Positions 1-64,000 of a stretch of 64,000 nucleotides of DNA are shown here, in pieces. Under the pieces are notes generated by a model, which saw nothing but the letters and a program-made list of their open reading frames with translations, was not told the DNA's origin and made no database searches. Within the stretch, counting starts at the first letter, position 1. Each line of letters starts with the position of its first letter. A program made the position numbers and the translations under genes. The stretch spans positions 1 to 64,000 of the forward strand of contig NZ_JAVBXD010000016.1 of assembly GCF_030756675.1 (NCBI RefSeq). Reading direction: 5' to 3'. This DNA comes from Bacillus multifaciens. GTDB lineage: Bacteria > Bacillota > Bacilli > Bacillales > Bacillaceae_G.

Positions 1-141
1 GAGAAAGATACGAATGAGACTGTACAAGCAATTCAAACACAAGCATCATCAATTACAGAAATAACAAATCAATCCATGCAAATAAAGAAAAAAATTGAAG
101 AACTAGAAGGATTGATTTCACAATTTAAAATTAAAGAATAA
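1..141 (+). CDS. C-terminal end of a methyl-accepting chemotaxis protein (partial)
   Basis: The reading frame is open from the first base and stops at 141, giving 46 residues. The segment is rich in Q, T, S, E and I with heptad spacing and ends in a charged coiled coil (IKKKIEELEGLISQFKIKE). This is typical of the last helix of chemoreceptor (MCP) signalling domains. The conserved hairpin tip and sensor region lie outside the window, so ligand and subfamily cannot be stated. A coiled-coil protein of another family is possible. A bcr1-like repeat and a strong terminator follow. Confidence 0.6.
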   Translation, partial: EKDTNETVQAIQTQASSITEITNQSMQIKKKIEELEGLISQFKIKE

Positions 142-145
142 AAAA

Positions 146-333
146 TATATAAATCCAAATTAAAAAGCTGACATAAAAACCCTTTTCTTTTTAGGTGGGC
201 GAGAGCGTCTGGCCATACGTAGAAGCAGTCTGCCACATGCGATGTTGAAACAAAGGGAGAAAGAAAGTAGCAGAATCTTTTCTTTCTGCATAGCAGCAAT
301 CTATATGTTGAAAAGTCAAAATGGATTTATATA
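146..333 (+). repeat. bcr1-like dispersed repeat, copy A
   Basis: A 188-bp unit bounded by a perfect 12-bp inverted repeat (TATATAAATCCA at 146-157, its complement at 322-333). The interior carries the block GGTGGGCGAGAGCGTCTGG also found near 38.37 kb. About 13 bp present in other copies (the AGGGCCTTTT part) is missing here. It resembles the bcr1 element of the B. cereus group; that name is from memory. No coding capacity. Confidence 0.75.
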
Positions 334-334
334 A

Positions 335-414
335 GAGACGGCTAATGAAAAAGCCCCAACTTTAAAAGGTATGAGCGTTTAAGTAGTGGGGGGCTGACAG
401 TCGTCTCTTTTTTT
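335..414. terminator. Long intrinsic terminator after the chemoreceptor
   Basis: The arms GAGACGGCT...AGCCCC and GGGGGGCT...CGTCTC pair into a long stem followed by a run of T residues at 407-414. It lies between two convergent genes and directly abuts bcr1-like copy A, so it may serve the chemoreceptor transcript. Confidence 0.7.
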
Positions 415-470
415 ACATTTTACCTTAAAGTTATTATATCGATAAAATATTGTGTGAGAATTTAAAGAGA

Positions 471-899
471 TTATTTATATTGATTAATATATTTGGTAAC
501 CTTTTCATTTAATGTTGCGAAAAACTCTGTAAATTCTGAACGAATTGTGTGAATGCTATTTACATGATGTAAAGAAAGCTTCTCATGTAAGAGAAATTCA
601 CCCTGATGTCCAAATACTTGTATATTTGCATTCATTTGCTCTGAATCTTCGTGTGTTGATACAAGGATGTAGTGAAATGCTTTTACAGGAATGGCATACG
701 TTTTACAGTACCGATTGTTTCCACTTTGAGTTGTAATTTGAAATTGGAGAATTTCTTTGTTTATTGTAATGGACAATGTTGTTGTTTTTAACTTTGTGTC
801 TGTGAACTGATCAAGTTCTTCAAGTTGCAGCTGAATTATAGTTTGATTTGTGAATTCGTGAATTTGTTCTTGGATTACTGGTTGAATTTGTAGCTCCAT
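471..899 (-). CDS. Hypothetical protein, 142 aa
   Basis: I do not recognise this family. The protein is soluble, with no signal peptide or membrane segment. It is rich in Q, T, I and E, with alternating beta-like stretches in the middle and a helical C-terminus. The start is supported by AAAGGAGA 10-12 bases upstream of ATG on the minus strand. It is a single-gene unit facing the preceding chemoreceptor. Codon use looks like that of its neighbours. The strong ribosome binding site and full-length frame suggest a real gene of unknown function. Confidence 0.6.
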   Translation of the reverse strand: MELQIQPVIQEQIHEFTNQTIIQLQLEELDQFTDTKLKTTTLSITINKEILQFQITTQSGNNRYCKTYAIPVKAFHYILVSTHEDSEQMNANIQVFGHQGEFLLHEKLSLHHVNSIHTIRSEFTEFFATLNEKVTKYINQYK

Positions 900-1198
900 A
901 TAATAAATAATCTCCTTTTCTTTATGTACTATAACGTATAGAACAAAAGAATTTATATAAAAGTTTCAAGTAATACATAAGGTTAAGAATTTTTATTGTA
1001 CCTTAAAGAGGATACATGATGATTTATTAAAAAACAATATAAATTAATATAACATTCAGTATTTTAAAAACTATATATTAATATTTTATGATATTCTATT
1101 GAGATAATTTTTTTTCGGTAGTAAAATGTTTTTAAGAATCTGCAAAAAAATAAAAATTTTGCAGGATAAAAGAAATTTTTAGCGAAATAAGTTAAAGT
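900..1198. other. AT-rich divergent intergenic region
   Basis: About 300 bp between the divergently oriented hypothetical gene and yusI. Very AT-rich. A small hairpin (CTGCAAAA...TTTTGCAG) lies at 1139-1164. No ORF with a ribosome binding site and no recognised RNA element. It probably holds the promoters of both flanking genes. Confidence 0.5.
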
Positions 1199-1227
1199 TT
1201 GAAATGAAAAAATATTTTTTATATGAT
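1199..1227 (+). promoter_or_regulatory. Predicted sigma-A promoter of yusI
   Basis: TTGAAA at 1199-1204 and TATGAT at 1222-1227 are separated by 17 bp. Transcription would start about 25 bp before the yusI ATG. Confidence 0.5.
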
Positions 1228-1260
1228 AAGGATAAAGGTTAGTGAAAAGTAGGTGAATGT

Positions 1261-1626
1261 ATGTCAGTAACATTTTATTCATACCCAAAATGTGGAACAT
1301 GTCAAAAGGCAAAAAAATGGTTAGAAGCAAATGATGTAGCATATGAAATGGTTCATATTGTCGAAAATCCACCTTCTAAGGAGGAACTTCGTACTATATA
1401 TGAAAATAGTGAATTACCATTAAAAAAATTCTTTAACACAAGTGGGATGCGTTACCGCGAGCTTGGGTTAAAAGACAAGCTAAAAGATGCAAGTGAAGAG
1501 GAAATGTTAGACATGCTCGCTTCTGATGGCATGTTAATCAAACGACCAATTGTAACAGGCGATAATGATGTAACGGTTGGCTTTAATGAAGAGCAATTTG
1601 AAAGCGTGTGGAAAAAGTACCAATAA
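1261..1626 (+). CDS. yusI: ArsC/Spx-family thioredoxin-fold protein YusI
   Basis: 121-residue member of the arsenate reductase/Spx family with the redox motif C11-G-T-C14 near the N-terminus after a beta strand, the usual family layout. The later segment ([15 protein letters not shown]) matches the conserved C-terminal part of the family, including the RP(I/L) motif. Family members either reduce substrates through the CxxC motif or, like Spx, bind RNA polymerase; nothing here decides between them. It lies directly upstream of gcvH, as yusI does in B. subtilis, but 41 bp and a separate ribosome binding site intervene. Start ATG follows TAGGTGAATGT. Confidence 0.85.
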
Positions 1627-1667
1627 GGTGCTTTTACATAATTAATACATTCATTGGAGGTACAGAC

Positions 1668-2051
1668 ATGAGCATTCCAAAACAATTACGTTACTCTGAA
1701 GAGCACGAGTGGGTACAAGTTGAAGGCAACCAAGTTATTATCGGTATTACAGATTTCGCACAACACGAATTAGGAGATATCGTATTCGTGGAACTTCCTG
1801 AAGTTGGTGCAGCAATTGCAGCTGACGAGCCATTCGGAAGCGTAGAGTCTGTTAAAACAGTTTCTGAACTATACGCACCTGTAGCAGGTAAAGTTGTAGC
1901 AGTAAACGAAGACTTAAATGACCAACCAGAGCTTGTTAACGAATCTCCATACGAAGGTGCATGGATGATTAAAGTTGAGCTTGAAGATGCAAGTCAAGTA
2001 GAAAAATTATTGACTGCAGAGCAATACGAAGAAATGATTAACCAAGACTAA
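1668..2051 (+). CDS. gcvH: Glycine cleavage system H protein
   Basis: 127 aa lipoyl-domain protein that shuttles the methylamine group between the P, T and L proteins of glycine cleavage. In Bacillus it is also a lipoyl-relay intermediate for other lipoate enzymes. The lipoylated lysine is K63 in [15 protein letters not shown]. An upstream in-frame start at 1608 exists, but GGAGG at 1656-1660 places translation at the ATG at 1668. The other glycine cleavage genes are absent nearby, as in B. subtilis. lipA, which makes the lipoyl group, is 16 kb downstream. Confidence 0.96.
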
Positions 2052-2056
2052 TTTAG

Positions 2057-2084
2057 AAAAGACAGCCGTGAGCTGTCTTTTTTA
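2057..2084 (+). terminator. Intrinsic terminator after gcvH
   Basis: GACAGC-CGTGA-GCTGTC stem followed by six T residues, six bases after the stop codon. Confidence 0.85.
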
Positions 2085-2129
2085 TTTTTTAGAAACAAAT
2101 TGGAGATTTTAGCACCCTCACATTCTGAC

Positions 2130-2517
2130 CAAGCCGCTTCCGCTTTTCTATTGTCCAGTTCCAGCGGCTAGAACAGTCGGTCGTTTCGCGCCTTCCTACG
2201 AGGCAAAAAGCGCCTCTACGTCAGGAGCTCCAACGCGCTCCTGTTCTGAACGAGCCGCTTCCGCTTTTCTTGTGATCCAGCTCCAGCGGCTAGAACAGTC
2301 GGTCGTTTCGCGCCTTCCTACGAGGCAAAAAGCGCCTCTACGTCAGGAGCTCCAACGCGCTCCTGTTCTGACCAAGCTGCTTCCGCTTTTCTTGTGATCC
2401 AGCTCCAGCGGCTAGAATCTCCGGTCGTTTCGCTCTCTCGGTCGAAGTAAAAAGCACTTCTCGGTCGAGAGCTCCAACGCCCTGCGCTTCTGACCAAGCC
2501 CCTTCCGCTTTTCTTCA
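2130..2517. repeat. Three tandem copies of an AGCGGC...GCCGCT palindromic repeat
   Basis: Units at about 2163-2259, 2285-2381 and 2407-2504 each start with CCAGCGGCTAGAA and end with TTCTGAnCnAGCCGCT followed by TCCGCTTTTCT. The ends are mutually complementary, so each unit can fold as a long hairpin. Units 1 and 2 share the interior GGTCGTTTCGCGCC/GGCAAAAAGCGCC; unit 3 is a second subtype (TCTCCGGTCG, CTCTCGGTCGAAG). Single copies recur near 4.15 kb (subtype 2) and 32.9 kb (subtype 1). No protein is encoded with a ribosome binding site. Confidence 0.85.
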
Positions 2518-2610
2518 CAAAAATAAACAGGAAACAACATTAAAATATCGAATATACTATATACTAAGGGTAAGGTTGTATCATAGTATATGGTGATCGG
2601 GTGATGCCAA

Positions 2611-2955
2611 ATGGTCTATGTGGAAAAAGTAATTATTGTTGAAGGTAAATCAGATAAGAGAAAGATCGAAACGATTATTAGAGAACCGGTGGAAATTGTT
2701 TGTACAAATGGTACAATTGGTTTGTCGAAAATGGATGAACTCATTGACCAGTTGTATGATAAAGAAGTGTATGTTCTTGTGGACGCAGATGATGCAGGAG
2801 AGAAATTACGCAAACAGTTTCGCCGAGAATTTCCACATGCTGAACATATTTACATTGATCGTTCGTATCGAGAGGTTGCAACTGCACCGTCGTCTCATTT
2901 AGCGAACGTTTTATGGGGAGCTGACATTGACGTCTATACAGAATTTTTACGGTAA
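2611..2955 (+). CDS. yusF: TOPRIM-domain protein YusF
   Basis: 114-residue stand-alone TOPRIM domain. The acidic residue of motif 1 is E11 (IIVEGKSD) and the DxD motif is D58-A-D60 (VLVDADDAG). These bind the catalytic metal in primases, topoisomerases and M5-type ribonucleases. Family members of this size are annotated as small primase-like proteins; the substrate is not known. It is followed 11 bp later by yusE and probably co-transcribed. Start ATG follows GGGTGAT. Confidence 0.85.
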   Translation: MVYVEKVIIVEGKSDKRKIETIIREPVEIVCTNGTIGLSKMDELIDQLYDKEVYVLVDADDAGEKLRKQFRREFPHAEHIYIDRSYREVATAPSSHLANVLWGADIDVYTEFLR

Positions 2956-2966
2956 GGAAGGGTACA

Positions 2967-3266
2967 ATGATTGATTGGACAGGACATGAAGCAACAGTTG
3001 CAGTTAGAGACCAAGATAAAGCAGTGTTATACGTATATACGCCAATGTGCGGTACGTGTCAGCTTGCAAAAAAAATGCTAACGGTTGTTGAGGCAGCGTT
3101 GCCTCATTTAGAAATTGGAATGCTAAATGTAAATTATGCACCGCATTTTGCGCGGGCGTATCAAATTGAAAGTGTTCCATGTTTGCTTGTATTTGAAAAG
3201 AATCAACTTGTAAAGAAAATATATGCATTTCAATCTGTGGAATATTTATATATGGAATTACAATAG
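2967..3266 (+). CDS. yusE: Thioredoxin-like protein YusE
   Basis: 99 aa thioredoxin-fold protein with the active-site motif C28-G-T-C31 (TPMCGTCQLAKKM) and the cis-proline segment VPCLLVF. It should act as a cytoplasmic thiol reductant or oxidoreductase; partner unknown. No signal peptide. The GTC centre differs from the GPC of canonical TrxA. It is the second gene of the yusF-yusE pair (GGAAGG ribosome binding site 5 bp before ATG). A GGCGGC hairpin without a clear T-run follows the stop. Confidence 0.88.
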   Translation: MIDWTGHEATVAVRDQDKAVLYVYTPMCGTCQLAKKMLTVVEAALPHLEIGMLNVNYAPHFARAYQIESVPCLLVFEKNQLVKKIYAFQSVEYLYMELQ

Positions 3267-3420
3267 GCGGCAAAAATTTTGCCGCCTCGACATATTTCTT
3301 GGGAAATAGTAAGAAATAAGTGGGTTTTCGTACAGCTTTTGTCGAGAGAATGGTACAGGAGAGCGCGTGATGAAAATGGAATGGTAATATGTAAAACGTG
3401 ATATGGGGAGTGTGATAAAG

Positions 3421-3765
3421 ATGAAATTGTATTCACTGCTTCAATCATTTGTAACATATGCCAATACGCAATATCACTTAGAACCACTATTACCACAATT
3501 CGAAAAGGTTGTTTGTTTTACTTTCCAAGATGAACGTTATTCATTGAATATTTCAAGAGAGAAAATTGAACTTATAAATGGTGCGGTGGAAACAGAAGAA
3601 ATTGTTTGTTTTCAAGAAACAGATTTGAGATTGTTAATTACAGGACAAGTTCGCTTGCAGTCGCTATTGCGCCGAAATGCGATTACATACAGAGGGACAT
3701 ATCGAACGATGTTATTGGTAGAATCTGTATTTCATATTTGCAAACCGTTAAGAGTAGGTGCTTAA
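3421..3765 (+). CDS. yusD: SCP2-like sterol-carrier domain protein, YusD-like
   Basis: 114 aa soluble protein. The hydrophobic beta segment VVCFTFQDERYSLNI and the late ALLRRNAITYRG-like stretch (LQSLLRRNAITYRGTYRTMLLVE) fit the SCP2 fold seen in Bacillus YusD. No catalytic residues are known for the family; the fold holds a hydrophobic ligand. GGGGAG at 3406-3411 favours ATG 3421 over the upstream ATG at 3403, which that site overlaps. It sits between yusE and the met operon as expected from B. subtilis order. Family assignment rests on position and weak motif similarity. Confidence 0.6.
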   Translation: MKLYSLLQSFVTYANTQYHLEPLLPQFEKVVCFTFQDERYSLNISREKIELINGAVETEEIVCFQETDLRLLITGQVRLQSLLRRNAITYRGTYRTMLLVESVFHICKPLRVGA

Positions 3766-3800
3766 ATTTCAGAAAGTTTATTTTTTGCTAAAAATTTCTG

Positions 3801-3829
3801 TTGACATCTATTTCTTGCGTTGATACAAT
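3801..3829 (+). promoter_or_regulatory. Sigma-A promoter of the metNPQ operon
   Basis: A consensus TTGACA at 3801-3806 and TACAAT at 3824-3829 with a 17-bp spacer, about 62 bp upstream of the SAM riboswitch. Confidence 0.8.
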
Positions 3830-3891
3830 TCAAAACATAAAATAACGAAAACTTCATAACGATAAAATCAGACGAAATTTATATCTGATTT

Positions 3892-4066
3892 TCTCTTATC
3901 AAGAGAGGTGGAGGGACTGTGCCCTGTGAAACCCGGCAACCGTCAACTTATGTTGAAATGGTGCCAATTCCTGCAAAGCGAATGCTTTGAGAGATGAGAG
4001 GAAAGGATAATAGTAATTTATGTATATAAACCTTTCTGCTCATTTTAAAGCAGAAAGGTTTTTTGT
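3892..4066 (+). promoter_or_regulatory. SAM-I (S-box) riboswitch with terminator
   Basis: The aptamer runs from CTCTTATCAAGAGAGGTGGAGGGAC through the AAACCCGGCAACC core to the closing GAGATGAGAGG arm near 4001, which is the S-box pattern. A terminator follows: AACCTTTCTGCT at 4029-4040 pairs with AGCAGAAAGGTT at 4049-4060, then T-rich sequence. When S-adenosylmethionine is bound, the downstream methionine importer should be turned off by termination. Unusually, a 140-bp dispersed repeat lies between this terminator and metN. Confidence 0.96.
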
Positions 4067-4120
4067 TGTTTCGGTGTAGGAGGACACTTGAACAACAAAC
4101 CGTTTATATAGTAATAGCGG

Positions 4121-4260
4121 CAAGCCGCCTACGCTTTTTATAATCCAGCTTCAGCGGCTAGAATCTCCGGTCGTTTCGCTCTCTCGGTCGAAGTAAAAAA
4201 ACACTTCTCGGTCGAGAGCTCCAACGTCCTGCGATTCTGAGCAAGCCGCTTACGCTTTTT
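4121..4260. repeat. AGCGGC...GCCGCT repeat between riboswitch and metN
   Basis: Single copy (core 4153-4250) of the palindromic repeat also found at 2.1-2.5 kb, of the TCTCCGGTCG/CTCTCGGTCGAAG subtype. It lies in the 5' leader of metN, downstream of the riboswitch terminator, and ends 10 bases before the metN ribosome binding site. Confidence 0.85.
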
Positions 4261-4281
4261 AATTTAAAAGGGGTGACATCT

Positions 4282-5307
4282 ATGATCATTTTAGAAAATG
4301 TAAAGAAAATATATCGCTCTAAACACGGTGATGTTACCGCTGTGGATGATGCGAATTTACAAATAGAAAAAGGCGAGGTTTTCGGGGTCATCGGCTATAG
4401 CGGTGCCGGAAAGAGTTCGTTAATTCGTTTGTTTAATCAATTGGAAAAACCGACGTCTGGAAAGATTAAGATCGGAGAGCGTGTGATTTCGGCAATTACA
4501 GGGAAGGAACTTCGAGAAGCACGTCAAGAAATTGGGATGATTTTTCAGCACTTCAACTTACTTTGGTCACGAACTGTTCGTGAAAATATTGCTTTCCCGC
4601 TTGAAATTGCTGGGGTGACAAAAGAGAAGCGAAATCAGCGCGTCGACGAATTAATTCGTCTTGTTGGTTTAGAAGGACGAGGAGATGCGTATCCATCTCA
4701 GTTAAGTGGTGGACAAAAGCAGCGCGTCGGTATTGCGAGAGCATTAGCAAATAATCCGAAAGTATTATTGTGCGATGAAGCAACGTCAGCATTAGATCCA
4801 GAAACGACAGATCAAATTTTAGATTTGCTTCTTGATATTAATAAGCGTCTCGGGTTAACAATTGTACTTATTACACATGAAATGCATGTTATTCAAAAAA
4901 TTTGTAACCGCGTTGCTGTTATGGAAAAAGGAAAGATTGTTGAAAGCGGAAGCGTGTTGGATGTATTTCGTAATCCGCAGCAAGATATTACAAAGCGCTT
5001 CGTTAAACAAATAACAGATTCTGAAGATGCAGATGAAGCAATTGAGCATTTAGCAGAGAAATACCCAGAAGGTAAGGTTGTGAAACTGCAATTTATTGGC
5101 GATGCGGTAGAAAGACCAGTTTTACAGGAGTTAATGAAGCAAGATGGAGTGGAAGTGAGCATTCTGCAAGGGAATATTGCACAAACGACAAACGGGGCGT
5201 ATGGAAGCTTAATTGTCCACTTAAATGGCGATGAAGATGTAGTTGCAAAAGCAATCGCAACGATTGAACAAGAGCAAGTCGAGCTGGAGGTGATTGCACA
5301 TGGATAA
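4282..5307 (+). CDS. metN: Methionine ABC transporter ATP-binding protein
   Basis: 341 aa ATPase of the high-affinity methionine (and methionine-derivative) importer. Walker A is GYSGAGKS (38-45), Q-loop Q89, signature LSGGQ (141-145), Walker B VLLCDE (161-166) and H-loop H199. The C-terminal 90 residues form the NIL domain that senses methionine and down-regulates transport. AAAAGGGGTG at 4267-4275 places the start at ATG 4282, not at the upstream GTG 4273. The last codons overlap the start of metP by 8 bp, so the two are translationally coupled. Controlled by the upstream SAM riboswitch. Confidence 0.97.
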   Translation: MIILENVKKIYRSKHGDVTAVDDANLQIEKGEVFGVIGYSGAGKSSLIRLFNQLEKPTSGKIKIGERVISAITGKELREARQEIGMIFQHFNLLWSRTVRENIAFPLEIAGVTKEKRNQRVDELIRLVGLEGRGDAYPSQLSGGQKQRVGIARALANNPKVLLCDEATSALDPETTDQILDLLLDINKRLGLTIVLITHEMHVIQKICNRVAVMEKGKIVESGSVLDVFRNPQQDITKRFVKQITDSEDADEAIEHLAEKYPEGKVVKLQFIGDAVERPVLQELMKQDGVEVSILQGNIAQTTNGAYGSLIVHLNGDEDVVAKAIATIEQEQVELEVIAHG

Positions 5308-5965
5308 TCTATTTCAAAATGTCGATTGGGATACAATGCTAGAAGCTACTAGAGAAACGTTATATATGACGACAGTTGCCACACTGGCAACATTTGTATT
5401 AGGTCTTATTCTTGGATTATTATTGTTTCTTACAGGAAAAGATAATTTATGGGAGAACAAACCGGTCAATGTTGTAATTGGTGCGTTTGTGAATATTTTC
5501 CGTTCTATCCCGTTCATCATTTTAATTATTTTACTCATTCCATTTACGAAGTTTCTTCTAAGTACCATTCTTGGAGCAAGTGCTGCATTGCCAGCATTAA
5601 TTGTTGGGGCAGCGCCGTTTTATGCGAGAATGGTTGAAATTGCGCTTCGTGAAATTGATAAAGGTGTCATTGAAGCATCGAAAGCGATGGGGGCAAAGAC
5701 AAGTACAATTATTTTAAAAGTATTAATACCAGAAGCTTTTCCGGCGCTTATTTCAGGTATCACTGTAACGGCCATTGCACTGGTCGGTTATACGGCAATG
5801 GCTGGAGTGGTTGGTGCAGGCGGCCTTGGTACACTTGCTTATTTAGAGGGATTCCAGCGGGGCAATAGCGATGTAACTCTTATGGCAACAATTCTTGTGC
5901 TTGTGATCGTATTTATTATTCAAGTGCTTGGTGACTTCTTTACGAAGCGGCTTGATAAAAGATAA
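5300..5965 (+). CDS. metP: Methionine ABC transporter permease
   Basis: 221 aa inner-membrane permease (MetI/MetP family) with about five transmembrane helices. The EAA loop, EASKAMGAKTSTIILKVLIPEAFP, near residues 135-158 contacts MetN. The start ATG at 5300 follows GGAGGTGAT inside the end of metN. The final TM region contains the GYTAMAGVVGAGGLG motif typical of methionine permeases. metQ follows after 78 bp. Confidence 0.96.
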   Translation: MDNLFQNVDWDTMLEATRETLYMTTVATLATFVLGLILGLLLFLTGKDNLWENKPVNVVIGAFVNIFRSIPFIILIILLIPFTKFLLSTILGASAALPALIVGAAPFYARMVEIALREIDKGVIEASKAMGAKTSTIILKVLIPEAFPALISGITVTAIALVGYTAMAGVVGAGGLGTLAYLEGFQRGNSDVTLMATILVLVIVFIIQVLGDFFTKRLDKR

Positions 5966-6043
5966 AGAAGAGTTTTCGTCTCAGACGAAGGCTTTCTATA
6001 AAATTACTATTTTGAATATTACAAAAAGAAAGGGCGTTATAAC

Positions 6044-6856
6044 ATGAAAAAGGTATTATTTTCAGCACTTATTGCTGTATTTGTATTTGCATTAGCTGCT
6101 TGTGGTAGCGGCGAAAAAGATAAGAAAACACTTGTAGTTGGTGCTTCTAACGTACCGCATGCGGTTATTTTAGAAAAAGCGAAACCACTATTAGAGAAAA
6201 AAGGTATTACATTAAAAATTAAAAAATTCCAGGACTATGTACTACCAAACGAAACGTTAGCTAGTAAAGATTTGGATGCAAACTATTTCCAACACATTCC
6301 GTATTTAGAGAAAGAAATGAAAGATAAAAAATATGATTTTGAAGTAGCAGGGAAAATTCATTTAGAGCCAATCGGTGTATATTCTCAAAAGTATAAAAGC
6401 TTAAAAGACCTTCCAGACGGAGCAACAATCATTATGAGTAACTCTGTTGCTGACCATGGACGTGGGTTAGCAATTTTACAAAAAGAGGGTATTTTAAAAA
6501 TTAAAGACGGTGTAGAACCTGTTAAAGCAACTTTAAAAGATATTGCGGAAAATCCGAAACACTTGAAGTTCAAAACAGACATTGAGCCTGGTTTATTACC
6601 GCAAGTGTATAACAATAAAGAAGGCGATGCAGTTTTAATTAACTCAAACTATGCGATTGATGCGAAATTAAATCCAGACAAAGATGCAATTGCAATTGAA
6701 GGTAAGGATTCTCCATATGCAAACGTAGTTGTTGTTCGTAAAGGGGATAAAGATAAGAAAGAAATTAAAGCACTTGTAGAAGTATTACATTCAAAAGAAA
6801 TTCAAGATTTTATTACAAAAGAATACAAAGGAGCTGTGCTTCCTGTAAGTGAATAA
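6044..6856 (+). CDS. metQ: Methionine-binding lipoprotein MetQ
   Basis: 270 aa solute-binding protein of the NlpA/MetQ family. The signal peptide of 19 residues ends in the lipobox LAAC with the acylated cysteine C20, so the mature protein is anchored to the outer face of the membrane. The conserved NLPA-type segments VGASNVPHAVILE, QHIPYLE and ALINSNYA-like (AVLINSNYA) are present. It delivers methionine to MetP/MetN. Start ATG follows AGAAAGGGCG. Last gene of the operon, followed at once by a terminator. Confidence 0.96.
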   Translation: MKKVLFSALIAVFVFALAACGSGEKDKKTLVVGASNVPHAVILEKAKPLLEKKGITLKIKKFQDYVLPNETLASKDLDANYFQHIPYLEKEMKDKKYDFEVAGKIHLEPIGVYSQKYKSLKDLPDGATIIMSNSVADHGRGLAILQKEGILKIKDGVEPVKATLKDIAENPKHLKFKTDIEPGLLPQVYNNKEGDAVLINSNYAIDAKLNPDKDAIAIEGKDSPYANVVVVRKGDKDKKEIKALVEVLHSKEIQDFITKEYKGAVLPVSE

Positions 6857-6860
6857 GGTG

Positions 6861-6893
6861 AAAAAAGGGCTGGGATTTCTTAGCCCTTTTTTC
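6861..6893 (+). terminator. Intrinsic terminator of metNPQ
   Basis: AAAAAAGGGCT loop AGCCCTTTTTT stem with flanking A and T runs, directly after metQ. Confidence 0.88.
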
Positions 6894-6984
6894 TTTATAT
6901 AATTAGGAAGAAAGGTGTATCATAATATAATGTGCAGAAAATTCCTGTTCGTATTTGTAGAAAAATTGTTACATTTTTTCAGCG

Positions 6985-7040
6985 TTTGCGATATCATTTT
7001 ATTTGATATAAAATTAGAATGAGAATAAAATGAGAATGTG
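6985..7040 (+). promoter_or_regulatory. Candidate suf promoter with 11-bp direct repeat
   Basis: A possible -35 TTTGCG (6985-6990) and -10 TATAAA (7007-7012) are spaced 16 bp. Just downstream is a tandem 11-bp repeat, ATGAGAATAAA then ATGAGAATGTG (7019-7040), one helical turn apart. Such a direct repeat at the start of transcription could be an operator. The binding protein is unknown; the SufR-like regulator encoded at 26.5 kb is one candidate. Confidence 0.35.
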
Positions 7041-7092
7041 AACGTTTTAGGAATTTTTAAAATGTATATAGAGAATTATTGGAGGTATTGAG

Positions 7093-7878
7093 ATGGCGGG
7101 TTCTACATTAACGATTAAAGATTTACATGTATCAATTGATGGCAAAGAAATTTTAAAAGGTGTAAACCTTGAAGTAAAAGGTGGAGAAATCCATGCAATC
7201 ATGGGACCTAACGGAACAGGTAAATCAACTTTATCTTCTGCAATTATGGGTCACCCAAAATATGAAGTAACACAAGGTAGCATCATCATCGACGGTGAAG
7301 ATGTATTAGAAATGGAAGTAGATGAGCGTGCACAAGCTGGTCTATTCCTAGCAATGCAATATCCAAGTGAAATTAGCGGAGTAACAAATGCTGACTTCTT
7401 ACGTTCTGCAATTAATGCACGTCGCGAAGAAGGCGATGAAATTTCTCTTATGAAATTTATCCGTACATTAGATAAAAATATGGAATTCCTAGAAATGGAT
7501 CCAGCAATGGCACAACGTTATTTAAATGAAGGTTTCTCTGGCGGTGAGAAAAAACGTAACGAAATTCTTCAATTAATGATGATTCAGCCGAAAATTGCAA
7601 TCTTAGATGAAATCGACTCTGGTCTTGATATCGATGCATTAAAAGTTGTATCTAAAGGTATTAACGAAATGCGCGGCGAAGATTTCGGTTGCTTAATGAT
7701 TACTCACTACCAACGTTTATTAAACTACATTACTCCAGATCATGTACACGTTATGATGAATGGTCGTATTGTGAAATCTGGCGGTCCTGAGCTTGCACAC
7801 CGTTTAGAAGCTGAAGGTTATGACTGGATTAAAAAAGAACTAGGTATCGAAGACGAAACAGAAGAGCAAGAAGCGTAA
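7093..7878 (+). CDS. sufC: Fe-S cluster assembly ATPase SufC
   Basis: 261 aa ABC-type ATPase of the SufBCD scaffold, cytoplasmic and without membrane domains. Walker A GPNGTGKS (38-45), signature FSGGEKKR (148-155) and Walker B AILDEIDSGLD (about 169-179) are intact; the EKKR form of the signature is typical of SufC. ATP hydrolysis drives conformational change of SufB-SufD during cluster assembly. First gene of the operon in the order C-D-S-U-B seen in B. subtilis; GGAGG precedes ATG. Confidence 0.97.
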   Translation: MAGSTLTIKDLHVSIDGKEILKGVNLEVKGGEIHAIMGPNGTGKSTLSSAIMGHPKYEVTQGSIIIDGEDVLEMEVDERAQAGLFLAMQYPSEISGVTNADFLRSAINARREEGDEISLMKFIRTLDKNMEFLEMDPAMAQRYLNEGFSGGEKKRNEILQLMMIQPKIAILDEIDSGLDIDALKVVSKGINEMRGEDFGCLMITHYQRLLNYITPDHVHVMMNGRIVKSGGPELAHRLEAEGYDWIKKELGIEDETEEQEA

Positions 7879-7894
7879 GAGAGGAGCAATAAAC

Positions 7895-10828
<2,934 letters not shown>

Positions 10829-10877
10829 TGCAGATCACTTCCTAAAATAGAGGTTATCCAAGGAGGGACATACGAAC

Positions 10878-12275
10878 ATGGCGAAGCAGCTGCCAGATAT
10901 CGGCGATTATAAATATGGTTTCAAAGATAAAGACGTTTCGATTTTCCGTGCTGAGCGCGGTTTAACAAAAGAAATCGTAGAAGAGATTTCACGTATGAAA
11001 GAAGAACCACAGTGGATGTTAGACTTCCGTTTAAAATCTCTGGATCACTTCTATGAAATGCCAATGCCACAATGGGGCGGAGACTTAAATGATTTAAACT
11101 TTGATGAAATTACGTACTATGTAAAACCATCTGAGAAATCTGAGAAGTCTTGGGATGAAGTACCTGATGAAATTAAAGCAACATTTGATAAATTAGGTAT
11201 TCCAGAAGCAGAGCAAAAATATTTAGCGGGTGTATCTGCACAGTACGAATCTGAAGTTGTATACCACAACATGAAAGAAGACCTAGAAGCACTAGGAATC
11301 GTCTTCAAAGATACAGATAGCGCATTAAAAGAGAACGAAGATATTTTCCGTGAGCATTTCGGAAAAGTAATTCCACCAACAGACAACAAATTTTCAGCGT
11401 TAAACTCTGCAGTTTGGTCTGGTGGATCATTCATCTACGTTCCAAAAGGTGTAAAAGTTGATACACCACTTCAAGCGTATTTCCGTATTAACTCTGAAAA
11501 TATGGGACAATTCGAACGTACGCTTATTATCGTAGACGAAGGCGCGCACGTACACTATGTAGAAGGTTGTACAGCACCTGTTTACACAACAAACTCACTT
11601 CACAGTGCGGTAGTAGAAATCATCATTAAGAAAGATGCATATTGCCGTTATACAACAATCCAAAACTGGGCGAACAACGTATACAACCTAGTTACAAAAC
11701 GTGCAGTTTGTGAAGCAAACGCAACGATGGAATGGATTGACGGTAACATCGGATCAAAATTAACGATGAAATACCCAGCTGTTATCTTAAAAGGCGAAGG
11801 CGCTCGCGGTTTAACATTATCAATCGCGATTGCTGGTAAAGGCCAACACCAAGATGCTGGTGCGAAAATGATTCACTTAGCACCAAATACATCTTCAACA
11901 ATCGTTTCTAAATCGATTGCAAAACATGGTGGTAAAGTAACGTACCGTGGTATCGTACACTTCGGACCAAAAGCGACAAACTCTCGCTCTAACATTGAGT
12001 GTGACACATTAATTATGGATAACCAATCTACATCTGATACAATTCCTTACAACGAGATCAAAAACGATCACGTTTCACTTGAGCATGAAGCGAAAGTATC
12101 AAAAGTATCAGAAGAACAATTATTCTACCTAATGAGCCGCGGTATTTCTGAGCAAGAAGCAACAGAAATGATCGTAATGGGCTTCATCGAGCCATTCACT
12201 CGCGAACTTCCAATGGAGTACGCAGTAGAAATGAACCGCCTAATCAAGTTTGAGATGGAAGGTAGTATTGGATAA
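10878..12275 (+). CDS. sufB: Fe-S cluster assembly scaffold SufB
   Basis: 465 aa scaffold on which the nascent cluster is built together with SufC and SufD. The central beta-helix carries the conserved blocks [30 protein letters not shown] and [12 protein letters not shown], and the C-terminus has the SufC-binding [14 protein letters not shown] segment. ATG follows AAGGAGGGACATACGAAC. Last gene of the operon; a long terminator follows 43 bp later. Confidence 0.97.
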
Positions 12276-12318
12276 GGCGTCCCAACTCCTTAAATAATAC
12301 CCTTCAATATTTTGAGGA

Positions 12319-12386
12319 AAATACGTGTCTGTAGTGACTTTCACCTTTGCGTGCTTAAGTCGCTCGGACACGTATTTTATTTTTGG
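12319..12386 (+). terminator. Intrinsic terminator of the suf operon
   Basis: AAAATACGTGTC at 12319-12330 pairs with GACACGTATTTT at 12368-12379, followed by ATTTTT. The loop is about 37 nt. Confidence 0.8.
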
Positions 12387-12503
12387 CGAAGTTTTCTTAT
12401 TTCCGTTTTTAGTTTGTTTTATTTGTTTTTTATTATATTAAAATAATTGAACGGAAAAGAGGGAATATATGATATAATTTTCCTAAAAAAGGAGGCGAGT
12501 TTT

Positions 12504-14036
12504 TTGAAATTTTTAAATCATGTTAAAGCAACAAAATTTCTAGTATGTCTATCGGTTGGTTTATGCACTATTAATTATTCATCTCTTTCTTTTGCTGAAA
12601 CACAAACAAGTAATTCAGCTAATGCACCAAAACAAGCTATTGATATTGATACTGGCATAGGAAATTTAAAGTATGATAGTAGAGATATTTTAGCAGTAAA
12701 TGGTGATAAGGTAGAGAGTTTTGTTCCGAAAGAAGGTACAAATTCAAATGGTAAATTTGTAGTAGTTGAACGTGAGAAAAAATCACTTACAACTTCACCA
12801 GTGGATATTTCAATTATTGATTCTGTGGCTAATCGTACTTATCCAGGGGCAGTACAACTTGCAAATAAAGCTTTTGCAGATAATCAACCTAGTTTATTAG
12901 TGGCTAAGAGAAAACCCTTGAATATTAGTATAGACTTACCTGGCATGAGAAAAGAGAATACAATTACTGTCCAAAATCCTACATATGGTAATGTGTCTGG
13001 AGCAGTAGATGAGTTAGTATCTACTTGGAATGAAAAGTATTCAAAAACAAATACGTTACCTGCAAGAATGCAGTATACAGAATCTATGGTTTATAGTAAA
13101 TCTCAAATCGCAAGTGCTCTTAATGTTAACGCTAAGTATCTTGATAATTCACTGAACATTGACTTTAATGCTGTTGCAAATGGAGAGAAAAAAGTGATGG
13201 TTGCGGCATATAAGCAAATCTTTTATACAGTAAGTGCAGAACAGCCAAACAATCCATCAGACCTTTTTGATAATAGCGTTACGTTTGACGAGTTAACTCG
13301 TAAAGGAGTAAGTAATGCGGCTCCGCCTGTTATGGTGTCAAATGTAGCTTATGGTAGAACAGTTTATGTGAAATTAGAAACATCATCTAAGAGCAAAGAT
13401 GTACAAGCTGCCTTTAAAGCACTACTTAAGAATAACAGCGTCGAAGCGAGTGGACAGTACAAAGATATTTTTGAAGACAGTACCTTTACTGCTGTAGTAT
13501 TAGGCGGAGATGCAAAAGAGCATAACAAGGTTGTTACAAAAGATTTTAACGAAATCCGAAATATCATTAAAGATAATGCAGAATTAAGCTCTAAAAATCC
13601 AGCATATCCAATTTCATATACTAGCACTTTCTTAAAAGATAATGCGGTTGCTGCTGTTCATAACAATACAGATTATGTTGAGACTACAACTACAGAATAT
13701 TCTAGTGCGAAAATGACGCTTGATCATTACGGTGCATATGTTGCTCAATTTGATGTATCTTGGGATGAATTCTCATATGATGAAAATGGAAAAGAAGTAC
13801 TAACCCATAAAACTTGGGATGGAAACAACAGAGACAGAACGGCTCATTTCAATACAGTTATCCCACTTCCACCAAATTCAAAAAATGTAAAAGTCGTAGC
13901 GAGAGAATGTACGGGCCTTGCATGGGAATGGTGGAGAACTGTTATTAATGAACAAAATGTTCCATTAACAAATGAAATCAAAATTTGGATTAGCGGAACG
14001 ACATTATACCCAACCTCTAATATTAGTTATAATTAA
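12504..14036 (+). CDS. clo: Cholesterol-dependent cytolysin (cereolysin O/anthrolysin O type)
   Basis: 510 aa secreted pore-forming toxin. It has a signal peptide of about 31 residues (hydrophobic core [10 protein letters not shown], probable cleavage SFA|E). The tryptophan-rich undecapeptide [11 protein letters not shown] is at 468-478, and the Thr-Leu pair that recognises cholesterol is T500-L501. The protein binds cholesterol in host membranes, oligomerises and inserts beta-hairpins. The start is TTG 12504, set by AAAAAAGGAGGCG; the longer frame back to 12447 lacks a binding site. The middle of the protein is very close to anthrolysin O as I remember it, while residues 32-60 and 410-440 diverge. 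No PlcR-type box (TATGnAn4TnCATA) is visible in the 220 bp upstream. Confidence 0.95.
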
Positions 14037-14042
14037 AGGTGG

Positions 14043-14069
14043 AAGCGCCCTGTTTACAGGGCGCTTTTT
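14043..14069 (+). terminator. Intrinsic terminator of the cytolysin gene
   Basis: AAGCGCCCTG-TTTA-CAGGGCGCTTTTT, six bases after the stop codon. Confidence 0.9.
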
Positions 14070-14070
14070 A

Positions 14071-14195
14071 TTTGGCCGAAAATATATCGGCGATTTTTGC
14101 GATATATCGGCGCAAATAGGACGTTTATCGGCGACTTTTAAAATATATCGGCGCTTCGACATGATATAAAGACCATTCGACAATGTTTGACATAC
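14071..14195 (-). repeat. GCCGATA-box phased repeat, copy 1
   Basis: Read on the minus strand: TGTCGAA-like boxes, then four GCCGATA boxes spaced 20, 21 and 20 bp apart. The same arrangement occurs at 23.64-23.75 kb and 46.33-46.44 kb on the plus strand. It lies between the cytolysin terminator and yunD. Confidence 0.8.
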
Positions 14196-14347
14196 AAAAA
14201 GCCCTTAACTTTTAGAGAAGAAACTTTTGCTTTTTCCTTCAATGAGAGTACAATGTAAAATAGCAAGAAAAGACGAAAAGTATTTACAGGATTCAAGCTT
14301 ATATATAGCGTAAACAAGAAGTATGGAATTGAGAGGAGGTTTTTTCT

Positions 14348-15754
14348 CTGCAAGAAGTTACAATTCATCTTTATCATACGAATGATATACATAGTCATTT
14401 TGAAAATTGGCCGCAAATTTCTCGTTTTGTGTTAGAAGAGAAAAAGCGTCGTCTTGCTGCTGGTGAAGCGGTCTTTACATTAGATATTGGCGATCATGTT
14501 GATCGTTTTCATATGATTTCTGAGGCAACGGGTGGAAAAGGAAATGTACGTCTTTTAAATGAGGCATTGTACGATTATGTAACAATTGGGAACAATGAAG
14601 GAATTACACTTGCGAAAGAGCAGTTGGATCATCTCTATGACGATGCCAATTTTGAAGTGCTTGTTGCCAATTTATTTGAAAGTGATCAAACTCGTCCGAA
14701 GTGGGCAAAACCATATGTACTGCAGACGCTTGATAACGGGATTACCGTTGCATTTATAGGTTTAACAGTCGCATATCCTGATTTTTATGCGAAGCTAGAT
14801 TGGCATATTGAAGATCCGTATTTGCATTTAGAAGCCGTTTTAGAAGAGGTGCGTTCGCAGGCAGATGTTATTGTTGTCTTGTCTCATTTAGGGAAAAATG
14901 CTGATGAATACATGGCGGAGCATTATGACATAGATGTTATTTTAGGCGCACATACTCACCATTTATTTGAACGAGGTGTGTTGATGAATGAAACACTTCT
15001 TTGCTGCGGAGAGAAGTGGGGACATTATGTCGGACATGTACAAATAACAGTGGATTTAGAGACAAAGAAAGTGACGAAAAAAGATGGACGGGCCATTAAT
15101 ACGAAGCGATTAGGCGCATACGGGGGCTCTCATATTTTATTAGAAGAGCTTGAACAAGAGAGTAAGCTCATTATGGCAGAGCCTGTTGTAAGCTTAAAAG
15201 AGTCGTTAGAAATGGATTGGTTTCAAGAAATGAAATTTGCTCATATGCTTGCTGAGTCCCTCAAAGAATGGTGCGATGCTGAAATCGGTATGGTAAATGC
15301 GGGGGTATTACTTGAAGGACTACAAGAAGGTGTTGTTACGCGAGGAGATATTCATCGCATTTGTCCACATCCAATTAACCCGTGCCGTTTGCAGGTGACA
15401 GGGAAAACGCTTCGGGAGGTAATCTTGAAGGCGCGTCGTCCAAGCATGGAGCAGCTTGAAGTAAAAGGTTTAGGGTTCCGCGGAAAAGTTATGGGGAAAA
15501 TGATATATGCAGGTGTTGAAGTGATTCCAGATACGATTCCGAATAATAAAATATTACTTGAAGATGTCGTGATTGGCGGAGAATCATTGAACCTAGAACG
15601 AACTTACACAGTTGGGACGATTGATATGTTCACATTCGGCTATTTGTATCCAGAGCTTGCAGTTGTATCAGAAAAAGAATATTATATGCCAGAACTACTC
15701 CGTGATGTTTTGACAAATACATTACGGACATATGCATCATCTGTAAAATTATAG
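14348..15754 (+). CDS. yunD: Metallophosphoesterase/5'-nucleotidase family protein YunD
   Basis: 468 aa two-domain protein: N-terminal calcineurin-like phosphoesterase, C-terminal 5'-nucleotidase domain. Metal motifs are D13-x-H15 (HTNDIHSH), D46/D49 (TLDIGDHVDRF), GNNEG, LSHLG and GAHTHH. It should hydrolyse a nucleotide or related phosphoester; no signal peptide is present, so the enzyme is cytoplasmic. The start is unusual: AGGAGG at 14334-14339 points to CTG 14348, an in-frame stop lies at 14330, and the next start (GTG 14429) would delete the first metal motif. It heads a yunD-yunC-yunB gene order as in B. subtilis. Confidence 0.9.
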   Translation: MQEVTIHLYHTNDIHSHFENWPQISRFVLEEKKRRLAAGEAVFTLDIGDHVDRFHMISEATGGKGNVRLLNEALYDYVTIGNNEGITLAKEQLDHLYDDANFEVLVANLFESDQTRPKWAKPYVLQTLDNGITVAFIGLTVAYPDFYAKLDWHIEDPYLHLEAVLEEVRSQADVIVVLSHLGKNADEYMAEHYDIDVILGAHTHHLFERGVLMNETLLCCGEKWGHYVGHVQITVDLETKKVTKKDGRAINTKRLGAYGGSHILLEELEQESKLIMAEPVVSLKESLEMDWFQEMKFAHMLAESLKEWCDAEIGMVNAGVLLEGLQEGVVTRGDIHRICPHPINPCRLQVTGKTLREVILKARRPSMEQLEVKGLGFRGKVMGKMIYAGVEVIPDTIPNNKILLEDVVIGGESLNLERTYTVGTIDMFTFGYLYPELAVVSEKEYYMPELLRDVLTNTLRTYASSVKL

Positions 15755-15823
15755 CTTACTGCGTTGGAATATTCACATTCATTTTTCTCTTTTCATACAG
15801 ATAAAGAGAGAGGAGTGTGAACT

Positions 15824-16126
15824 ATGGTTAATGTAGAACCAATTATAATAAATGAACATACGTTTATAGCAGTGAGTGTACAGCTTCCGAAAACAAATCT
15901 GTTAGCTGTTAAGAGCGACAAAGGGTATATTATGTGCGGTGCGCTAGATGTGGCGCTATTAAATGAAAAGTTAAGCGATCGCGGCATTCTTGCGGGGCGT
16001 GCAGTTGGGGTTAGAACTATTGAGCAGTTGTTAGAAGCACCCCTTGAATCGGTTACGGTTGAAGCAGAGAGATTAGGAATTACAGCTGGTACAATTGGAA
16101 AAGAAGCATTGTTAAAAATGATTTAA
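15824..16126 (+). CDS. yunC: YunC family protein (DUF1805)
   Basis: 100 aa soluble protein matching the YunC/DUF1805 family. The central motif GYIMCGALDVALLNEKLSDRGI is its hallmark. Molecular function unknown. GAGGAGTGTGAACT precedes ATG. It lies between yunD and yunB, the same order as in B. subtilis. Confidence 0.88.
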   Translation: MVNVEPIIINEHTFIAVSVQLPKTNLLAVKSDKGYIMCGALDVALLNEKLSDRGILAGRAVGVRTIEQLLEAPLESVTVEAERLGITAGTIGKEALLKMI

Positions 16127-16133
16127 TATATCG

Positions 16134-16171
16134 TCCCTCTTTTTTGCATATACATGTGTAAGAAGGAGGGA
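16134..16171 (+). promoter_or_regulatory. Hairpin that can sequester the yunB ribosome binding site
   Basis: TCCCTCTTTTTT (16134-16145) pairs over its whole length, with three G-U pairs, to AAGAAGGAGGGA (16160-16171), which contains the Shine-Dalgarno sequence of yunB. A short T-run follows. It can act as a weak terminator of yunC or as a translational brake on yunB. Confidence 0.45.
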
Positions 16172-16178
16172 TTTTGTT

Positions 16179-16916
16179 ATGCGTGCGTTTCGTCCCCGAA
16201 CTTCTCGATTTCGGAAAGGACCATTGCCATTTCGTTACGTATTGCTTATTTCATTTGCTATTTTTATTTTGCTTACCTTACAAGGCTTGTGGCTTGTGAA
16301 TAAAAGCATTCGACCAACGTTAATGAAGTATGCAGAAATGCAAACGAAGCGGACTGCGACAGTTGTGATGACGAAGGCAGTGAAAGATAGGGTTGCACAA
16401 GGCATCGATGTTGATTCATTAATGAAAGTGCAAACTGATAAGAACGGAAAAGTTTCTACAATGGATTTAAATACAGAAGTAGTTAATAAGATTTTAACGT
16501 CGACAACAGCAGACATAGAAGAATATTTACACCGAGTTGAAAAAGGAGATACGAAAGCGTTAGGATTATCAGAAGATGACGGAACTGCACTATCTGTTCC
16601 GCTCGGAAGAATTACGGATAATGCGTTGCTCGGTAATATCGGACCAAATATTCCCATTACGTTTACAACAATTGGTCATGTATCGACAAACATTAAACAA
16701 GATTTCCAGCAGCAAGGAATTAACAATACGGCGATTAAAATTGTGATGGAAATTGAAGTGGCCCTTCAGGTGATTATTCCGTTTCATACAAAAGAAGTAA
16801 CTGTGAAGCAAGACATTCCAATCGCCACGCGCATTGTTCAAGGTGAGGTGCCCGGTTATTACGGGGGCGGAGGAGTTGTTGTCCCAGAAAAGAATGAGAA
16901 AAAAGCGGCTAACTGA
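16179..16916 (+). CDS. yunB: Sporulation protein YunB
   Basis: 245 aa protein with a basic N-terminus and one membrane-spanning segment (about residues 20-41, YVLLISFAIFILLTLQGLWLV). The rest is predicted to lie outside, as in YunB, a sigma-E-dependent sporulation protein of B. subtilis. The C-terminus ends in a glycine-rich stretch, PGYYGGGGVVVPE. GAAGGAGGG precedes ATG, within a possible inhibitory hairpin. It converges on lytH with a shared terminator. Confidence 0.9.
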   Translation: MRAFRPRTSRFRKGPLPFRYVLLISFAIFILLTLQGLWLVNKSIRPTLMKYAEMQTKRTATVVMTKAVKDRVAQGIDVDSLMKVQTDKNGKVSTMDLNTEVVNKILTSTTADIEEYLHRVEKGDTKALGLSEDDGTALSVPLGRITDNALLGNIGPNIPITFTTIGHVSTNIKQDFQQQGINNTAIKIVMEIEVALQVIIPFHTKEVTVKQDIPIATRIVQGEVPGYYGGGGVVVPEKNEKKAAN

Positions 16917-16934
16917 AATGAGCCGCTTTTTTTA
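16899..16934. terminator. Bidirectional terminator between yunB and lytH
   Basis: AAAAGCGGCT-AACTGAAATG-AGCCGCTTTTTTT with A and T runs on both sides, between convergent genes; the left arm includes the end of yunB. Confidence 0.85.
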
Positions 16935-16936
16935 AA

Positions 16937-17929
16937 TCATTTTTTCTTGGAGTTCATTCGTTCTTTTCGTTCCCATAAGCTTAAATGCATATATGGATCA
17001 AATGCCCATTCTGTATAGCCATTATCTTTATATAATCCAAAATGCAAGTGAGGGGGGAATTTACCAGCTGTTCCAGGAGGGCCGTAGCCAGTACTGCCGA
17101 CAAATCCAAGAACGGTTCCGGGTTCAATGATTTGTCCAAGCTGTATTTCTTTTGAGAATCCGCCTAAATGTGCGTAATAATGGTAGTTGTTGTAGAGGTC
17201 GCGAATACCGATGCGCCAGCCGCCAAGGCGATTCCATCCTTTCGTTTCAATAATGCCATAGCAAGTAGAACGAACAGGTACACCATGCCCGGCGAAAATA
17301 TCTGTCCCCTCATGCATACGCCGTCCGCCGAAGCTTCGTTTCGCACCAAATGTGCTGCGGTAGCTATGGTTACTGTGAATGGGCAAGGGGAAGGCATTTC
17401 CTTCTAAATCAATTCGATTGTACTGTTTATACATACGGGCATATCCTAATATTAACTCTACTGTTTTTGACCGCTGATAATATTCCCACAGCATAATTTT
17501 TAATTGGTCCCGATTTGCCCCTTGTTTTCCTATTATGGTAGCCATTGTGTAGAGAACATCTTTTTCATTATTTGCATCTGCTAATCCATCGGCGTTTCCA
17601 TCTAAGCCCATGCCTCCAAATAAGGAGATTGTATAAGGCTTTGTATCATGTAAGTTTGGATTAGCTGGGCCAGCCCATATTTCTGGTTTGAAATAAATTG
17701 AAATCGTAGCATCTGGCTTTTTCGGAATATCGCGGCGTACAGAACGAATATTGCGCTCGTACTGATCAATGGCAGCGAAGTAGTACCATGGAACAAGAGA
17801 GACGGTTTCCATTTCTTTGTATAATGTCATTCGCTTCTTATATATATCTTGCTTGTTTTCTTCTCCGTACACAATATTCGCTTGAAGAAGAAAATAAATA
17901 AAAAGCAAAAGGAAAAGTTTTCGATGCAC
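16937..17929 (-). CDS. lytH: M23 peptidase LytH (YunA), L-Ala-D-Glu endopeptidase
   Basis: 330 aa zinc peptidase with an N-terminal signal or anchor segment (residues 4-20, KLFLLLFIYFLLQANIV). The C-terminal M23/LytM domain has zinc ligands H206 and D210 (HEGTD) and the HLH motif H294-L-H296. In B. subtilis LytH trims spore-cortex peptide side chains to L-alanine under late mother-cell control. The adjacent yunB and divergent lipA reproduce the B. subtilis arrangement. Confidence 0.92.
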   Translation of the reverse strand: MHRKLFLLLFIYFLLQANIVYGEENKQDIYKKRMTLYKEMETVSLVPWYYFAAIDQYERNIRSVRRDIPKKPDATISIYFKPEIWAGPANPNLHDTKPYTISLFGGMGLDGNADGLADANNEKDVLYTMATIIGKQGANRDQLKIMLWEYYQRSKTVELILGYARMYKQYNRIDLEGNAFPLPIHSNHSYRSTFGAKRSFGGRRMHEGTDIFAGHGVPVRSTCYGIIETKGWNRLGGWRIGIRDLYNNYHYYAHLGGFSKEIQLGQIIEPGTVLGFVGSTGYGPPGTAGKFPPHLHFGLYKDNGYTEWAFDPYMHLSLWERKERMNSKKK

Positions 17930-18118
17930 GGTAGTAAGCTCCTTTCCGAATCACTACCTTTAGTGTGAGATATACACGATATTTCATTATAAGTAATAAT
18001 TGGAAAGAATTCTTGCAATCTTCATTTGAGCAAATCGCTTTCATGCGATAGAATAGATATGTTACATTGAAAGAAGCGAACACGGTAAACTATTTCATAT
18101 TGTGCGGAGTTGATGAAC

Positions 18119-19015
18119 ATGACAAAACAAACAGAATACAAGCGCAAGCCCGAATGGTTAAAAATTAAATTAAATACAAATGAAAACTATACAGGCTTAA
18201 AGAAAATGATGCGTTCTAAGAACCTTCATACCGTTTGTGAAGAGGCGAAATGTCCGAATATTCACGAATGCTGGGCTGTTCGTAAAACAGCAACATTTAT
18301 GATTCTAGGTGCAGTTTGTACACGTGCATGTCGCTTCTGTGCTGTTAAAACAGGCTTACCAACAGAGCTTGATTTACAAGAGCCGGAACGCGTAGCGGAT
18401 TCCGTGTATCAAATGAACTTAAAACATGTTGTTATAACAGCGGTTGCACGTGATGATTTGAAAGACGGAGGAGCGGCAGTTTTTGCGGAAACAGTGCGTG
18501 CTGTTCGTCGCAAAAGTCCATTTACGTCTATTGAAGTTTTACCATCTGATATGGGTGGGGTAGAAGAAAATTTAAAAATGTTAATGGATGCACGTCCTGA
18601 TATTTTAAACCATAACATTGAAACAGTGCGTCGATTATCTGACCGAGTTCGCGCAAGAGCAAAATATGATCGTTCATTAGAATTTTTACGTCGTGCAAAA
18701 GAAATGCAGCCAGACATTCCGACAAAATCAAGTATCATGCTTGGGCTTGGTGAAACAACAGAAGATATTATCGAAGCAATGGATGACCTGCGTGCAAACA
18801 ACGTTAACATTTTAACGCTTGGTCAATATTTACAGCCGTCTAAAAAGCATTTACCGGTTATTAAATATTACACACCAGCAGAATTTGCAGAGCTAAAAGA
18901 AATTGCACTTAGCAAAGGCTTTAGTCACTGTGAGGCTGGTCCACTTGTGCGTTCTTCTTACCATGCGGATGAGCAAGTACAATCTGCAAAAGAGAATACA
19001 GTAGCAGCAAAATAA
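18119..19015 (+). CDS. lipA: Lipoyl synthase
   Basis: 298 aa radical-SAM enzyme that inserts two sulfur atoms into octanoyl chains to make lipoyl groups. The auxiliary 4Fe-4S cluster is held by C40, C45 and C51 ([12 protein letters not shown]), the radical-SAM cluster by C67, C71 and C74 (CTRACRFC). The C-terminal [10 protein letters not shown] contains the serine ligand. GGAG at 18106-18109 favours ATG 18119 over ATG 18113, three bases from the site. It needs Fe-S assembly (suf cluster at 7-12 kb) and modifies carriers such as GcvH (1.7 kb). Confidence 0.97.
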
Positions 19016-19021
19016 TGAGGA

Positions 19022-19060
19022 GATCCTTCTTAGTAACTTAGCTAAGAGGGATTTTTTTTC
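19022..19060 (+). terminator. Intrinsic terminator of lipA
   Basis: GATCCTTCTTAG and CTAAGAGGGAT pair, followed by eight T residues. Confidence 0.75.
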
Positions 19061-19077
19061 GAGAAAGGGAGAATTTT

Positions 19078-19410
19078 ATGAAAGGATTTGTTTTATTAGC
19101 ATTTGCAATTGTGAGTGAAGTTTTTGGAACAACGATGCTGAAGCTATCAGAGGGCTTTACGAAAGTATGGCCAAGTATTGGGGTTGTTCTTGGTTTTGCA
19201 TCTGCCTTTTATTTTTTGTCACAAACATTGCAGTATCTTCAAATTAGCACTGCTTATGCGATTTGGTCCGGAGTTGGTACGGCGTTAACGGCAGTAATTG
19301 GTGTTCTTATTTGGAAAGATGCTTTTACATGGCAAACATTCGTTGGTTTAGTGCTTATTATTGGCGGAGTCGTTGTATTAAATATGTCGGGTTCCGGTGC
19401 ACATGGATGA
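19078..19410 (+). CDS. Small multidrug resistance (SMR) family transporter
   Basis: 110 aa, four transmembrane helices, with the essential membrane-embedded glutamate E14 (IVSEVFGTTMLK) and the conserved W in TAYAIWSGVGTAL. This fits the EmrE/QacC type of proton-coupled exporter of lipophilic cations or guanidinium-like compounds. It is a single gene here, not the usual paired SMR, which suggests a homodimer. GGGAG precedes ATG. Substrate not predictable. Confidence 0.9.
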   Translation: MKGFVLLAFAIVSEVFGTTMLKLSEGFTKVWPSIGVVLGFASAFYFLSQTLQYLQISTAYAIWSGVGTALTAVIGVLIWKDAFTWQTFVGLVLIIGGVVVLNMSGSGAHG

Positions 19411-19415
19411 AACGA

Positions 19416-19440
19416 GAGCTGAAATTTTCAGCTCTTATTT
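19416..19440. terminator. Terminator between SMR gene and convergent deacylase gene
   Basis: GAGCTGAAA-TTTTCAGCTC followed by TTATTT. Confidence 0.65.
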
Positions 19441-19907
19441 CATTCGTATTCTAATACGGTGTTTCCACATGTGCATAAAATTTTTCGCAATTCTTCTGTG
19501 GATAAAGAAATTGTAAATTCAGGGACCCCAGGTGAAATTAATATTTTTTCGTAATGATAAATAGAAGAATCCACAATAATCGTTACATCTTGTGTATAAC
19601 CAAACGGAGCAACGCATCCTGGAATGCATCCTGTCATCTCTCTTAGTTCATCAGGTGAACAAAGAGATACACGCGTACCGATGATGTCTTTCATTTGCGT
19701 TATATCAAAGCGAGATCCTTCTAACGTAAAAAAGACATAGTAATCCCCAGATTTTGTTTTCATAAACAGGCTTTTACTTGGTTCACCTTCTAAGCCAAGA
19801 CGCTCTCGAATGAGCCGATCTGTTTCATAATCTAAAATAGGTTCATGTTCAAATTTCTCATATAAAACATTCGTTTTATGTAGTAATGAGATGACTTCTT
19901 CATACAT
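19440..19907 (-). CDS. YbaK/EbsC-type aminoacyl-tRNA deacylase
   Basis: 155 aa protein of the YbaK/prolyl-tRNA-editing superfamily. The segments PSKSLFMKTKSGDYYVFFTLEGSRFD and GCIPGCVAPFGYTQDVTIIVD correspond to the editing pocket of the family (lysine after the S-K motif, and the G-x-V-x-P-F motif). Members hydrolyse mischarged tRNAs such as Cys- or Ala-tRNAPro. Exact substrate not predictable. Transcribed away from the GNAT/phosphatase pair upstream, separated by 22 bp, so possibly the third gene of that unit. Confidence 0.8.
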   Translation of the reverse strand: MYEEVISLLHKTNVLYEKFEHEPILDYETDRLIRERLGLEGEPSKSLFMKTKSGDYYVFFTLEGSRFDITQMKDIIGTRVSLCSPDELREMTGCIPGCVAPFGYTQDVTIIVDSSIYHYEKILISPGVPEFTISLSTEELRKILCTCGNTVLEYE

Positions 19908-19929
19908 TGGAATGCAAACTCCTTTCGCT

Positions 19930-20694
19930 TCACTTTTTAAATGTTTTCCACAACTTTTCGAATTTCTTTTTGTTTATAATTTCATGTGTAAGAAATTGCC
20001 CATTATAAAAAGTGCTATATGTTGTAAAAGCACACGGCGCAGTTTGAGCAGCTTCCCGGTTTGAAATTTTATTACGCTGAATGGCAATATTGTATTCTTG
20101 TTCAATTTCTTTCAGTTCTTGCTGGACATAATAATCGGTAAACGGGCATTGATCTGTGTAATACACAACCAATCCTTCTTGCGTCTCAATATGCATTTCC
20201 TTTGCGCTCGTATGAAACTGCGGGATAGGTGCTAGAGAATTAAGCTTATACACAAGTAATTCAAAGTAAGGTGGTGCTGTATCACAAACTTCGAATCCTT
20301 TTTTCTTTAAATAATTCCCATCAGATAAATACGGGCGTTTCTTTTTGCTTGAAATCACGACAACACCGTGTTTACCACTGTTTTTTGCATCTTGTATACA
20401 TTCTTCTAACAATGCCGCGCCGTGCCCTTGTCCTTTAAAGCGTCCAGACACCCAAAAACAGTTTATACACAAATACCCTGGAGCTATAATGGGTACCCAG
20501 GCGTATTCAGCTGGAAGGTATTCAATGAATACTTTTCCATTTACATCTAACTTTTTGAAGACAAGTCCTTCTTCAATTCGTTTTTGCAACCATGCTTTCT
20601 TTTGCAGGACTCCGCGTGCCATTCTCTTGTCAGATATAGCGCAGCAAATATGTTCTGTTTCTAAATTATCAGCAGTTACGTGGATTTGTTTCAC
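19930..20694 (-). CDS. yoaP: GNAT acetyltransferase with C-terminal YoaP-like domain
   Basis: 254 aa. The N-terminal GNAT domain has the acetyl-CoA loop GRFKGQGHGAALLEECI and the typical beta4-alpha3 region. The C-terminal part (from about residue 175, with CPFTDYYVQQEL) matches the domain found in B. subtilis YoaP. Start is GTG 20694: its sequence GTGA overlaps the stop of the upstream phosphatase gene, and GGAGGG lies 8 bases upstream. The two genes are therefore coupled. Substrate unknown. Confidence 0.8.
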   Translation of the reverse strand: MKQIHVTADNLETEHICCAISDKRMARGVLQKKAWLQKRIEEGLVFKKLDVNGKVFIEYLPAEYAWVPIIAPGYLCINCFWVSGRFKGQGHGAALLEECIQDAKNSGKHGVVVISSKKKRPYLSDGNYLKKKGFEVCDTAPPYFELLVYKLNSLAPIPQFHTSAKEMHIETQEGLVVYYTDQCPFTDYYVQQELKEIEQEYNIAIQRNKISNREAAQTAPCAFTTYSTFYNGQFLTHEIINKKKFEKLWKTFKK

Positions 20695-21248
20695 AATGTA
20701 TCCCTCCACAATCTGTGGATAGTTGCTGCATCCTGTTCAATCGTAATTTCGTATACGTCTGGATTGCTTAAGCTTTTCCATGTGGAAAAACGGATGCTTG
20801 CGTCAAAAATCTTTAAAATGAGTGTGAATAAGTTACCGTGTGTAACGAGCAGTGTTACTTTTTGTGTATCATCTTGTAATATGCTGTGGATAAGTGATTG
20901 AACTCTCTCTGTCGCTTGGCGCGTAGATTCTCCGCCAGGAAAAGCGACATCTATGTCTGTAAAAGTTTGTTCTAACATTTGTAGCCAATTACTCATTGGG
21001 ACGCCGCTTAGTACACGCTCAGTTAACCGCTCATCCTCCTGAATCGGGAGCTGCATATGTGACGCATAAGGTGTAATGGATTGAACGGCACGAGTAAAGG
21101 GACTAGAGATAATATTTTGGATAGGAAGCTGTTCTGTGATGAGAAAACTGGTAAGATCGTTTGATTGTTGCTCACCTATTGCTGTAAGCGGAGCGTGATA
21201 TTCTTGTCCAGTTGCTGAGCAATGGCGGACAACAATTAACTTTTTCAT
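20691..21248 (-). CDS. Histidine phosphatase (phosphoglycerate-mutase-like) protein
   Basis: 185 aa branch-1 histidine phosphatase. The catalytic histidine is in VVRHCSATGQ near the N-terminus (RHC in place of the usual RHG), the acid-base region is AFPGGES, and the second histidine is in LLVTHGN. Substrate unknown. The frame extends upstream, but GAGAGGG places the start at ATG 21248. It is coupled by a 4-nt overlap to the GNAT gene. Confidence 0.87.
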   Translation of the reverse strand: MKKLIVVRHCSATGQEYHAPLTAIGEQQSNDLTSFLITEQLPIQNIISSPFTRAVQSITPYASHMQLPIQEDERLTERVLSGVPMSNWLQMLEQTFTDIDVAFPGGESTRQATERVQSLIHSILQDDTQKVTLLVTHGNLFTLILKIFDASIRFSTWKSLSNPDVYEITIEQDAATIHRLWRDTL

Positions 21249-21371
21249 AATGTATCCCTCTCTTTTCTGACAGGCAGTAATCTGATATAGGCGAACCTGT
21301 ACATACTTCGACAAATAGAGTGAAAAATCCTCTATTTTTTCTAATTATTGGGAAGTTTAGGGCTTACAAAA

Positions 21372-21400
21372 GAAAAAGCTAAGCCGGCTCGGCTTAGCTT
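21372..21400 (-). terminator. Terminator of the YhfC-like gene
   Basis: AGCTAAGCC-GGCTC-GGCTTAGCT, with an A run on the plus strand giving the T-run of the minus transcript. The stop codon of the gene lies inside the arm. Confidence 0.75.
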
Positions 21401-22170
21401 GTATGTTCTAATGTGAATTTCGTTTTGATGTTACGAATAATCATGTAAGCACCGATACCAAACAGTATCATAAGTCCCTCGATTACGAATAAATTGATTT
21501 GCCCGCGTTGGTAGAGTGCTGCGAAAAAATCAGTAAACGCATGAAGGAATACTGCTAATCCTACAAACATGTACTTTTTATGTTTTACCCCGTATAAGAC
21601 AAGCATTGTAAGAGCGATTTGCATAATAAAAGCAACAATTCGTTCTACGCCGCCAAATAAATAGAGGTAAGGTGGATTATGTACTAATGCGTCTTGGACG
21701 TTGCTAAGCTGTGGAACTTTTTCAATCATTTGGGCGAAGGTGCCGTTATTAATCGCAAAAGCGAATACAAGGGTTTGGGCTCCAGTAGTTGCTCCGATTA
21801 ATAATGATTCAATCCCCCCGTGACCAATTCCGTAAGCGAGACCGTCTTTATATTCCTGATATTTTTTAAGGAGAAAGTAAAAGGCAATAAAACGGCCCAG
21901 TTCTTCAAAAATGCCAGCTGTTAATCCACCATATAGGGCGTAGAGAAACGAATTTTTCAACAGTGAAGCTGTCGCTGGATTTCCTAATATAAATACATGT
22001 AATGTCTTCTCTAAAATTTGTGAGAATCCAATAAAAAATACAATTCCGACACCGACAATTTTGAAAGAGATTCTATACTTTTTTCGAAAATAAATGAGAG
22101 CAATAATCGGAATAAGAACAGAAATCGCGATTTGGACAATTATACTTCCAATTGCTGCATTTGAAACCAT
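21394..22170 (-). CDS. YhfC-type intramembrane metalloprotease-like protein
   Basis: 258 aa polytopic membrane protein with about seven helices. Conserved polar motifs inside helices, EELGR, GIGHGGIES and HAFTD, are the likely metal-binding positions of the YhfC/CPBP-related intramembrane protease group. GGTG 7 bases upstream favours ATG 22170; a GTG four codons earlier (22182) overlaps that site. Monocistronic. Substrate unknown. Confidence 0.78.
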   Translation of the reverse strand: MVSNAAIGSIIVQIAISVLIPIIALIYFRKKYRISFKIVGVGIVFFIGFSQILEKTLHVFILGNPATASLLKNSFLYALYGGLTAGIFEELGRFIAFYFLLKKYQEYKDGLAYGIGHGGIESLLIGATTGAQTLVFAFAINNGTFAQMIEKVPQLSNVQDALVHNPPYLYLFGGVERIVAFIMQIALTMLVLYGVKHKKYMFVGLAVFLHAFTDFFAALYQRGQINLFVIEGLMILFGIGAYMIIRNIKTKFTLEHTS

Positions 22171-22234
22171 AAATTTCACCACTTTCTAATATATATATTC
22201 TATATTATGCCTGAAAAACGGTGAAATGTTTAGG

Positions 22235-22266
22235 AAATAACCTGAGATTATCTTCCCAGGTTATTT
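22235..22266 (-). terminator. Terminator of the YhcN-like lipoprotein gene
   Basis: AAATAACCTG...CAGGTTATTT inverted repeat just downstream of the gene on the minus strand. Confidence 0.6.
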
Positions 22267-22280
22267 GATTCGGCAATACT

Positions 22281-22853
22281 TTACTTCAGGGTATTAGGCA
22301 TTGTATCCGTTTGTGTATTATTTAAGTGCGGGTTTTTGCTCATCTCATGTTTAAGCATATCAATTGTTTGGGCATATTCTTTATCGTTTAATGTGCCTGA
22401 TTTTAGTCCTTGAATTTGTGATATTAATTTTTGTTCTGTTGATACATATGCTTTGTAATAGCGGGGAACGATAGACAGTGCTGTTTTTTGGACTTGATCA
22501 GCAACTAAAGCTGGGTCTGTTGTATTTGCGCGGTAGACAATAAACACTTCGTCATCTGTTACAAGTGTTGCAGCGTTCATCACATCTGGTAGTTTCACGG
22601 TTAAATCTGTAATCATTTCTGCTAATCGTTCTTTATTAATGCTACCAACTTGGCGATTGGACACTTCATCTTTTTGTTTGTGAGAATAGCCAACCCTTGT
22701 TAACACTCTGTTTGGGACGTCTTTCCCGTATAAATCTTTATGTTCTGACACGAGTACACGGCTTCCTTCTTCACGTTTCATTTCAGCTTTCTTTGTTTGG
22801 CATCCAGCAAAGATGGAAAGAGTGAGAAGGGATAAGAGCAGTTGTTTTTTCAT
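22281..22853 (-). CDS. YhcN/YlaJ-family sporulation lipoprotein
   Basis: 190 aa with a short lipoprotein signal ending IFAGC; the acylated cysteine is C18. The mature part has the YhcN/YlaJ pattern: VANRVLT-like PNRVLTRVGYS, then a hydrophobic strand ATLVTDDEVFIVYRA and AYVSTEQKL. Family members are spore-membrane lipoproteins affecting germination or outgrowth. AAGGAGA precedes ATG 22853; the frame extends upstream into the 119-bp tandem repeat, which is not coding. Confidence 0.8.
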   Translation of the reverse strand: MKKQLLLSLLTLSIFAGCQTKKAEMKREEGSRVLVSEHKDLYGKDVPNRVLTRVGYSHKQKDEVSNRQVGSINKERLAEMITDLTVKLPDVMNAATLVTDDEVFIVYRANTTDPALVADQVQKTALSIVPRYYKAYVSTEQKLISQIQGLKSGTLNDKEYAQTIDMLKHEMSKNPHLNNTQTDTMPNTLK

Positions 22854-22882
22854 GATGATTTTCTCCTTATTTGATGTAAGTA

Positions 22883-23178
22883 CGATTCGTTTAACTAGTC
22901 TTTTGGAGAAGAGCGTTCCAAAAGGAAGTTTCACTCTACCCCGCTCTAACGGGCAGTAATAGTTAGAGAAAGCAAAGAAGAGTTAACTGCCCATAAGAGC
23001 CCGATTGGTTCAACTAACCTTTTGGAGAAGAGCGTTCCAAAAGGAAGTTTCACTCTACCCCGCTCTAACGGGCAGTAATAGTTAGAGAAAGCAAAGAAGA
23101 GTTAACTGCCCATAAGAGCCCGATTGGTTCAACTAACCTTTTGGAGAAGAGCGCTCCAAAAGGAAGTTTCACTCTATA
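22883..23178. repeat. 119-bp tandem direct repeat, two and a half copies
   Basis: The block starting TTTTGGAGAAGAGCG begins at 22901, 23020 and 23139, an exact 119-bp period. Units 1 and 2 are nearly identical; the third stops after AGTTTCACTCTA. Each unit contains inverted repeats: CTTTTGGA/TCCAAAAG, GCTCTAAC/GTTAGAG and GGGCAGT/ACTGCCC. No ORF with a ribosome binding site. It fills the gap between divergently transcribed yhcN-like gene and yutD. Confidence 0.9.
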
Positions 23179-23275
23179 GCATTTCCCACTGAGAAGGTTT
23201 TTTGTATTTGAAATTGTTGGTTTTGAGGCTTTATGATACGATAAAAAGAAGAAAGAACAGGAAAGGGATTGGAAA

Positions 23276-23578
23276 ATGGAGCAGAAGCAGGAGATTCGCA
23301 CTACAGTTCATGTGAATAATATCCAGTATGAAGTAATCAAAGAGAACCGAAACGGATTTAATGAAGAAGCATTTAAAGCTCGCTATGCAGAAATTTTAAA
23401 TAAATATGATTATATTGTGGGCGATTGGGGTTATGATCAGCTTCGTTTACGCGGCTTTTTTGATGATAGTAACCAGCGCGCAACGTATGACACAAAAATT
23501 AGTACGTTATCAGAGTATTTATATGAGTATTGTAATTTTGGGTGTTCGTACTTTGTACTGAGAAAAGTGAAGAAATAG
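23276..23578 (+). CDS. yutD: YutD family protein (DUF1027)
   Basis: 100 aa soluble protein. The central motif NKYDYIVGDWGYDQLRLRGFF is characteristic of YutD. Function unknown; in B. subtilis it is also close to lipA. AGGAAAGGGATT precedes ATG. A single-gene unit with its own terminator. Confidence 0.88.
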   Translation: MEQKQEIRTTVHVNNIQYEVIKENRNGFNEEAFKARYAEILNKYDYIVGDWGYDQLRLRGFFDDSNQRATYDTKISTLSEYLYEYCNFGCSYFVLRKVKK

Positions 23579-23580
23579 CA

Positions 23581-23622
23581 AGAAGGAGCTGGCTTTTAAA
23601 AGTCAGCTCCTTCTTCTTTTTT
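23581..23622 (+). terminator. Intrinsic terminator of yutD
   Basis: AGAAGGAGCTG...CAGCTCCTTCTTCTTTTTT, perfect arms with a T-run. Confidence 0.88.
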
Positions 23623-23637
23623 GATGTGATTCAGTTT

Positions 23638-23752
23638 TATGAGCGTGTCGAACGTTGTCGGAGGGTCTTTATTTCATGTCGAAGCGCCGATATATCACAA
23701 ATATCGCCGATAAACTGACCATTTCCGCCGATATTTGTGATGAGAAGCGGTT
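23638..23752 (+). repeat. GCCGATA-box phased repeat, copy 2
   Basis: TGTCGAA-type boxes (GTGTCGAACGTTGTCGGAGG, then ATGTCGAAGC) followed by three GCCGATA boxes at 20- and 21-bp spacing. It lies between convergent gene ends (yutD and the S4-domain gene). Confidence 0.8.
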
Positions 23753-23758
23753 GATATA

Positions 23759-24259
23759 TTACATATATATAGAAATACAATCACCAACTGTAAGTTTGGC
23801 ATTTGGTTTAATCTGTTGTCCGTTTAAGTGAATAGATCCTTGTTTAATTTTTTCTGTAATTACTGTACGGCTCCATTCTGAAATATAGGTTGCGAGTGCT
23901 TTGTCGATGCGAAAGAATCCATGCACGGATTCTAATAGGATAGTTAGTTCTATTGTTCCTGTATTTTTATAGGACATAATTGAAATATTGTTTAGCGATT
24001 CTTGGTGTTCTTCTTGAAACGTGTCGACTGTTTCAACATGTTCAGAATATGTTTTATAAATGTGTAACTTCTTATTCCATGTATGTCCTTTTTCGCATTT
24101 ATAAATCGCAAAACGATAAATGTTTTTACCGTTTGCGTTATGTCTGCGAATGTGTGTATCCGTAAAAATAGCTGTGTGTCCGCAATTTTTACAATGTTTT
24201 TCTACAGTTGTTTCTAATTCTGTTTTATATAAATTCCAAGAAAGTTGTACGTTCTGCAT
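23759..24259 (-). CDS. Protein with N-terminal zinc-ribbon-like and C-terminal S4-like RNA-binding domain
   Basis: 166 aa. Residues 20-60 hold CKNCGH and CEKGH, a possible zinc ribbon. The last 50 residues (RIDKALATYISEWSRTVITEKIKQGSIHLNGQQIKPNAKLTVGD...) have the pattern of an S4 domain as in pseudouridine synthases, but no catalytic domain follows. I infer an RNA- or ribosome-binding role. GAGGTGAAGG precedes ATG. Its leader, up to 24546, contains a structured RNA with a terminator, so expression may be attenuated. Confidence 0.65.
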   Translation of the reverse strand: MQNVQLSWNLYKTELETTVEKHCKNCGHTAIFTDTHIRRHNANGKNIYRFAIYKCEKGHTWNKKLHIYKTYSEHVETVDTFQEEHQESLNNISIMSYKNTGTIELTILLESVHGFFRIDKALATYISEWSRTVITEKIKQGSIHLNGQQIKPNAKLTVGDCISIYM

Positions 24260-24330
24260 TTTCCTTCACCTCGTATTTAGATAAAGGAACGTGAGACATC
24301 TATTTGGATGTCTTGCGGTATGAAATATAG

Positions 24331-24374
24331 AAAAAAGAGAAAAATAAAAGAAGGTTCCCCTATGAGGAACCTTC
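24331..24374 (-). terminator. Terminator of the structured RNA, upstream of the S4 gene
   Basis: Minus strand: GAAGGTTCC-TCATAG-GGGAACCTTC followed by TTTTATTTTTC. It sits 70-90 bp before the S4-domain gene start, so it either ends a small RNA or attenuates that gene. Confidence 0.85.
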
Positions 24375-24547
24375 GTAACAATCATACTGCAGATGTGCTA
24401 CGTTCCTTTGCAATGGGAATTGGGCAGACTACTCCCTTGCAAAAAGCGTTGTGCTTTTTTGAGAGTAATGCTATCCAGTTGCTGATCCATTACAAAGTAA
24501 ATGTTGGCATACGTAGTGTAACATCCTTTCTATCCAAATAGATTTGT
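24340..24547 (-). ncRNA. Candidate structured small RNA or regulatory leader, about 205 nt
   Basis: On the minus strand a promoter is followed by a rod-like fold. Nested pairings, given by plus-strand position, are CTACGT (24398-24403) with ACGTAG (24511-24516), CTTTGCAATGG (24406-24416) with CCATTACAAAG (24487-24497), CTACTCCC (24429-24436) with GAGAGTAA (24461-24468), and GCAAAAAGC (24439-24447) with GCTTTTTTG (24453-24461). An intrinsic terminator follows. No ORF of note. Size and shape recall 6S RNA or a riboswitch-type leader, but I recognise no conserved core. It could be a free small RNA or the leader of the S4-domain gene. Confidence 0.6.
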
Positions 24548-24551
24548 CGTT

Positions 24552-24579
24552 AGTATATCACATTAAACTGAAAATTCAA
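24552..24579 (-). promoter_or_regulatory. Promoter of the structured RNA
   Basis: Minus strand: TTGAAT at 24579-24574 and TATACT at 24557-24552, 16-bp spacer, with an extended -10 TG two bases before TATACT. Predicted start near 24546. Confidence 0.6.
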
Positions 24580-24591
24580 AACAAACTAAGT

Positions 24592-24626
24592 GAAAAATTA
24601 CCAGCTCTATTATAAGCTGGTAATTT
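24592..24626 (-). terminator. Terminator of the glpX-DUF3055 unit
   Basis: AAATTACCAGCT...AGCTGGTAATTT with a T-run on the minus strand. It separates this unit from the structured RNA just downstream. Confidence 0.8.
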
Positions 24627-24629
24627 GGA

Positions 24630-24896
24630 TTACATCAGTTCAAATAAAAATGAGCGTAATTCTTCTGCATTTTCTTCAGAAATCGAAAATGCATGTTCTA
24701 AGTAGCCAGGTTCTTCTAAATCGTCACGACCGATAATTGCAAATTTATTGCGCTGCATATCAAGGACGATTGTTTTGCCATAATGACGATCGGAGTACAA
24801 AAGTGCTAAATCCTGGCGTTCGTTTTCTCCCATAAAGCTTACGAAACGCGTTTTTGTTTCTACTGTGTCATCGTAAAGAAAAAAACGTTCTTCCAT
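24630..24896 (-). CDS. DUF3055-like small protein
   Basis: 88 aa acidic soluble protein beginning MEERFFLYDDTVETKTRFVSFMG, the pattern I associate with DUF3055 of Bacillus. No known function. It follows glpX by 15 bp in the same direction (AAAGGAGT ribosome binding site) and shares its terminator, so the two are likely one transcript. Confidence 0.7.
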   Translation of the reverse strand: MEERFFLYDDTVETKTRFVSFMGENERQDLALLYSDRHYGKTIVLDMQRNKFAIIGRDDLEEPGYLEHAFSISEENAEELRSFLFELM

Positions 24897-24911
24897 GAAT
24901 ATGACTCCTTT

Positions 24912-25883
24912 TTAAATATCTAAATTTAAGTGTGGTTTATGATCTAAATGGTGGTGCGTTTTAATAAAGCGCACTGTTCTTGTTTTATAGCGCATAACGA
25001 TTGAATATGTTTCGGCTAAATCGCCGCCAAGGAATTTCACACCGTCTAATAACTCGCCAGCAGATACACCTGTTGCTGAGAAGATTGCATCATCGCCGGA
25101 TACTAAATCATCTAGCATAAGCAGTTGACGCGGATTTTCTAAGCCCATTGCAAGGCAGCGTGCTTCTTCTTCTTCGTTCATTGGAACGAGACGCGCTTGC
25201 ATCTCTCCGCCAAGGCATTTCAGTGCAGCAGCAGAGATAACGCCTTCTGGGGCACCACCAGTACCGATAAATAAGTCGATTCCCGTGCCTGGAAGAGCTG
25301 TTGCGATAGAGGCTCCAACATCACCGTCACCGAATAATTTTACGCGTGCACCTTTTGCGCGAACACGGTCAATAATTTCTTGATGACGTTCACGCTCTTG
25401 GATAATAATTGTTAAGTCGCGAATTTTTTTATTGTTTGCTTCTGCTACAATTTCAATTGTTTTTTCGATTGGATCATCTAAGCTAATTTTACCAGCTGCA
25501 TTTGGACCAACCGCGATTTTTTCCATGTACATATCTGGAGCGTGTAGAAGGTTTCCTTTATCAGCGACAGCGATAACAGCCATCGCGTTTGCAAGACCTT
25601 TTGCTACAATATTTGTTCCTTCTAATGGGTCAACGGCGATGTCTACTTCTGGACCGTTTCCTGTTCCAAGCTTTTCTCCAATGTAAAGCATTGGTGCTTC
25701 ATCAAGTTCCCCTTCGCCAATCACAACAGTACCTGCCATGTTAACAGAGTCAAACATTGTACGCATTGCAGTTGTTGCAGCGTCATCTGCCTCATTTTTC
25801 TTTCCACGGCCCATCCATTGTGCTGATGCAAGGGCTGCTGCTTCTGTTACACGGACAATTTCTAATGCGAGTTCACGTTCCAT
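24912..25883 (-). CDS. glpX: Class II fructose-1,6-bisphosphatase GlpX
   Basis: 323 aa. It hydrolyses fructose-1,6-bisphosphate to fructose-6-phosphate in gluconeogenesis. Class II motifs are intact: [15 protein letters not shown], the metal-binding DPLEGT, and [32 protein letters not shown] places the start at ATG 25883, shorter than the full frame. The C-terminus ends in a His-rich tail ([16 protein letters not shown]). Confidence 0.95.
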
Positions 25884-26031
25884 TGTGACATTCCTCCAAT
25901 TTCGAAAATCATACAAATATAACTATAACAAAGAACGAGAAAAAGGTGAATTCGAAAAATTGTCGATTTTTTTTGAATAAAAGGGTACAATTGGTGATGA
26001 AAATGCTTTAATTACCAGGTAGGTGACATAT

Positions 26032-26472
26032 ATGTACTTTGTAGATCGGAAAAAAATTGAACAAATGTTACAGTGTTTAGAGAAAGTTGTTGCAGCATTT
26101 CAAACAAAGCAAGAATATAAGGGAGCGCTTGATGAATATGCGTTAGAGCGTATGGCGCATCTCATGATCGATTGTATTTTAGATGTAGGAAATGCCATGA
26201 TTGATGGATTTATTATGCGCGATCCAGGCAGCTATGAAGATATTATTGATATTTTAGTGGATGAAAAAGTTGTTACAAATGAAGAAGGAGAACGTTTAAA
26301 AGAAGTTGTTCGTCTTCGTAAAATGATTGTACAAGAGTATGTAAATATGAATCACGCAGACGTGTATAATACAGTGCAAAAGCATATTGATATGGTGAAA
26401 CAATATCCTGCTAATATTCGTCGTTATTTGGAACAAGAACTTGGACCGGTATCTGCGTTTGCAGGAGATTAG
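26032..26472 (+). CDS. yutE: HepT-like HEPN domain protein YutE (DUF86)
   Basis: 146 aa all-helical protein of the DUF86/HepT group, whose active members are RNase toxins with an R-x4-H motif. Here the corresponding stretch reads R96-KMIV-Q101-EY, so the catalytic histidine is replaced by glutamine. No partner nucleotidyltransferase antitoxin is next to it. I therefore infer a non-toxic, housekeeping role. GGTAGGTGAC places the start at ATG 26032 rather than GTG 26023. A hairpin follows the stop. Confidence 0.82.
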   Translation: MYFVDRKKIEQMLQCLEKVVAAFQTKQEYKGALDEYALERMAHLMIDCILDVGNAMIDGFIMRDPGSYEDIIDILVDEKVVTNEEGERLKEVVRLRKMIVQEYVNMNHADVYNTVQKHIDMVKQYPANIRRYLEQELGPVSAFAGD

Positions 26473-26477
26473 ATTAT

Positions 26478-26523
26478 GTTGGTTCTAATGGGCCTTGATG
26501 TACACGGTCCATTAGAACTTTAG
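26478..26523 (+). terminator. Weak terminator after yutE
   Basis: GGTTCTAATGG and CCATTAGAAC pair around a 16-nt loop, but only a TTT follows. Confidence 0.45.
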
Positions 26524-26544
26524 GAAAGGAAAGAAGGTTGAGAA

Positions 26545-27180
26545 ATGGGGGAAGCGATGCGTTCCACAAAAGAGGAAATTCTTCAACTTTTAAAAGTAAG
26601 AGGAGAACAAACTGTTGCGGCATTAGCAGAAGTATTGCAAATTACAGAGATGGCTGTGCGCCGTCATTTAAATAATCTCGAAAAAGATGGGCTTATTGAA
26701 ATGAACTTGGTTCGGCAACATGTCGGGAGACCGATGTATGTGTATTGCTTAAGCACAAAAGGAGAAGACTTGTTTCCGAAGCAATATAAGCAATTTGCAG
26801 TTGAGATGTTAGAAGACTTACAGCATATTGGCGATGCGAGGCTCGTTGAGAAGATTTTGCGGGCAAGAACGAATCGTATGGAACAACAATTAGCAAAACG
26901 TGTGAATCGAAAGGAAACAACATTAGAGCGCTTACAAGAAATTGCGATAATGCAAGAAAAAAACGGATATATGGTGCATGTAGAACAAGAAACTGAAAGT
27001 TCTTTCATCCTACAAAAGCAAAATTGCCCGTTAATAGAGGTAGCTGCAAAGTTTCCGCAAATTTGTCATGATGAAAAAAGCATGTATAATAAGCTATTGC
27101 CAAATGCTGATGTGAAAGTATTATCAAGTATGTGCGATGGAGACTGCTTCTGTTCGTATCAAATAAAAGAAAAAAAATGA
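26545..27180 (+). CDS. SufR-like DeoR/ArsR-type transcriptional regulator with cysteine-rich C-terminus
   Basis: 211 aa. The N-terminal winged helix (residues 8-70; AALAEVLQITEMAVRRHLNNLEKDGLIE) is followed by a coiled linker and a C-terminal domain with C161, C174, C197, C201 and C203. The first pair is C-x12-C, as in SufR-type regulators that ligate a 4Fe-4S cluster; the later spacing differs from SufR as I remember it. I infer a redox or Fe-S sensor. Two starts are possible: ATG 26545 after AGAAGG, or ATG 26557 after GGGGG. Not adjacent to the suf operon. Confidence 0.8.
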   Translation: MGEAMRSTKEEILQLLKVRGEQTVAALAEVLQITEMAVRRHLNNLEKDGLIEMNLVRQHVGRPMYVYCLSTKGEDLFPKQYKQFAVEMLEDLQHIGDARLVEKILRARTNRMEQQLAKRVNRKETTLERLQEIAIMQEKNGYMVHVEQETESSFILQKQNCPLIEVAAKFPQICHDEKSMYNKLLPNADVKVLSSMCDGDCFCSYQIKEKK

Positions 27181-27189
27181 ACATTACGA

Positions 27190-27216
27190 GACGCTTTTGG
27201 AAAAAGCGTTTTTTTC
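27190..27216 (+). terminator. Terminator of the SufR-like gene
   Basis: AACGCTTTTTCC-type hairpin (GACGCTTTTGGAAAAAGCGTT) followed by TTTTTT. Confidence 0.75.
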
Positions 27217-27272
27217 TTTTTGAAAAAAGGATACGATAAGAAGAGAGTAAGTATCAAAAAGGAGTGACACCT

Positions 27273-28037
27273 GTGTATAAAGGCTATTTAATTGATTTAG
27301 ACGGAACAATGTACCGAGGCGAAGAACGCATTGAAGAGGCGAGTGATTTTATAAAGGCGCTACAAGAGCGGAACTTACCTTATTTATTTGTGACGAACAA
27401 CTCGACGCGTAAACCGGAGCAAGTTGCAGACAAGCTGCTTCAGTTTGATATTCCAGCTACACCAGAGCAAGTATTTACGACAAGCATGGCCACGGCAAAT
27501 TTTATATATGAAAGAAAACAAAATGCTTCTGTATATATGATTGGAGAAGAAGGTTTACGTGATGCACTTGTGGAAAAAGGCTTCACACTTGTGGATAGTA
27601 ATCCTGATTTTGTTGTTGTTGGGCTAGATCGAGAAGTTACATATGAAAAATTAGCAAAAGCATGCTTAGCCGTTCGAAACGGGGCAACATTTATTTCCAC
27701 AAACGGTGATATTGCCATTCCGACAGAACGCGGCTTATTACCAGGAAACGGTTCCTTAACATCCGTTGTAACAGTATCCACAACAGTAAATCCAATTTTC
27801 ATCGGTAAACCAGAATCCATTATTATGGAACAAGCATTAAAAGTACTCGGAACAACGAAAGAAGAGACATTAATGGTTGGGGATAACTACGACACCGACA
27901 TTTTAGCAGGCATGAATGCGGGCATGGATACACTACTTGTCCACACAGGGGTCACATCTGTGGAGAAGTTAACAGAATATGACGTGCAGCCAACGCATGT
28001 TGTCCACAGTTTGACGGAGTGGATTGAGAAGATGTAA
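27273..28037 (+). CDS. yutF: HAD-superfamily phosphatase YutF (NagD-like)
   Basis: 254 aa HAD phosphatase with motif I DLDGT (LIDLDGTMYRG), motif II TNNST, motif III K in IGKPE and motif IV GDNYDTD. The cap type fits the NagD/PGP-like p-nitrophenyl phosphatase family. The physiological substrate is a small phosphoester, not further predictable. AAAAAGGAGTGAC supports GTG 27273 as start; the GTG at 27264 lies inside the ribosome binding site. Confidence 0.9.
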   Translation: MYKGYLIDLDGTMYRGEERIEEASDFIKALQERNLPYLFVTNNSTRKPEQVADKLLQFDIPATPEQVFTTSMATANFIYERKQNASVYMIGEEGLRDALVEKGFTLVDSNPDFVVVGLDREVTYEKLAKACLAVRNGATFISTNGDIAIPTERGLLPGNGSLTSVVTVSTTVNPIFIGKPESIIMEQALKVLGTTKEETLMVGDNYDTDILAGMNAGMDTLLVHTGVTSVEKLTEYDVQPTHVVHSLTEWIEKM

Positions 28038-28043
28038 GAAGAG

Positions 28044-28075
28044 ATAGGCAATCGTAAATGATTGCCTATTTTTTA
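28044..28075 (+). terminator. Terminator of yutF
   Basis: ATAGGCAAT-CGTAAATG-ATTGCCTAT followed by six T residues. Confidence 0.85.
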
Positions 28076-28168
28076 TGATAAATGCGGTCGAATTGTGTGA
28101 GATTTTATTTCTTTCTTGCAGAACAGGTGAATAGTATAATATGGAAAATGTAGTAAGGAGGCGTATTT

Positions 28169-28231
28169 ATGAAGTGCACAAACATGATGAGGGTACAAAT
28201 TCGAGGGGAAAACGTATCATTTACCCTATAA
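28169..28231 (+). CDS. 20-residue Tet(K/L)-type leader peptide
   Basis: A short ORF with a near-perfect ribosome binding site (AAGGAGG, 9 bases before ATG) encodes 20 residues, MKCTNMMRVQ...NVSFTL. This closely follows the 20-aa leader of the class K/L tetracycline efflux genes as I remember it (MKCNEC-RVQL...VSLTL), including the downstream sequence CTATAAACT. In those genes ribosome stalling or re-initiation on the leader controls translation of the efflux pump. It ends 38 bp before the pump gene. A -10-like TATAAT lies at 28135-28140. Confidence 0.85.
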   Translation: MKCTNMMRVQIRGENVSFTL

Positions 28232-28240
28232 ACTGCGTGG

Positions 28241-28259
28241 CTCCCCTTTAAAATGGGGG
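28241..28259 (+). promoter_or_regulatory. Hairpin covering the ribosome binding site of the efflux gene
   Basis: CTCCCC (28241-28246) pairs with GGGGG (28255-28259), which is the Shine-Dalgarno-like sequence of the tet gene. It should mask that site unless ribosomes on the leader peptide disrupt it. Confidence 0.65.
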
Positions 28260-28269
28260 TATCATCCTG

Positions 28270-29646
28270 GTGGAAAAAGATTTACCGAATTATATGTTTA
28301 CTGATGTGAAGAAAGCTTTTCTATGGCTTGGCTTTCTTGCATTCTTCAGTGTATTGAATGAAATGGTATTTAATGTAGTTTTACCTGATATCGCGAAGGA
28401 CCTTGGTATAGCGCCGTCTTTGGCTAACTGGGTAAATACAAGTTTTATGATTTCATTTGCGATTGGGTCAATCACGTACGGAACAATCAGTGATCAGTAT
28501 GGTGTGAAGAAATTACTTCTCTTTGGTCTGCTAGCTTATAGCGGCGGATCACTTTTAGGCGTGTTGGCACATTCTCATTTCTTTGTTGTAATTGCTGCAC
28601 GGTTTATTCAAGGTGTTGGGGCATCAGCAGTGCCGGCGCTTATTATGGTAATCGTTGCACGCTACGTGAAATCAGAAGATCGCGGGAAAGCATTTGGCAT
28701 AATCGGCTCGTTGGTAGCGATGGGGGAAGTTATAGGCCCAGCTCTTGGCGGAACGATTGTTCATTATGTACAGTGGCCCGTTCTTTTCCTGATTCCGATG
28801 CTGACACTTTTCACGATCCCTTTTTTTCTAAAAGAACTTCCGAATGAATCCGTAAAGGGGAAGAAGATAGATACTTGGGGGATAGCGTTACTGTCCTGTG
28901 GAATTGTTATATTCACTATAAATATAACGCAATATAATTGGTTGTATTTGGCGATTAGTTTTGCGTTATTTGCAGGTTTCACTTTGCATATACACAAAGT
29001 GGAACAGCCCTTTATAGAACCAAGATTATTGACGAACCGAAAGTTTATATGGGGCGTTCTAACTGGCGGTATTCTTCTAGGTACTGTGGCAGGTTGTATA
29101 ACAATGATTCCTTATATGATGAGGGATGTACACCAACTGTCTGCAAGTATGATTGGATGGGTTATATTCCCGGGAACGATGAGTGTCGTGCTATTTGGTC
29201 TTATTGGTGGCAGCTTAGTTGATAAACGAGGAACGACATTTGTTCTATGGCTGGGCTCGTCTTTCATTCTTGCAAGCTTTTTTATCATTTCATTATTTGC
29301 AGATCAAACACCATGGCTAGTTTCGGCTATGCTAATCGTAATGTTTGGCGGACTCTCTTTCGTTAAAACAGTAATTTCCACGAGTGTTGCGGCTGCTTTG
29401 GGGCCAAAGGAAGTCGGGGCGGGTATGGGGTTTCTCAGCTTCGCCTGCTTCTTAGCAGAAGGACTAGGGATGGCTATTGTTGGTGGGTTATTAACAAAAC
29501 ATATACTAGAATATCCGTTACTTTCCACTATACAAAATACGAAAGCGTACTTGTATAGTAATTTACTACTCGTTTTTATTGTTGCCGTATTAACTGGGAT
29601 AACTATCTATACAGTAGCTTATAGTCGGAGAAGAAATGAATTGTAA
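28270..29646 (+). CDS. Tet(L)/Tet(K)-like 14-TM major facilitator efflux protein
   Basis: 458 aa DHA2-type MFS exporter, 14 predicted helices. Regions strongly recall Tet(L): FFSVLNEMVFNVVLPDIA, GRFIQG-type ARFIQGVGASAVPALIMVIVARY, GKAFGIIGSLVAMGEVIGPALGG (motif C) and IPYMMRDVHQLS. It probably exports tetracycline-metal complexes and/or monovalent cations in exchange for protons. The start is GTG 28270. Control by the 20-aa leader fits this function. Its position between conserved yutF and accessory genes suggests an old chromosomal copy or an insertion. Own terminator. Confidence 0.87.
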   Translation: MEKDLPNYMFTDVKKAFLWLGFLAFFSVLNEMVFNVVLPDIAKDLGIAPSLANWVNTSFMISFAIGSITYGTISDQYGVKKLLLFGLLAYSGGSLLGVLAHSHFFVVIAARFIQGVGASAVPALIMVIVARYVKSEDRGKAFGIIGSLVAMGEVIGPALGGTIVHYVQWPVLFLIPMLTLFTIPFFLKELPNESVKGKKIDTWGIALLSCGIVIFTINITQYNWLYLAISFALFAGFTLHIHKVEQPFIEPRLLTNRKFIWGVLTGGILLGTVAGCITMIPYMMRDVHQLSASMIGWVIFPGTMSVVLFGLIGGSLVDKRGTTFVLWLGSSFILASFFIISLFADQTPWLVSAMLIVMFGGLSFVKTVISTSVAAALGPKEVGAGMGFLSFACFLAEGLGMAIVGGLLTKHILEYPLLSTIQNTKAYLYSNLLLVFIVAVLTGITIYTVAYSRRRNEL

Positions 29647-29655
29647 TTGATGTTT

Positions 29656-29691
29656 AGAAGCCGAACAAGGTGTTTGGCTTCTTTTATTTTT
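29656..29691 (+). terminator. Terminator of the Tet(L)-like gene
   Basis: AGAAGCC...GGCTTCT followed by TTTATTTTT. Confidence 0.8.
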
Positions 29692-29793
29692 AAGGGTTTG
29701 TATGGATGACTATAAGAGAAATATGCAAAATTACATTTTTGATACGAAAATAATTAGTTAAGATAGAAGTATGGAAGAGAAGGAGGTTTAGAA

Positions 29794-30327
29794 ATGAAAC
29801 CAGTATTAATGGTTATCCTTATTTTCATGACAAGTGCTTTCGCAGTGCTACTATGGAAAATATATAAGATAAATAGCATGAAAAAGAAAATTGGAAAACG
29901 GATTGCAATGTATCGCCGGGCAAAACAATGTTTCTCTATGCTATTTTGTCCTATTTATTTTATTGGACAACTTGTTTTAACGTGTGTTAAATATTCGAAT
30001 GGTGAGATTGATAGTTTTGAAAAGTTTTTATTAAAGGTGGGGGTTTATGCTGTAGCAATTTGCTTTACGAGCCTTTTAACGGTTCAATTGTTAAGGGACA
30101 TCGAGGTTTATGAAGCAGGAGTTGTGGATGGAATAAATTATTATCCTTATCAAGAAGTAAAAGGTTATAAAACATTCGTACCGGGACAATTTCCGCAAGA
30201 GAATATCTTTTTGGATCGTGGTATAGAAAAGTGGAATAACAATGTGAATTTATTGATTCGAAATGAAGATATAAAAGAGTTAGAAGAAGTCCTGCAAAGA
30301 TATATTCCTAAGATGATTGGAAACTAA
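29794..30327 (+). CDS. Hypothetical membrane protein, 177 aa
   Basis: I do not recognise the family. A hydrophobic N-terminal segment (residues 4-21), a second at about 45-65 (CFSMLFCPIYFIGQLVLTCV) and a third at about 85-102 precede a soluble C-terminal half of about 75 residues. The latter contains YEAGVVDGINYYPYQEVKGY and ends in an amphipathic helix. The layout (membrane anchor plus small PH-like beta domain) is a guess. AGAAGGAGG precedes ATG. Single-gene unit with terminator. Confidence 0.6.
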   Translation: MKPVLMVILIFMTSAFAVLLWKIYKINSMKKKIGKRIAMYRRAKQCFSMLFCPIYFIGQLVLTCVKYSNGEIDSFEKFLLKVGVYAVAICFTSLLTVQLLRDIEVYEAGVVDGINYYPYQEVKGYKTFVPGQFPQENIFLDRGIEKWNNNVNLLIRNEDIKELEEVLQRYIPKMIGN

Positions 30328-30354
30328 AAAATCCACCTCACAAGGTGGATTTTT
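30327..30354 (+). terminator. Terminator after the hypothetical membrane protein gene
   Basis: AAAAATCCACCT-CACA-AGGTGGATTTTT. Confidence 0.88.
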
Positions 30355-30374
30355 CAAGGTATTGTTTTCTCATC

Positions 30375-30512
30375 TCAATATCCACAGAAGAAACGCTCGT
30401 ATAGAACGCGCACCTCGTGTCCTTTTTCTTGTAGTCGTCCTTGTAGTGCTTCTAAAATCGCATGGTTAAAACTTTGTGGATTCGGGTGTGCATAAACGAT
30501 TAAATGTTTCAT
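30375..30512 (-). pseudogene. Truncated NAD(P)H:quinone oxidoreductase (flavodoxin fold)
   Basis: A strong ribosome binding site (AGGAGGAACTATA) and ATG 30512 begin MKHLIVYAHPNPQSFNHAIL, the FMN-binding N-terminus of the KefF/YwrO-type quinone reductase family. The protein then departs from the family after about residue 36 (KGHEVRVLYERFF) and stops at 45 aa, whereas family members have about 170-200 residues. No remaining body is found downstream, where the terminator of the opposite gene begins 20 bp away. This is a 5' remnant left by a deletion, with the translation signals still intact. Confidence 0.8.
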
Positions 30513-30683
30513 TATAGTTCCTCCTATATGTGGATATGTGAGTAGTATGTTCCAAATCAATCAAAAACATCTTTTGTAACTACCGCAGTTACTTACTAGG
30601 AGATAGCAAAGAAGATGCTTTGTGTAACAGGAATTCTTTTCGTGTAGGCGAATAGGTATAAGGAAAGCGAGGAGAGCATACAA

Positions 30684-31172
30684 ATGAACATTCATAACCT
30701 TACATTAGAAGAAGCGGAAGAAATCAATACATGGCAATATGAGGCCCCGTATGACCTGTATAGTTTTACTGGGGAAGCTGAAACGTTAAAAGAATTGCTC
30801 GATGGTACATATTACGGCATTTGTGATGAGCAGGATACATTCATCGGTTATTTTTGTTTTGGGGATAACGCACAGGTGCCAGGCGGAAGAGATGCGAAGT
30901 TATACACAGGTGAGCGCGCCATAGATATCGGACTTGGGATGAAACCGGCGTTAACCGGAAAAGGATTGGGGATATCTTTTTTACAAGCGGGATTGCAGTT
31001 TGCGAAGGAAGAGTTTAAGCCAGAGACAATTCGGTTAAGTGTTGCGGCTTTTAATGAGCGGGCTATTGCTCTATATATGAAAGCAGGTTTTCAAAAGAGA
31101 GTGTCTTTTATGAGCAGAGGTAGGGAATTTGTGCTTATGGAGTATGATGTGTTGAAATGCGAAAAAAAATAA
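30684..31172 (+). CDS. GNAT-family N-acetyltransferase
   Basis: 162 aa GNAT domain of the RimI/RimL-like type. The acetyl-CoA loop region is PALTGKGLGISFLQAGLQFA (G-x-G-x-G variant) and the C-terminal motif is FNERAIALYMKAGFQKR. Substrate unknown. GAGGAGAGC precedes ATG. Ends at its own terminator facing yutG. Confidence 0.85.
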   Translation: MNIHNLTLEEAEEINTWQYEAPYDLYSFTGEAETLKELLDGTYYGICDEQDTFIGYFCFGDNAQVPGGRDAKLYTGERAIDIGLGMKPALTGKGLGISFLQAGLQFAKEEFKPETIRLSVAAFNERAIALYMKAGFQKRVSFMSRGREFVLMEYDVLKCEKK

Positions 31173-31175
31173 GAG

Positions 31176-31212
31176 AAACCAGCTCTTTATTTCTAAAGAA
31201 GCTGGTTTTCTT
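31176..31212. terminator. Terminator between the GNAT gene and yutG
   Basis: AAACCAGCT...AGCTGGTTTTC between convergent genes. Confidence 0.75.
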
Positions 31213-31221
31213 GTTGGTGTA

Positions 31222-31713
31222 TTATTCAGCATGTGCAGCTCTATGCGCCAAACGACTTGAGGCAGCAGCAGCAATCGCTCCAACGATATCGTCAAGGAAT
31301 GTATGAACTTTACCTGTAGATTTATCGTTTAAATATTTTAAAATACCTGGTTTCAATTTATCGATATAGCCAAAGTTTGTGAAGCCGATTGAGCCGTATA
31401 CGTTGACGATAGATAAGGCGACAACTTCGTCTACTCCGTATAATCCTTCATCGCGGTGGATGATGTCTTGAAGAGGTGCACTTAGCAAACCTTTTTCAGC
31501 AAGAACATCTAATTCAATTCCTGTAATGAGGGCATTTTGTACTTCACGTTTGGATAAGACGCGTTCTACGTTATAACGACATTCTTCCATTGCTAAATTT
31601 GGATGGTAATTTTTTTGAAGAAAATAAACGAGTTCTGCAATATCGTCAATTTTTACACCGCGTTCTTGTAGTAATTGTAATGCTCTTTCTTGTAGTTCAT
31701 TTCGTTGTGTCAT
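31222..31713 (-). CDS. yutG: Phosphatidylglycerophosphatase A-like protein YutG
   Basis: 163 aa of the PgpA/YutG family. The C-terminal part FLDDIVGAIAAAASSRLAHR and the GYIDKLKPGILKYLN segment are conserved. Unlike E. coli PgpA, no convincing set of membrane helices is visible, as in other Bacillus YutG proteins. A role in phosphatidylglycerol synthesis is the family-level inference. AAAAAGGTGATAAAC sets the start at ATG 31713. Confidence 0.8.
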   Translation of the reverse strand: MTQRNELQERALQLLQERGVKIDDIAELVYFLQKNYHPNLAMEECRYNVERVLSKREVQNALITGIELDVLAEKGLLSAPLQDIIHRDEGLYGVDEVVALSIVNVYGSIGFTNFGYIDKLKPGILKYLNDKSTGKVHTFLDDIVGAIAAAASSRLAHRAAHAE

Positions 31714-31829
31714 GTTTATCACCTTTTTTTCTTTTTAATATTGTATACGTATAGGTGTATGATGTGCATAGGCATGAAAGTTAATTACCGGCTCATATAT
31801 ATATAGAAAAAATGTAGGTGGCGAGTACG

Positions 31830-32831
31830 ATGATTCAACATATTTATGAGAACTATCATATACACGTCAAAGAATTTACACCTCTTGGTCCTTATAAAAG
31901 CTTTTGGGTTCGTAATAAAATTTATGTGCTTCTTGCTACGGGTCATTTGCAAGAAGAAGAGCTTGTTGAAATGAAGAAATTAAGTGATTATATGAATCAG
32001 CAAGGTGATATTACCGTTGCGACGTTTGTGCCCAACGTACAAGGTTATTACGTTAGTGAGCTAGAAAAAGCAAATTATTGTTTGTTAAAAGGAATACGTA
32101 CGTTAGAGCGTAATGTTATTTCATTAGGAAGTGAGCTATCGTTATTTCATAAACGCGGTGCATTCTTTTCAGAAGAAATTGAACATCTTAGCCGAATTGG
32201 TGAATGGAAGGCGCTTTGGGAAAAACGATTAGATCAGCTCGAACGTTTTTGGCAATCCAAAATGGTGAGTCACCCTACTGATATGTTTGAACAATTATTT
32301 ATTGAGTCATTTCCGTACCACTTAGGTCTTGCCGAAAATGCAATTCAATATGTAGTAGATACAGAAATTGATGATACTCCTCAAGTTGCTGATGCTGCAA
32401 CCATTTGTCAGGAACGATTTACACCCTTGCTTTGGCAGGAGACAAAGCGATTAAAGCTGCCGGTTGATTGGGTGTATGACCATCCAAGTCGCGACTTAGC
32501 CGAATGGGTACGTTATACTTCTTTTGAAAAAAAAGAGAACTGGGAAGAAACGATTGTCCAGTTCTTAAGCGACTACGAACGGAACTATCCATTATCTTCG
32601 TTTGGCTGGCGGTTATTGTTTGCCCGTCTTCTCTTTCCGCTTCATTATTTTGAAACAGTTGAAGGATATTATTTAGCGGGAAGTGAAGCGCAAAAATATG
32701 TATATCAAGATAAATTAGAAACCATTTTGCAGCGCGTAGATCAGTCGGAACAATTTCTTCAGCAGTTTTATGACCTCATCGGTCTACCTATTGATAAGTT
32801 AGGAATTCGTAAGCTTGATTGGCTAACGTAA
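31830..32831 (+). CDS. yutH: Spore coat-associated protein YutH (CotS-like kinase fold)
   Basis: 333 aa protein related to the CotS/YsxE/YutH family, which shares the aminoglycoside phosphotransferase fold but usually lacks complete catalytic residues. Visible features are FTPLGPYKSFWV near the N-terminus and the motif WVYDHPSRDLAEWVRY in place of the HGDLHxxN catalytic loop, so kinase activity is unlikely. It is expected in the spore coat. GTAGGTGGCG places the start at ATG 31830, not four codons earlier. Confidence 0.82.
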   Translation: MIQHIYENYHIHVKEFTPLGPYKSFWVRNKIYVLLATGHLQEEELVEMKKLSDYMNQQGDITVATFVPNVQGYYVSELEKANYCLLKGIRTLERNVISLGSELSLFHKRGAFFSEEIEHLSRIGEWKALWEKRLDQLERFWQSKMVSHPTDMFEQLFIESFPYHLGLAENAIQYVVDTEIDDTPQVADAATICQERFTPLLWQETKRLKLPVDWVYDHPSRDLAEWVRYTSFEKKENWEETIVQFLSDYERNYPLSSFGWRLLFARLLFPLHYFETVEGYYLAGSEAQKYVYQDKLETILQRVDQSEQFLQQFYDLIGLPIDKLGIRKLDWLT

Positions 32832-32889
32832 TATGTAGTTTAGAAAAAAGAGACCGTAGTGGGTCTCTTCTTCTAGTTTATCTAGCTTC

Positions 32890-32986
32890 AGCGGCTAGAA
32901 CAGTCGGTGGCTTCGCGTCTTCCGCCGAGGCAAAAAGCGCCTCTATGTCAGAAGCTCCATCCCCCTCACATTCTGAGCGAGCCGCT
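32890..32986. repeat. AGCGGC...GCCGCT palindromic repeat, single copy
   Basis: Subtype 1 unit (AGCGGCTAGAACAGTCGG...GGCAAAAAGCGCC). It lies between convergent yutH and yutI; its outer TCCGCTTTTA ends two bases before the yutI stop codon, so it may serve as terminator for both. Confidence 0.85.
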
Positions 32987-32998
32987 TCCGCTTTTAGA

Positions 32999-33235
32999 TT
33001 AAAATACTTGTTCTACTTCAATTACTCCAGGTACTTCTTCTAAAAGAGCACGCTCGATACCTGCTTTTAATGTGATTGTAGAACTTGGGCAGCTGCCGCA
33101 AGCACCTAGAAGGCGTAATTTAACGATACCGTCTTCGATATCTACTAATTCTACGTCACCGCCATCGCGAAGTAAGAATGGACGTAATTTATCTAATACT
33201 TCTACTACTTGTTCGTGTAAGTTTTCGTTTTCCAT
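32999..33235 (-). CDS. yutI: Nfu-type Fe-S carrier protein YutI
   Basis: 78 aa single NifU C-terminal domain. The cluster-binding motif C46-G-S-C49 (GACGSCPSS) is intact. It carries and delivers Fe-S clusters to apoproteins downstream of the Suf scaffold encoded at 7-12 kb. GGAGTCG precedes ATG. A palindromic repeat directly abuts its 3' end. Confidence 0.93.
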
Positions 33236-33395
33236 TTTTATCGACTCCTTTCATCAGTTTTATTATAATCAAGATACAGGGGAAAATCTATTTTTAATAT
33301 CTTTCTTATGTTGTCAAATTAGTTTATGGAAGATTCTTTCTTATATGTGACAATAAGATGTAGAAAGAAATGAATGTGCAAATGGGGGAGAGAAT

Positions 33396-33704
33396 ATGAT
33401 AAAAGTTAGTGTTTACGGGGCGAAGGTTGTATGTGCAAGCTGCGTTGGAATGCCATCTTCAACGGAAACGTATGAATGGCTGCAAGCAGCGATTGGACGA
33501 AAATATGAAGGACAAGAAAATAAATTCCATTTTGAATATGTGGATATTCATGCGGAGCAAGCAGAGGAAGAAAAACGCGCTTTTGCTGAGCGTGTTATTG
33601 AAGAAGACTTATTTTATCCTGTTGTTCTCGTGAATCATGAGATTGTTGGAGAAGGTAATCCGCGCTTAAAGGATGTATACGAAGAAATTGATAAATATTT
33701 ATAA
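33396..33704 (+). CDS. yuzD: YuzD family protein (DUF1462)
   Basis: 102 aa protein with a thioredoxin-like beginning: KVSVYGAKVVCASCVGMPSSTETYEWL, where C13-A-S-C16 lies at the usual redox position. The later FYPVVLVNHEIVGEGNPRL resembles the cis-proline region. Function unknown. Divergent from yutI, as in B. subtilis. GGGGGAGAG precedes ATG. Confidence 0.88.
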   Translation: MIKVSVYGAKVVCASCVGMPSSTETYEWLQAAIGRKYEGQENKFHFEYVDIHAEQAEEEKRAFAERVIEEDLFYPVVLVNHEIVGEGNPRLKDVYEEIDKYL

Positions 33705-33721
33705 CATAACTTATCACTCAC

Positions 33722-33762
33722 AAAGCTCTTGCAACGTAGACTATGAATCGCAGGGGCTTTTT
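33722..33762 (+). terminator. Terminator of yuzD
   Basis: AAAGCTCTTGC and GCAGGGGCTTT pair over 11 bp with G-U pairs, followed by TTTTCTG. Confidence 0.75.
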
Positions 33763-33785
33763 CTGTGCTTAGGAGGATGAATAGG

Positions 33786-34076
33786 ATGAAAAAAGGGTTT
33801 GTAATAGGGATTATCGGGCTTTTTCTAGTCAGTAGTATTGCTTATATGAAAGGGGATGCAGCAGCGGTTTACTCGTTAGCAAGTTGGCTGAACATCTTTT
33901 TCTTAGCTAGTGCAGCATTTCTTTGTATAGATGGCTTCATTTTAGGAGCAAGAGGGACATTTGCTTCGGCAAAGCCAACGCGAAAAGAATCTCGCTTTCA
34001 ATCTGCGAAAACGAATGCATTTGCGGCAATTCCGAATGTGGCAGTAGCGTTAGGAGTATACTTATGGATATCGTAA
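33786..34076 (+). CDS. Small membrane protein (DUF3899-like)
   Basis: 96 aa with two N-terminal transmembrane helices (about residues 4-20 and 30-55) and a short basic linker, then a third hydrophobic segment at the C-terminus (AIPNVAVALGVYLWI). DUF3899 is a tentative match. Function unknown. AGGAGG at 33771-33776 favours ATG 33786. It overlaps the following nucleotidyltransferase gene by 13 nt, so they are co-translated. Confidence 0.65.
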   Translation: MKKGFVIGIIGLFLVSSIAYMKGDAAAVYSLASWLNIFFLASAAFLCIDGFILGARGTFASAKPTRKESRFQSAKTNAFAAIPNVAVALGVYLWIS

Positions 34077-34879
34077 CAAAGCATTTTATACCAGAAGAAG
34101 TGAAGTTCTTCTTAGATCAATACGTGAATGAACTACAGGAAGTAATTTCGAATGAAAAGTTAGTTGGAGTGTATGTATATGGTTCATTGGCATTAGCTGC
34201 GTTTCATCCAGAATCGAGTGATATTGACTTCGTAACGGTTACGAAAGAAGCGGTCAGTGAAGCAGAGAAGGTGAAAATCTGTGAATTACATAAGAGGCTC
34301 TGTACACATGACCTCGGTAAACGGATGGACGGGATGTATGTTCCGCTTGCCCATGTAGGAAAGCAAAATCATGAGATGTCACCATACTTGTATTGTTCAG
34401 AGGGAAAAATAAATGAAGGACATTGGGACATTAATTCTGTGACGTGGTGGACGATAAAAAATTGCGGTATTACGGTTTTGGGTCAAACAGCAGACGAGCT
34501 TCCATATGTAGTGACGTGGGATGATGTTGTCAGCACAATGAAATACAATGTAGAACAATATTGGAGTGAGAAAGTAAAGCGTCCATATTTATTTTTATCC
34601 ACAGAATGGGTAGAGTTTGCTGTTGTGACAATGGGACGTATTATGTGCACGCTAGAGATGGAACGGATTGTTTCGAAAGATGAAGGGCTGCAATATATGA
34701 TGAACAGTTGTAAAGAATGGGAACCACTTCTGCAAGAGGTGTACTGGATTCGTCAAAAAGAAGGATTAAAATCGTCTTTATCAAGATGGAGACGCGCTCA
34801 GATGACGAAGCAGTATTTGTTGTTTAGCGTCAAACAATGTAGGGGGAAATGGAATGAAGTAAAAAGTTATATGCCGTGA
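34064..34879 (+). CDS. AadA-like nucleotidyltransferase (aminoglycoside adenylyltransferase type)
   Basis: 271 aa. The N-terminal nucleotidyltransferase motif YGSLALAAFHPESSDIDFVTV (GS-x...-D-x-D) carries the catalytic metal ligands. The C-terminal helical domain matches the DUF4111 part of AadA/Spw-type spectinomycin/streptomycin adenylyltransferases (TSWW-like SVTWWTIKNCGITVLGQ). It may adenylylate an aminoglycoside-like compound, but the native substrate is uncertain. TTAGGAG sets the start at ATG 34064, inside the preceding gene. Confidence 0.83.
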   Translation: MDIVTKHFIPEEVKFFLDQYVNELQEVISNEKLVGVYVYGSLALAAFHPESSDIDFVTVTKEAVSEAEKVKICELHKRLCTHDLGKRMDGMYVPLAHVGKQNHEMSPYLYCSEGKINEGHWDINSVTWWTIKNCGITVLGQTADELPYVVTWDDVVSTMKYNVEQYWSEKVKRPYLFLSTEWVEFAVVTMGRIMCTLEMERIVSKDEGLQYMMNSCKEWEPLLQEVYWIRQKEGLKSSLSRWRRAQMTKQYLLFSVKQCRGKWNEVKSYMP

Positions 34880-34917
34880 AAAGAATGATAATTTTAAAGT
34901 AACTACTCAGTTACTTT

Positions 34918-35098
34918 ATGAAAAACCGACAGAAAAGCATTTTTTTAAATGGGTGAGAGGGACTGGCGATGCATAGGAGCGGTCAGTGCCTTTTCCTGCT
35001 ACGTGCAAGGTTTGAAAACAAAAGTAGACAATAAGTGCAGGCTCCTGCCCGGTTTGCATGACAGCAGTCTATATGCCAAAAAATGAATTTATAAGTAA
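34918..35098 (+). repeat. bcr1-like repeat, copy B (diverged)
   Basis: Diverged unit (AAAAACCGACAGAAAAGC, GGGTGAGAGGGACTGG, GGTCAGTGCCTTTTCCTGC, GAATTTATAAG). It lies just downstream of the hemAT-like gene, whose other side carries copy C. Confidence 0.65.
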
Positions 35099-35142
35099 TA
35101 GAGAGGCACATCTTAACTAGAATCATACACTTTTCTAAAAGG

Positions 35143-35157
35143 TATAGGTGAGTAGTT
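35143..35157 (+). repeat. 15-bp direct repeat, left copy
   Basis: TATAGGTGAGTAGTT, identical to 36617-36631 on the other side of the globin-coupled sensor gene. Confidence 0.6.
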
Positions 35158-35233
35158 ATATTTTAATTTTATATGAGCGGGTGGGGGGTATCTTTTCTTT
35201 AAGAATCTAGAAAAAGCTCAATTGATTAGGTGA

Positions 35234-35271
35234 TTCCATCAGTAGAGGGGATTCTCTTTCTACTGATGGAA
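35234..35271 (-). terminator. Hairpin after the globin-coupled sensor gene
   Basis: TTCCATCAGTAGA and TCTACTGATGGAA pair perfectly over 13 bp, but the T-run is weak. Confidence 0.55.
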
Positions 35272-35279
35272 GATGCACT

Positions 35280-36578
35280 TTATGCTAAGTTAGCGGTTTC
35301 GTTTAGATGTTCTGCTGCTTCTGTCACACCAGAAGTAGCCGTACCTATTTCCTTAATAGCTACTACTAAATCATCCATTTGATTTTTAGCAAGGTTAATT
35401 TTTTGAACATTCTCGCAAATGGATTCGGAAATTTTTGTAAATGATTCGTGGGCTTGAGAAGACGTTTCATTTCCTATAAGGACTGTTTTATTGACTTGTT
35501 TCAGCGTCTCTATTACATGCTGCGTATACTCATTGGAGGAATGGATTAAATTTTGAATTTTTCCAACTGAATTCTTTGTTTCTTCTGCAAGCTTTCTAAC
35601 TTCCTCTGACACTATCGAAAATCCTTTACCGTGTTCCCCGGCTCTTGCTGCTTCAATAGCTGAGTTCAAAGCTAATAAATTGGTCTGATCTGCAATGTTT
35701 TGTACGATTTTTACAACGGTGGTAATTTGAGAGGAAGCTTCAGATAACTTTGTCACAGAATGATTCATATTTTCAATATTTGTGGAAATGCCTTGTATAT
35801 TTTGTACTAGGTCATTAATTTTCTGTTGCCCCTCTTTTGTAAACGCTTGAGCCATTGTAGAGTCTTCATTACTCCTAATCACCATTTGATTTACTGTATT
35901 GCTATTTTCAATTAATCTTTCTACAGATATGTTTGTCTCTTCAGCAAGAGAAACTAATTCTAAGCTTGTTTTTAAAATTTTCCCTTTTATTTCAGTTTTG
36001 GCATTTTCATATTGTCCATTTCTTTGTTTTAGATTTTCATCTTCATATGCTTCTAAAACAATTTGTTGCTCCAAACTTAATATTTTAGTGATGGCTGTTA
36101 TAAAAGTTGTTACTTCTTCTTTTGCACTTATTGTATTTGAGATTATATTGATGAGTGAATTTTGTAAGTTTTGAAAGGCCCCCATATACCAGGCTGGCTT
36201 TAGACCAATGTGATAGTGGACTTTTGCGACTCTAAGCCGCTTTTCTAGGAAGTGATTATCGATTTTTCCATTAAACAGTTCAACTAAATGGACCTTTAAT
36301 GTGTTTCTCAATTTGTCTACACTGCTATGTTTTTGAGTAATCTCTTTCAATTCATTTATTTCTAGAATACTATTGTAAAAATCATCGACAAGCCTTTCTA
36401 TATTTTGTTCGATAAGGGGCTGAATACATTTTATCATTTGTAAATCGGATTTGTTTAAACGGATCATTTGGACTTTTGATAAAATATCAGGATTATTCAC
36501 ATTGATTTCTATGTGCAATCGTTCAGCTTGTTTAAGCCATGACCTTGTTTCTTTTTCAGAGCGCCAAAATATAGTCAT
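35280..36578 (-). CDS. hemAT: Globin-coupled chemoreceptor (HemAT type)
   Basis: 432 aa soluble aerotaxis-type receptor. Residues 1-180 form a sensor globin; the proximal heme histidine is H121 in [19 protein letters not shown]. The C-terminal half is an MCP signalling domain with the conserved tip [26 protein letters not shown]. No membrane segments. It should bind oxygen and signal to CheA. AGGAGG precedes ATG. The gene is bracketed by bcr1-like repeats and a 15-bp direct repeat, suggesting it was inserted or re-arranged as a unit. Confidence 0.92.
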
Positions 36579-36616
36579 AAGATGTACCTCCTAAGGTAAT
36601 TTTTTTTGTAAAGATC

Positions 36617-36631
36617 TATAGGTGAGTAGTT
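36617..36631 (+). repeat. 15-bp direct repeat, right copy
   Basis: TATAGGTGAGTAGTT, identical to 35143-35157. Confidence 0.6.
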
Positions 36632-36641
36632 TTAAGTTATC

Positions 36642-36832
36642 TATATATATCCAAGTTAAAAAAACTCTTTCTTTTTAGGGAGGACAAGAGCATCTGGCTA
36701 TGCCTAGAAGTGGTCAAGGCCTTTTCCTGCCACATGCGAGGTTTTAAAACACAGGGAGCAAGCGAGTACAAGTCATATTGTATTCTGCATAGCTACGATT
36801 TATATGTGGAAAAATTAAAATGGATTTATATA
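36642..36832 (+). repeat. bcr1-like repeat, copy C
   Basis: 191 bp between TATATATATCCA and TGGATTTATATA (11 of 12 bases complementary), with the usual interior GGTCAAGGCCTTTTCCTGCC. It lies just upstream of hemAT. Confidence 0.75.
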
Positions 36833-37042
36833 AGTTCCTTAATTTAGATGAGTTATCTTTTTTATTCTATATAGTTATATATACTAATTCAATAATATTT
36901 TTCTGTATATTGTTGAATAGAATTGCTGTTTCATTAAGTATGCATTGATGATAGGAGGAATGTAATTTCAATGTTTTTAGGTAAGGAGCGCATTTCTTCG
37001 AGGAACGTGAAGGATAGGAATAATGATTCTTATTCATTATAG
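36833..37042. other. AT-rich gap between bcr1-like copy C and yutJ
   Basis: No conserved gene. One 23-codon plus-strand ORF at 36971-37042 has AGGAGG 12 bases upstream, but nothing else supports it. I treat it as non-coding. Confidence 0.4.
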
Positions 37043-37071
37043 AAAAAACAAGAGCCACATAGGGCCCTTGT
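37043..37071 (-). terminator. Terminator of yutJ
   Basis: Minus strand: ACAAGGGCC-CTATGT-GGCTCTTGT followed by TTTTTTC. Confidence 0.75.
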
Positions 37072-37076
37072 CTTCG

Positions 37077-38147
37077 TTAACCATTATGATGTTTATACAT
37101 CCAAAGAATGCCCGATTTTAAAAGGCGAGGTACACGGCCCATTAATGGCTGATTTGCCAGTAAACCAAAGCCATGTTTTTTACCAAGAGAGCCGAGAACA
37201 CCTTTTAGTTTAATAACAGGTAGCTCTTCTGGTAATGCTTCATTGTTCCAACGTTTTAATAATATTTGGACAATTTGTTCACCTTGACCTTCTGCAAGCT
37301 GTGCAGATGGTGCATGTGGCAATGCAGCGCAGTCACCTAGCACATATACATTCTCGTAATCTGGAATATTATGATATTTTGTTAATACAACCCGCCCGCT
37401 ATTATCATGCTCGACAGGGAGATTACGAACGACTTCACTCGCTTGAATGCCAGCTGTCCATACAATTGCGTCACATTCAAGTGGTTCATCGTGGTTATAC
37501 ACAATGTTTGGTTCTACTTTTGTAATGTTCGAGTTGCGAACAATTGTAACATTATGTTTCAAAAACCACTCTTCTACGTATCTACTTAATTTCTCTGGGA
37601 ATGGGAAAAGAATGCGATCTTTTCGGTCAAATAAATAAATGTTTAAGTCTGGACGACTTTCGCGAAGCTCACTTGCTACTTCAACGCCGCTTAGTCCAGC
37701 TCCTACAACAGCAACTGTTGCGTGTGGTTCTAAACCATTTAGTTGTTGATATGTTTGACGAACTTGCTCAATGGATTGAAGGCTATATGTATTTTCCTTC
37801 GCTCCTGGAACGTTGTGGTAGTTATCTTCACAACCAAGTCCGATAATTAAGTCATCATAATTGACAACTTCGCTGCCCTCAAGATGAACAGCTTTGTTTT
37901 CTAGATCAACATTGGTTATTGTGCCATATTGAATATTTAGTCGTGGATGCTCTGGAAATGGAATGCGAATATGCGTTTCAGAAATCGTTCCTGCTACTAA
38001 TGCGTAGTATTCTGTTTTAAAACAGTGATACGGTACTTTGTCGATTAATGTTACTTGAACATCATCTGGAAGTTGGTTGCTCGGAAGAAGACGTTGTAAA
38101 ACTCTCATTCCACCGTAGCCGCCACCAAGTATTACGAGGTGCTTCAT
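37077..38147 (-). CDS. yutJ: NDH-2-like FAD-dependent oxidoreductase YutJ
   Basis: 356 aa type II NADH dehydrogenase-like flavoprotein. FAD-binding GGGYGGMRVLQRL at 8-20, the NAD(P)H motif VVGAGLSGVEVASELRE and the FAD-binding VYVLGDCAALP are present. The C-terminal membrane-anchoring region seen in NDH-2 is short. It probably passes electrons from NAD(P)H to quinone or another acceptor; the physiological partner is unknown. Divergent from yuzB across a gap that holds two bcr1-like copies. Confidence 0.87.
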   Translation of the reverse strand: MKHLVILGGGYGGMRVLQRLLPSNQLPDDVQVTLIDKVPYHCFKTEYYALVAGTISETHIRIPFPEHPRLNIQYGTITNVDLENKAVHLEGSEVVNYDDLIIGLGCEDNYHNVPGAKENTYSLQSIEQVRQTYQQLNGLEPHATVAVVGAGLSGVEVASELRESRPDLNIYLFDRKDRILFPFPEKLSRYVEEWFLKHNVTIVRNSNITKVEPNIVYNHDEPLECDAIVWTAGIQASEVVRNLPVEHDNSGRVVLTKYHNIPDYENVYVLGDCAALPHAPSAQLAEGQGEQIVQILLKRWNNEALPEELPVIKLKGVLGSLGKKHGFGLLANQPLMGRVPRLLKSGILWMYKHHNG

Positions 38148-38322
38148 GATGGATTACCCCTTTTCTGTTGAAATATCCCCTAATCATAGAAATTTTTATA
38201 TTACAAAAATATTTTGACTTTACTCATTCAAATTATATCGAATTTAGAAGCAAATAACAATGCGTGAATGCATACTCTGTTGTACAATAGTAAGAAAGTG
38301 AAAGCGATGTTATGGACCATTC

Positions 38323-38521
38323 TATATAAATACTAAGTAGAAAAACGACATAAACCCTTTTCTTTTTAGGTGGGCGAGAGCGTCTGGCCATGCGTAGAAG
38401 CGGTCAGGGCCTTTTTCTGCCACAGATAATGTTAAAACAAAGAGAGAAAGAAAGTAGCAGGTTACTTTTTGTTCAGCATGGCGGCGACTTGTGTGTTAGA
38501 AAGTCAAATTGGATTTATATA
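38323..38521 (+). repeat. bcr1-like repeat, copy D
   Basis: 199 bp; shares long identical stretches with copy A (CCCTTTTCTTTTTAGGTGGG, GAGCGTCTGGCCAT). The right end is TGGATTTATATA; the left end, TATATAAATACT, is degenerate. Confidence 0.78.
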
Positions 38522-38707
38522 AAGCCTTCTTTTTCTATAGGTGGACGAGAGCATCTGGCCGTGTATAGAAGCGGTCAGATCCATATTCTACTACATGCCA
38601 TGTTTAAAACAGGGGAGCGAGTGGAGGTCATGCTGTATTTTGCATTGCATAGCAGCGGAACGTTCAGAATTAGTAGAATGTTGGGGCTTTTCGCTGGATT
38701 TAGATAA
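38522..38707 (+). repeat. bcr1-like repeat, copy E, in tandem with D
   Basis: A diverged unit directly adjoining copy D (GGTGGACGAGAGCATCTGGCC, GAAGCGGTCAG, ending TGGATTTAGATAA). Confidence 0.7.
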
Positions 38708-38765
38708 ACATCTTAGGCTTACTGTTATAAGACAAGCTTTGAAATAGATACAGGAGGGATTAAGG

Positions 38766-39005
38766 TTGATTAAACCATTAATTGAGTTTTGTGTTGGCAA
38801 CCTTGCAAATGGTGCACAAAAGGCACGTGAACAATTAGAGAAAGATCCAAATTTAGATGTGATTGAGTATGGATGTCTTGGATATTGCGGTGTTTGTTTT
38901 GAAGGGCCATATGCGCTTGTGAACGGTGAAGTTGTAAAAGGGGAAACACCGGATGAACTTGTGAAAAATATATATGATTATTTAGATGAAAATCCGATGT
39001 TTTAG
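38766..39005 (+). CDS. yuzB: YuzB family protein (DUF1450)
   Basis: 79 aa. N-terminal [17 protein letters not shown] and the paired-cysteine segment [20 protein letters not shown] define the YuzB/DUF1450 family; the cysteines could bind a metal or Fe-S cluster, which is inference. Start is TTG 38766, given by AGGAGGG at 38753-38759. Two terminator-like hairpins follow. Confidence 0.9.
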
Positions 39006-39006
39006 G

Positions 39007-39032
39007 GCGTTGCAATGAGGCAGCGTCTTTTT
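39007..39032 (+). terminator. First hairpin after yuzB
   Basis: GGCGTTGC-AATGA-GGCAGCGTC followed by TTTTTC. Confidence 0.6.
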
Positions 39033-39093
39033 CAGTTGAACGTATAAAATTATTTCGAAAGAGCAGGTTAACAAATTAGGAGATACAAAAAAA

Positions 39094-39122
39094 GAAAGCC
39101 CTTTGTCTGAGGGCTTTTTTCT
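39094..39122 (+). terminator. Strong terminator upstream of dapF
   Basis: AAAGCCCTTTGTCTGAGGGCTTTTTTT. Confidence 0.85.
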
Positions 39123-39256
39123 TACACCATATGTGTAAGCACGACATTGTTACGCCAAAATTGTCGTTGAATATGAGAAACGGGGGACATTCTTATTGTT
39201 TTCAAAAAGCGCTCATTTTATACTTATAACAATCAAAAATTTTGGAGTGAAATCAC

Positions 39257-40123
39257 ATGGCACAATTTTCTTTCACAAAAATGCACGGACTTGGGAATAA
39301 CTACATTTATGTAAATATGTTTGAAGAACAAATTGCAGAAGAGCATCTTGCACAAGTTGCGGAAAAAGTATCAGATGTGAATACTGGAATTGGTTCCGAC
39401 GGGATGATTTTAATTTGTCCTTCTGACGTTGCTCCTGTGAAAATGCGTATTTTTAATAAAGACGGTTCAGAAGGAAAAAGCTGCGGTAATGGGCTGCGCT
39501 GCGTTGCAAAGTACGCATATGAGCATAAACTAGTAGAAGAGACTGTGTTCACAATTGAAACGTTAGCAGGAATCGTTACAGCAGAAGTAAAAGCTTTCGA
39601 TGGAATTGTAACTTCAGCTACAATAGATATGGGGGCACCTAGGTTAAAACGCGTTGATTTACCAATGTTAGGTGAAGGAGAAACGCCATTTATTTGTGAA
39701 GATTTCCTTTATGATAACCACCGTTATACATTTACGGCTGTCTCAATGGGAAATCCGCATGCTGTTATTTTTGTAGAGAATATTGAAGAAGCACCGCTTA
39801 CAACATTAGGACCTGTATTAGAAACACATGAGATGTTTCCGGAAAGTGTAAATGTCGAATTTATTGAAGTACTAGATGATCATGAAATGCATTTTCGTGT
39901 ATGGGAACGTGGTTCTGGCATTACACAAGCATGCGGAACAGGAGCATGTGCTGCAGTTGTAGCTGCAATCTTAAATGGAAAGATGAAGCGAGGACAAGAA
40001 ATCACGGTTCATTTAGCAGGCGGAGATTTAATGATTACATGGACAGAAGAAGGAACAGTTCTCATGAATGGTCCAGCAGAAGTCACTTGCAGCGGTGTAT
40101 ATTATTATAAGATTGAAGAGTAA
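39257..40123 (+). CDS. dapF: Diaminopimelate epimerase
   Basis: 288 aa. Interconverts LL- and meso-diaminopimelate for lysine and peptidoglycan synthesis. The two catalytic cysteines are C76 ([10 protein letters not shown]) and C226 ([10 protein letters not shown]). Both halves of the pseudo-symmetric fold are present. GGAG precedes ATG. yutM begins 41 bp after its stop, so the two are probably co-transcribed. Confidence 0.97.
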
Positions 40124-40164
40124 AGATGTATAATAGAACGATAGAAGAAAGGATGGTGGATTCT

Positions 40165-40518
40165 ATGATTACTGTAACAGAACAAGCAGCATATCAAATT
40201 AAAGATATGTTAAAAGACGCTGAAGAAGGAGAAAGATACGTTCGCCTTGCTGTACACGGCGGTGGATGTAGTGGTCTTTCTTACGGCTTAGGATTTGAAA
40301 GAGAACCAAATGAAGACGACACAGTTCTTGAATTTTTCGGTGTTGAATTTGTTATTGATAAAGAAAGTGCTCCAATTGTAAAAGGAGTAAAAATTGATTA
40401 TAAGCAATCGATGCTTGGCGGCGGATTTACAATCGACAATCCAAACGCGATCGCATCATGTGGCTGCGGATCATCTTTCCGCACAGCAACGAATGCTGGT
40501 AAGCCTGAAGAATGCTAA
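40165..40518 (+). CDS. yutM: A-type Fe-S carrier protein YutM (HesB/IscA family)
   Basis: 117 aa. Cluster-binding cysteines C35 (GGGCSGL) and C99, C101 (SCGCGSSF) form the C-x(n)-C-G-C motif. The C-terminal 45 residues (from DYKQSMLGGGFT) look nearly identical to B. subtilis YutM as remembered. It should pass Fe-S clusters from the Suf scaffold to targets. GGATGGTGG favours ATG 40165 over earlier in-frame starts. Confidence 0.93.
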   Translation: MITVTEQAAYQIKDMLKDAEEGERYVRLAVHGGGCSGLSYGLGFEREPNEDDTVLEFFGVEFVIDKESAPIVKGVKIDYKQSMLGGGFTIDNPNAIASCGCGSSFRTATNAGKPEEC

Positions 40519-40566
40519 TGTTAGATAGCATTTATGTAGTGCGTATCTTTAAAGATTAATCATACT

Positions 40567-40618
40567 AACCTTCTTGACGATGAATGACTAAGTTCACTCG
40601 TTAAGGGGGTTTTTATTT
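40567..40618 (+). terminator. Terminator of dapF-yutM
   Basis: AACCTTCTTGACGA and TCGTTAAGGGGGTT pair, followed by TTTATTTT. Confidence 0.8.
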
Positions 40619-40896
40619 TGTGAGGAAATAGGAGAAAATGGCGAAAAAGGTAGAAATTTGAGATTTTTTGTTGTTATTTGCTCATTTTCATGATATTCTA
40701 TAATAGAGAAGATGGTTTTTCTTTTTAAATTAACGGAATTTTCAGAAAATAATTAGATAGCTTTTTCCCATTTCCTCTTTCTTGTACGTCTCTACATTTA
40801 ATTACTATATACAATAAAAAGCACATATGCCTAGCTATTATTTCTAAAATCGAAAAACATAATGAACTAATAAATCAAAAAAACGTAATATGAAAT
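40619..40896. other. AT-rich region upstream of the histidine kinase
   Basis: No ORF with a ribosome binding site. TATAAT at 40699-40704 could be a -10 box, but the -35 is poor. Nothing else recognised until the cre-like site at 40897. Confidence 0.4.
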
Positions 40897-40910
40897 TAAA
40901 AACGTTTTCA
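40897..40910 (+). promoter_or_regulatory. cre-like site upstream of the histidine kinase
   Basis: TAAAAACGTTTTCA matches the CcpA consensus TGWAANCGNTWNCA at all but the second position, with a central palindrome AAAACGTTTT. It lies 49 bp before the start codon. Confidence 0.35.
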
Positions 40911-40958
40911 AGGAAGAGTGTATGATCCCCCTTACAAAAAATTAGGGAGGCATAGAAC

Positions 40959-42212
40959 ATGGGAATTTCTACACTACTATTAAATGCATTTATTATTATT
41001 ATTTGTATCCTTAGTTATCAAGTATTTTGGTTAGATAAGACAGAAAAAAAACCACATAATAATATATTAATTTCTTTTTTTTCATCGATCGCAATTGTTT
41101 TTTGTATGACATTCCCTATTCATTTACATGATGGGTATATTTATGATTTGCGGTTTATTCCTATTCTTTTAGTACTTCTATATGGAAATACAAGAAGTAT
41201 TATTTGTATAAGTATTGTATATATGGGGTATCGATTTTACTTAGGCGGAAACGGCTTTTTTTCATCAGTTATTATATATACTATAACTACAGCTGTTACG
41301 ACAATATTACGTTATTTTCTCCCTATTTATTTTAGGAGAAAAAAAATATTGTTTCACACACTATTGCTTTTGATTTGTACGAGTTTTTTTTCTATCTCTG
41401 CGCTAATGAATCAAATTGAAATATATGGTAAAATTGAAACGGTTTTTATTGGATTTTTGATTAATTATGTACTGGTTAACGCCTTCACAGGAGTATTGTC
41501 TATTTATTTAGTAGAGGGAATGATTGAGAAATTTAAAATGAAAGAAAAAATTCAAAGAGCTGAAAAGTTTTATACAGCTAGTGAATTAGCCGCATCGATT
41601 GCACATGAAGTTCATAATCCGTTAACGACTGTATATGGATTCACGCAATTATTCCGTGAAAACGAACTGTCAAAAACATCTCAAGATGAATACTTGAAAA
41701 TTATGTTAATGGAATTAGAAAAAGTACAATTGATTATCAATGATTATTTATCTCTAACAAAACCACAAAATACAATAAAAGAACGACTAAATATAAAGTG
41801 TATATTTCGGGAAGTAACAAATGCGATTTCTCCGCTAGCATTTTCATACAACGTTGAAATACAGAAAGATATTCCAGAGTGTTTGTATATAAATGCGAAT
41901 CCTGAAAAATTAAAACAGTGCTTCACTAACATTTTACAAAACGGAATTGAAGCTATGATAGATGGTGGAGTGTTACAAATTCATGCACAAAAAATCAAAA
42001 GTCATATTGTAATTGATATTATTGATTCGGGAATTGGAATGTCCCAAAAAGAAGTAAAGCGAATTGCCACGCCATTTTATTCAACAAAAGAAAAAGGGAC
42101 TGGACTCGGCACTATGATTGCATACAGCATTATTAGAGAGTTAAATGGAGATATAGAAATAGAGAGTTCAAAAGGAAAAGGAACATGCTTTTCTATCATT
42201 ATACCTTGCTAA
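40959..42212 (+). CDS. Membrane sensor histidine kinase (sporulation-kinase, 5TMR-LYT type)
   Basis: 417 aa. Residues 1-190 hold six predicted transmembrane helices of the LytS/YhcK-type 5TM sensor, with no large extracellular loop. The H-box is ASIAHEVHNPLTT (H216), the N-box NILQNGIEAM, then DSGIGM and GTGLGT. N-box and H-box style resemble the KinA-E sporulation kinases that feed Spo0F. No response regulator is adjacent, which fits an orphan sporulation kinase. AGGGAGGC precedes ATG. A cre-like site upstream suggests carbon control. Confidence 0.85.
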   Translation: MGISTLLLNAFIIIICILSYQVFWLDKTEKKPHNNILISFFSSIAIVFCMTFPIHLHDGYIYDLRFIPILLVLLYGNTRSIICISIVYMGYRFYLGGNGFFSSVIIYTITTAVTTILRYFLPIYFRRKKILFHTLLLLICTSFFSISALMNQIEIYGKIETVFIGFLINYVLVNAFTGVLSIYLVEGMIEKFKMKEKIQRAEKFYTASELAASIAHEVHNPLTTVYGFTQLFRENELSKTSQDEYLKIMLMELEKVQLIINDYLSLTKPQNTIKERLNIKCIFREVTNAISPLAFSYNVEIQKDIPECLYINANPEKLKQCFTNILQNGIEAMIDGGVLQIHAQKIKSHIVIDIIDSGIGMSQKEVKRIATPFYSTKEKGTGLGTMIAYSIIRELNGDIEIESSKGKGTCFSIIIPC

Positions 42213-42213
42213 C

Positions 42214-42247
42214 GAAAAAGAGCGTCTAAGGCTGGACGCTCTTTTTG
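42214..42247 (+). terminator. Terminator of the histidine kinase gene
   Basis: AAAAAGAGCGTC...GACGCTCTTTTT. Confidence 0.88.
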
Positions 42248-42248
42248 T

Positions 42249-42300
42249 ATACATAGAAACGGTCATCTCCTGTTCGGTGTAGCAGCAACTTATATGTTAT
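42249..42300 (+). repeat. bcr1-like fragment
   Basis: Short remnant: TACATAGAAACGGTCATC...CCTGTTCGGTGTAGCAGCAACTTATATGTT, matching parts of the full-length copies. Confidence 0.45.
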
Positions 42301-42478
42301 GATCTGTCGATTTCACAAAATGTTCAAAAAATTTTCTTTTGAAAATGCAAAAGTTATAGTATCATCTAATTAAGAAGAATTTTTCGACAAATAAAGACAA
42401 GTTTTTACAAAAAGAAAAAAGTTTTATGTGATTATTTTTCATTCTAAGTCTTGATTTCATAGAAAATAAGGAGGAATG

Positions 42479-42631
42479 ATGAAGGTGAAAAAGCATTGTA
42501 AATTACTTAATAAATCTTTCAAAGAATTGGTACAGGAGAATAAACAAAAAATACTGAATGATAAACAAGAGATGGAAAAAATTGAACAACGTATTGAACA
42601 GCGTTATGGGGCGAAAAAGTCAGCCTCGTAA
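42479..42631 (+). CDS. Fur-regulated basic protein (FbpB/FbpA-like)
   Basis: A 50-residue highly charged basic protein. The core SFKELVQENKQKILNDKQEMEKIEQRIEQRY closely matches the FbpA/B/C family, small proteins made under iron limitation in B. subtilis that act with the FsrA small RNA to spare iron. Start is ATG 42479 or GTG 42485, both after AAGGAGG; the second has better spacing. A weak Fur-like sequence (TGATTAT...) lies about 50 bp upstream. Confidence 0.7.
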   Translation: MKVKKHCKLLNKSFKELVQENKQKILNDKQEMEKIEQRIEQRYGAKKSAS

Positions 42632-42634
42632 TAA

Positions 42635-42750
42635 GCTATATACAAGTTGAAAACTGACAGAAAAATCTCTTTCTTGTTAGGTGGGATGAGGGCGTTTGGT
42701 CATTAATGTAAGCGGTTTCCTGGTACGTATGAGGTTTTAAACAAAACGAA
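42635..42750 (+). repeat. bcr1-like repeat, copy F (truncated)
   Basis: TATATACAAGTTGAAAACTGACAG start and GGTGGGATGAGGGCGTTTGG, GAGGTTTTAAACAAAACG; the right half is missing and the DUF523 terminator begins. Confidence 0.6.
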
Positions 42751-42754
42751 AATG

Positions 42755-42803
42755 AAAAGAAGATAACCAATTATTTGTAGTAGTCGGTTATCTTCTTTTT
42801 TTA
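42755..42803. terminator. Terminator of the DUF523 gene
   Basis: AAAAGAAGATAACC and GGTTATCTTCTTTTTTT pair; usable in both directions. Confidence 0.82.
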
Positions 42804-42812
42804 GCGTTTTTT

Positions 42813-43265
42813 TCACTGTGTTACAAAATCCTCTTCTGAAATAACAATAAAACCATGTCGTCTAAATAATGCGGTCGTAACGCCGTAACCATCTTGTTTT
42901 TGCCCATTAAATTCACCTGTGTAAATGACAGAACTTCCGCATGATGGACTGCGTTCTTTTAGGATAATATACTCAGGGTTTAGATCTTTTATTTGTTCTA
43001 ATGCTTTGTAGGCACCCGCAATAAAGATTTCTGTGACATCATTTCCACTGCGATCGATAACCTTCGCCCTTCCATCTAGTACATCATCGCCATTGCCCCC
43101 GATAATTTCAGCAGGCATACGAGGTGTCGGTAATCCGCCTAACACTTCAGGGCAAATAAGAATTGTTTCTTCCTTTTCGAGTAGTTCTTGAACTTTTGCA
43201 ACGAGATTGTCGTTTCCATCATAACGGCAAGCAATTCCAGCTAAACATGCACTGATTACAATCAT
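42813..43265 (-). CDS. DUF523 (YbbK-type) protein
   Basis: 150 aa. Starts MIVISACLAGIACRYDG and contains LICPEVLGGLPTPR and ERSPSCGSSVIY, the cysteine-bearing hallmarks of DUF523. The conserved cysteines suggest metal or cluster binding; function unknown. GAGGTGAAAAA precedes ATG. Divergent from the HTH gene. Confidence 0.88.
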   Translation of the reverse strand: MIVISACLAGIACRYDGNDNLVAKVQELLEKEETILICPEVLGGLPTPRMPAEIIGGNGDDVLDGRAKVIDRSGNDVTEIFIAGAYKALEQIKDLNPEYIILKERSPSCGSSVIYTGEFNGQKQDGYGVTTALFRRHGFIVISEEDFVTQ

Positions 43266-43362
43266 TTTTTCACCTCATTTGGAAGAATTTATTTCCATCA
43301 TACAATAAATTTCCTCGCCAATTTTATATATTTTCTCTTATTTATAAAAGGGGGCGATGAAC

Positions 43363-43866
43363 ATGAGTAAATTGTATTCATTAATGAAGCAGCATAGTGA
43401 ATTTCAAAATAAAGAAGAATTTAATACATATCAGCAGAAAGTTTTGACGCAGTATCAATCTCAAATTAACAAAACGGATTTTCTTGTTATTTGTTTGTTA
43501 GGGAGATATGCGGTGAATGAGAAACAAAAAACGGTTGGTGTTGCATGTCCGTTAATGGAAACGATCGCTGTGAAAATAGAGAAAAGTATACGAACTGTGC
43601 GCCGTTCTGTGGCGAGGCTTGAACAACTTGGGATTATTAAGCGTGTGTTCACAAAAGAAAGGCATAAGCGCGGCGGAATAGCGGGATTGTTTTGTATAAT
43701 CCATTTGAAAGTGAAAAAGAAAAGAGTCATGCGTTTGAAGCATAACTCCTTTCTTTCAATCAAATTTCCGTACAGTTGGAACGCGGATTGCGATAAAGAG
43801 TACAAAGACAATGACCGCAATGGCACCGCTTTTCATAACTGTAACAATCGGTATTCCAGCTGCTAA
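43363..43866 (+). pseudogene. HTH replication/regulator-like protein, probably 3'-damaged
   Basis: The first 115 residues form a good protein: a helical start (KLYSLMKQHSEFQNKEEFNTYQ) and a winged helix (LMETIAVKIEKSIRTVRRSVARLEQLGIIKRV). I know similar HTH proteins in B. cereus-group genomes, usually longer. After about residue 118 the frame reads through the convergent MFS gene's terminator (43723-43749) and 111 bp antisense to that gene, giving a low-complexity tail (DKEYKDNDRNGTAFHNCNNRYSSC). I infer loss of the original 3' end. GGGGGCG supports the start at 43363. Confidence 0.55.
43723..43755 (-). terminator. Terminator of the MFS gene
   Basis: Minus strand: GAGTTATGC...GCATGACTC followed by TTTTCTTTTTC. 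It lies inside the 3' part of the HTH reading frame. Confidence 0.65.
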
Positions 43867-45006
43867 GGCAAGTGAAGTAACTGCATAAGAAACAGGGATA
43901 AAGCCCATCGATGATAACATAAGTAAGCTCATAACGCGGCCCATCATTTCTTCCTTTACAGTTGATTGAATCATAGCCATTAGCGGCACAATTGCCATTG
44001 CGATCGTAATGCCGTAAAAGCAGCCGGAAAGAAGCGCTTGCCAAAGTGTTGTACTGAAATTAATAGACAAGAAGAAAACACCTGACAACAGCATCATAAT
44101 AATGCAAAATAATCCGCGGCGGCGATTAATATTTCGCAGTCCAACGATAACAGCGCCGATGGCCATTCCGCCGCCAACTGCTGCTTCTAAATAACTAAAT
44201 TGTAAAGAGTCACCGTGCAGTACATTTTTTACGAACAATGGAAAACCAACTTGCATTGGCCCGATTAAAAACAAATTTAAAAAGGCACTACAAATAAGGA
44301 AGGTTGATAAAAAAGAAGATTCTTTCACATAAAGAATGCCTTCTTTAATAGAAGTGAACATACCTTTATTTGCTTGTTTTTCTTCTTGTCCTACGTTTGA
44401 ATGCACCTTTTGAATGAGTATGGCAGCGACTATTAATAATAGAATGGTTATTGTAAAGATTGTCTCATAATTACTGAATTTAATCAGTATCCCGCCAAGG
44501 ACAGGGCCGAAGATAACTGATGCTTGATTCGTCATTTGTGTAAGTGAATTTGCTTGTGTAAGGCGATGCTTCGCTACGAGCTCAGGTAAGATAGAACCAT
44601 CAGCGGACCAGAAAAAGGCATCGGCTAAGCCGAAGAATAGTGCAAATAAAGCAAATGTGTATAGTGTGACGTGCCCAACAATAAACCAAATGAGAATGAT
44701 CGTGACAAGAAGTGCTCGAACGATATTAGAATAAAACATGATATTCTTTTTCGGGAATTTGTCTGCAACAGCTCCGCCGATAATCATGAAGATGAGGCGG
44801 GGAACACTAAGAGCGACAAAGACAACGCCGAGTGATGCTTCTAAATTTAATGTTTTTGCTATGTACCACGTTTGGGAAAACGTAAAAAATGCTAAGGCAA
44901 AGCTTGAAAATAGAGTGGCTGCCCAAAGAAATAGGAAGTTTGTATTTTTTAATAAAGGCATTTCCGTTTCTGCTAGGGCAGGTTTACTTTTCTGTAATTC
45001 TTCCAT
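43756..45006 (-). CDS. MFS transporter (MFS_3, drug/siderophore export type)
   Basis: 416 aa, 12 predicted helices. Motif A-like GGAVADKFPKKNIMF between helices 2 and 3 and NFLFLWAATLFSSFALAFF at helix 1 place it in the MFS_3 group that includes MefA-type macrolide and EntS-type exporters. Substrate unknown. AAAGGGATTCAT precedes ATG. Its 3' end overlaps the HTH frame on the other strand by 111 bp. Confidence 0.85.
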   Translation of the reverse strand: MEELQKSKPALAETEMPLLKNTNFLFLWAATLFSSFALAFFTFSQTWYIAKTLNLEASLGVVFVALSVPRLIFMIIGGAVADKFPKKNIMFYSNIVRALLVTIILIWFIVGHVTLYTFALFALFFGLADAFFWSADGSILPELVAKHRLTQANSLTQMTNQASVIFGPVLGGILIKFSNYETIFTITILLLIVAAILIQKVHSNVGQEEKQANKGMFTSIKEGILYVKESSFLSTFLICSAFLNLFLIGPMQVGFPLFVKNVLHGDSLQFSYLEAAVGGGMAIGAVIVGLRNINRRRGLFCIIMMLLSGVFFLSINFSTTLWQALLSGCFYGITIAMAIVPLMAMIQSTVKEEMMGRVMSLLMLSSMGFIPVSYAVTSLALAAGIPIVTVMKSGAIAVIVFVLFIAIRVPTVRKFD

Positions 45007-45131
45007 ATGAATCCCTTTCTGTCATATGTCTTTTTATCTTTGTTAACAGTTTCTAATCTTTCTATACAGATACTTTTTTATTGTATTCAAAAAAGTGCAA
45101 TTTGCCCAGCGGATTTTTCATGTTGAAAAAG

Positions 45132-45180
45132 GAAAAACCACCAAACGTCTCTTAGGGGAGATATTGGTGGTTGTGTTTTT
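45132..45180 (-). terminator. Terminator of the DUF4870 gene
   Basis: AAAAACCACCAA...TTGGTGGTT with T-run on the minus strand. Confidence 0.75.
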
Positions 45181-45210
45181 AGCTAGGGGATCCGTTCTTA
45201 TTGAGAGAAA

Positions 45211-45528
45211 TTATCCTTTAAGGACTTTAATTCCTTTTACCATATTCCAAATAAAGTAGTATAGGCTAATTAGAGCACAAATGCATACCACAATTACTGA
45301 ACCAATCGCAAGTGCCTTATCAGGCTGATTAAAACCAACATCCATAATTCCTAATACTGCAAGTCCGATAAAGGTAGCGATGCCTGGAATAATATGTGTC
45401 CAAAGGGCACGTTTAGCGTGACTTCTTGTTTCATAATCGCCTACGATCCAAACAATAATTGGGAACAAGATAGGTGCAAAGAGAACACTGAAGTACGAAA
45501 GCGCAGATAAAATTTTATTTCCATTCAT
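45211..45528 (-). CDS. DUF4870-like small membrane protein
   Basis: 105 aa with three hydrophobic segments (about residues 6-28, 45-65 and 75-98). The pattern SYFSVLFAPILFPIIVWI...SHAKRALWTHIIPGI is that of the DUF4870 family (HAKxAL motif). Function unknown. GAGGTGATACAT favours ATG 45528. Own terminator downstream. Confidence 0.8.
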   Translation of the reverse strand: MNGNKILSALSYFSVLFAPILFPIIVWIVGDYETRSHAKRALWTHIIPGIATFIGLAVLGIMDVGFNQPDKALAIGSVIVVCICALISLYYFIWNMVKGIKVLKG

Positions 45529-45605
45529 ATGTATCACCTCATAAATTTGTTTGCTTTTGTTTGTTGTTTATACGTTTATTATGTAGGAGAACGAATGGAC
45601 TTGCT

Positions 45606-45652
45606 ATCGCCGAATCTTACAGAAACATAACAGTTTTGTAAGATTTGGCGAT
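45606..45652. repeat. 17-bp inverted repeat
   Basis: ATCGCCGAATCTTACA and TGTAAGATTTGGCGAT form an almost perfect hairpin (one mismatch) with a 14-nt loop. No T-run follows. It is in the 240-bp gap upstream of the DUF4870 gene. Role unknown. Confidence 0.6.
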
Positions 45653-45741
45653 ATGTAATGTAAGGCTTTTTTTGGAGATTCAGTGTTATATTCATCTGTT
45701 GATTAAAAATCGTATATAACGGTATGACAAGGAATAAGTAT

Positions 45742-45774
45742 GAAAAAAGACACAGCATCTACTGTGTCTTTTTA
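45742..45774. terminator. Terminator of the GyrI-like gene
   Basis: AAAAAGACACAG-CATCTA-CTGTGTCTTTTT. Confidence 0.85.
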
Positions 45775-45779
45775 ATGTA

Positions 45780-46259
45780 TTAAGATAGCGCAATGTAAAT
45801 ATCAACTTGAGCGTCGTTTGGATCGAAAGCTCGTTCATCATACAGTTCGAAGTCTGTTGTGAACGCACGTTTATTTTCTTTTGACCAGTTCCAAATGTCT
45901 TGCCATGCTTCTATAATGATTTCGGATAGCGGTCCTCGGCGCGTTGTAAATACGGCGTATGTAGCAGCGGGGATCGTGAATGATGTCATGGTTTCTGGTG
46001 TATCAATAACAGTGGAAACAGGGACACCAATTGTATACGTATAGAAGCCTGTTTCATCAGATTCATAGTTGGAATATAGTGCGAGCGTTTCTGTTTGTGT
46101 AGTCCGATTTGGAATGAGGTTGCTAATTTGTTCTTGGAAGTATTGATTCCATAGGTGAGGGATTTTTCCGTCGCTTGACATTTCCAGTTCATTGTTTGTA
46201 GTAATAGAGACACCAATGGCTTGAAAAGCTTCTTTTTTTACGATTTTAGGTTGCATCAT
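45780..46259 (-). CDS. GyrI-like/AraC effector-binding domain protein
   Basis: 159 aa stand-alone effector-binding domain (Cass2/GyrI-like): KKEAFQAIGVSITT at the start, FYTYTIGVPVST in the middle, then PAATYAVFTTRRGPLSEIIIEAWQDIWNWS, and the DFELYDERAFDPNDAQVDIYIAL end. Such proteins bind small hydrophobic cations or act as regulators' ligand domains. AGAGAGG sets the start at ATG 46259; the frame continues upstream into a non-coding repeat. Confidence 0.85.
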   Translation of the reverse strand: MMQPKIVKKEAFQAIGVSITTNNELEMSSDGKIPHLWNQYFQEQISNLIPNRTTQTETLALYSNYESDETGFYTYTIGVPVSTVIDTPETMTSFTIPAATYAVFTTRRGPLSEIIIEAWQDIWNWSKENKRAFTTDFELYDERAFDPNDAQVDIYIALS

Positions 46260-46332
46260 TGTATCATCCTCTCTTTTTGAATAGGAACAAACGTTCCTGC
46301 TTATTGTACCATAATTATACAGGGAGAGGATA

Positions 46333-46445
46333 GTGGATTGTGTGTCGAACATCGTCGAAGGATCTTTATATTGTGTCGAACCGCCGATAAATGCCTCACT
46401 TCCGCCGATATATCGTGAAAATCGCTGATAAATTGCTGGGCACAT
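46333..46445 (+). repeat. GCCGATA-box phased repeat, copy 3
   Basis: GTGTCGAACATCGTCGAAGG, then TGTGTCGAACC, then GCCGATA boxes (the last is GCTGATA) at 21- and 20-bp spacing. It lies between the 5' end of the GyrI-like gene and the yumC terminator. Confidence 0.8.
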
Positions 46446-46493
46446 AAAAAAGAGACTGATTCAAAGGTACATCTTTGAATCAGTCTCTTTTTA
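46446..46493. terminator. Strong terminator of yumC
   Basis: AAAAAGAGACTGATTCAAAG and its perfect complement, flanked by A and T runs. Confidence 0.88.
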
Positions 46494-47483
46494 TTAAAAC
46501 ATACTAGAGCTATGCATTGGTTGCAGCTTTGCATTTGGATCGAAGTACGCTTTTGCGTTGTTTACTGCTGTTGGTGCTTCGCCAAATCCGCATGCAATTA
46601 ATTTTACTTTTCCTTCATATGTGCAAATATCACCAGCTGCGTAAATACCAGGGATATTTGTTTCCATTTTGGAATTTACAACGATGCTGTTTTTTTGGAT
46701 ATCTAAGCCCCAGTCTTTAATTGGACCGAGGGAAGAGACAAATCCGTAGTTGACGATGACATCATCAACGTCAATGACAACTTTCTCTTCTGTTTTCACA
46801 TGTTGAAGGACAACCTGTTTAATTTTCTCTTCACCGATCAGTTCAATTGGAATGTATGGTGTTTTCACTTGTGCGCGAGAGTTCATTAACGTTTCAACGC
46901 TATGCTCATGTGCGCGGAATTTATCACGGCGGTGAACGATTGTAACTTCCTCAGCGATTGGCTCTAACATCATTGTCCAGTCTACTGCAGAATCTCCGCC
47001 GCCAAAGACGACAACGCGTTTGCCGGCAAATTTATTCATATCATCAACGAAATAGTGTAAGTTCGTTTTTTCGAATTTTTCTGTTCCTTCTAATTCTAAA
47101 CGACGTGGCTGGAACGCACCGTTTCCAGCTGTAATGATGACGGACTTAGAATAGTGTGTTTCTTTATTTGTTACAAGTTTGAACACGCCATCTTCTTGTT
47201 TCTCTAATGTTTGAACAGCCTCTTCTAAGCAAATGGTTGGTTCGAACTTGCTCATTTGTTCTTTTAAATTGTTAATCAGTTCTTGTGCACGAATTTTTGG
47301 AAAACCTGCGATATCATATATGAACTTTTCAGGATACAATGCGGATAATTGACCCCCGAGTTGTGGCAAGCTTTCGATAATTTTTACGCTTGCTTGTCTC
47401 ATACCGCCATAAAAAGCTGTGAATAATCCAGTTGGGCCTCCACCAATAATAGTGATGTCGTATACCTTTTGATTTTCTGTCAC
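46494..47483 (-). CDS. yumC: Ferredoxin/flavodoxin-NADP+ reductase YumC
   Basis: 329 aa thioredoxin-reductase-like FNR (homodimeric FAD protein) without the CxxC of thioredoxin reductase. FAD motif [14 protein letters not shown] (14-27), NADP motif [11 protein letters not shown], and C-terminal [13 protein letters not shown] are present. It transfers electrons between NADPH and ferredoxins or flavodoxins. GTG 47483 start after GGGGGAG. In B. subtilis yumC is next to yumB, as here. Confidence 0.95.
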
Positions 47484-47900
47484 TGTTTACTCCCCCTATA
47501 ATTAGGAAATTTTTCGTGCTTCTCCTATATACACTCGTATGTATGTTATACGAAACTTCCATGAGCGGAGTGCAAGCGCACTCAAGACAAATGATATCAT
47601 ATTTTATGAAAAAATACCGTAGAAAACGACTGAATTGTGTATGCGCTTTGTATGGATATATTATATATAGAAGAAACTCGCCAATAAGTAAAGGATGTAA
47701 TGTTTGGTAATTATGTGTATTTTTGTTGGTGTTTCAATATATATACGGCATAAGAGAAAGCGAAAGAGTCCAGTAAAAAGCTGTATTTGCTTAGTAAATA
47801 AGCAAATGTCGAAAAACTTAAAAAGGGCATATTATTTTAATATATCGATAATTTTACAAGTGCTTGAAAAGTAAAGAGAAAACGACTAGTATAGGAAAGT
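47484..47900. other. Left part of the yumC-yumB divergent intergenic region
   Basis: About 420 bp, AT-rich. It must hold the yumC promoter on the minus strand. A plus-strand frame of 64 codons at 47516-47710 has no ribosome binding site. No RNA element recognised. Confidence 0.4.
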
Positions 47901-47915
47901 AAATATATTAATTTT

Positions 47916-47936
47916 TTGTGACAAATTTCGTAACAA
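47916..47936 (+). promoter_or_regulatory. Rex-like operator upstream of yumB
   Basis: TTGTGACAAATTTCGTAACAA is an imperfect palindrome resembling the Rex consensus TTGTGAA-N6-TTCACAA, one base longer. Rex controls ndh-type genes in B. subtilis, so the position makes sense. Confidence 0.4.
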
Positions 47937-47958
47937 TTTTTGAACTTGTTATTGATAA

Positions 47959-47992
47959 TGTTAAGAATGTGAAAAATTTTACATTCTTAACA
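47959..47992 (+). promoter_or_regulatory. 34-bp palindrome with an Fnr/Crp-like core upstream of yumB
   Basis: TGTTAAGAATGT (47959-47970) and ACATTCTTAACA (47981-47992) are perfect inverted arms. The centre reads TGTGA-AAAATT-TTACA, nine of ten positions of the Fnr/Crp consensus TGTGA-N6-TCACA. It lies 70-100 bp before the yumB start. Confidence 0.5.
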
Positions 47993-48060
47993 TTTAATTT
48001 GTTTTAGCACTATTTTTATTATTTTTAACTATCTATATAAAGAAGAGGAGTGTGATTAGG

Positions 48061-49269
48061 TTGAAGAAGCCCAAAATAGTAGTTTTAGGCGCAGGTTATG
48101 GCGGAATGATTACTACTGTTCGTCTGCAAAAAACATTATCTGTAAGTGAAGCTGAAATCACATTAGTAAATAATAACAGCTATCACTATCAAGCAACTTG
48201 GTTACATGAAAGTGCAGCTGGTACGTTGCATCACGACAAAGTTCGTTTAGACATTAAAGATGTAATCGACACAAACAAAGTAAACTTCGTGCAAGACACA
48301 GTTGTAGAAATTAAAGCAGCTGAAAAGCACGTTATCTTAAAAAATGGCGAGCTAGAGTATGATTACTTAGTAATCGGCCTTGGTTTCGAGTCTGAAACAT
48401 TTGGAATTAAAGGATTAAAAGAGCATGCATTCTCAATCGCTAACATTAATGCAACTCGGCAAATTCGTGATCATATGGAGTACATGTTCTCACTATATGC
48501 TTCAGAAAAACGCGATGAGTTAGTTACAATCGTTGTCGGCGGTGCTGGATTTACAGGTATCGAGTATGTAGGTGAGCTTGCAAACCGTATTCCTGAACTT
48601 TGCAAAGAGTATGATGTTCCTCGCGAAAAAGCGCGTATCATTTGTGTTGAAGCTGCTCCAACAGCACTTCCTGGTTTCGACCCAGAGCTAGTTGAGTATG
48701 CTGTAAAACAATTAGAGAAAAAAGGTGTAGAATTCCGCATCGGTACAGCGATTAAAGAAGCAACTGAAGAAGGTATTATTGTTGCAAACGGCGACGATGT
48801 AGAATTATTGAAATCTGCAACTGTAGTTTGGGCTGCAGGTGTACGTGGTAACGGCATTGTAGAAGAGTCTGGCTTTGAAGCAATGCGCGGCCGTGTAAAA
48901 GTGGATGAGTACATGCACGCTCCAGGTCATGAAGAAGTATTCATGGTTGGTGATGCAGCGTTAATTATTAACGAAGAAATTAACCGTCCATACCCACCGA
49001 CAGCACAAATCGCAATTCAACAAGGTTACAACATTGCGCATAACTTAGCTGTTCTTGTTCGTGGTAAAGGCGAAATACAAAAGTTTGTATTCGATAACAA
49101 AGGTTCTGTATGTTCATTAGGTCATGACGATGCAATGGGCGTTGTAATGGGCAAAAAATTAACTGGATGGAAAGCTTCATTTATGAAGAAAGTAATCGAT
49201 AACCGTTATTTATTCATACTTGGCGGACCTTTATTAGTTCTTAAAAAAGGTAAATTAAAACTATTTTAA
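48061..49269 (+). CDS. yumB: Type II NADH dehydrogenase (YumB/Ndh)
   Basis: 402 aa monotopic membrane flavoprotein that oxidises NADH and reduces menaquinone without pumping protons. FAD motif [18 protein letters not shown] motif [19 protein letters not shown], and second FAD motif [11 protein letters not shown] are intact. The C-terminal basic amphipathic end ([34 protein letters not shown]) is the membrane anchor. Start is TTG 48061: GAGGAG at 48045-48050 is too close to the GTG at 48052. Rex-like and Fnr-like sites upstream suggest redox or oxygen control. Confidence 0.93.
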
Positions 49270-49279
49270 TTTGTAATTC

Positions 49280-49319
49280 AAAACAGAAATGGCTATTATA
49301 GCTATTTCTGTTTTTTTTG
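49280..49319 (+). terminator. Terminator of yumB
   Basis: ACAGAAATGGC...GCTATTTCTGT followed by eight T residues. Confidence 0.82.
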
Positions 49320-49458
49320 TTTTTGGTTTTACTGAATATTCAGCTGTTTGTAAAGTTCTTTTTCAAAAGGGGGACGCGTTCTCCTTTTGAAATCTTTATA
49401 GTATAATGAAAGAAAAGAATGAATATTCTGTTCGTTTGATCGGAAGGGGTTTCTAGTA

Positions 49459-49956
49459 ATGAGTAAACGTGGAAAGGTATGGTTAGCGGTAAGTGGTCTT
49501 GTCGTAACGTCAGATGGAAGATGGCTTGTCGTTAAGAAAAACTATGGCGGATTAAAAGGAAAATGGTCATTGCCTGCTGGTTTTGTCAATGAAGGCGAAA
49601 CAATCGATCAAGCAGTGCAGCGTGAAGTGTTAGAAGAGACAGGAATTGCTACCTGTGTGAACGGAATTGTAAGTGTGCGATCAGGTGTAATACAGGGTGA
49701 GATTAGTGATAATATGATTATTTTTCTTTTAGAGCCAAAAGGAGAAGAGATTGTTATTCAGGAGCGAGAATTGTCTGAAGGAGCGTTTTTATTTCCAAAA
49801 GATATCATAAATGATGAAAGTGCTTCTGTGTTAATACAGTATTTATTAGAAGCGATGCCATTTCCGCTTTTACAAATGGACGGGACGTTAAATCCAGGAG
49901 ATCAGTTTGGTTATACAGCATATAACGTTTTTGTAGGAAATACAGAAAATAAATAA
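49459..49956 (+). CDS. Nudix hydrolase
   Basis: 165 aa. The Nudix box is complete: G41-x5-E47-x7-R55-E56-V-L-E59-E60-T-G62-I. It hydrolyses a nucleoside-diphosphate-linked compound or capped RNA; substrate unknown. GGAAGGGG precedes ATG. yuiB starts 15 bp after its stop, so they form one unit. Confidence 0.92.
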   Translation: MSKRGKVWLAVSGLVVTSDGRWLVVKKNYGGLKGKWSLPAGFVNEGETIDQAVQREVLEETGIATCVNGIVSVRSGVIQGEISDNMIIFLLEPKGEEIVIQERELSEGAFLFPKDIINDESASVLIQYLLEAMPFPLLQMDGTLNPGDQFGYTAYNVFVGNTENK

Positions 49957-49971
49957 GAAGGGATGGAAATA

Positions 49972-50289
49972 ATGAGCATACCTGTTTTGTTAATTTCGAT
50001 GATGTTATTCTTAGTTTTATTTTTTGGAATTGGTTTTTTATTAAATATGATTTTGCGGGCAACATGGGTGATGCTTGTTGTATATCCGCTTATTTGTGTA
50101 TTTATTATTGATAAAGTTGATTTCTTAGATTACTTTGTAAAGCCGAAAGAAGCATTTTCTTCATTAGGAACAAGTTTTCTTCATCTTGGACAGGCTGACA
50201 TTTTCATTTTATCAACGGGGTTAGTTGGCGCTGCTCTATCTGGTATTGTAATCAAATCATTACGGCAACGTGGATATCAAATGTTTTAA
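49972..50289 (+). CDS. yuiB: Membrane protein YuiB
   Basis: 105 aa, three predicted transmembrane helices. Length, content and position before yuiC match YuiB of B. subtilis; function unknown. AAGAAGGGA favours ATG 49972 over ATG 49963. Confidence 0.85.
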
Positions 50290-50312
50290 AGCTCCTTTCT
50301 GAGGAGTTTTTT
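50287..50312 (+). terminator. Short terminator after yuiB
   Basis: AAAGCTCC-TTTCT-GGAG-TTTTTT hairpin (arms extended by a G-U and A-T pairs). Confidence 0.6.
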
Positions 50313-50372
50313 CATGAATATTTTCTTCATCAGTTGGGGCACAATAACGATGAAGGAGTGTGGAAAACGAAA

Positions 50373-50999
50373 ATGATAAAACAATATAGCATTCGCATGA
50401 TAATGGTTTGCTTATTTGTAGCTGCATTGTGTGTAACTTGGCAAGCTATGTCAGGAATCTCTCTTTCTGAAATGATTCATATGTATAAGAAAAATGAAGT
50501 GAAAGTCGTACATGCAGCTGAAGAAAATAAGCAGGCGATTCCAAGTGCCGAAGTGATTCGCGCTTTAGAGAATGCAAAAGATTGGTCAAAGTATCGCCAG
50601 GTGGAAGTTACTGCAACAGGATATACAGCTGGTAGGGAGTCGACAGGAAAAACAAAAGGACATCCTCAGTACGGGATTACATATTCCGGGGTGAAGGTAA
50701 AACGAGATATATATTCAACAATCGCAGCTGACCTTCGCGTATTTCCGATTGGGACAATTCTGTTCGTTCCTGGATATGGCTACGGTGTTGTGGCGGATAA
50801 AGGCGGTGCAATTCAAGGGGATCGCCTTGATTTATATTATGAAACCGTGCGAGATGTATATAATCAATGGGGAAAGAAAAAAGTGAATGTTTACGTTGTG
50901 AAAGTGGGCAATGGCAAACTTACAGAACAAGATTTAGTGCTTTTAAATGAAGACGAAACATTGCAAGTGTTTCGCGCGCAATATTTAAAACAACAGTAG
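50373..50999 (+). CDS. yuiC: 3D-domain protein YuiC (stationary-phase/cell-wall lytic factor)
   Basis: 208 aa with an N-terminal membrane anchor (residues 8-25) and a C-terminal 3D domain. The three conserved aspartates are in [18 protein letters not shown]. The domain resembles the MltA-type lytic transglycosylase fold and acts on peptidoglycan outside the cell; YuiC of B. subtilis belongs to the Sps (Rpf-like) stationary-phase group. The start is ambiguous (ATG 50373, 14 bases after GGAG; GTG 50358 is too close). Confidence 0.87.
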
Positions 51000-51029
51000 T
51001 CTAGACGCTTGTAGCGCTAGACTTTTTTT
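50998..51029 (+). terminator. Terminator of yuiC
   Basis: AGTCTAGACGC-TTGTA-GCGCTAGACT followed by T-run. Confidence 0.85.
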
Positions 51030-51086
51030 CGTTTGTTATCATAGAGTGAAATGGAGAAGAAAAAACGCGGTAAGGGGAGAGATATG

Positions 51087-51467
51087 ATGAAAGATTATCC
51101 TTTAGCGTATTATGATTTTTTTATAAAATATAATGAAGGTGATTATTATACGTGCCATGATTTATTAGAAGAAATGTGGCTTGAGGACCGAGGGAATTTG
51201 TTTTTAAAAGGTTTATTGCAAATGACAGTTGCACAGTATCATTATAGCTACGGGAATATAAAGGGCGCACGAATGATGATGGAAGTAGCTGAAATGTATT
51301 TGACTCCCTATTGCAAGGTTTATTGGAACTTGAATGTTGAAAAAGTTGTACAGTTCATTCAAACGTGTCGTGAAATGTTACCAAAAGAGATAAATCAAAT
51401 TCCATATGAGCAAATTCAGGATTTGCCGAAGTTTCCGCCATTTATTTTATATATGGAAGAAGTTTGA
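51087..51467 (+). CDS. DUF309 family protein
   Basis: 126 aa all-helical protein. The family motif is HDLLEEMW (H-x3-E-x2-W) followed by [19 protein letters not shown]. Function unknown; similar to YpuF of B. subtilis. GGGGAGAGAT precedes two adjacent ATG codons (51084 and 51087). pepA starts 62 bp after its stop. Confidence 0.85.
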
Positions 51468-51528
51468 ATTATCGCATTTTCCTGAAAATAAAGGTATAAT
51501 AGGAAGAGAAAAAACAGGGGGTGCTGAC

Positions 51529-53016
51529 ATGTTTCTAGTACAAAAAGAATTAGCAAGTCATGAAGCAGTAGTTGTTGCATTATTTGAAGATGAAGTAATG
51601 AGTAGTTTTGTAAAGGAATTAAACGAAGCGTTTGATGGACATTTACAAGTGCTACTAGATGAAAAGGAAATTTCTCCAAAGAAAAAAGTTATTTCGAAAG
51701 TACATAGCTTAGGAAAAACAGATGTAAAGCGTTATTATTTTGTTGGTCTTGGCAAAAAAGAAAAATATACGACAGAAACGCTGCGCGGTGCACTTGGAAA
51801 GTTAGCGAAAACATTGCAAAGTGCGAAAGTGAAAAGTGTGGCATTTATGTTAGATTCATTTGTTACAGAAAAACTGGACGCTGTTGATGTTGCGCACATT
51901 GCTGCAGAAACATATTTCCTTGGTACATATGAGTTAGTAACATATAAAACAGATAAAAAAGAAGCGCATCAATTAGATAGCTTTGTTGTGATTACAGAGG
52001 AAGATACGCAAGAAATTGAAGCTGCCTTAACAGTTGGCTATGTACATGGACGTGCTACAAACTCTGCGCGTACGCTTATCAATATGCCGCCAAACATGTT
52101 GACAGCAACGGCTTTAGCAAATTATGCTGTTGAACTAGCCGAAAAGTATGATATGGATTATAAAGTTCTCGAGAAAGAGGAAATGGAAGAGCTTGGAATG
52201 GGTGCTCTACTTGCGGTAAACCAAGGTTCTACAGAGCCTCCAAAAATGATTGCTCTTTTATATAAAGGAAAAGAAGAGTGGACAGATGTAATTGGCTTAG
52301 TTGGGAAAGGGATTACATATGATACAGGTGGCTATTCTCTAAAACCACGTGAAAGTATGGTTGGTATGAAAGGCGATATGGGCGGTGCGGCAGCTGTTCT
52401 TGGCGCAATGGAAATTATCGGTGAACTTCGCCCAGAGCAAAACGTAGTGGCTGTTATCCCTTCGACAGATAATGTGGTAAGCGGAACTGCATTTAAACCA
52501 GATGATGTGATTACATCAATGAGTGGTAAAACGATTGAAGTGTTAAATACAGACGCAGAAGGCCGCCTAGCGTTAGCTGACGGTATTACGTATGCGAAGA
52601 ATCTTGGAGCGAATTACCTTGTTGATGTTGCAACGTTAACAGGTGGTGTTATTGTAGCTTTAGGAACTCATACAACAGGTGCTATGACAAATAACGAAGC
52701 ATTTTATGAGCAAGTGTTAGAAGCATCGATGGAAACAGATGAGACAATTTGGCAATTACCGATTTTCGAACTCGATAAAGAGCGTGTTCGAAATAGTAAG
52801 TTAGCAGATTTAAATAACTCCCCAGGACGTGAGGGCCATGCAATTATGGCAGGGGTATTCCTTGGAGAATTTGCAGAAGAAACACCTTGGGTGCATTTAG
52901 ACATCGCGGGAACATCTGATACAAGTAGCGCACATGACTTAGGTCCAAGCGGAGGGACAGGAGCAATGGTGCGTACATTGGCAACGTTTGTTGAAAGATT
53001 TGGAAATGAAGAGTAA
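51529..53016 (+). CDS. pepA: Leucyl aminopeptidase (M17 family) PepA
   Basis: 495 aa cytosolic zinc/manganese aminopeptidase (yuiE in B. subtilis). Catalytic domain motifs are [15 protein letters not shown], the active-site lysine region [15 protein letters not shown], and the signature [22 protein letters not shown] sets the start at ATG 51529; the frame upstream overlaps the preceding gene and is not used. It releases N-terminal residues from peptides. Confidence 0.95.
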
Positions 53017-53022
53017 GTGAGG

Positions 53023-53054
53023 AAAGGGTTGGCATTTGCCAATCCTTTTTTTTG
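53023..53054 (+). terminator. Terminator of pepA
   Basis: AAAGGGTTGGC-ATTT-GCCAATCCTTT followed by T-run. Confidence 0.88.
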
Positions 53055-53177
53055 GTATGCATCAATGGTTTTCTACGATAAATAGGGAATTAAATGTTGT
53101 AAAAAAATAAAAAATATTGAGGGAAGCATAATTTTTTTCATATAATGAGACTATGCTGATTGAGAGGAGAAAACAAC

Positions 53178-54905
53178 ATGGAATGGAAAAAAGAATATGA
53201 ACGCTGGATTTCCTTTACAGATTTAGATGCAGAGTTAAAGCAGCAACTAGAAGAAATGCAAAGTGATGAGAAGAAAATTGAAGATAGTTTTTATAAAAAT
53301 TTAGAGTTTGGTACAGGCGGTATGCGCGGAGAATTAGGTGCCGGCACAAATCGTTTGAATGTGTATACTGTTCGTAAAGCAACAGAAGGTTTAGCTCATT
53401 TTATTGAAAAGCAAGGCGAAGAAGCAAAAGTACGCGGCGTTGTTGTTGCATACGATTCTCGTCATAAATCTCCAGAGTTTGCAATGGAGGTGGCAGCAAC
53501 ATTAGGTGCTCACGGTATTAAAACATACGTATTTGAAAGTCTGCGCCCAACACCAGAATTGTCCTTTGCGGTGCGTTATTTACATACGTACAGTGGTATC
53601 GTTCTTACAGCAAGCCATAACCCTCCGGAATATAATGGTTACAAAGTATACGGAGATGATGGGGGACAATTGCCTCCGAAAGAAGCGGATGAGTTAATTC
53701 AATATGTAAATCATGTAAGTGATGAATTGACAGTAGAGGTTGCCGATGTAGAGCAATTGAAACAAAACGGTCTTCTACAGATTATCGGTCAAGAAGTTGA
53801 CGATGCATATTTAGAACAATTAAAAACAGTTATTTTGAATAAAGAGCTTGTGAAGGGAATTGGACAAGATTTAAAAATCGTCTTCTCACCTTTACATGGA
53901 ACATCTAACATTCCGGCTCGCCGCGGATTAGAGGCAGTTGGATTTAAAAATGTAACCGTTGTAAAAGAACAAGAACAGCCAGATCCAGACTTTTCAACAG
54001 TAAAATCACCAAATCCAGAAGAACATGCTGCGTTTGAATTGGCAATTCGATACGGTGAAGAAATTGATGCAGATGTATTAATTGCAACAGATCCAGATGC
54101 GGATCGTCTTGGCGTTGCAGTTCGCAATCATGATGGTGAGTATCAAGTGTTAACAGGAAACCAAACAGGTGCTTTAATGCTAGAATACTTATTATCACAA
54201 AAGAAAGAACAAGGTATTTTACCAACAAACGGTGTTGTATTAAAAACAATCGTTACATCAGAGTTAGGACGTACAATCGCAAAATCTTACGGACTTGATA
54301 CAATTGATACGTTAACTGGCTTTAAATTTATCGGTGAAAAGATTAAGCAATATGAAGCGAGCGGAGAATATGAGTTCCAGTTCGGTTATGAAGAAAGTTA
54401 TGGTTATTTAATTCGTCCGTTCTGCCGTGATAAAGATGCGGTACAATCTGTATTATTTGCATGTGAAGTTGCTGCATATTATAAAGCACAAGGTAAAACA
54501 TTGTATGATGGTTTACTTGAAGTATTTGAAAAGTACGGATTCTTCCGTGAAGGTCTTGTTTCCTTAACGTTAAAAGGAAAAGACGGAGCAGAACAAATTC
54601 AAACTATGATGACGTCGTTCCGTGAAAATAGACCGACAGAAGTTGCGGGCTTAGAAGTAACGATTGCTGAAGATTATAAAGCAAGCGTTAGAACAAAAGT
54701 AGAAGAAAATGCGACAGAAGAAATCAAATTACCAAAATCAAATGTATTAAAGTATTATTTGGCAGATGGATCTTGGTTCTGCTTACGCCCATCGGGAACA
54801 GAGCCGAAAATCAAGTTTTACTTCGGTGTGCAAGGTGATTCCTTACAACATAGTGAAGAGAAACTTGAAGCGATTAAAAAAGCTATTATGAATCGAGTAC
54901 AATAA
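53178..54905 (+). CDS. pgcA: Alpha-phosphoglucomutase (phosphohexomutase family)
   Basis: 575 aa alpha-D-phosphohexomutase that interconverts glucose-6-phosphate and glucose-1-phosphate. The phosphoserine is S146 in [11 protein letters not shown]; the metal loop is DPDADRLGV; the sugar-binding GFKFIGEK and EESYGY motifs and the C-terminal phosphate-binding [12 protein letters not shown] are present. It supplies glucose-1-phosphate to galU, the next gene. GAGGAG sets ATG 53178. Confidence 0.96.
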
Positions 54906-54930
54906 AAAAGGGAGAAATCCCTTTTTTTTT
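54904..54930 (+). terminator. Terminator of pgcA
   Basis: AAAAAGGGA-GAAA-TCCCTTTTTTTT. Confidence 0.88.
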
Positions 54931-55130
54931 ATTGCATAAAGATTTAATAAATAAGTAAAAGGTACATGTATTGAGAATACTTTGTCGTAGAAAAATAATG
55001 GAAAAAGGACTGCGCATAACAAACTGTTTCATGGGAAATGGCTTCTCAAAATAAAGGATTTCTTTCACAGAATCAGTTGACATGGCGCTCGTTTATTATG
55101 TTATCAATCTATGACAAGTTTGAGGAAACC
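54931..55130. other. Intergenic region between pgcA and galU, distal part
   Basis: AT-rich, no ORF with a ribosome binding site. A second possible promoter, TTGACA at 55077-55082 with TGTTAT at 55099-55104, lies here. Nothing else recognised. Confidence 0.4.
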
Positions 55131-55160
55131 TTGACTAATGAAGAGACAATCATGTAAAAT
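55131..55160 (+). promoter_or_regulatory. Predicted promoter of galU
   Basis: TTGACT at 55131-55136 and TAAAAT at 55155-55160, spacer 18 bp. The leader to galU would be about 230 nt. Confidence 0.45.
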
Positions 55161-55392
55161 TTGTAGGGAATGTCACTTTGTCATAAAAAACAAGGGAATA
55201 TTACAAAGCAAAAAGGGTGTAAGATTCCTAGAGAGATACTATACAAGAGTTACTATGACGAGGTACTTCATATTTATGTTCTCTATATTAAGTGTGCTTT
55301 GTACAATAAATTTATCCTGTGTAGGATAAATTAACTGATAGGAAATAAAAAAATGTTCGCCATGTAAAACCATAAAGAAAGAGGTTGTAAAC

Positions 55393-56277
55393 ATGAAAAA
55401 AGTAAGAAAAGCTATTATTCCTGCTGCTGGTCTTGGAACACGTTTTTTACCAGCAACGAAGGCAATGCCAAAGGAAATGTTACCGATTGTTGATAAACCA
55501 ACAATTCAATATATCGTTGAAGAAGCAGTGGCTGCGGGTATTGAAGATATTATTATCGTTACAGGTAAAGGAAAACGTTCGATTGAGGATCATTTCGATA
55601 ATGCCTTTGAATTAGAGCAAAATTTATTAGAGAAGAAAAAGTATGAGTTACTTGAAAGAGTACAAGCTTCTTCTAAAATGGTTGATATTCATTATATCCG
55701 CCAAAAAGAACCAAAAGGTTTAGGGCATGCAGTATGGTGTGCGCGTAAATTCATTGGTGATGAGCCGTTTGCTGTATTACTTGGAGACGATATTGTGCAA
55801 GCAGAAACACCTTGCTTAAAACAATTGATCGATGAGTATGAAAAAACATTATCATCTGTAATTGGTGTGCAAACAGTTCCAGAAAATGAAACACATCGCT
55901 ACGGTATTATTGATCCATTAGAAAAAGATGGTCGTCGTTATCAAGTAAAACAATTTGTTGAAAAACCAGCACAAGGTACAGCACCTTCAAATTTAGCGAT
56001 TATGGGTCGTTATATCTTAACACCTGAAATCTTCCGCTTCTTAGAAGAGCAACATATCGGTGCTGGCGGTGAAATTCAATTAACGGATGCAATTCAAAAT
56101 CTAAACGAAATTCAACGCGTATTTGCTTACGATTTTGAAGGAAAACGTTATGATGTTGGTGAAAAGCTTGGCTTTATTCAAACAACAATTGAAATGGCGC
56201 TGCAACATGATGAATTAAAAGAAGATTTACTGCAAATTATGCAAAAACTAGTGCAAGAACAAGCGGTTAAAAATTAA
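55393..56277 (+). CDS. galU: UTP-glucose-1-phosphate uridylyltransferase
   Basis: 294 aa nucleotidyltransferase that makes UDP-glucose from UTP and glucose-1-phosphate. N-terminal [23 protein letters not shown] binds the nucleotide. The sugar-binding VEKP motif ([21 protein letters not shown]) is intact. Two further paralogues exist in B. subtilis (gtaB, yngB); this one follows pgcA and precedes a GT2-GtrA-YfhO cassette. AAAGAGGTTG precedes ATG. Confidence 0.96.
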
Positions 56278-56294
56278 TTATTGATAGATGTGTA

Positions 56295-56362
56295 AGATTA
56301 GACATAGTGAATTGGAGAATGAGGTATTCTAAGGGAAACATCCAATTTACTATGTCTAATCT
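56295..56362. repeat. 22-bp inverted repeat between galU and the glycosyltransferase gene
   Basis: AGATTAGACATAGTGAATTGGA (56295-56316, 22 nt with its partner at 56341-56362) forms a hairpin with one mismatch and a 24-nt loop. No T-run follows, so it is not a standard terminator. It might stabilise or process the galU transcript. Confidence 0.65.
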
Positions 56363-56417
56363 GTGCTTATAAATTGTTCTTTACTGAGAAAATTTGAAAA
56401 AGAAAGGGGTACCTTCT

Positions 56418-57422
56418 TTGAAGACCATTACAATTTTAGTACCGGCATACAATGAAGAAGAAGTGTTAGATCAGCTGTACAGTCGGTTAACGGGCGTAAT
56501 TGAGTCGGTGCCAAACTACAACTTCGAGATTTTATTTGTAAATGATGGAAGTAAAGATAATACATTAAATATGATCAAAGAATTTCGAGTGCGTGATAAA
56601 CGCATTTCTTATGTAGACTTATCTCGTAACTTTGGAAAAGAGACGGCTATGATCGCAGGACTTGATCATGCGACGGGAGATGCGGTTATCATTATTGATG
56701 CTGATTTACAAGACCCGCCAGAATTAATCCCAGACATGATTCAATATTGGGAGCAAGGCTATGATGATATTTATGCCAAAAGACGTTCTCGTGCAGGAGA
56801 ATCTTGGGCAAAAAAATGGACGGCTGGAAAATTCTATAGCCTATTAAAGAAAACAACAAGAATCCCAATTCAAGAAAATACAGGAGATTTTCGTTTATTG
56901 GATAGACGCTGCGTGGAAGCATTAAAGAAAATTCGTGAAACACAGCGTTATACAAAAGGAATGTTCAGTTGGATTGGATACAATAAGAAAGAAATTTTAT
57001 TCGACCGCGATCCACGTGCAGCTGGTGAAACGAAATGGAACTACTTTAAGCTAATGGATTTAGCAATTGAAGGAATCACATCCTTTACAACGTTTCCATT
57101 ACGTCTTGCATCCTTCTTAGGATTCACCGTATCATTTGGCGCATTTTGCTATATGCTTTGGATTATTATTAAAACGATGATGTATGGTGAATCTGTAACT
57201 GGATATCCATCAATGATGACAGCGATTTTATTCCTTGGTGGAGTACAGTTGATTTCAATTGGAATTATCGGTGAGTATTTAGGTCGTATCTTTAATGAAA
57301 CGAAAAATCGTCCACTGTACTTTGTAGATGAGTATAATGATGATAAAGTGACAAATTTGGATGAAAAGCCGACAGCAAAGTTATATCGCGTAGAAGATCA
57401 TAAAGTAAAATCAAATCGTTAG
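56418..57422 (+). CDS. GT2 family glycosyltransferase, polyprenyl-phosphate sugar synthase type
   Basis: 334 aa. GT-A domain with VPAYNEEE, the DxD motif D94-A-D96 (IIIDADLQDPPE) and the DFRLLDR acceptor region, followed by two C-terminal transmembrane helices (about residues 225-250 and 262-285). This matches the CsbB/GtrB type, which transfers a sugar from a UDP-sugar to undecaprenyl phosphate on the inner membrane face. TTG 56418 start after AAAGGGG. It is followed by a GtrA flippase and YfhO proteins. Confidence 0.9.
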   Translation: MKTITILVPAYNEEEVLDQLYSRLTGVIESVPNYNFEILFVNDGSKDNTLNMIKEFRVRDKRISYVDLSRNFGKETAMIAGLDHATGDAVIIIDADLQDPPELIPDMIQYWEQGYDDIYAKRRSRAGESWAKKWTAGKFYSLLKKTTRIPIQENTGDFRLLDRRCVEALKKIRETQRYTKGMFSWIGYNKKEILFDRDPRAAGETKWNYFKLMDLAIEGITSFTTFPLRLASFLGFTVSFGAFCYMLWIIIKTMMYGESVTGYPSMMTAILFLGGVQLISIGIIGEYLGRIFNETKNRPLYFVDEYNDDKVTNLDEKPTAKLYRVEDHKVKSNR

Positions 57423-57434
57423 GAGATTAAAAAC

Positions 57435-57857
57435 GTGAATAACAGAACGAAGGAAATCTTTAACTATTTGCTTTTTGGCGGTTTAACGACGCTGGTTAAT
57501 ATCGTTACGTATTTTGTTTGTGCAACTTTAGCTGGAATGGATTATAAAGTTGCTACGACAATCGCATGGATTGTATCTGTGTTGTTTGCGTATGTTACAA
57601 ATAAAAAGTACGTATTTAAAAGTCAGCCAACAAGCTTTGCCCATGCGCTGAAAGAATTCTTTTATTTTATGGGCTTCCGCGTGTTATCGTACTTTATTGA
57701 TATCGCATCCATGATTGTATTAATTGAATGGTTAGGTATCAATGATTTAGTATCAAAAATTATCGCGAATGTTATTGTTGTTGTTGTTAACTATTTTGCA
57801 AGTAAATATATAATATTTAAAAAGAAGGTCGACGTGAAACAAGGCCAAAATGCATAA
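57435..57857 (+). CDS. GtrA-family flippase
   Basis: 140 aa, four transmembrane helices. GtrA motifs are FNYLLFGGLTTLVNIVTYF and FAYVTNKKYVFKS. It is thought to flip the undecaprenyl-phosphate-linked sugar across the membrane. Start is GTG 57435 after TTAGGAG, 12 bp after the glycosyltransferase stop, so the two genes are one unit. Confidence 0.9.
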   Translation: MNNRTKEIFNYLLFGGLTTLVNIVTYFVCATLAGMDYKVATTIAWIVSVLFAYVTNKKYVFKSQPTSFAHALKEFFYFMGFRVLSYFIDIASMIVLIEWLGINDLVSKIIANVIVVVVNYFASKYIIFKKKVDVKQGQNA

Positions 57858-57897
57858 AAAACAAATAGCTTGGCTTGATGCCGGCTATTGTTTTTTA
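57855..57897 (+). terminator. Terminator after the GtrA gene
   Basis: AAAAACAAATAGC...GGCTATTGTTTTTT with a T-run; part of the transcript may continue into yfhO. Confidence 0.65.
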
Positions 57898-57937
57898 TAC
57901 ATATATTTTCGAACTAGGAATGATATGGAGGAGTATA

Positions 57938-60637
57938 ATGCAACAGCTGTTAGATTTATTCAAGAAAAAGAAATTTTTATATGCATTAGCTTTTTTCCTT
58001 CCGTTTTCTATCTATGGTGTAATGTTTATACTGATTGGAATAGCTCCATTTGGAGAAAAATCAATTCTTGTTACTGATTTGCACACACAGTATGTACAGT
58101 TTTACACATATTTATATGATGTTATGAAAAATGGGAAAAGCATTTTTTATAGTTGGGAAGGCGGAATGGGACTAAATTTTCTAGGCGTATTTGCCTATTA
58201 TTTAGCAAGCCCGTTTTCTATTTTAATTCTCTTTTTTGGTCGTGCTCATATTCCAGAAGCTATTATGGTTATGACATTATTAAAGGTTGGATTAGCTGGC
58301 GTGACAATGACGCATTATTTAAGTCATATGATGAAGCGTCGTGAAATTACAATCGCATTATTCTCAACTTTTTATGCATTAATGTCATTTGTAACAGTAT
58401 ATTCCTTCTGCGTGATGTGGTTGGATGCAATTTATTTACTGCCACTCATTATGCTCGGAATTGAGAAATTGTTGACGACTAAAAAATACGGATTGTTTAT
58501 TTTTAGTTTAGCTCTTACGTTTATTACAAACTTCTATATTTCCTTTATGGTAGGAATCTTTACATTTATTTATTTTGTGGCGCGTTTCTGTGTCCTGTAT
58601 GACGTTCGTAATGTAAAGCAATTTATGCAAAAGTTTGTATGGTTCTGCATTGGAACAGGTTTAGCAGCAGGAATGTCAGCATTTATTACGCTGCCGACGT
58701 ATATGGACTTAAAGAGTAACTTTGCAGAGCGTACGAAACTGCCGTTTTCTACAGCGTTTAATTTTGACCCATTTGATTTTTATAGTCGTTTCTTTAATGG
58801 AATTACCGATACAACAGTTAATGGAATGCCAAACGTGTATGCTGGTGTATTAACACTCTTACTTGTTCCGTTGTTCTTTGTAACAAAGAAAATTTCATTA
58901 AAAGAAAAAATTGTATACGGGGCATTGATGCTCTTTATCGTCCTTTCTTTTGAAATACCATTTTTAAATATTGCTTGGCATGGTTTTGAACCACCAACAA
59001 ATTTCCCATATCGTTATTCGTTTGTATTGTCATTCTTACTTATTTATGTGGCTGTTCGAACGTTTTTGGTATTCGGAGAAGAATTATTACCGGCATTGAA
59101 AAAGGTCGTTTTCTTTAACTTATTTATGATTGTTTTATTAGGAAAAGTAGCACCTTCTTATATGCAATCCAATAAAATGATGGCAAACATCTTTTTCGTT
59201 GTTGTATATGCGCTGTTACTATATGCAAAAGTTCGATTAACAAAGAACAAAGCATTGGTATCTTTCGCATTAGTAGCTGTAGTTGGACTAGATGTTGCAC
59301 TTAACACAGTATATATGATTAAGTTAATGGGTTATGAGTATGGCTATATTAATCGTCAAGAATATGCATCTCCATACCCGAGATATGAAGAAACAATTCA
59401 AAAAGTAGCTGAAAAAGACAAAGGGCTATATCGCATGGAAACGACAATGGGAAGAACTTGGAACGATGCAATACGCTTTGGGTATAAAGGACTTACTCAT
59501 TTCAATTCTGTTGCGAATGGGCATTTGAATTTATATATGCAAGATTTAGGTTACGGTTATTTGGACGCATTAATTTTGCAAAATGGCAAAGGAATTGTTT
59601 CAACTGATGCCTTATTTGGTATGAAGTATATGATTTCGGATCGTCCATTAAATAAATATGGTTTTGACAAAATTGACAGTGTCGGAGATATTTCCGTATA
59701 CGAGAATAAAAATGCTCTTCCGTTTGGATATATGGTCAATAAAGATGAGTTTGATACAAAAGGCAAAGAGAAATTAAAAGTTCAAAAAACGAATTATACA
59801 AACTCATTTGAAGAGCAAAATAAACTAATTGGCAAGTTAAATGGACAACCTGCTAGCTATTATAAGCCGCTTGAACCAATTTCTGTTCAATATAATAACT
59901 TAGCAGTAGTAGATGCTGCAGAAAAAAGTAAAAAGCAACTTGCTGCTGAGAAGAAAAAAGCAGCTCTCACAAACCAAAAAACAATCCAGTTAGTTAGACA
60001 ACAAGATGATAAGACAGCTAGCATTAAATACGTGTTTGACGTTAAAGGAAAACAACAGCTATATACAAAATTACGTGTAGAACCAACTGGTGTAACAAAG
60101 GTTTACGTAAATGGAAAAACATTAGGTAAAACAATCGGTGAAGGACCAGACAGCGACGTGTCTGATTATCCATCTTATTATTGGAACAATGGTATCCTTG
60201 ATCTAGGCTCTTTTGAAAATGAAAAAGTAGAAGTGGAAGTGAAGGTAAAACGTCATTCCGTTGAATTAGATCAGCAGTTGTTCTATGGACTCGACATAGA
60301 TACATTTGAAAAGCGTGTAGATGAATTAAAACAACAACCATTGAACATAACAAACTATACGGGTCGCAGTGTTCAAGGAAAGATTGATGTAAAACAAGAT
60401 AATCTCCTTTTCTTATCTATCCCATATGATAAAGGATGGAAAGTAACAGTTGATGGAAAAGATGGAAAAGTACTGAAATTAAATGATGCATTTCTTGGCG
60501 TAGAACTACCAAAAGGAACACATACAATTGAATTGAAGTATACATCCCCTGGATTTGTAGTAGGGGTCATCGTTTCTGTTATTAGCTTATTGGCAGCGGT
60601 TATTCTTTGTTTGATCGTGCCAAAGAAGAGGAAGTAA
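57938..60637 (+). CDS. yfhO: YfhO-family polytopic glycosyltransferase 1
   Basis: 899 aa GT-C-type membrane protein. Twelve or more transmembrane helices fill residues 10-490; the conserved N-terminal segment LVTDLHTQYVQFYTYLYD contains the acidic residues expected in the first extracellular loop. The last 350 residues form an extracellular domain with a Lys-rich linker (AEKSKKQLAAEKKKAAL) and end in a transmembrane helix and basic tail. In B. subtilis YfhO works with CsbB to glycosylate lipoteichoic acid. GGAGGAG sets ATG 57938. Confidence 0.9.
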   Translation: MQQLLDLFKKKKFLYALAFFLPFSIYGVMFILIGIAPFGEKSILVTDLHTQYVQFYTYLYDVMKNGKSIFYSWEGGMGLNFLGVFAYYLASPFSILILFFGRAHIPEAIMVMTLLKVGLAGVTMTHYLSHMMKRREITIALFSTFYALMSFVTVYSFCVMWLDAIYLLPLIMLGIEKLLTTKKYGLFIFSLALTFITNFYISFMVGIFTFIYFVARFCVLYDVRNVKQFMQKFVWFCIGTGLAAGMSAFITLPTYMDLKSNFAERTKLPFSTAFNFDPFDFYSRFFNGITDTTVNGMPNVYAGVLTLLLVPLFFVTKKISLKEKIVYGALMLFIVLSFEIPFLNIAWHGFEPPTNFPYRYSFVLSFLLIYVAVRTFLVFGEELLPALKKVVFFNLFMIVLLGKVAPSYMQSNKMMANIFFVVVYALLLYAKVRLTKNKALVSFALVAVVGLDVALNTVYMIKLMGYEYGYINRQEYASPYPRYEETIQKVAEKDKGLYRMETTMGRTWNDAIRFGYKGLTHFNSVANGHLNLYMQDLGYGYLDALILQNGKGIVSTDALFGMKYMISDRPLNKYGFDKIDSVGDISVYENKNALPFGYMVNKDEFDTKGKEKLKVQKTNYTNSFEEQNKLIGKLNGQPASYYKPLEPISVQYNNLAVVDAAEKSKKQLAAEKKKAALTNQKTIQLVRQQDDKTASIKYVFDVKGKQQLYTKLRVEPTGVTKVYVNGKTLGKTIGEGPDSDVSDYPSYYWNNGILDLGSFENEKVEVEVKVKRHSVELDQQLFYGLDIDTFEKRVDELKQQPLNITNYTGRSVQGKIDVKQDNLLFLSIPYDKGWKVTVDGKDGKVLKLNDAFLGVELPKGTHTIELKYTSPGFVVGVIVSVISLLAAVILCLIVPKKRK

Positions 60638-60647
60638 TGTGAAAGAG

Positions 60648-60695
60648 AATCCTTTCTAAGCAGGGGTAGCAGAACCTGTTTAGGGAGGATTTTTA
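60648..60695 (+). terminator. Terminator between the two yfhO genes
   Basis: AATCCTTTCTAAGCAGG and CCTGTTTAGGGAGGATT pair, followed by TTTAT. Confidence 0.75.
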
Positions 60696-60761
60696 TATGT
60701 TCATTTATGTGAAAAAAGGAAAGTATACAAAAAAATAAAAATAAAACGGGAGCATAAAATA

Positions 60762-63308
60762 ATGAAACAATTAAGGAGTTTATATGGCGTTCTGTTCTTT
60801 TTCATTCCATTCGGGATACTGCTTTTAAGCTATGCTATATTTGGTATGTATCCGTTTGGGAACTATTCAGTATTAATTAGTGATTTAAGCACGCAATATG
60901 TTCAATTTTATTCTTATTTACATAGTGTATTTACAGAAGGTAAGAGTTTACAATATACAATGGAGTTAGGCGGGGGAATTAACTTTATTGGAACATTTGC
61001 TTACTATTTATCAAGTCCGTTTTCTCTTCTTCTTTTCTTCTTTAATAAAGCAAACCTTCCGGAATTTATTTTTCTTATTACACTTTTAAAAGTAGGGTTT
61101 GCAGGATTAACATGCGGCTTGTTTTTACGTTATTTGATAGGAAAGCAGCATAAAGGGTTGTTATTGTTTTCAACAGCTTATGCATTATCAGGCTTTGTTA
61201 TGGCCTATTCGTTTCATGTAATGTGGCTAGATGGTATTGTATTTCTACCTGTCGTTTTAATGGGAGTTGAAAAACTTTTACGAGATAAAAAGATTATTTT
61301 CTTTACGGCTGCATTAGCAATTATGTTTATCGCAAATTTCTATATTTCCTTTATGTTTGGGATTTTTACATTCCTTTATTTTATGATTCGACTCTTTACA
61401 CAATATGAGTTTCGGGATATAAAAGCATGGGGAAAACATTTTCTTCTTTTCTGCATAGGAACGGGATTAGCTGTTGGAATAGGAGCAGTGATTATTCTTC
61501 CAACTTTTGAAGCATTAAAGAGTAACCCATATAGTATCAGTTCAACGGAATTCAAATTAGAATGGAAACTTGATTTACTTCTTTTCTATTGGAAGTTATT
61601 ATCTGGTGGATATGATTCAAGTTTATTTGGTAATCCGAACGTATATGCATCCACATTAGTACTCGTATTATTACCTTTATTCTTTGTTAATAAAGAAATT
61701 AATAAACGAGAAAAATTCTTATCTATATTTGTATTTCTGTTTTTAATTTGTAGTTTTGCAATTCCATTTTTAAATTTAGCATGGCATGGAAATAAGTGGC
61801 CAAATGCCTATCCATATCGTTTTGCGTTTGTTTTTGTGATGTTAGCTGTTTTTATGGCAGCGCGAGTATTTCAACATATAAGTCGAAAAGATGTATTGCC
61901 GTTATGGATTAGTTATGGTTTACATCTAATTTTATTGTATGCATTGTCAGTGAAACATTATGAAGTAGTTCATAATAAGATACTTATCATAAACGCTATC
62001 TTTATAACATTTAGTGTTGTCGTATTGCATATTCGTATGATGAAACCATCATTAACAAAAATAACGACAGGATTATTGCTTCTATGTTTAATATGTGACA
62101 TAGGGTTTAATACAAGAAAATATATTCATGGACTACATAAAGAAATGGCTTATACAAAGCGTGATGAGTACGAATTGAACAAAGATGCGAAACAAGCTAT
62201 TCAATATGTAAATGAAGTTAATGCAGAGCGTTATCGCGTAAGTACTAAATATTCCCGAACGCTAAATGATTCCTTACAATATGATTATCCATCTTTCCAA
62301 ACGTTTAACTCGATGGCAAATGGATCATTTCATCGCTTTTTAAAGCTAACGGGCTATTCAACGTCTCCAGACCTTTTAGTATCCAATAACCATGGTGACA
62401 CGTTGCTTATGGATGCGATTTTAAAAATTGGATATAAAATTGAAGACGGCAGCGTACCGAAATATGGGCATGAAAAAATAAATCAATTTGGTTTTGCTAA
62501 TGTGTTTAAGGTTAACAATATGATTCCATTTGGTTATCCAATCGAACATATACCTTCTAAAGATGAAGAAAATCCATTTGTTTTCCAAGAAAAATTGATT
62601 AATATAAAAGAAGGAACGTTATTTAAAAAGCTAGAAGATCCAAAGATTTCATTGGAAAATATGGCTGCTATTTCAGGGCAAGAAGGAAAATATGAACGAG
62701 TTAATAAGGAAAAACCGGGATATATTACGATTCGAGTAAATATACCAAAAGAGGTTCAATTATACGGATTAGCTACAGGGATTGAAAATTGGAAAGAAAT
62801 TATGGTGAATGATCAGTATCCGTGTTATTTACCGCCAGATATCGAAAAAACTTTGATTGATTTTGGTTATTTCCCAACAAATGGGATTACGACGATGAAG
62901 ATCAAAGTTGAACAGGAAGATATCTTTTCATTAAAAGGATTACAGTTCTATGGATTAGACATAGACAAGTTTAATGAGACAATAAAAGCATTACAAAAAA
63001 GTAGTATGAAGGTTACTGAAAACTATGGAAAAATGGTGAAAGGGAATATTTCGTTAAAGAATGAAGCTACATTTGTATTCCCGATTCCTTATGATGCTGG
63101 TTGGTCAGTTACAATCGACGGGAAAGAGCATACTACAACAGCAGTTGTGGATGGATTGCTAGGAGTGAAGGCGGAAGCTGGTAACCATGAAGTGGTGCTT
63201 ACTTACCATTCTCCAGGGTTAAAACTTGGAATGATGATTTCCGGTATAAGCATCATCCTTACGATATTGTTTACGATTGTACAGGTAAGAAAGTTAGGAA
63301 AGAAATAG
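60762..63308 (+). CDS. YfhO-family polytopic glycosyltransferase 2
   Basis: 848 aa paralogue of the preceding gene with the same architecture: helices to about residue 445, then an extracellular domain and a C-terminal helix. The first-loop motif is LISDLSTQYVQFYSYLHS. Sequence identity is clear in the membrane part (MWLDGIVFLPVVLMGVEKLL, NFYISFMFGIFTFLYF) but low in the C-terminal domain, and the Lys-rich linker of copy 1 is missing. This suggests a duplication with a different acceptor. ACGGGAG precedes ATG. Confidence 0.9.
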   Translation: MKQLRSLYGVLFFFIPFGILLLSYAIFGMYPFGNYSVLISDLSTQYVQFYSYLHSVFTEGKSLQYTMELGGGINFIGTFAYYLSSPFSLLLFFFNKANLPEFIFLITLLKVGFAGLTCGLFLRYLIGKQHKGLLLFSTAYALSGFVMAYSFHVMWLDGIVFLPVVLMGVEKLLRDKKIIFFTAALAIMFIANFYISFMFGIFTFLYFMIRLFTQYEFRDIKAWGKHFLLFCIGTGLAVGIGAVIILPTFEALKSNPYSISSTEFKLEWKLDLLLFYWKLLSGGYDSSLFGNPNVYASTLVLVLLPLFFVNKEINKREKFLSIFVFLFLICSFAIPFLNLAWHGNKWPNAYPYRFAFVFVMLAVFMAARVFQHISRKDVLPLWISYGLHLILLYALSVKHYEVVHNKILIINAIFITFSVVVLHIRMMKPSLTKITTGLLLLCLICDIGFNTRKYIHGLHKEMAYTKRDEYELNKDAKQAIQYVNEVNAERYRVSTKYSRTLNDSLQYDYPSFQTFNSMANGSFHRFLKLTGYSTSPDLLVSNNHGDTLLMDAILKIGYKIEDGSVPKYGHEKINQFGFANVFKVNNMIPFGYPIEHIPSKDEENPFVFQEKLINIKEGTLFKKLEDPKISLENMAAISGQEGKYERVNKEKPGYITIRVNIPKEVQLYGLATGIENWKEIMVNDQYPCYLPPDIEKTLIDFGYFPTNGITTMKIKVEQEDIFSLKGLQFYGLDIDKFNETIKALQKSSMKVTENYGKMVKGNISLKNEATFVFPIPYDAGWSVTIDGKEHTTTAVVDGLLGVKAEAGNHEVVLTYHSPGLKLGMMISGISIILTILFTIVQVRKLGKK

Positions 63309-63313
63309 TATAA

Positions 63314-63347
63314 GAAAAAAGCTACTGAATCCTCAGTAGCTTTTTTT
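63314..63347. terminator. Bidirectional terminator between yfhO2 and the O-antigen ligase-like gene
   Basis: AAAAAAGCTACTGA-ATCC-TCAGTAGCTTTTTTT; the stop codon of the minus-strand gene lies in the right arm. Confidence 0.88.
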
Positions 63348-64000
63348 CGTGGCATGCTGTATATACCCGGCTGTTAAAAAGAAATACATCATAAACGAAG
63401 CATTTTCTAATATGTTATAAAATGCGCTGCCAATAATCGCTCCAACTATTAAATATAAAGTAAGAGGAGCAAACTGTGCTTGTCTCCTATATTTCCAAAG
63501 AAGCGAAAGGAATCCAAATGTAAATCCCGCACATAAGAGCACGCCAATTATACCTGTCTCAGCAAGTATTTGAATGTATTGATTGTCAGAATAAAAATTC
63601 CATGTAATCTCATATTTTTCGTAAATAGGGGATGAAAAAGTTTGCGTAGCAGCATCCCCAAATGTACCTAGTCCATAGCCGGTAATCGGCTTATCTTGAA
63701 AGATTTCAACTGCTTTTTTTACGTAGTAAATGCGTCCGTCCTGTTTACTAAGTTCAACCGTGTCTTCTGATAATGCTTCTGTAAATCGTTTTACGCCTAC
63801 TTGATCTCCCTCTAAATAGTTTGTCATTTTTGAGATGCATGTTGCACATAGGAATGACAAAAGGGAGATGACTAGCAATGATCTCCAAATTGGAATCTTT
63901 CGGTGGATACATAGATAGATAAGCATAAAGACGATTACTGTCAGAAATGCACCGCGTGAATATGTGAGCCATAATGTTGTGGCAATAAGTGTAAGCCCTG
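63333..64000 (-). CDS. O-antigen ligase/polymerase-like membrane protein (partial, 5' end beyond window)
   Basis: At least 222 C-terminal residues. The frame is open through the window edge and contains TYSRGAFL, the classical SRGA motif of the Wzy/WaaL family. The extracellular loop has the conserved histidine-lacking stretch FQDKPITGYGLGTFGDA...DNQYIQILAETGIIG. Helices at both ends. It polymerises or ligates a lipid-linked polysaccharide on the outer membrane face. Neighbouring sugar genes suggest a surface polymer. Confidence 0.85.
   Translation of the reverse strand, partial: GLTLIATTLWLTYSRGAFLTVIVFMLIYLCIHRKIPIWRSLLVISLLSFLCATCISKMTNYLEGDQVGVKRFTEALSEDTVELSKQDGRIYYVKKAVEIFQDKPITGYGLGTFGDAATQTFSSPIYEKYEITWNFYSDNQYIQILAETGIIGVLLCAGFTFGFLSLLWKYRRQAQFAPLTLYLIVGAIIGSAFYNILENASFMMYFFLTAGYIQHATKKSY

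What the first reader, a model, noticed from the sequence alone, without database searches (positions are those of the whole stretch)
24331..24579. Unassigned structured RNA of about 210 nt with its own promoter and terminator
The minus strand shows TTGAAT-16-TATACT with an extended -10, then a rod-like set of four nested stems (including an 11-bp stem CTTTGTAATGG/CCATTGCAAAG with a G-U pair and an 8-bp stem with wobble pairs), then an intrinsic terminator with a T-run. Such compensating pairing is unlikely by chance. The terminator is 75 bp upstream of an S4-domain protein gene. It may be a 6S-like small RNA, or a ligand- or protein-controlled attenuator. I recognise no conserved core of a known family.
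Basis: partly seen in the sequence, partly recalled or inferred. Interest (0 to 1): 0.75.

Follow-up and report, generated by a model that had tools for sequence, protein, structure and literature searches.

The report
Ribosome-sensing leader of an S4-protein gene
The RNA is the start of a gene's own message: it carries a six-codon mini-gene inside a switchable fold, so that a ribosome held up there would probably turn on a gene for a predicted ribosome-binding protein, and look-alike switches sit in front of several enzyme genes of kinds that include drug-modifying enzymes.

Summary
The structure is real and conserved, but it is a cis-acting leader, not a 6S-like sRNA; no Rfam family matches. 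Covariance models find it directly upstream of the same S4-domain/zinc-ribbon gene in 43 of 47 loci (window included) and in 23 of 23 sampled genomes with that full-length protein. Beyond the terminator, conserved segments pair back: A2 with the 5' end, B2 with either B1 (3' arm of the stem and beyond) or the S4 gene's ribosome-binding site, giving OFF and ON folds. Partners pair better within than between genomes. The plan matches the B. subtilis vmlR leader. Related leaders precede GNAT, ASCH-like, APH-like and SDR genes, two per genome in ten genomes, which argues against simple S4 autoregulation. Most likely: a ribosome-stalling attenuator that induces a ribosome-associated S4 protein. Inducer, expression and protein function are untested, and static folding alone does not fully open the ribosome-binding site.

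The parts
24552..24579 (-). Promoter-like site TTGAAT-16-TATACT with extended -10
   Evidence: in relatives an A+T-rich -10-like stretch just before segment A1 was seen by eye only; the match alone is not above chance
24532..24543 (-). A1: 5' end of the transcript (AUCUAUUUGGAU), pairs with A2
   Evidence: MFE of full leader; partner-swap own -13.3 vs swapped -9.6 kcal/mol, 0 of 20000 permutations; weak in L040, L077, L119
24524..24531 (-). SD1: AGAAAGGA, ribosome-binding site of the uORF
   Evidence: exact match of 6-8 nt to the SD consensus in the first-listed leader of 29 of 31 distinct uORFs
24511..24525 (-). P1 5' arm, between SD1 and uORF start; pairs with the 3' half of B1
   Evidence: MFE; partner-swap own -7.9 vs -5.5, 0 of 20000
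24490..24510 (-). uORF ATG CCA ACA TTT ACT TTG TAA = MPTFTL*
   Evidence: 31 distinct uORFs in 71 leaders: Pro2 31/31, stop TAA 31/31, start ATG 28/TTG 3, last codon Leu 28/31
24487..24497 (-). P2 5' arm (holds the uORF's Leu and stop codons)
24417..24486 (-). P3 inner domain with conserved internal loop GGAUAG (24476-24471) / AGUCUGCC (24430-24423)
   Evidence: alignments; missing or changed in L041, L043, L119
24406..24416 (-). P2 3' arm
24391..24409 (-). B1 (AAAGGAACGUAGCACAUCU): pairs with P1/P2 5' arms (OFF) or with B2 (ON)
24383..24392 (-). C1, pairs with C2 around the terminator
   Evidence: partner-swap P = 0.012, weaker
24340..24374 (-). Intrinsic terminator hairpin and T-run
   Evidence: of the 23 leaders listed, 20 have a hairpin with a run of 4 or more T, L101 has three T, and in L016 and L034 the stretch taken showed no good terminator
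24312..24322 (-). C2
24298..24309 (-). A2 (AUCCAAAUAGAU), pairs with A1
24283..24300 (-). B2: pairs with B1 (ON) or with the RBS of the S4 gene (OFF)
   Evidence: B1:B2 own -17.9 vs swapped -13.3; B2:SD2 own -13.0 vs -11.1; both 0 of 20000
24261..24289 (-). SD2-sequestering hairpin UUCCUUUAUC...GGUGAAGGAA (SD2 GAGGUGA 24272-24266)
   Evidence: MFE of full leader, 11 bp
23759..24259 (-). Gene for the 166-aa protein: zinc-ribbon-like N-terminus (C23, C26, C55, H59) and C-terminal S4 domain
   Evidence: Pfam S4 E 1.6e-4, 21.8 bits, just under the cut-off of 22.8; alignment of 34 relatives; S4 fold; zinc binding is inferred

Best explanation
It is the 5' leader of the S4-protein gene, working as a ribosome-mediated attenuator. 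A ribosome loads at SD1 and translates a six-codon uORF (MPTFTL*). When it passes freely, the SD1-uAUG linker and the uORF end re-pair with B1 (P1 + P2), the terminator ends most transcripts, and in read-through transcripts B2 pairs with SD2 and blocks translation of the S4 gene: OFF. When the ribosome is held on the uORF, the 5' arms of P1/P2 are covered, B1 is freed and captures B2, and SD2 is exposed: ON. The product is predicted to bind the ribosome (S4 fold as in Hsp15/RqcP/YlmH), so the switch would induce a factor that acts on disturbed ribosomes. Shown by comparison: leader position, uORF codon constraint, P1, P2, A1:A2, B1:B2 and B2:SD2. Inferred: that it is transcribed and translated, that stalling is the signal, how the terminator is overcome, and what the protein does.
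For: Position: R2 hits directly upstream of the S4 gene in the window and 42 of 46 loci (model partly built from them, see full report). In 398 sampled genomes of the class, 26 carry the RNA by R1, and all 23 with the full-length protein (E <= 1.6e-60) are among them. Neighbouring genes differ. uORF: 31 distinct forms; Pro2 in 31/31 with all four third bases (CCA 26, CCG 3, CCC 1, CCT 1), TAA 31/31, Leu 28/31 by TTG or CTG, 5 or 6 codons in 30/31, start AUG 28 or UUG 3. Pairing: partner-swap tests on 23 leaders. Adding B1:B2 to the fold is unfavourable in the free RNA in 20 of 23 and favourable with the uORF occupied in 19 of 23 (no pseudoknot penalty). Same plan in B. subtilis vmlR: uORF in SL-1, terminator SL-3, SD-sequestering SL-4, shown to act by lincomycin stalling (PMC9226507, passages). 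Related leaders before other genes, two per genome in ten genomes.
Against: No expression, ribosome-profiling or induction data. In a nested-only partition function a ribosome footprint on the uORF does not open SD2 in most of 22 leaders, window included. With B1:B2 imposed, the window stays slightly unfavourable (+1.6 kcal/mol), and the seven SD2 bases are all unpaired in only 3 of 23 ON folds (L001, L003, L037). So the switch would need co-transcriptional order or help. Pairing of B1 with the terminator's 5' arm (a direct antiterminator) is not supported (P = 0.077). Marininema (L040/L075) has the stop out of frame (MPIHTVMG*). Partner-swap tests do not correct for phylogeny. Nearly all canonical leaders are tied to one gene, which also fits autoregulation. 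By record title no B. cereus-group genome is among the 46 loci, so conservation inside that group was not tested.
Confidence: 0.72

Rival explanations
1. The S4/zinc protein binds the conserved P3 internal loop of its own leader and shuts off its expression (autogenous control, as with ribosomal proteins).
For: Near one-to-one link of canonical leader and gene; conserved GGAUAG/AGUCUGCC loop; L041 and L043, whose S4 gene is frameshifted, have lost or changed that inner part (L043 is a metagenome bin); the protein carries an S4 RNA-binding domain.
Against: The same core (uORF, P2, often the inner loop) precedes an ASCH-like gene (L077), GNAT genes (L137, L151, L185), APH-like and SDR genes. L119 has an open S4 gene without the inner motif. 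Codon-level constraint on the uORF is not needed for protein binding.
Confidence: 0.13
2. A small-molecule riboswitch whose aptamer is the P3 domain; the uORF is incidental.
For: Conserved internal loop, terminator and alternative pairings.
Against: No Rfam class matches; the inner domain is absent or different in L119 and L043; the downstream genes share no evident pathway; start, Pro, Leu and stop codons are conserved as codons.
Confidence: 0.07
3. The uORF senses slow decoding of particular codons (charged tRNA-Pro, -Trp or -Leu, or lack of EF-P), that is, amino-acid or elongation-factor supply rather than inhibitors.
For: Second codon is Pro in all 31 canonical uORFs and mostly Trp or Cys in the APH/SDR relatives; the last is mostly Leu.
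Against: Only one such codon per uORF, and the downstream genes are not evidently biosynthetic. The residue at codon 2 varies between leader groups with the same architecture.
Confidence: 0.12
4. An independent trans-acting sRNA (6S-like or other) that happens to lie upstream of the S4 gene.
For: Own promoter-like site and terminator, so a ~200-nt product is expected.
Against: No Rfam match; the strongest swap-test signal links sequences before the terminator with sequences after it.
Confidence: 0.04

Closest known systems
Bacillus subtilis vmlR leader (PMC9226507; passages read)
   Same: Short uORF in the first stem, intrinsic terminator, hairpin sequestering the SD of the main gene, alternative conformation when a ribosome stalls; main product acts on the ribosome.
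   Different: vmlR uORF is three codons (MIN) and the main gene is an ABC-F ATPase; here MP(x)xxL*, an A1:A2 closing helix, a C1:C2 arm and a conserved inner loop, and the gene is an S4/zinc-ribbon protein. Induction not tested here.
erm-type translational attenuators (recalled, no call)
   Same: Four-segment logic 1:2 + 3:4 versus 2:3, with the ribosome covering segment 1.
   Different: Here a terminator lies between segments 2 and 3, the uORF is much shorter, and the gene is not an rRNA methylase.
E. coli toiL uORF of topAI-yjhQ (PMC12121999; abstract and outline)
   Same: uORF that relieves occlusion of the downstream RBS when ribosomes stall; responds to several antibiotic classes.
   Different: Rho-dependent instead of intrinsic termination, Gram-negative, other gene.
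S4-domain ribosome factors RqcP, YlmH, Hsp15 (PMC11317155, passages)
   Different: The window protein has an N-terminal zinc-ribbon-like part with an almost invariant RHNANGKN stretch; its function is unknown.

Membership tests
Ribosome-mediated uORF attenuator (vmlR/erm type) | Short uORF with its own SD, conserved as codons | tested here: met
   31 distinct uORFs, Pro2 31/31, TAA 31/31, start ATG/TTG; comparative only, no ribosome data
Ribosome-mediated uORF attenuator (vmlR/erm type) | uORF overlaps one arm of mutually exclusive structures | tested here: met
   P1/P2 versus B1:B2 versus B2:SD2, each better within than between genomes
Ribosome-mediated uORF attenuator (vmlR/erm type) | Terminator and/or SD sequestration controlled by the switch | tested here: inconclusive
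   Both elements present, but the antiterminator pairing is not supported (P 0.077); nested folds do not open SD2, and with B1:B2 imposed SD2 is fully unpaired in 3 of 23
Ribosome-mediated uORF attenuator (vmlR/erm type) | Induction by ribosome stalling | not testable with these tools
   needs a reporter or toeprinting
6S RNA and all other Rfam families | Match to the family's covariance model at its curated cut-off | tested here: not met
   (only a SAM riboswitch elsewhere in the window); best of 4 matches E 0.14, far below its cut-off
Autogenous r-protein-type leader | Leader bound by the protein it encodes | not testable with these tools
   indirect evidence against: other genes behind the same kind of leader
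Pfam DUF1062 (window S4 protein) | Pfam gathering score | tested here: not met
   window protein E 0.2, 12.8 bits against 23; two proteins behind related leaders (L074, L076) do match (E 1.3e-36, 1.7e-38)
Pfam S4 domain (window S4 protein) | Pfam gathering score, S4 fold | tested here: inconclusive
   21.8 bits against 22.8 for the window protein; 33 of 34 family members hit at E <= 1, best 1.8e-10; fold rows are S4 proteins but Foldseek's best E is 6.4e-3

The most novel reading that the evidence does not exclude
The leader belongs to an undescribed superfamily of vmlR-like attenuators in Bacilli: a 5-6-codon uORF (M-P/W/C-x-x-L-stop) ending inside a conserved stem, a common A1:A2 closing helix, an AUAG/AGU-UG-C inner loop and a B1:B2 switch. 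Several copies per genome form a regulon that answers one translation-blocking signal, and its targets (S4/zinc protein, DUF1062 protein, ASCH-like protein, GNAT, APH-like kinase, SDR) are an unrecognised set of ribosome-protection and compound-inactivation genes, with residue 2 of the uORF tuning the response.
Probability: 0.45. Interest if true: 0.85.

Novelty: new variant of a known kind. Interest (0 to 1): 0.7.

Why it matters
It gives a leader with a predicted mode of action to a family of S4/zinc-ribbon proteins without an assigned role and predicts that they act on disturbed ribosomes. If the related leaders answer the same signal, one RNA model would list inducible resistance or rescue genes in many Bacilli genomes that homology alone cannot name, and the uORF would show which inhibitors they answer to.

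Tried and rejected
Tried without result: plasmid and phage collections with the leader (no match) and plasmids with the protein (none); a viral-contig pattern scan gave 4 matches that I judge to be chance. glpX, the SAV0927-like gene and the YhcN-like gene of the window were not found in the 46 loci of about 8.5 kb (tblastn, E 1e-4). R3 hit at window 54826-54941 (E 0.055) inspected and rejected. A direct antiterminator B1:terminator was dropped for lack of support. Nested-only switching is not supported. The phylum-wide R2 search hit only 2 of 398 genomes, one of them the query genome itself; small family and order searches hit 2 of 5 each (E <= 0.05, some of these weak and not leaders that I could confirm). 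DUF1062 occurs in 2 of 299 class genomes and 0 of 14 controls. Literature: no paper holds 'S4 domain', 'leader peptide', 'Bacillus cereus' and 'attenuation' together; DUF1062 is named once each in 2 papers (listing only); two genome-wide ncRNA surveys do not name Brevibacillus, Lysinibacillus, B. cereus, B. anthracis or Paenibacillus in their main texts (term counts and passages); the rows listed show no description of this leader in titles or abstract beginnings. Supplements were not searched. The S4 protein's N-terminal part gave weak Foldseek rows to large-subunit ribosomal proteins that I recall as eL42 (prob 0.14-0.57); too weak to use.

Full report
WHAT WAS CHECKED. The promoter-like site, the 11-bp stem with one U-G pair, the nested stems and the terminator are at the stated places on the minus strand. 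The 207-nt RNA folds far better than shuffles (z -4.8), the 293-nt leader better still (z -5.9). Rfam gives nothing here at curated cut-offs and only four far-below-cut-off matches to eukaryotic families with E up to 10.

IT IS A LEADER. A scan of named genomes with the downstream 166-aa protein gave 46 loci. A covariance model (R2; its alignment holds the window, 17 of these 46 loci and 5 others, so part of the hits are by construction) matches directly upstream of the S4 gene in the window and 42 of the 46 loci (E <= 1.4e-7). The four without are L042 (Oceanirhabdus) and L044-L046, where only the S4-domain part of the protein matches. The protein profile finds 23 of these 398 with the full-length protein (E <= 1.6e-60), and all 23 are among the 26. 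The other three precede two DUF1062 genes (L074, L076) and one gene cut by a contig end whose product is ASCH-like: no Pfam match, but 40% identity to annotated ASCH proteins over 76% of its 94 residues (L077). Two weaker protein homologues (E 1.4e-38, 8.3e-37) have the leader too: weak by R1 (E 0.003-0.007), clear by R2, which was built with them (L101, L102). A fragmentary homologue (L103) and one DUF1062 gene (L120) show no hit. In a phylum-wide draw only 2 of 398 hit, one being the query genome and one new (L119). Neighbouring genes differ in the ten loci that I laid out, and the window's neighbours were not found in the 46 loci, so leader and gene keep together in changing surroundings.

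THE UPSTREAM ORF. The window and the 42 loci all read AUGCC...UAAUG behind a purine-rich SD-like stretch. Over 71 leaders there are 31 distinct uORFs. Codon 2 is Pro in 31/31, using all four third bases. The stop is UAA in 31/31. The codon before it is Leu in 28/31 (UUG or CUG). The start is AUG in 28 and UUG in 3 (L074, L076, L119; these also have an SD-like stretch upstream). Length is 5 or 6 codons in 30/31. The exception is Marininema (MPIHTVMG*, L040 and L075), where the usual UAA is out of frame. Other departures are MPSSM* (L101) and MPETA* (L043, decayed gene). The stop codon sits in the 5' arm of stem P2.

PAIRING. P2 plus inner helix, counted together: alignment, 84.8% of cells paired against 41.7-53.6% when slid, 8 pairs with double changes, 2 of 500 shuffles as many; broader alignment, 82.7%, 11 pairs, 0 of 500. 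P2 alone is 95.9% and 92.5% paired; the inner helix is weaker (65.9% and 67.1%), partly because linkers differ in length. In the widest alignment, with the APH/SDR relatives, P2 is 81.2% paired with 4 double-change pairs, 14 of 500 shuffles as many, so support there is thinner. After the terminator lie A2, complementary to the transcript's 5' end (A1), and B2, complementary both to B1 (3' arm of P2 and beyond) and to the RBS of the S4 gene. In 23 leaders the partners of one genome pair better than partners swapped between genomes, reached in 0 of 20000 permutations: B1:B2 -17.9 vs -13.3 kcal/mol, A1:A2 -13.3 vs -9.6, B2:SD2 -13.0 vs -11.1, P2 -15.4 vs -13.3, and P1 -7.9 vs -5.5. C1:C2 is weaker (P 0.012) and a B1:terminator antiterminator is not supported (P 0.077). 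These tests do not correct for phylogeny. A1:A2 is weak in L040, L077 and L119.

HOW IT WOULD WORK. The MFE of the whole leader is the OFF fold: A1:A2 closes a junction of the P1-P2-P3 rod and the terminator arm, and B2 hides SD2 in an 11-bp hairpin. B1 cannot pair with P1/P2 and B2 at once. Adding B1:B2 to the fold costs energy in the free RNA in 20 of 23 leaders and gains it with the uORF occupied in 19 of 23 (without a pseudoknot penalty, which would lower that number; the window stays slightly unfavourable, +1.6). In these ON folds the seven SD2 bases are all unpaired in only 3 of 23, and in a nested-only model the RBS does not open in most of 22 leaders. So static energetics point in the right direction but do not prove the switch; co-transcriptional order would matter.

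WIDER FAMILY. R2 over 239 genomes of one order hits 29. R3 (built from some of these loci) over 120 genomes of an order hits 20, and over 30 chosen genomes, picked mostly because they had hits, 28; the draws overlap. Result: 13 S4 (all MP), 1 DUF1062 (UUG start, then Pro), 3 GNAT (MP), 11 APH-like (10 MW, one AUG-UAG), 15 SDR (10 MW, 5 MC), 1 beta-lactamase-like hydrolase (MV), 3 unassigned. Pfam was run on one protein each of GNAT, APH-like, SDR and beta-lactamase-like; the other labels rest on shared motifs and, for 15 of the 17 later loci's products, on BLAST to these. Leu is coded there by UUG, CUG or CUU. Departures: L147, L166, L167 and L162 run one or more codons past Leu, L149 ends in UAG, L172 is MCG*, L173 MCPLM*. 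Ten genomes hold two leaders before different genes: S4 + GNAT (G895, G948), S4 + APH (G839), S4 + SDR (G003), GNAT + SDR (G879), APH + SDR (G859, G796, G830, G788, G876). Second places in G046, G883 and G896 were not looked at. In 21 such leaders (19 APH/SDR, 2 GNAT) the A1:tail and B1:tail pairings beat swapped partners (P 0.011 and 0.0065). Of 20 sources with these and canonical leaders none matches Rfam there; the one hit is a Bacillaceae-1 sRNA elsewhere in L077.

DECAY. Where the S4 gene is frameshifted (L041, and L043, a metagenome bin) the inner domain is lost or changed; L103 has gene pieces and no RNA hit; L136 keeps a leader without the gene in the stretch read, and in L138 both the DUF1062 gene and the uORF frame look broken.

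COMPARISON. The layout is that of the B. subtilis vmlR leader, where lincomycin stalling on a three-codon uORF relieves both a terminator and an SD hairpin (PMC9226507, passages), and resembles toiL in E. coli (PMC12121999, abstract). The kind is therefore known. The family, its targets and its extra closing helix were not found described by the searches named.

VERDICT. Real and conserved: a uORF-containing leader of an S4/zinc-ribbon protein gene, most likely induced by ribosome stalling, and one of a wider group of such leaders. Signal, expression and protein function remain untested.

Noticed in passing
window 3893-4000 (+): SAM riboswitch, 91.9 bits, the only Rfam match of the window at curated cut-off.
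   Followed up: no
window 26023-26472 (+): HepT-like RNase toxin-type protein (NCBIfam NF047751, 61.8 bits against 60); partner antitoxin not looked for.
   Followed up: no
   Followed up: partly
L139, L146, L149, L150, L161, L163, L164, L168, L172-L176, L183, L191: SDR oxidoreductase genes behind MW/MC leaders (NCBIfam PRK12859-type for the one tested, L139); why an SDR should be under a uORF attenuator is unexplained.
   Followed up: partly
L185 and L137/L151: Two GNAT-like types behind MP leaders; L137 tested by Pfam (E 5.4e-9), L185 looks like a RimJ/RimL-type enzyme by eye only.
   Followed up: partly
L142: Beta-lactamase-fold serine hydrolase (Pfam E 2.7e-65) behind a short leader with uORF MVTL*; to my eye the poorest architectural match.
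   Followed up: no
L077 641-705 (+): Bacillaceae-1 sRNA, 38.7 bits, in the same contig as the ASCH-like-gene leader.
   Followed up: no
L136, L138: Leader without an S4 gene in the stretch read (L136), and DUF1062 gene apparently frameshifted with the uORF frame lost (L138): leaders decaying with their genes.
   Followed up: partly
L036 4742-5620 (-): A gene that looks by eye like an RlmA-type 23S rRNA methylase lies next to the S4 gene.
   Followed up: no
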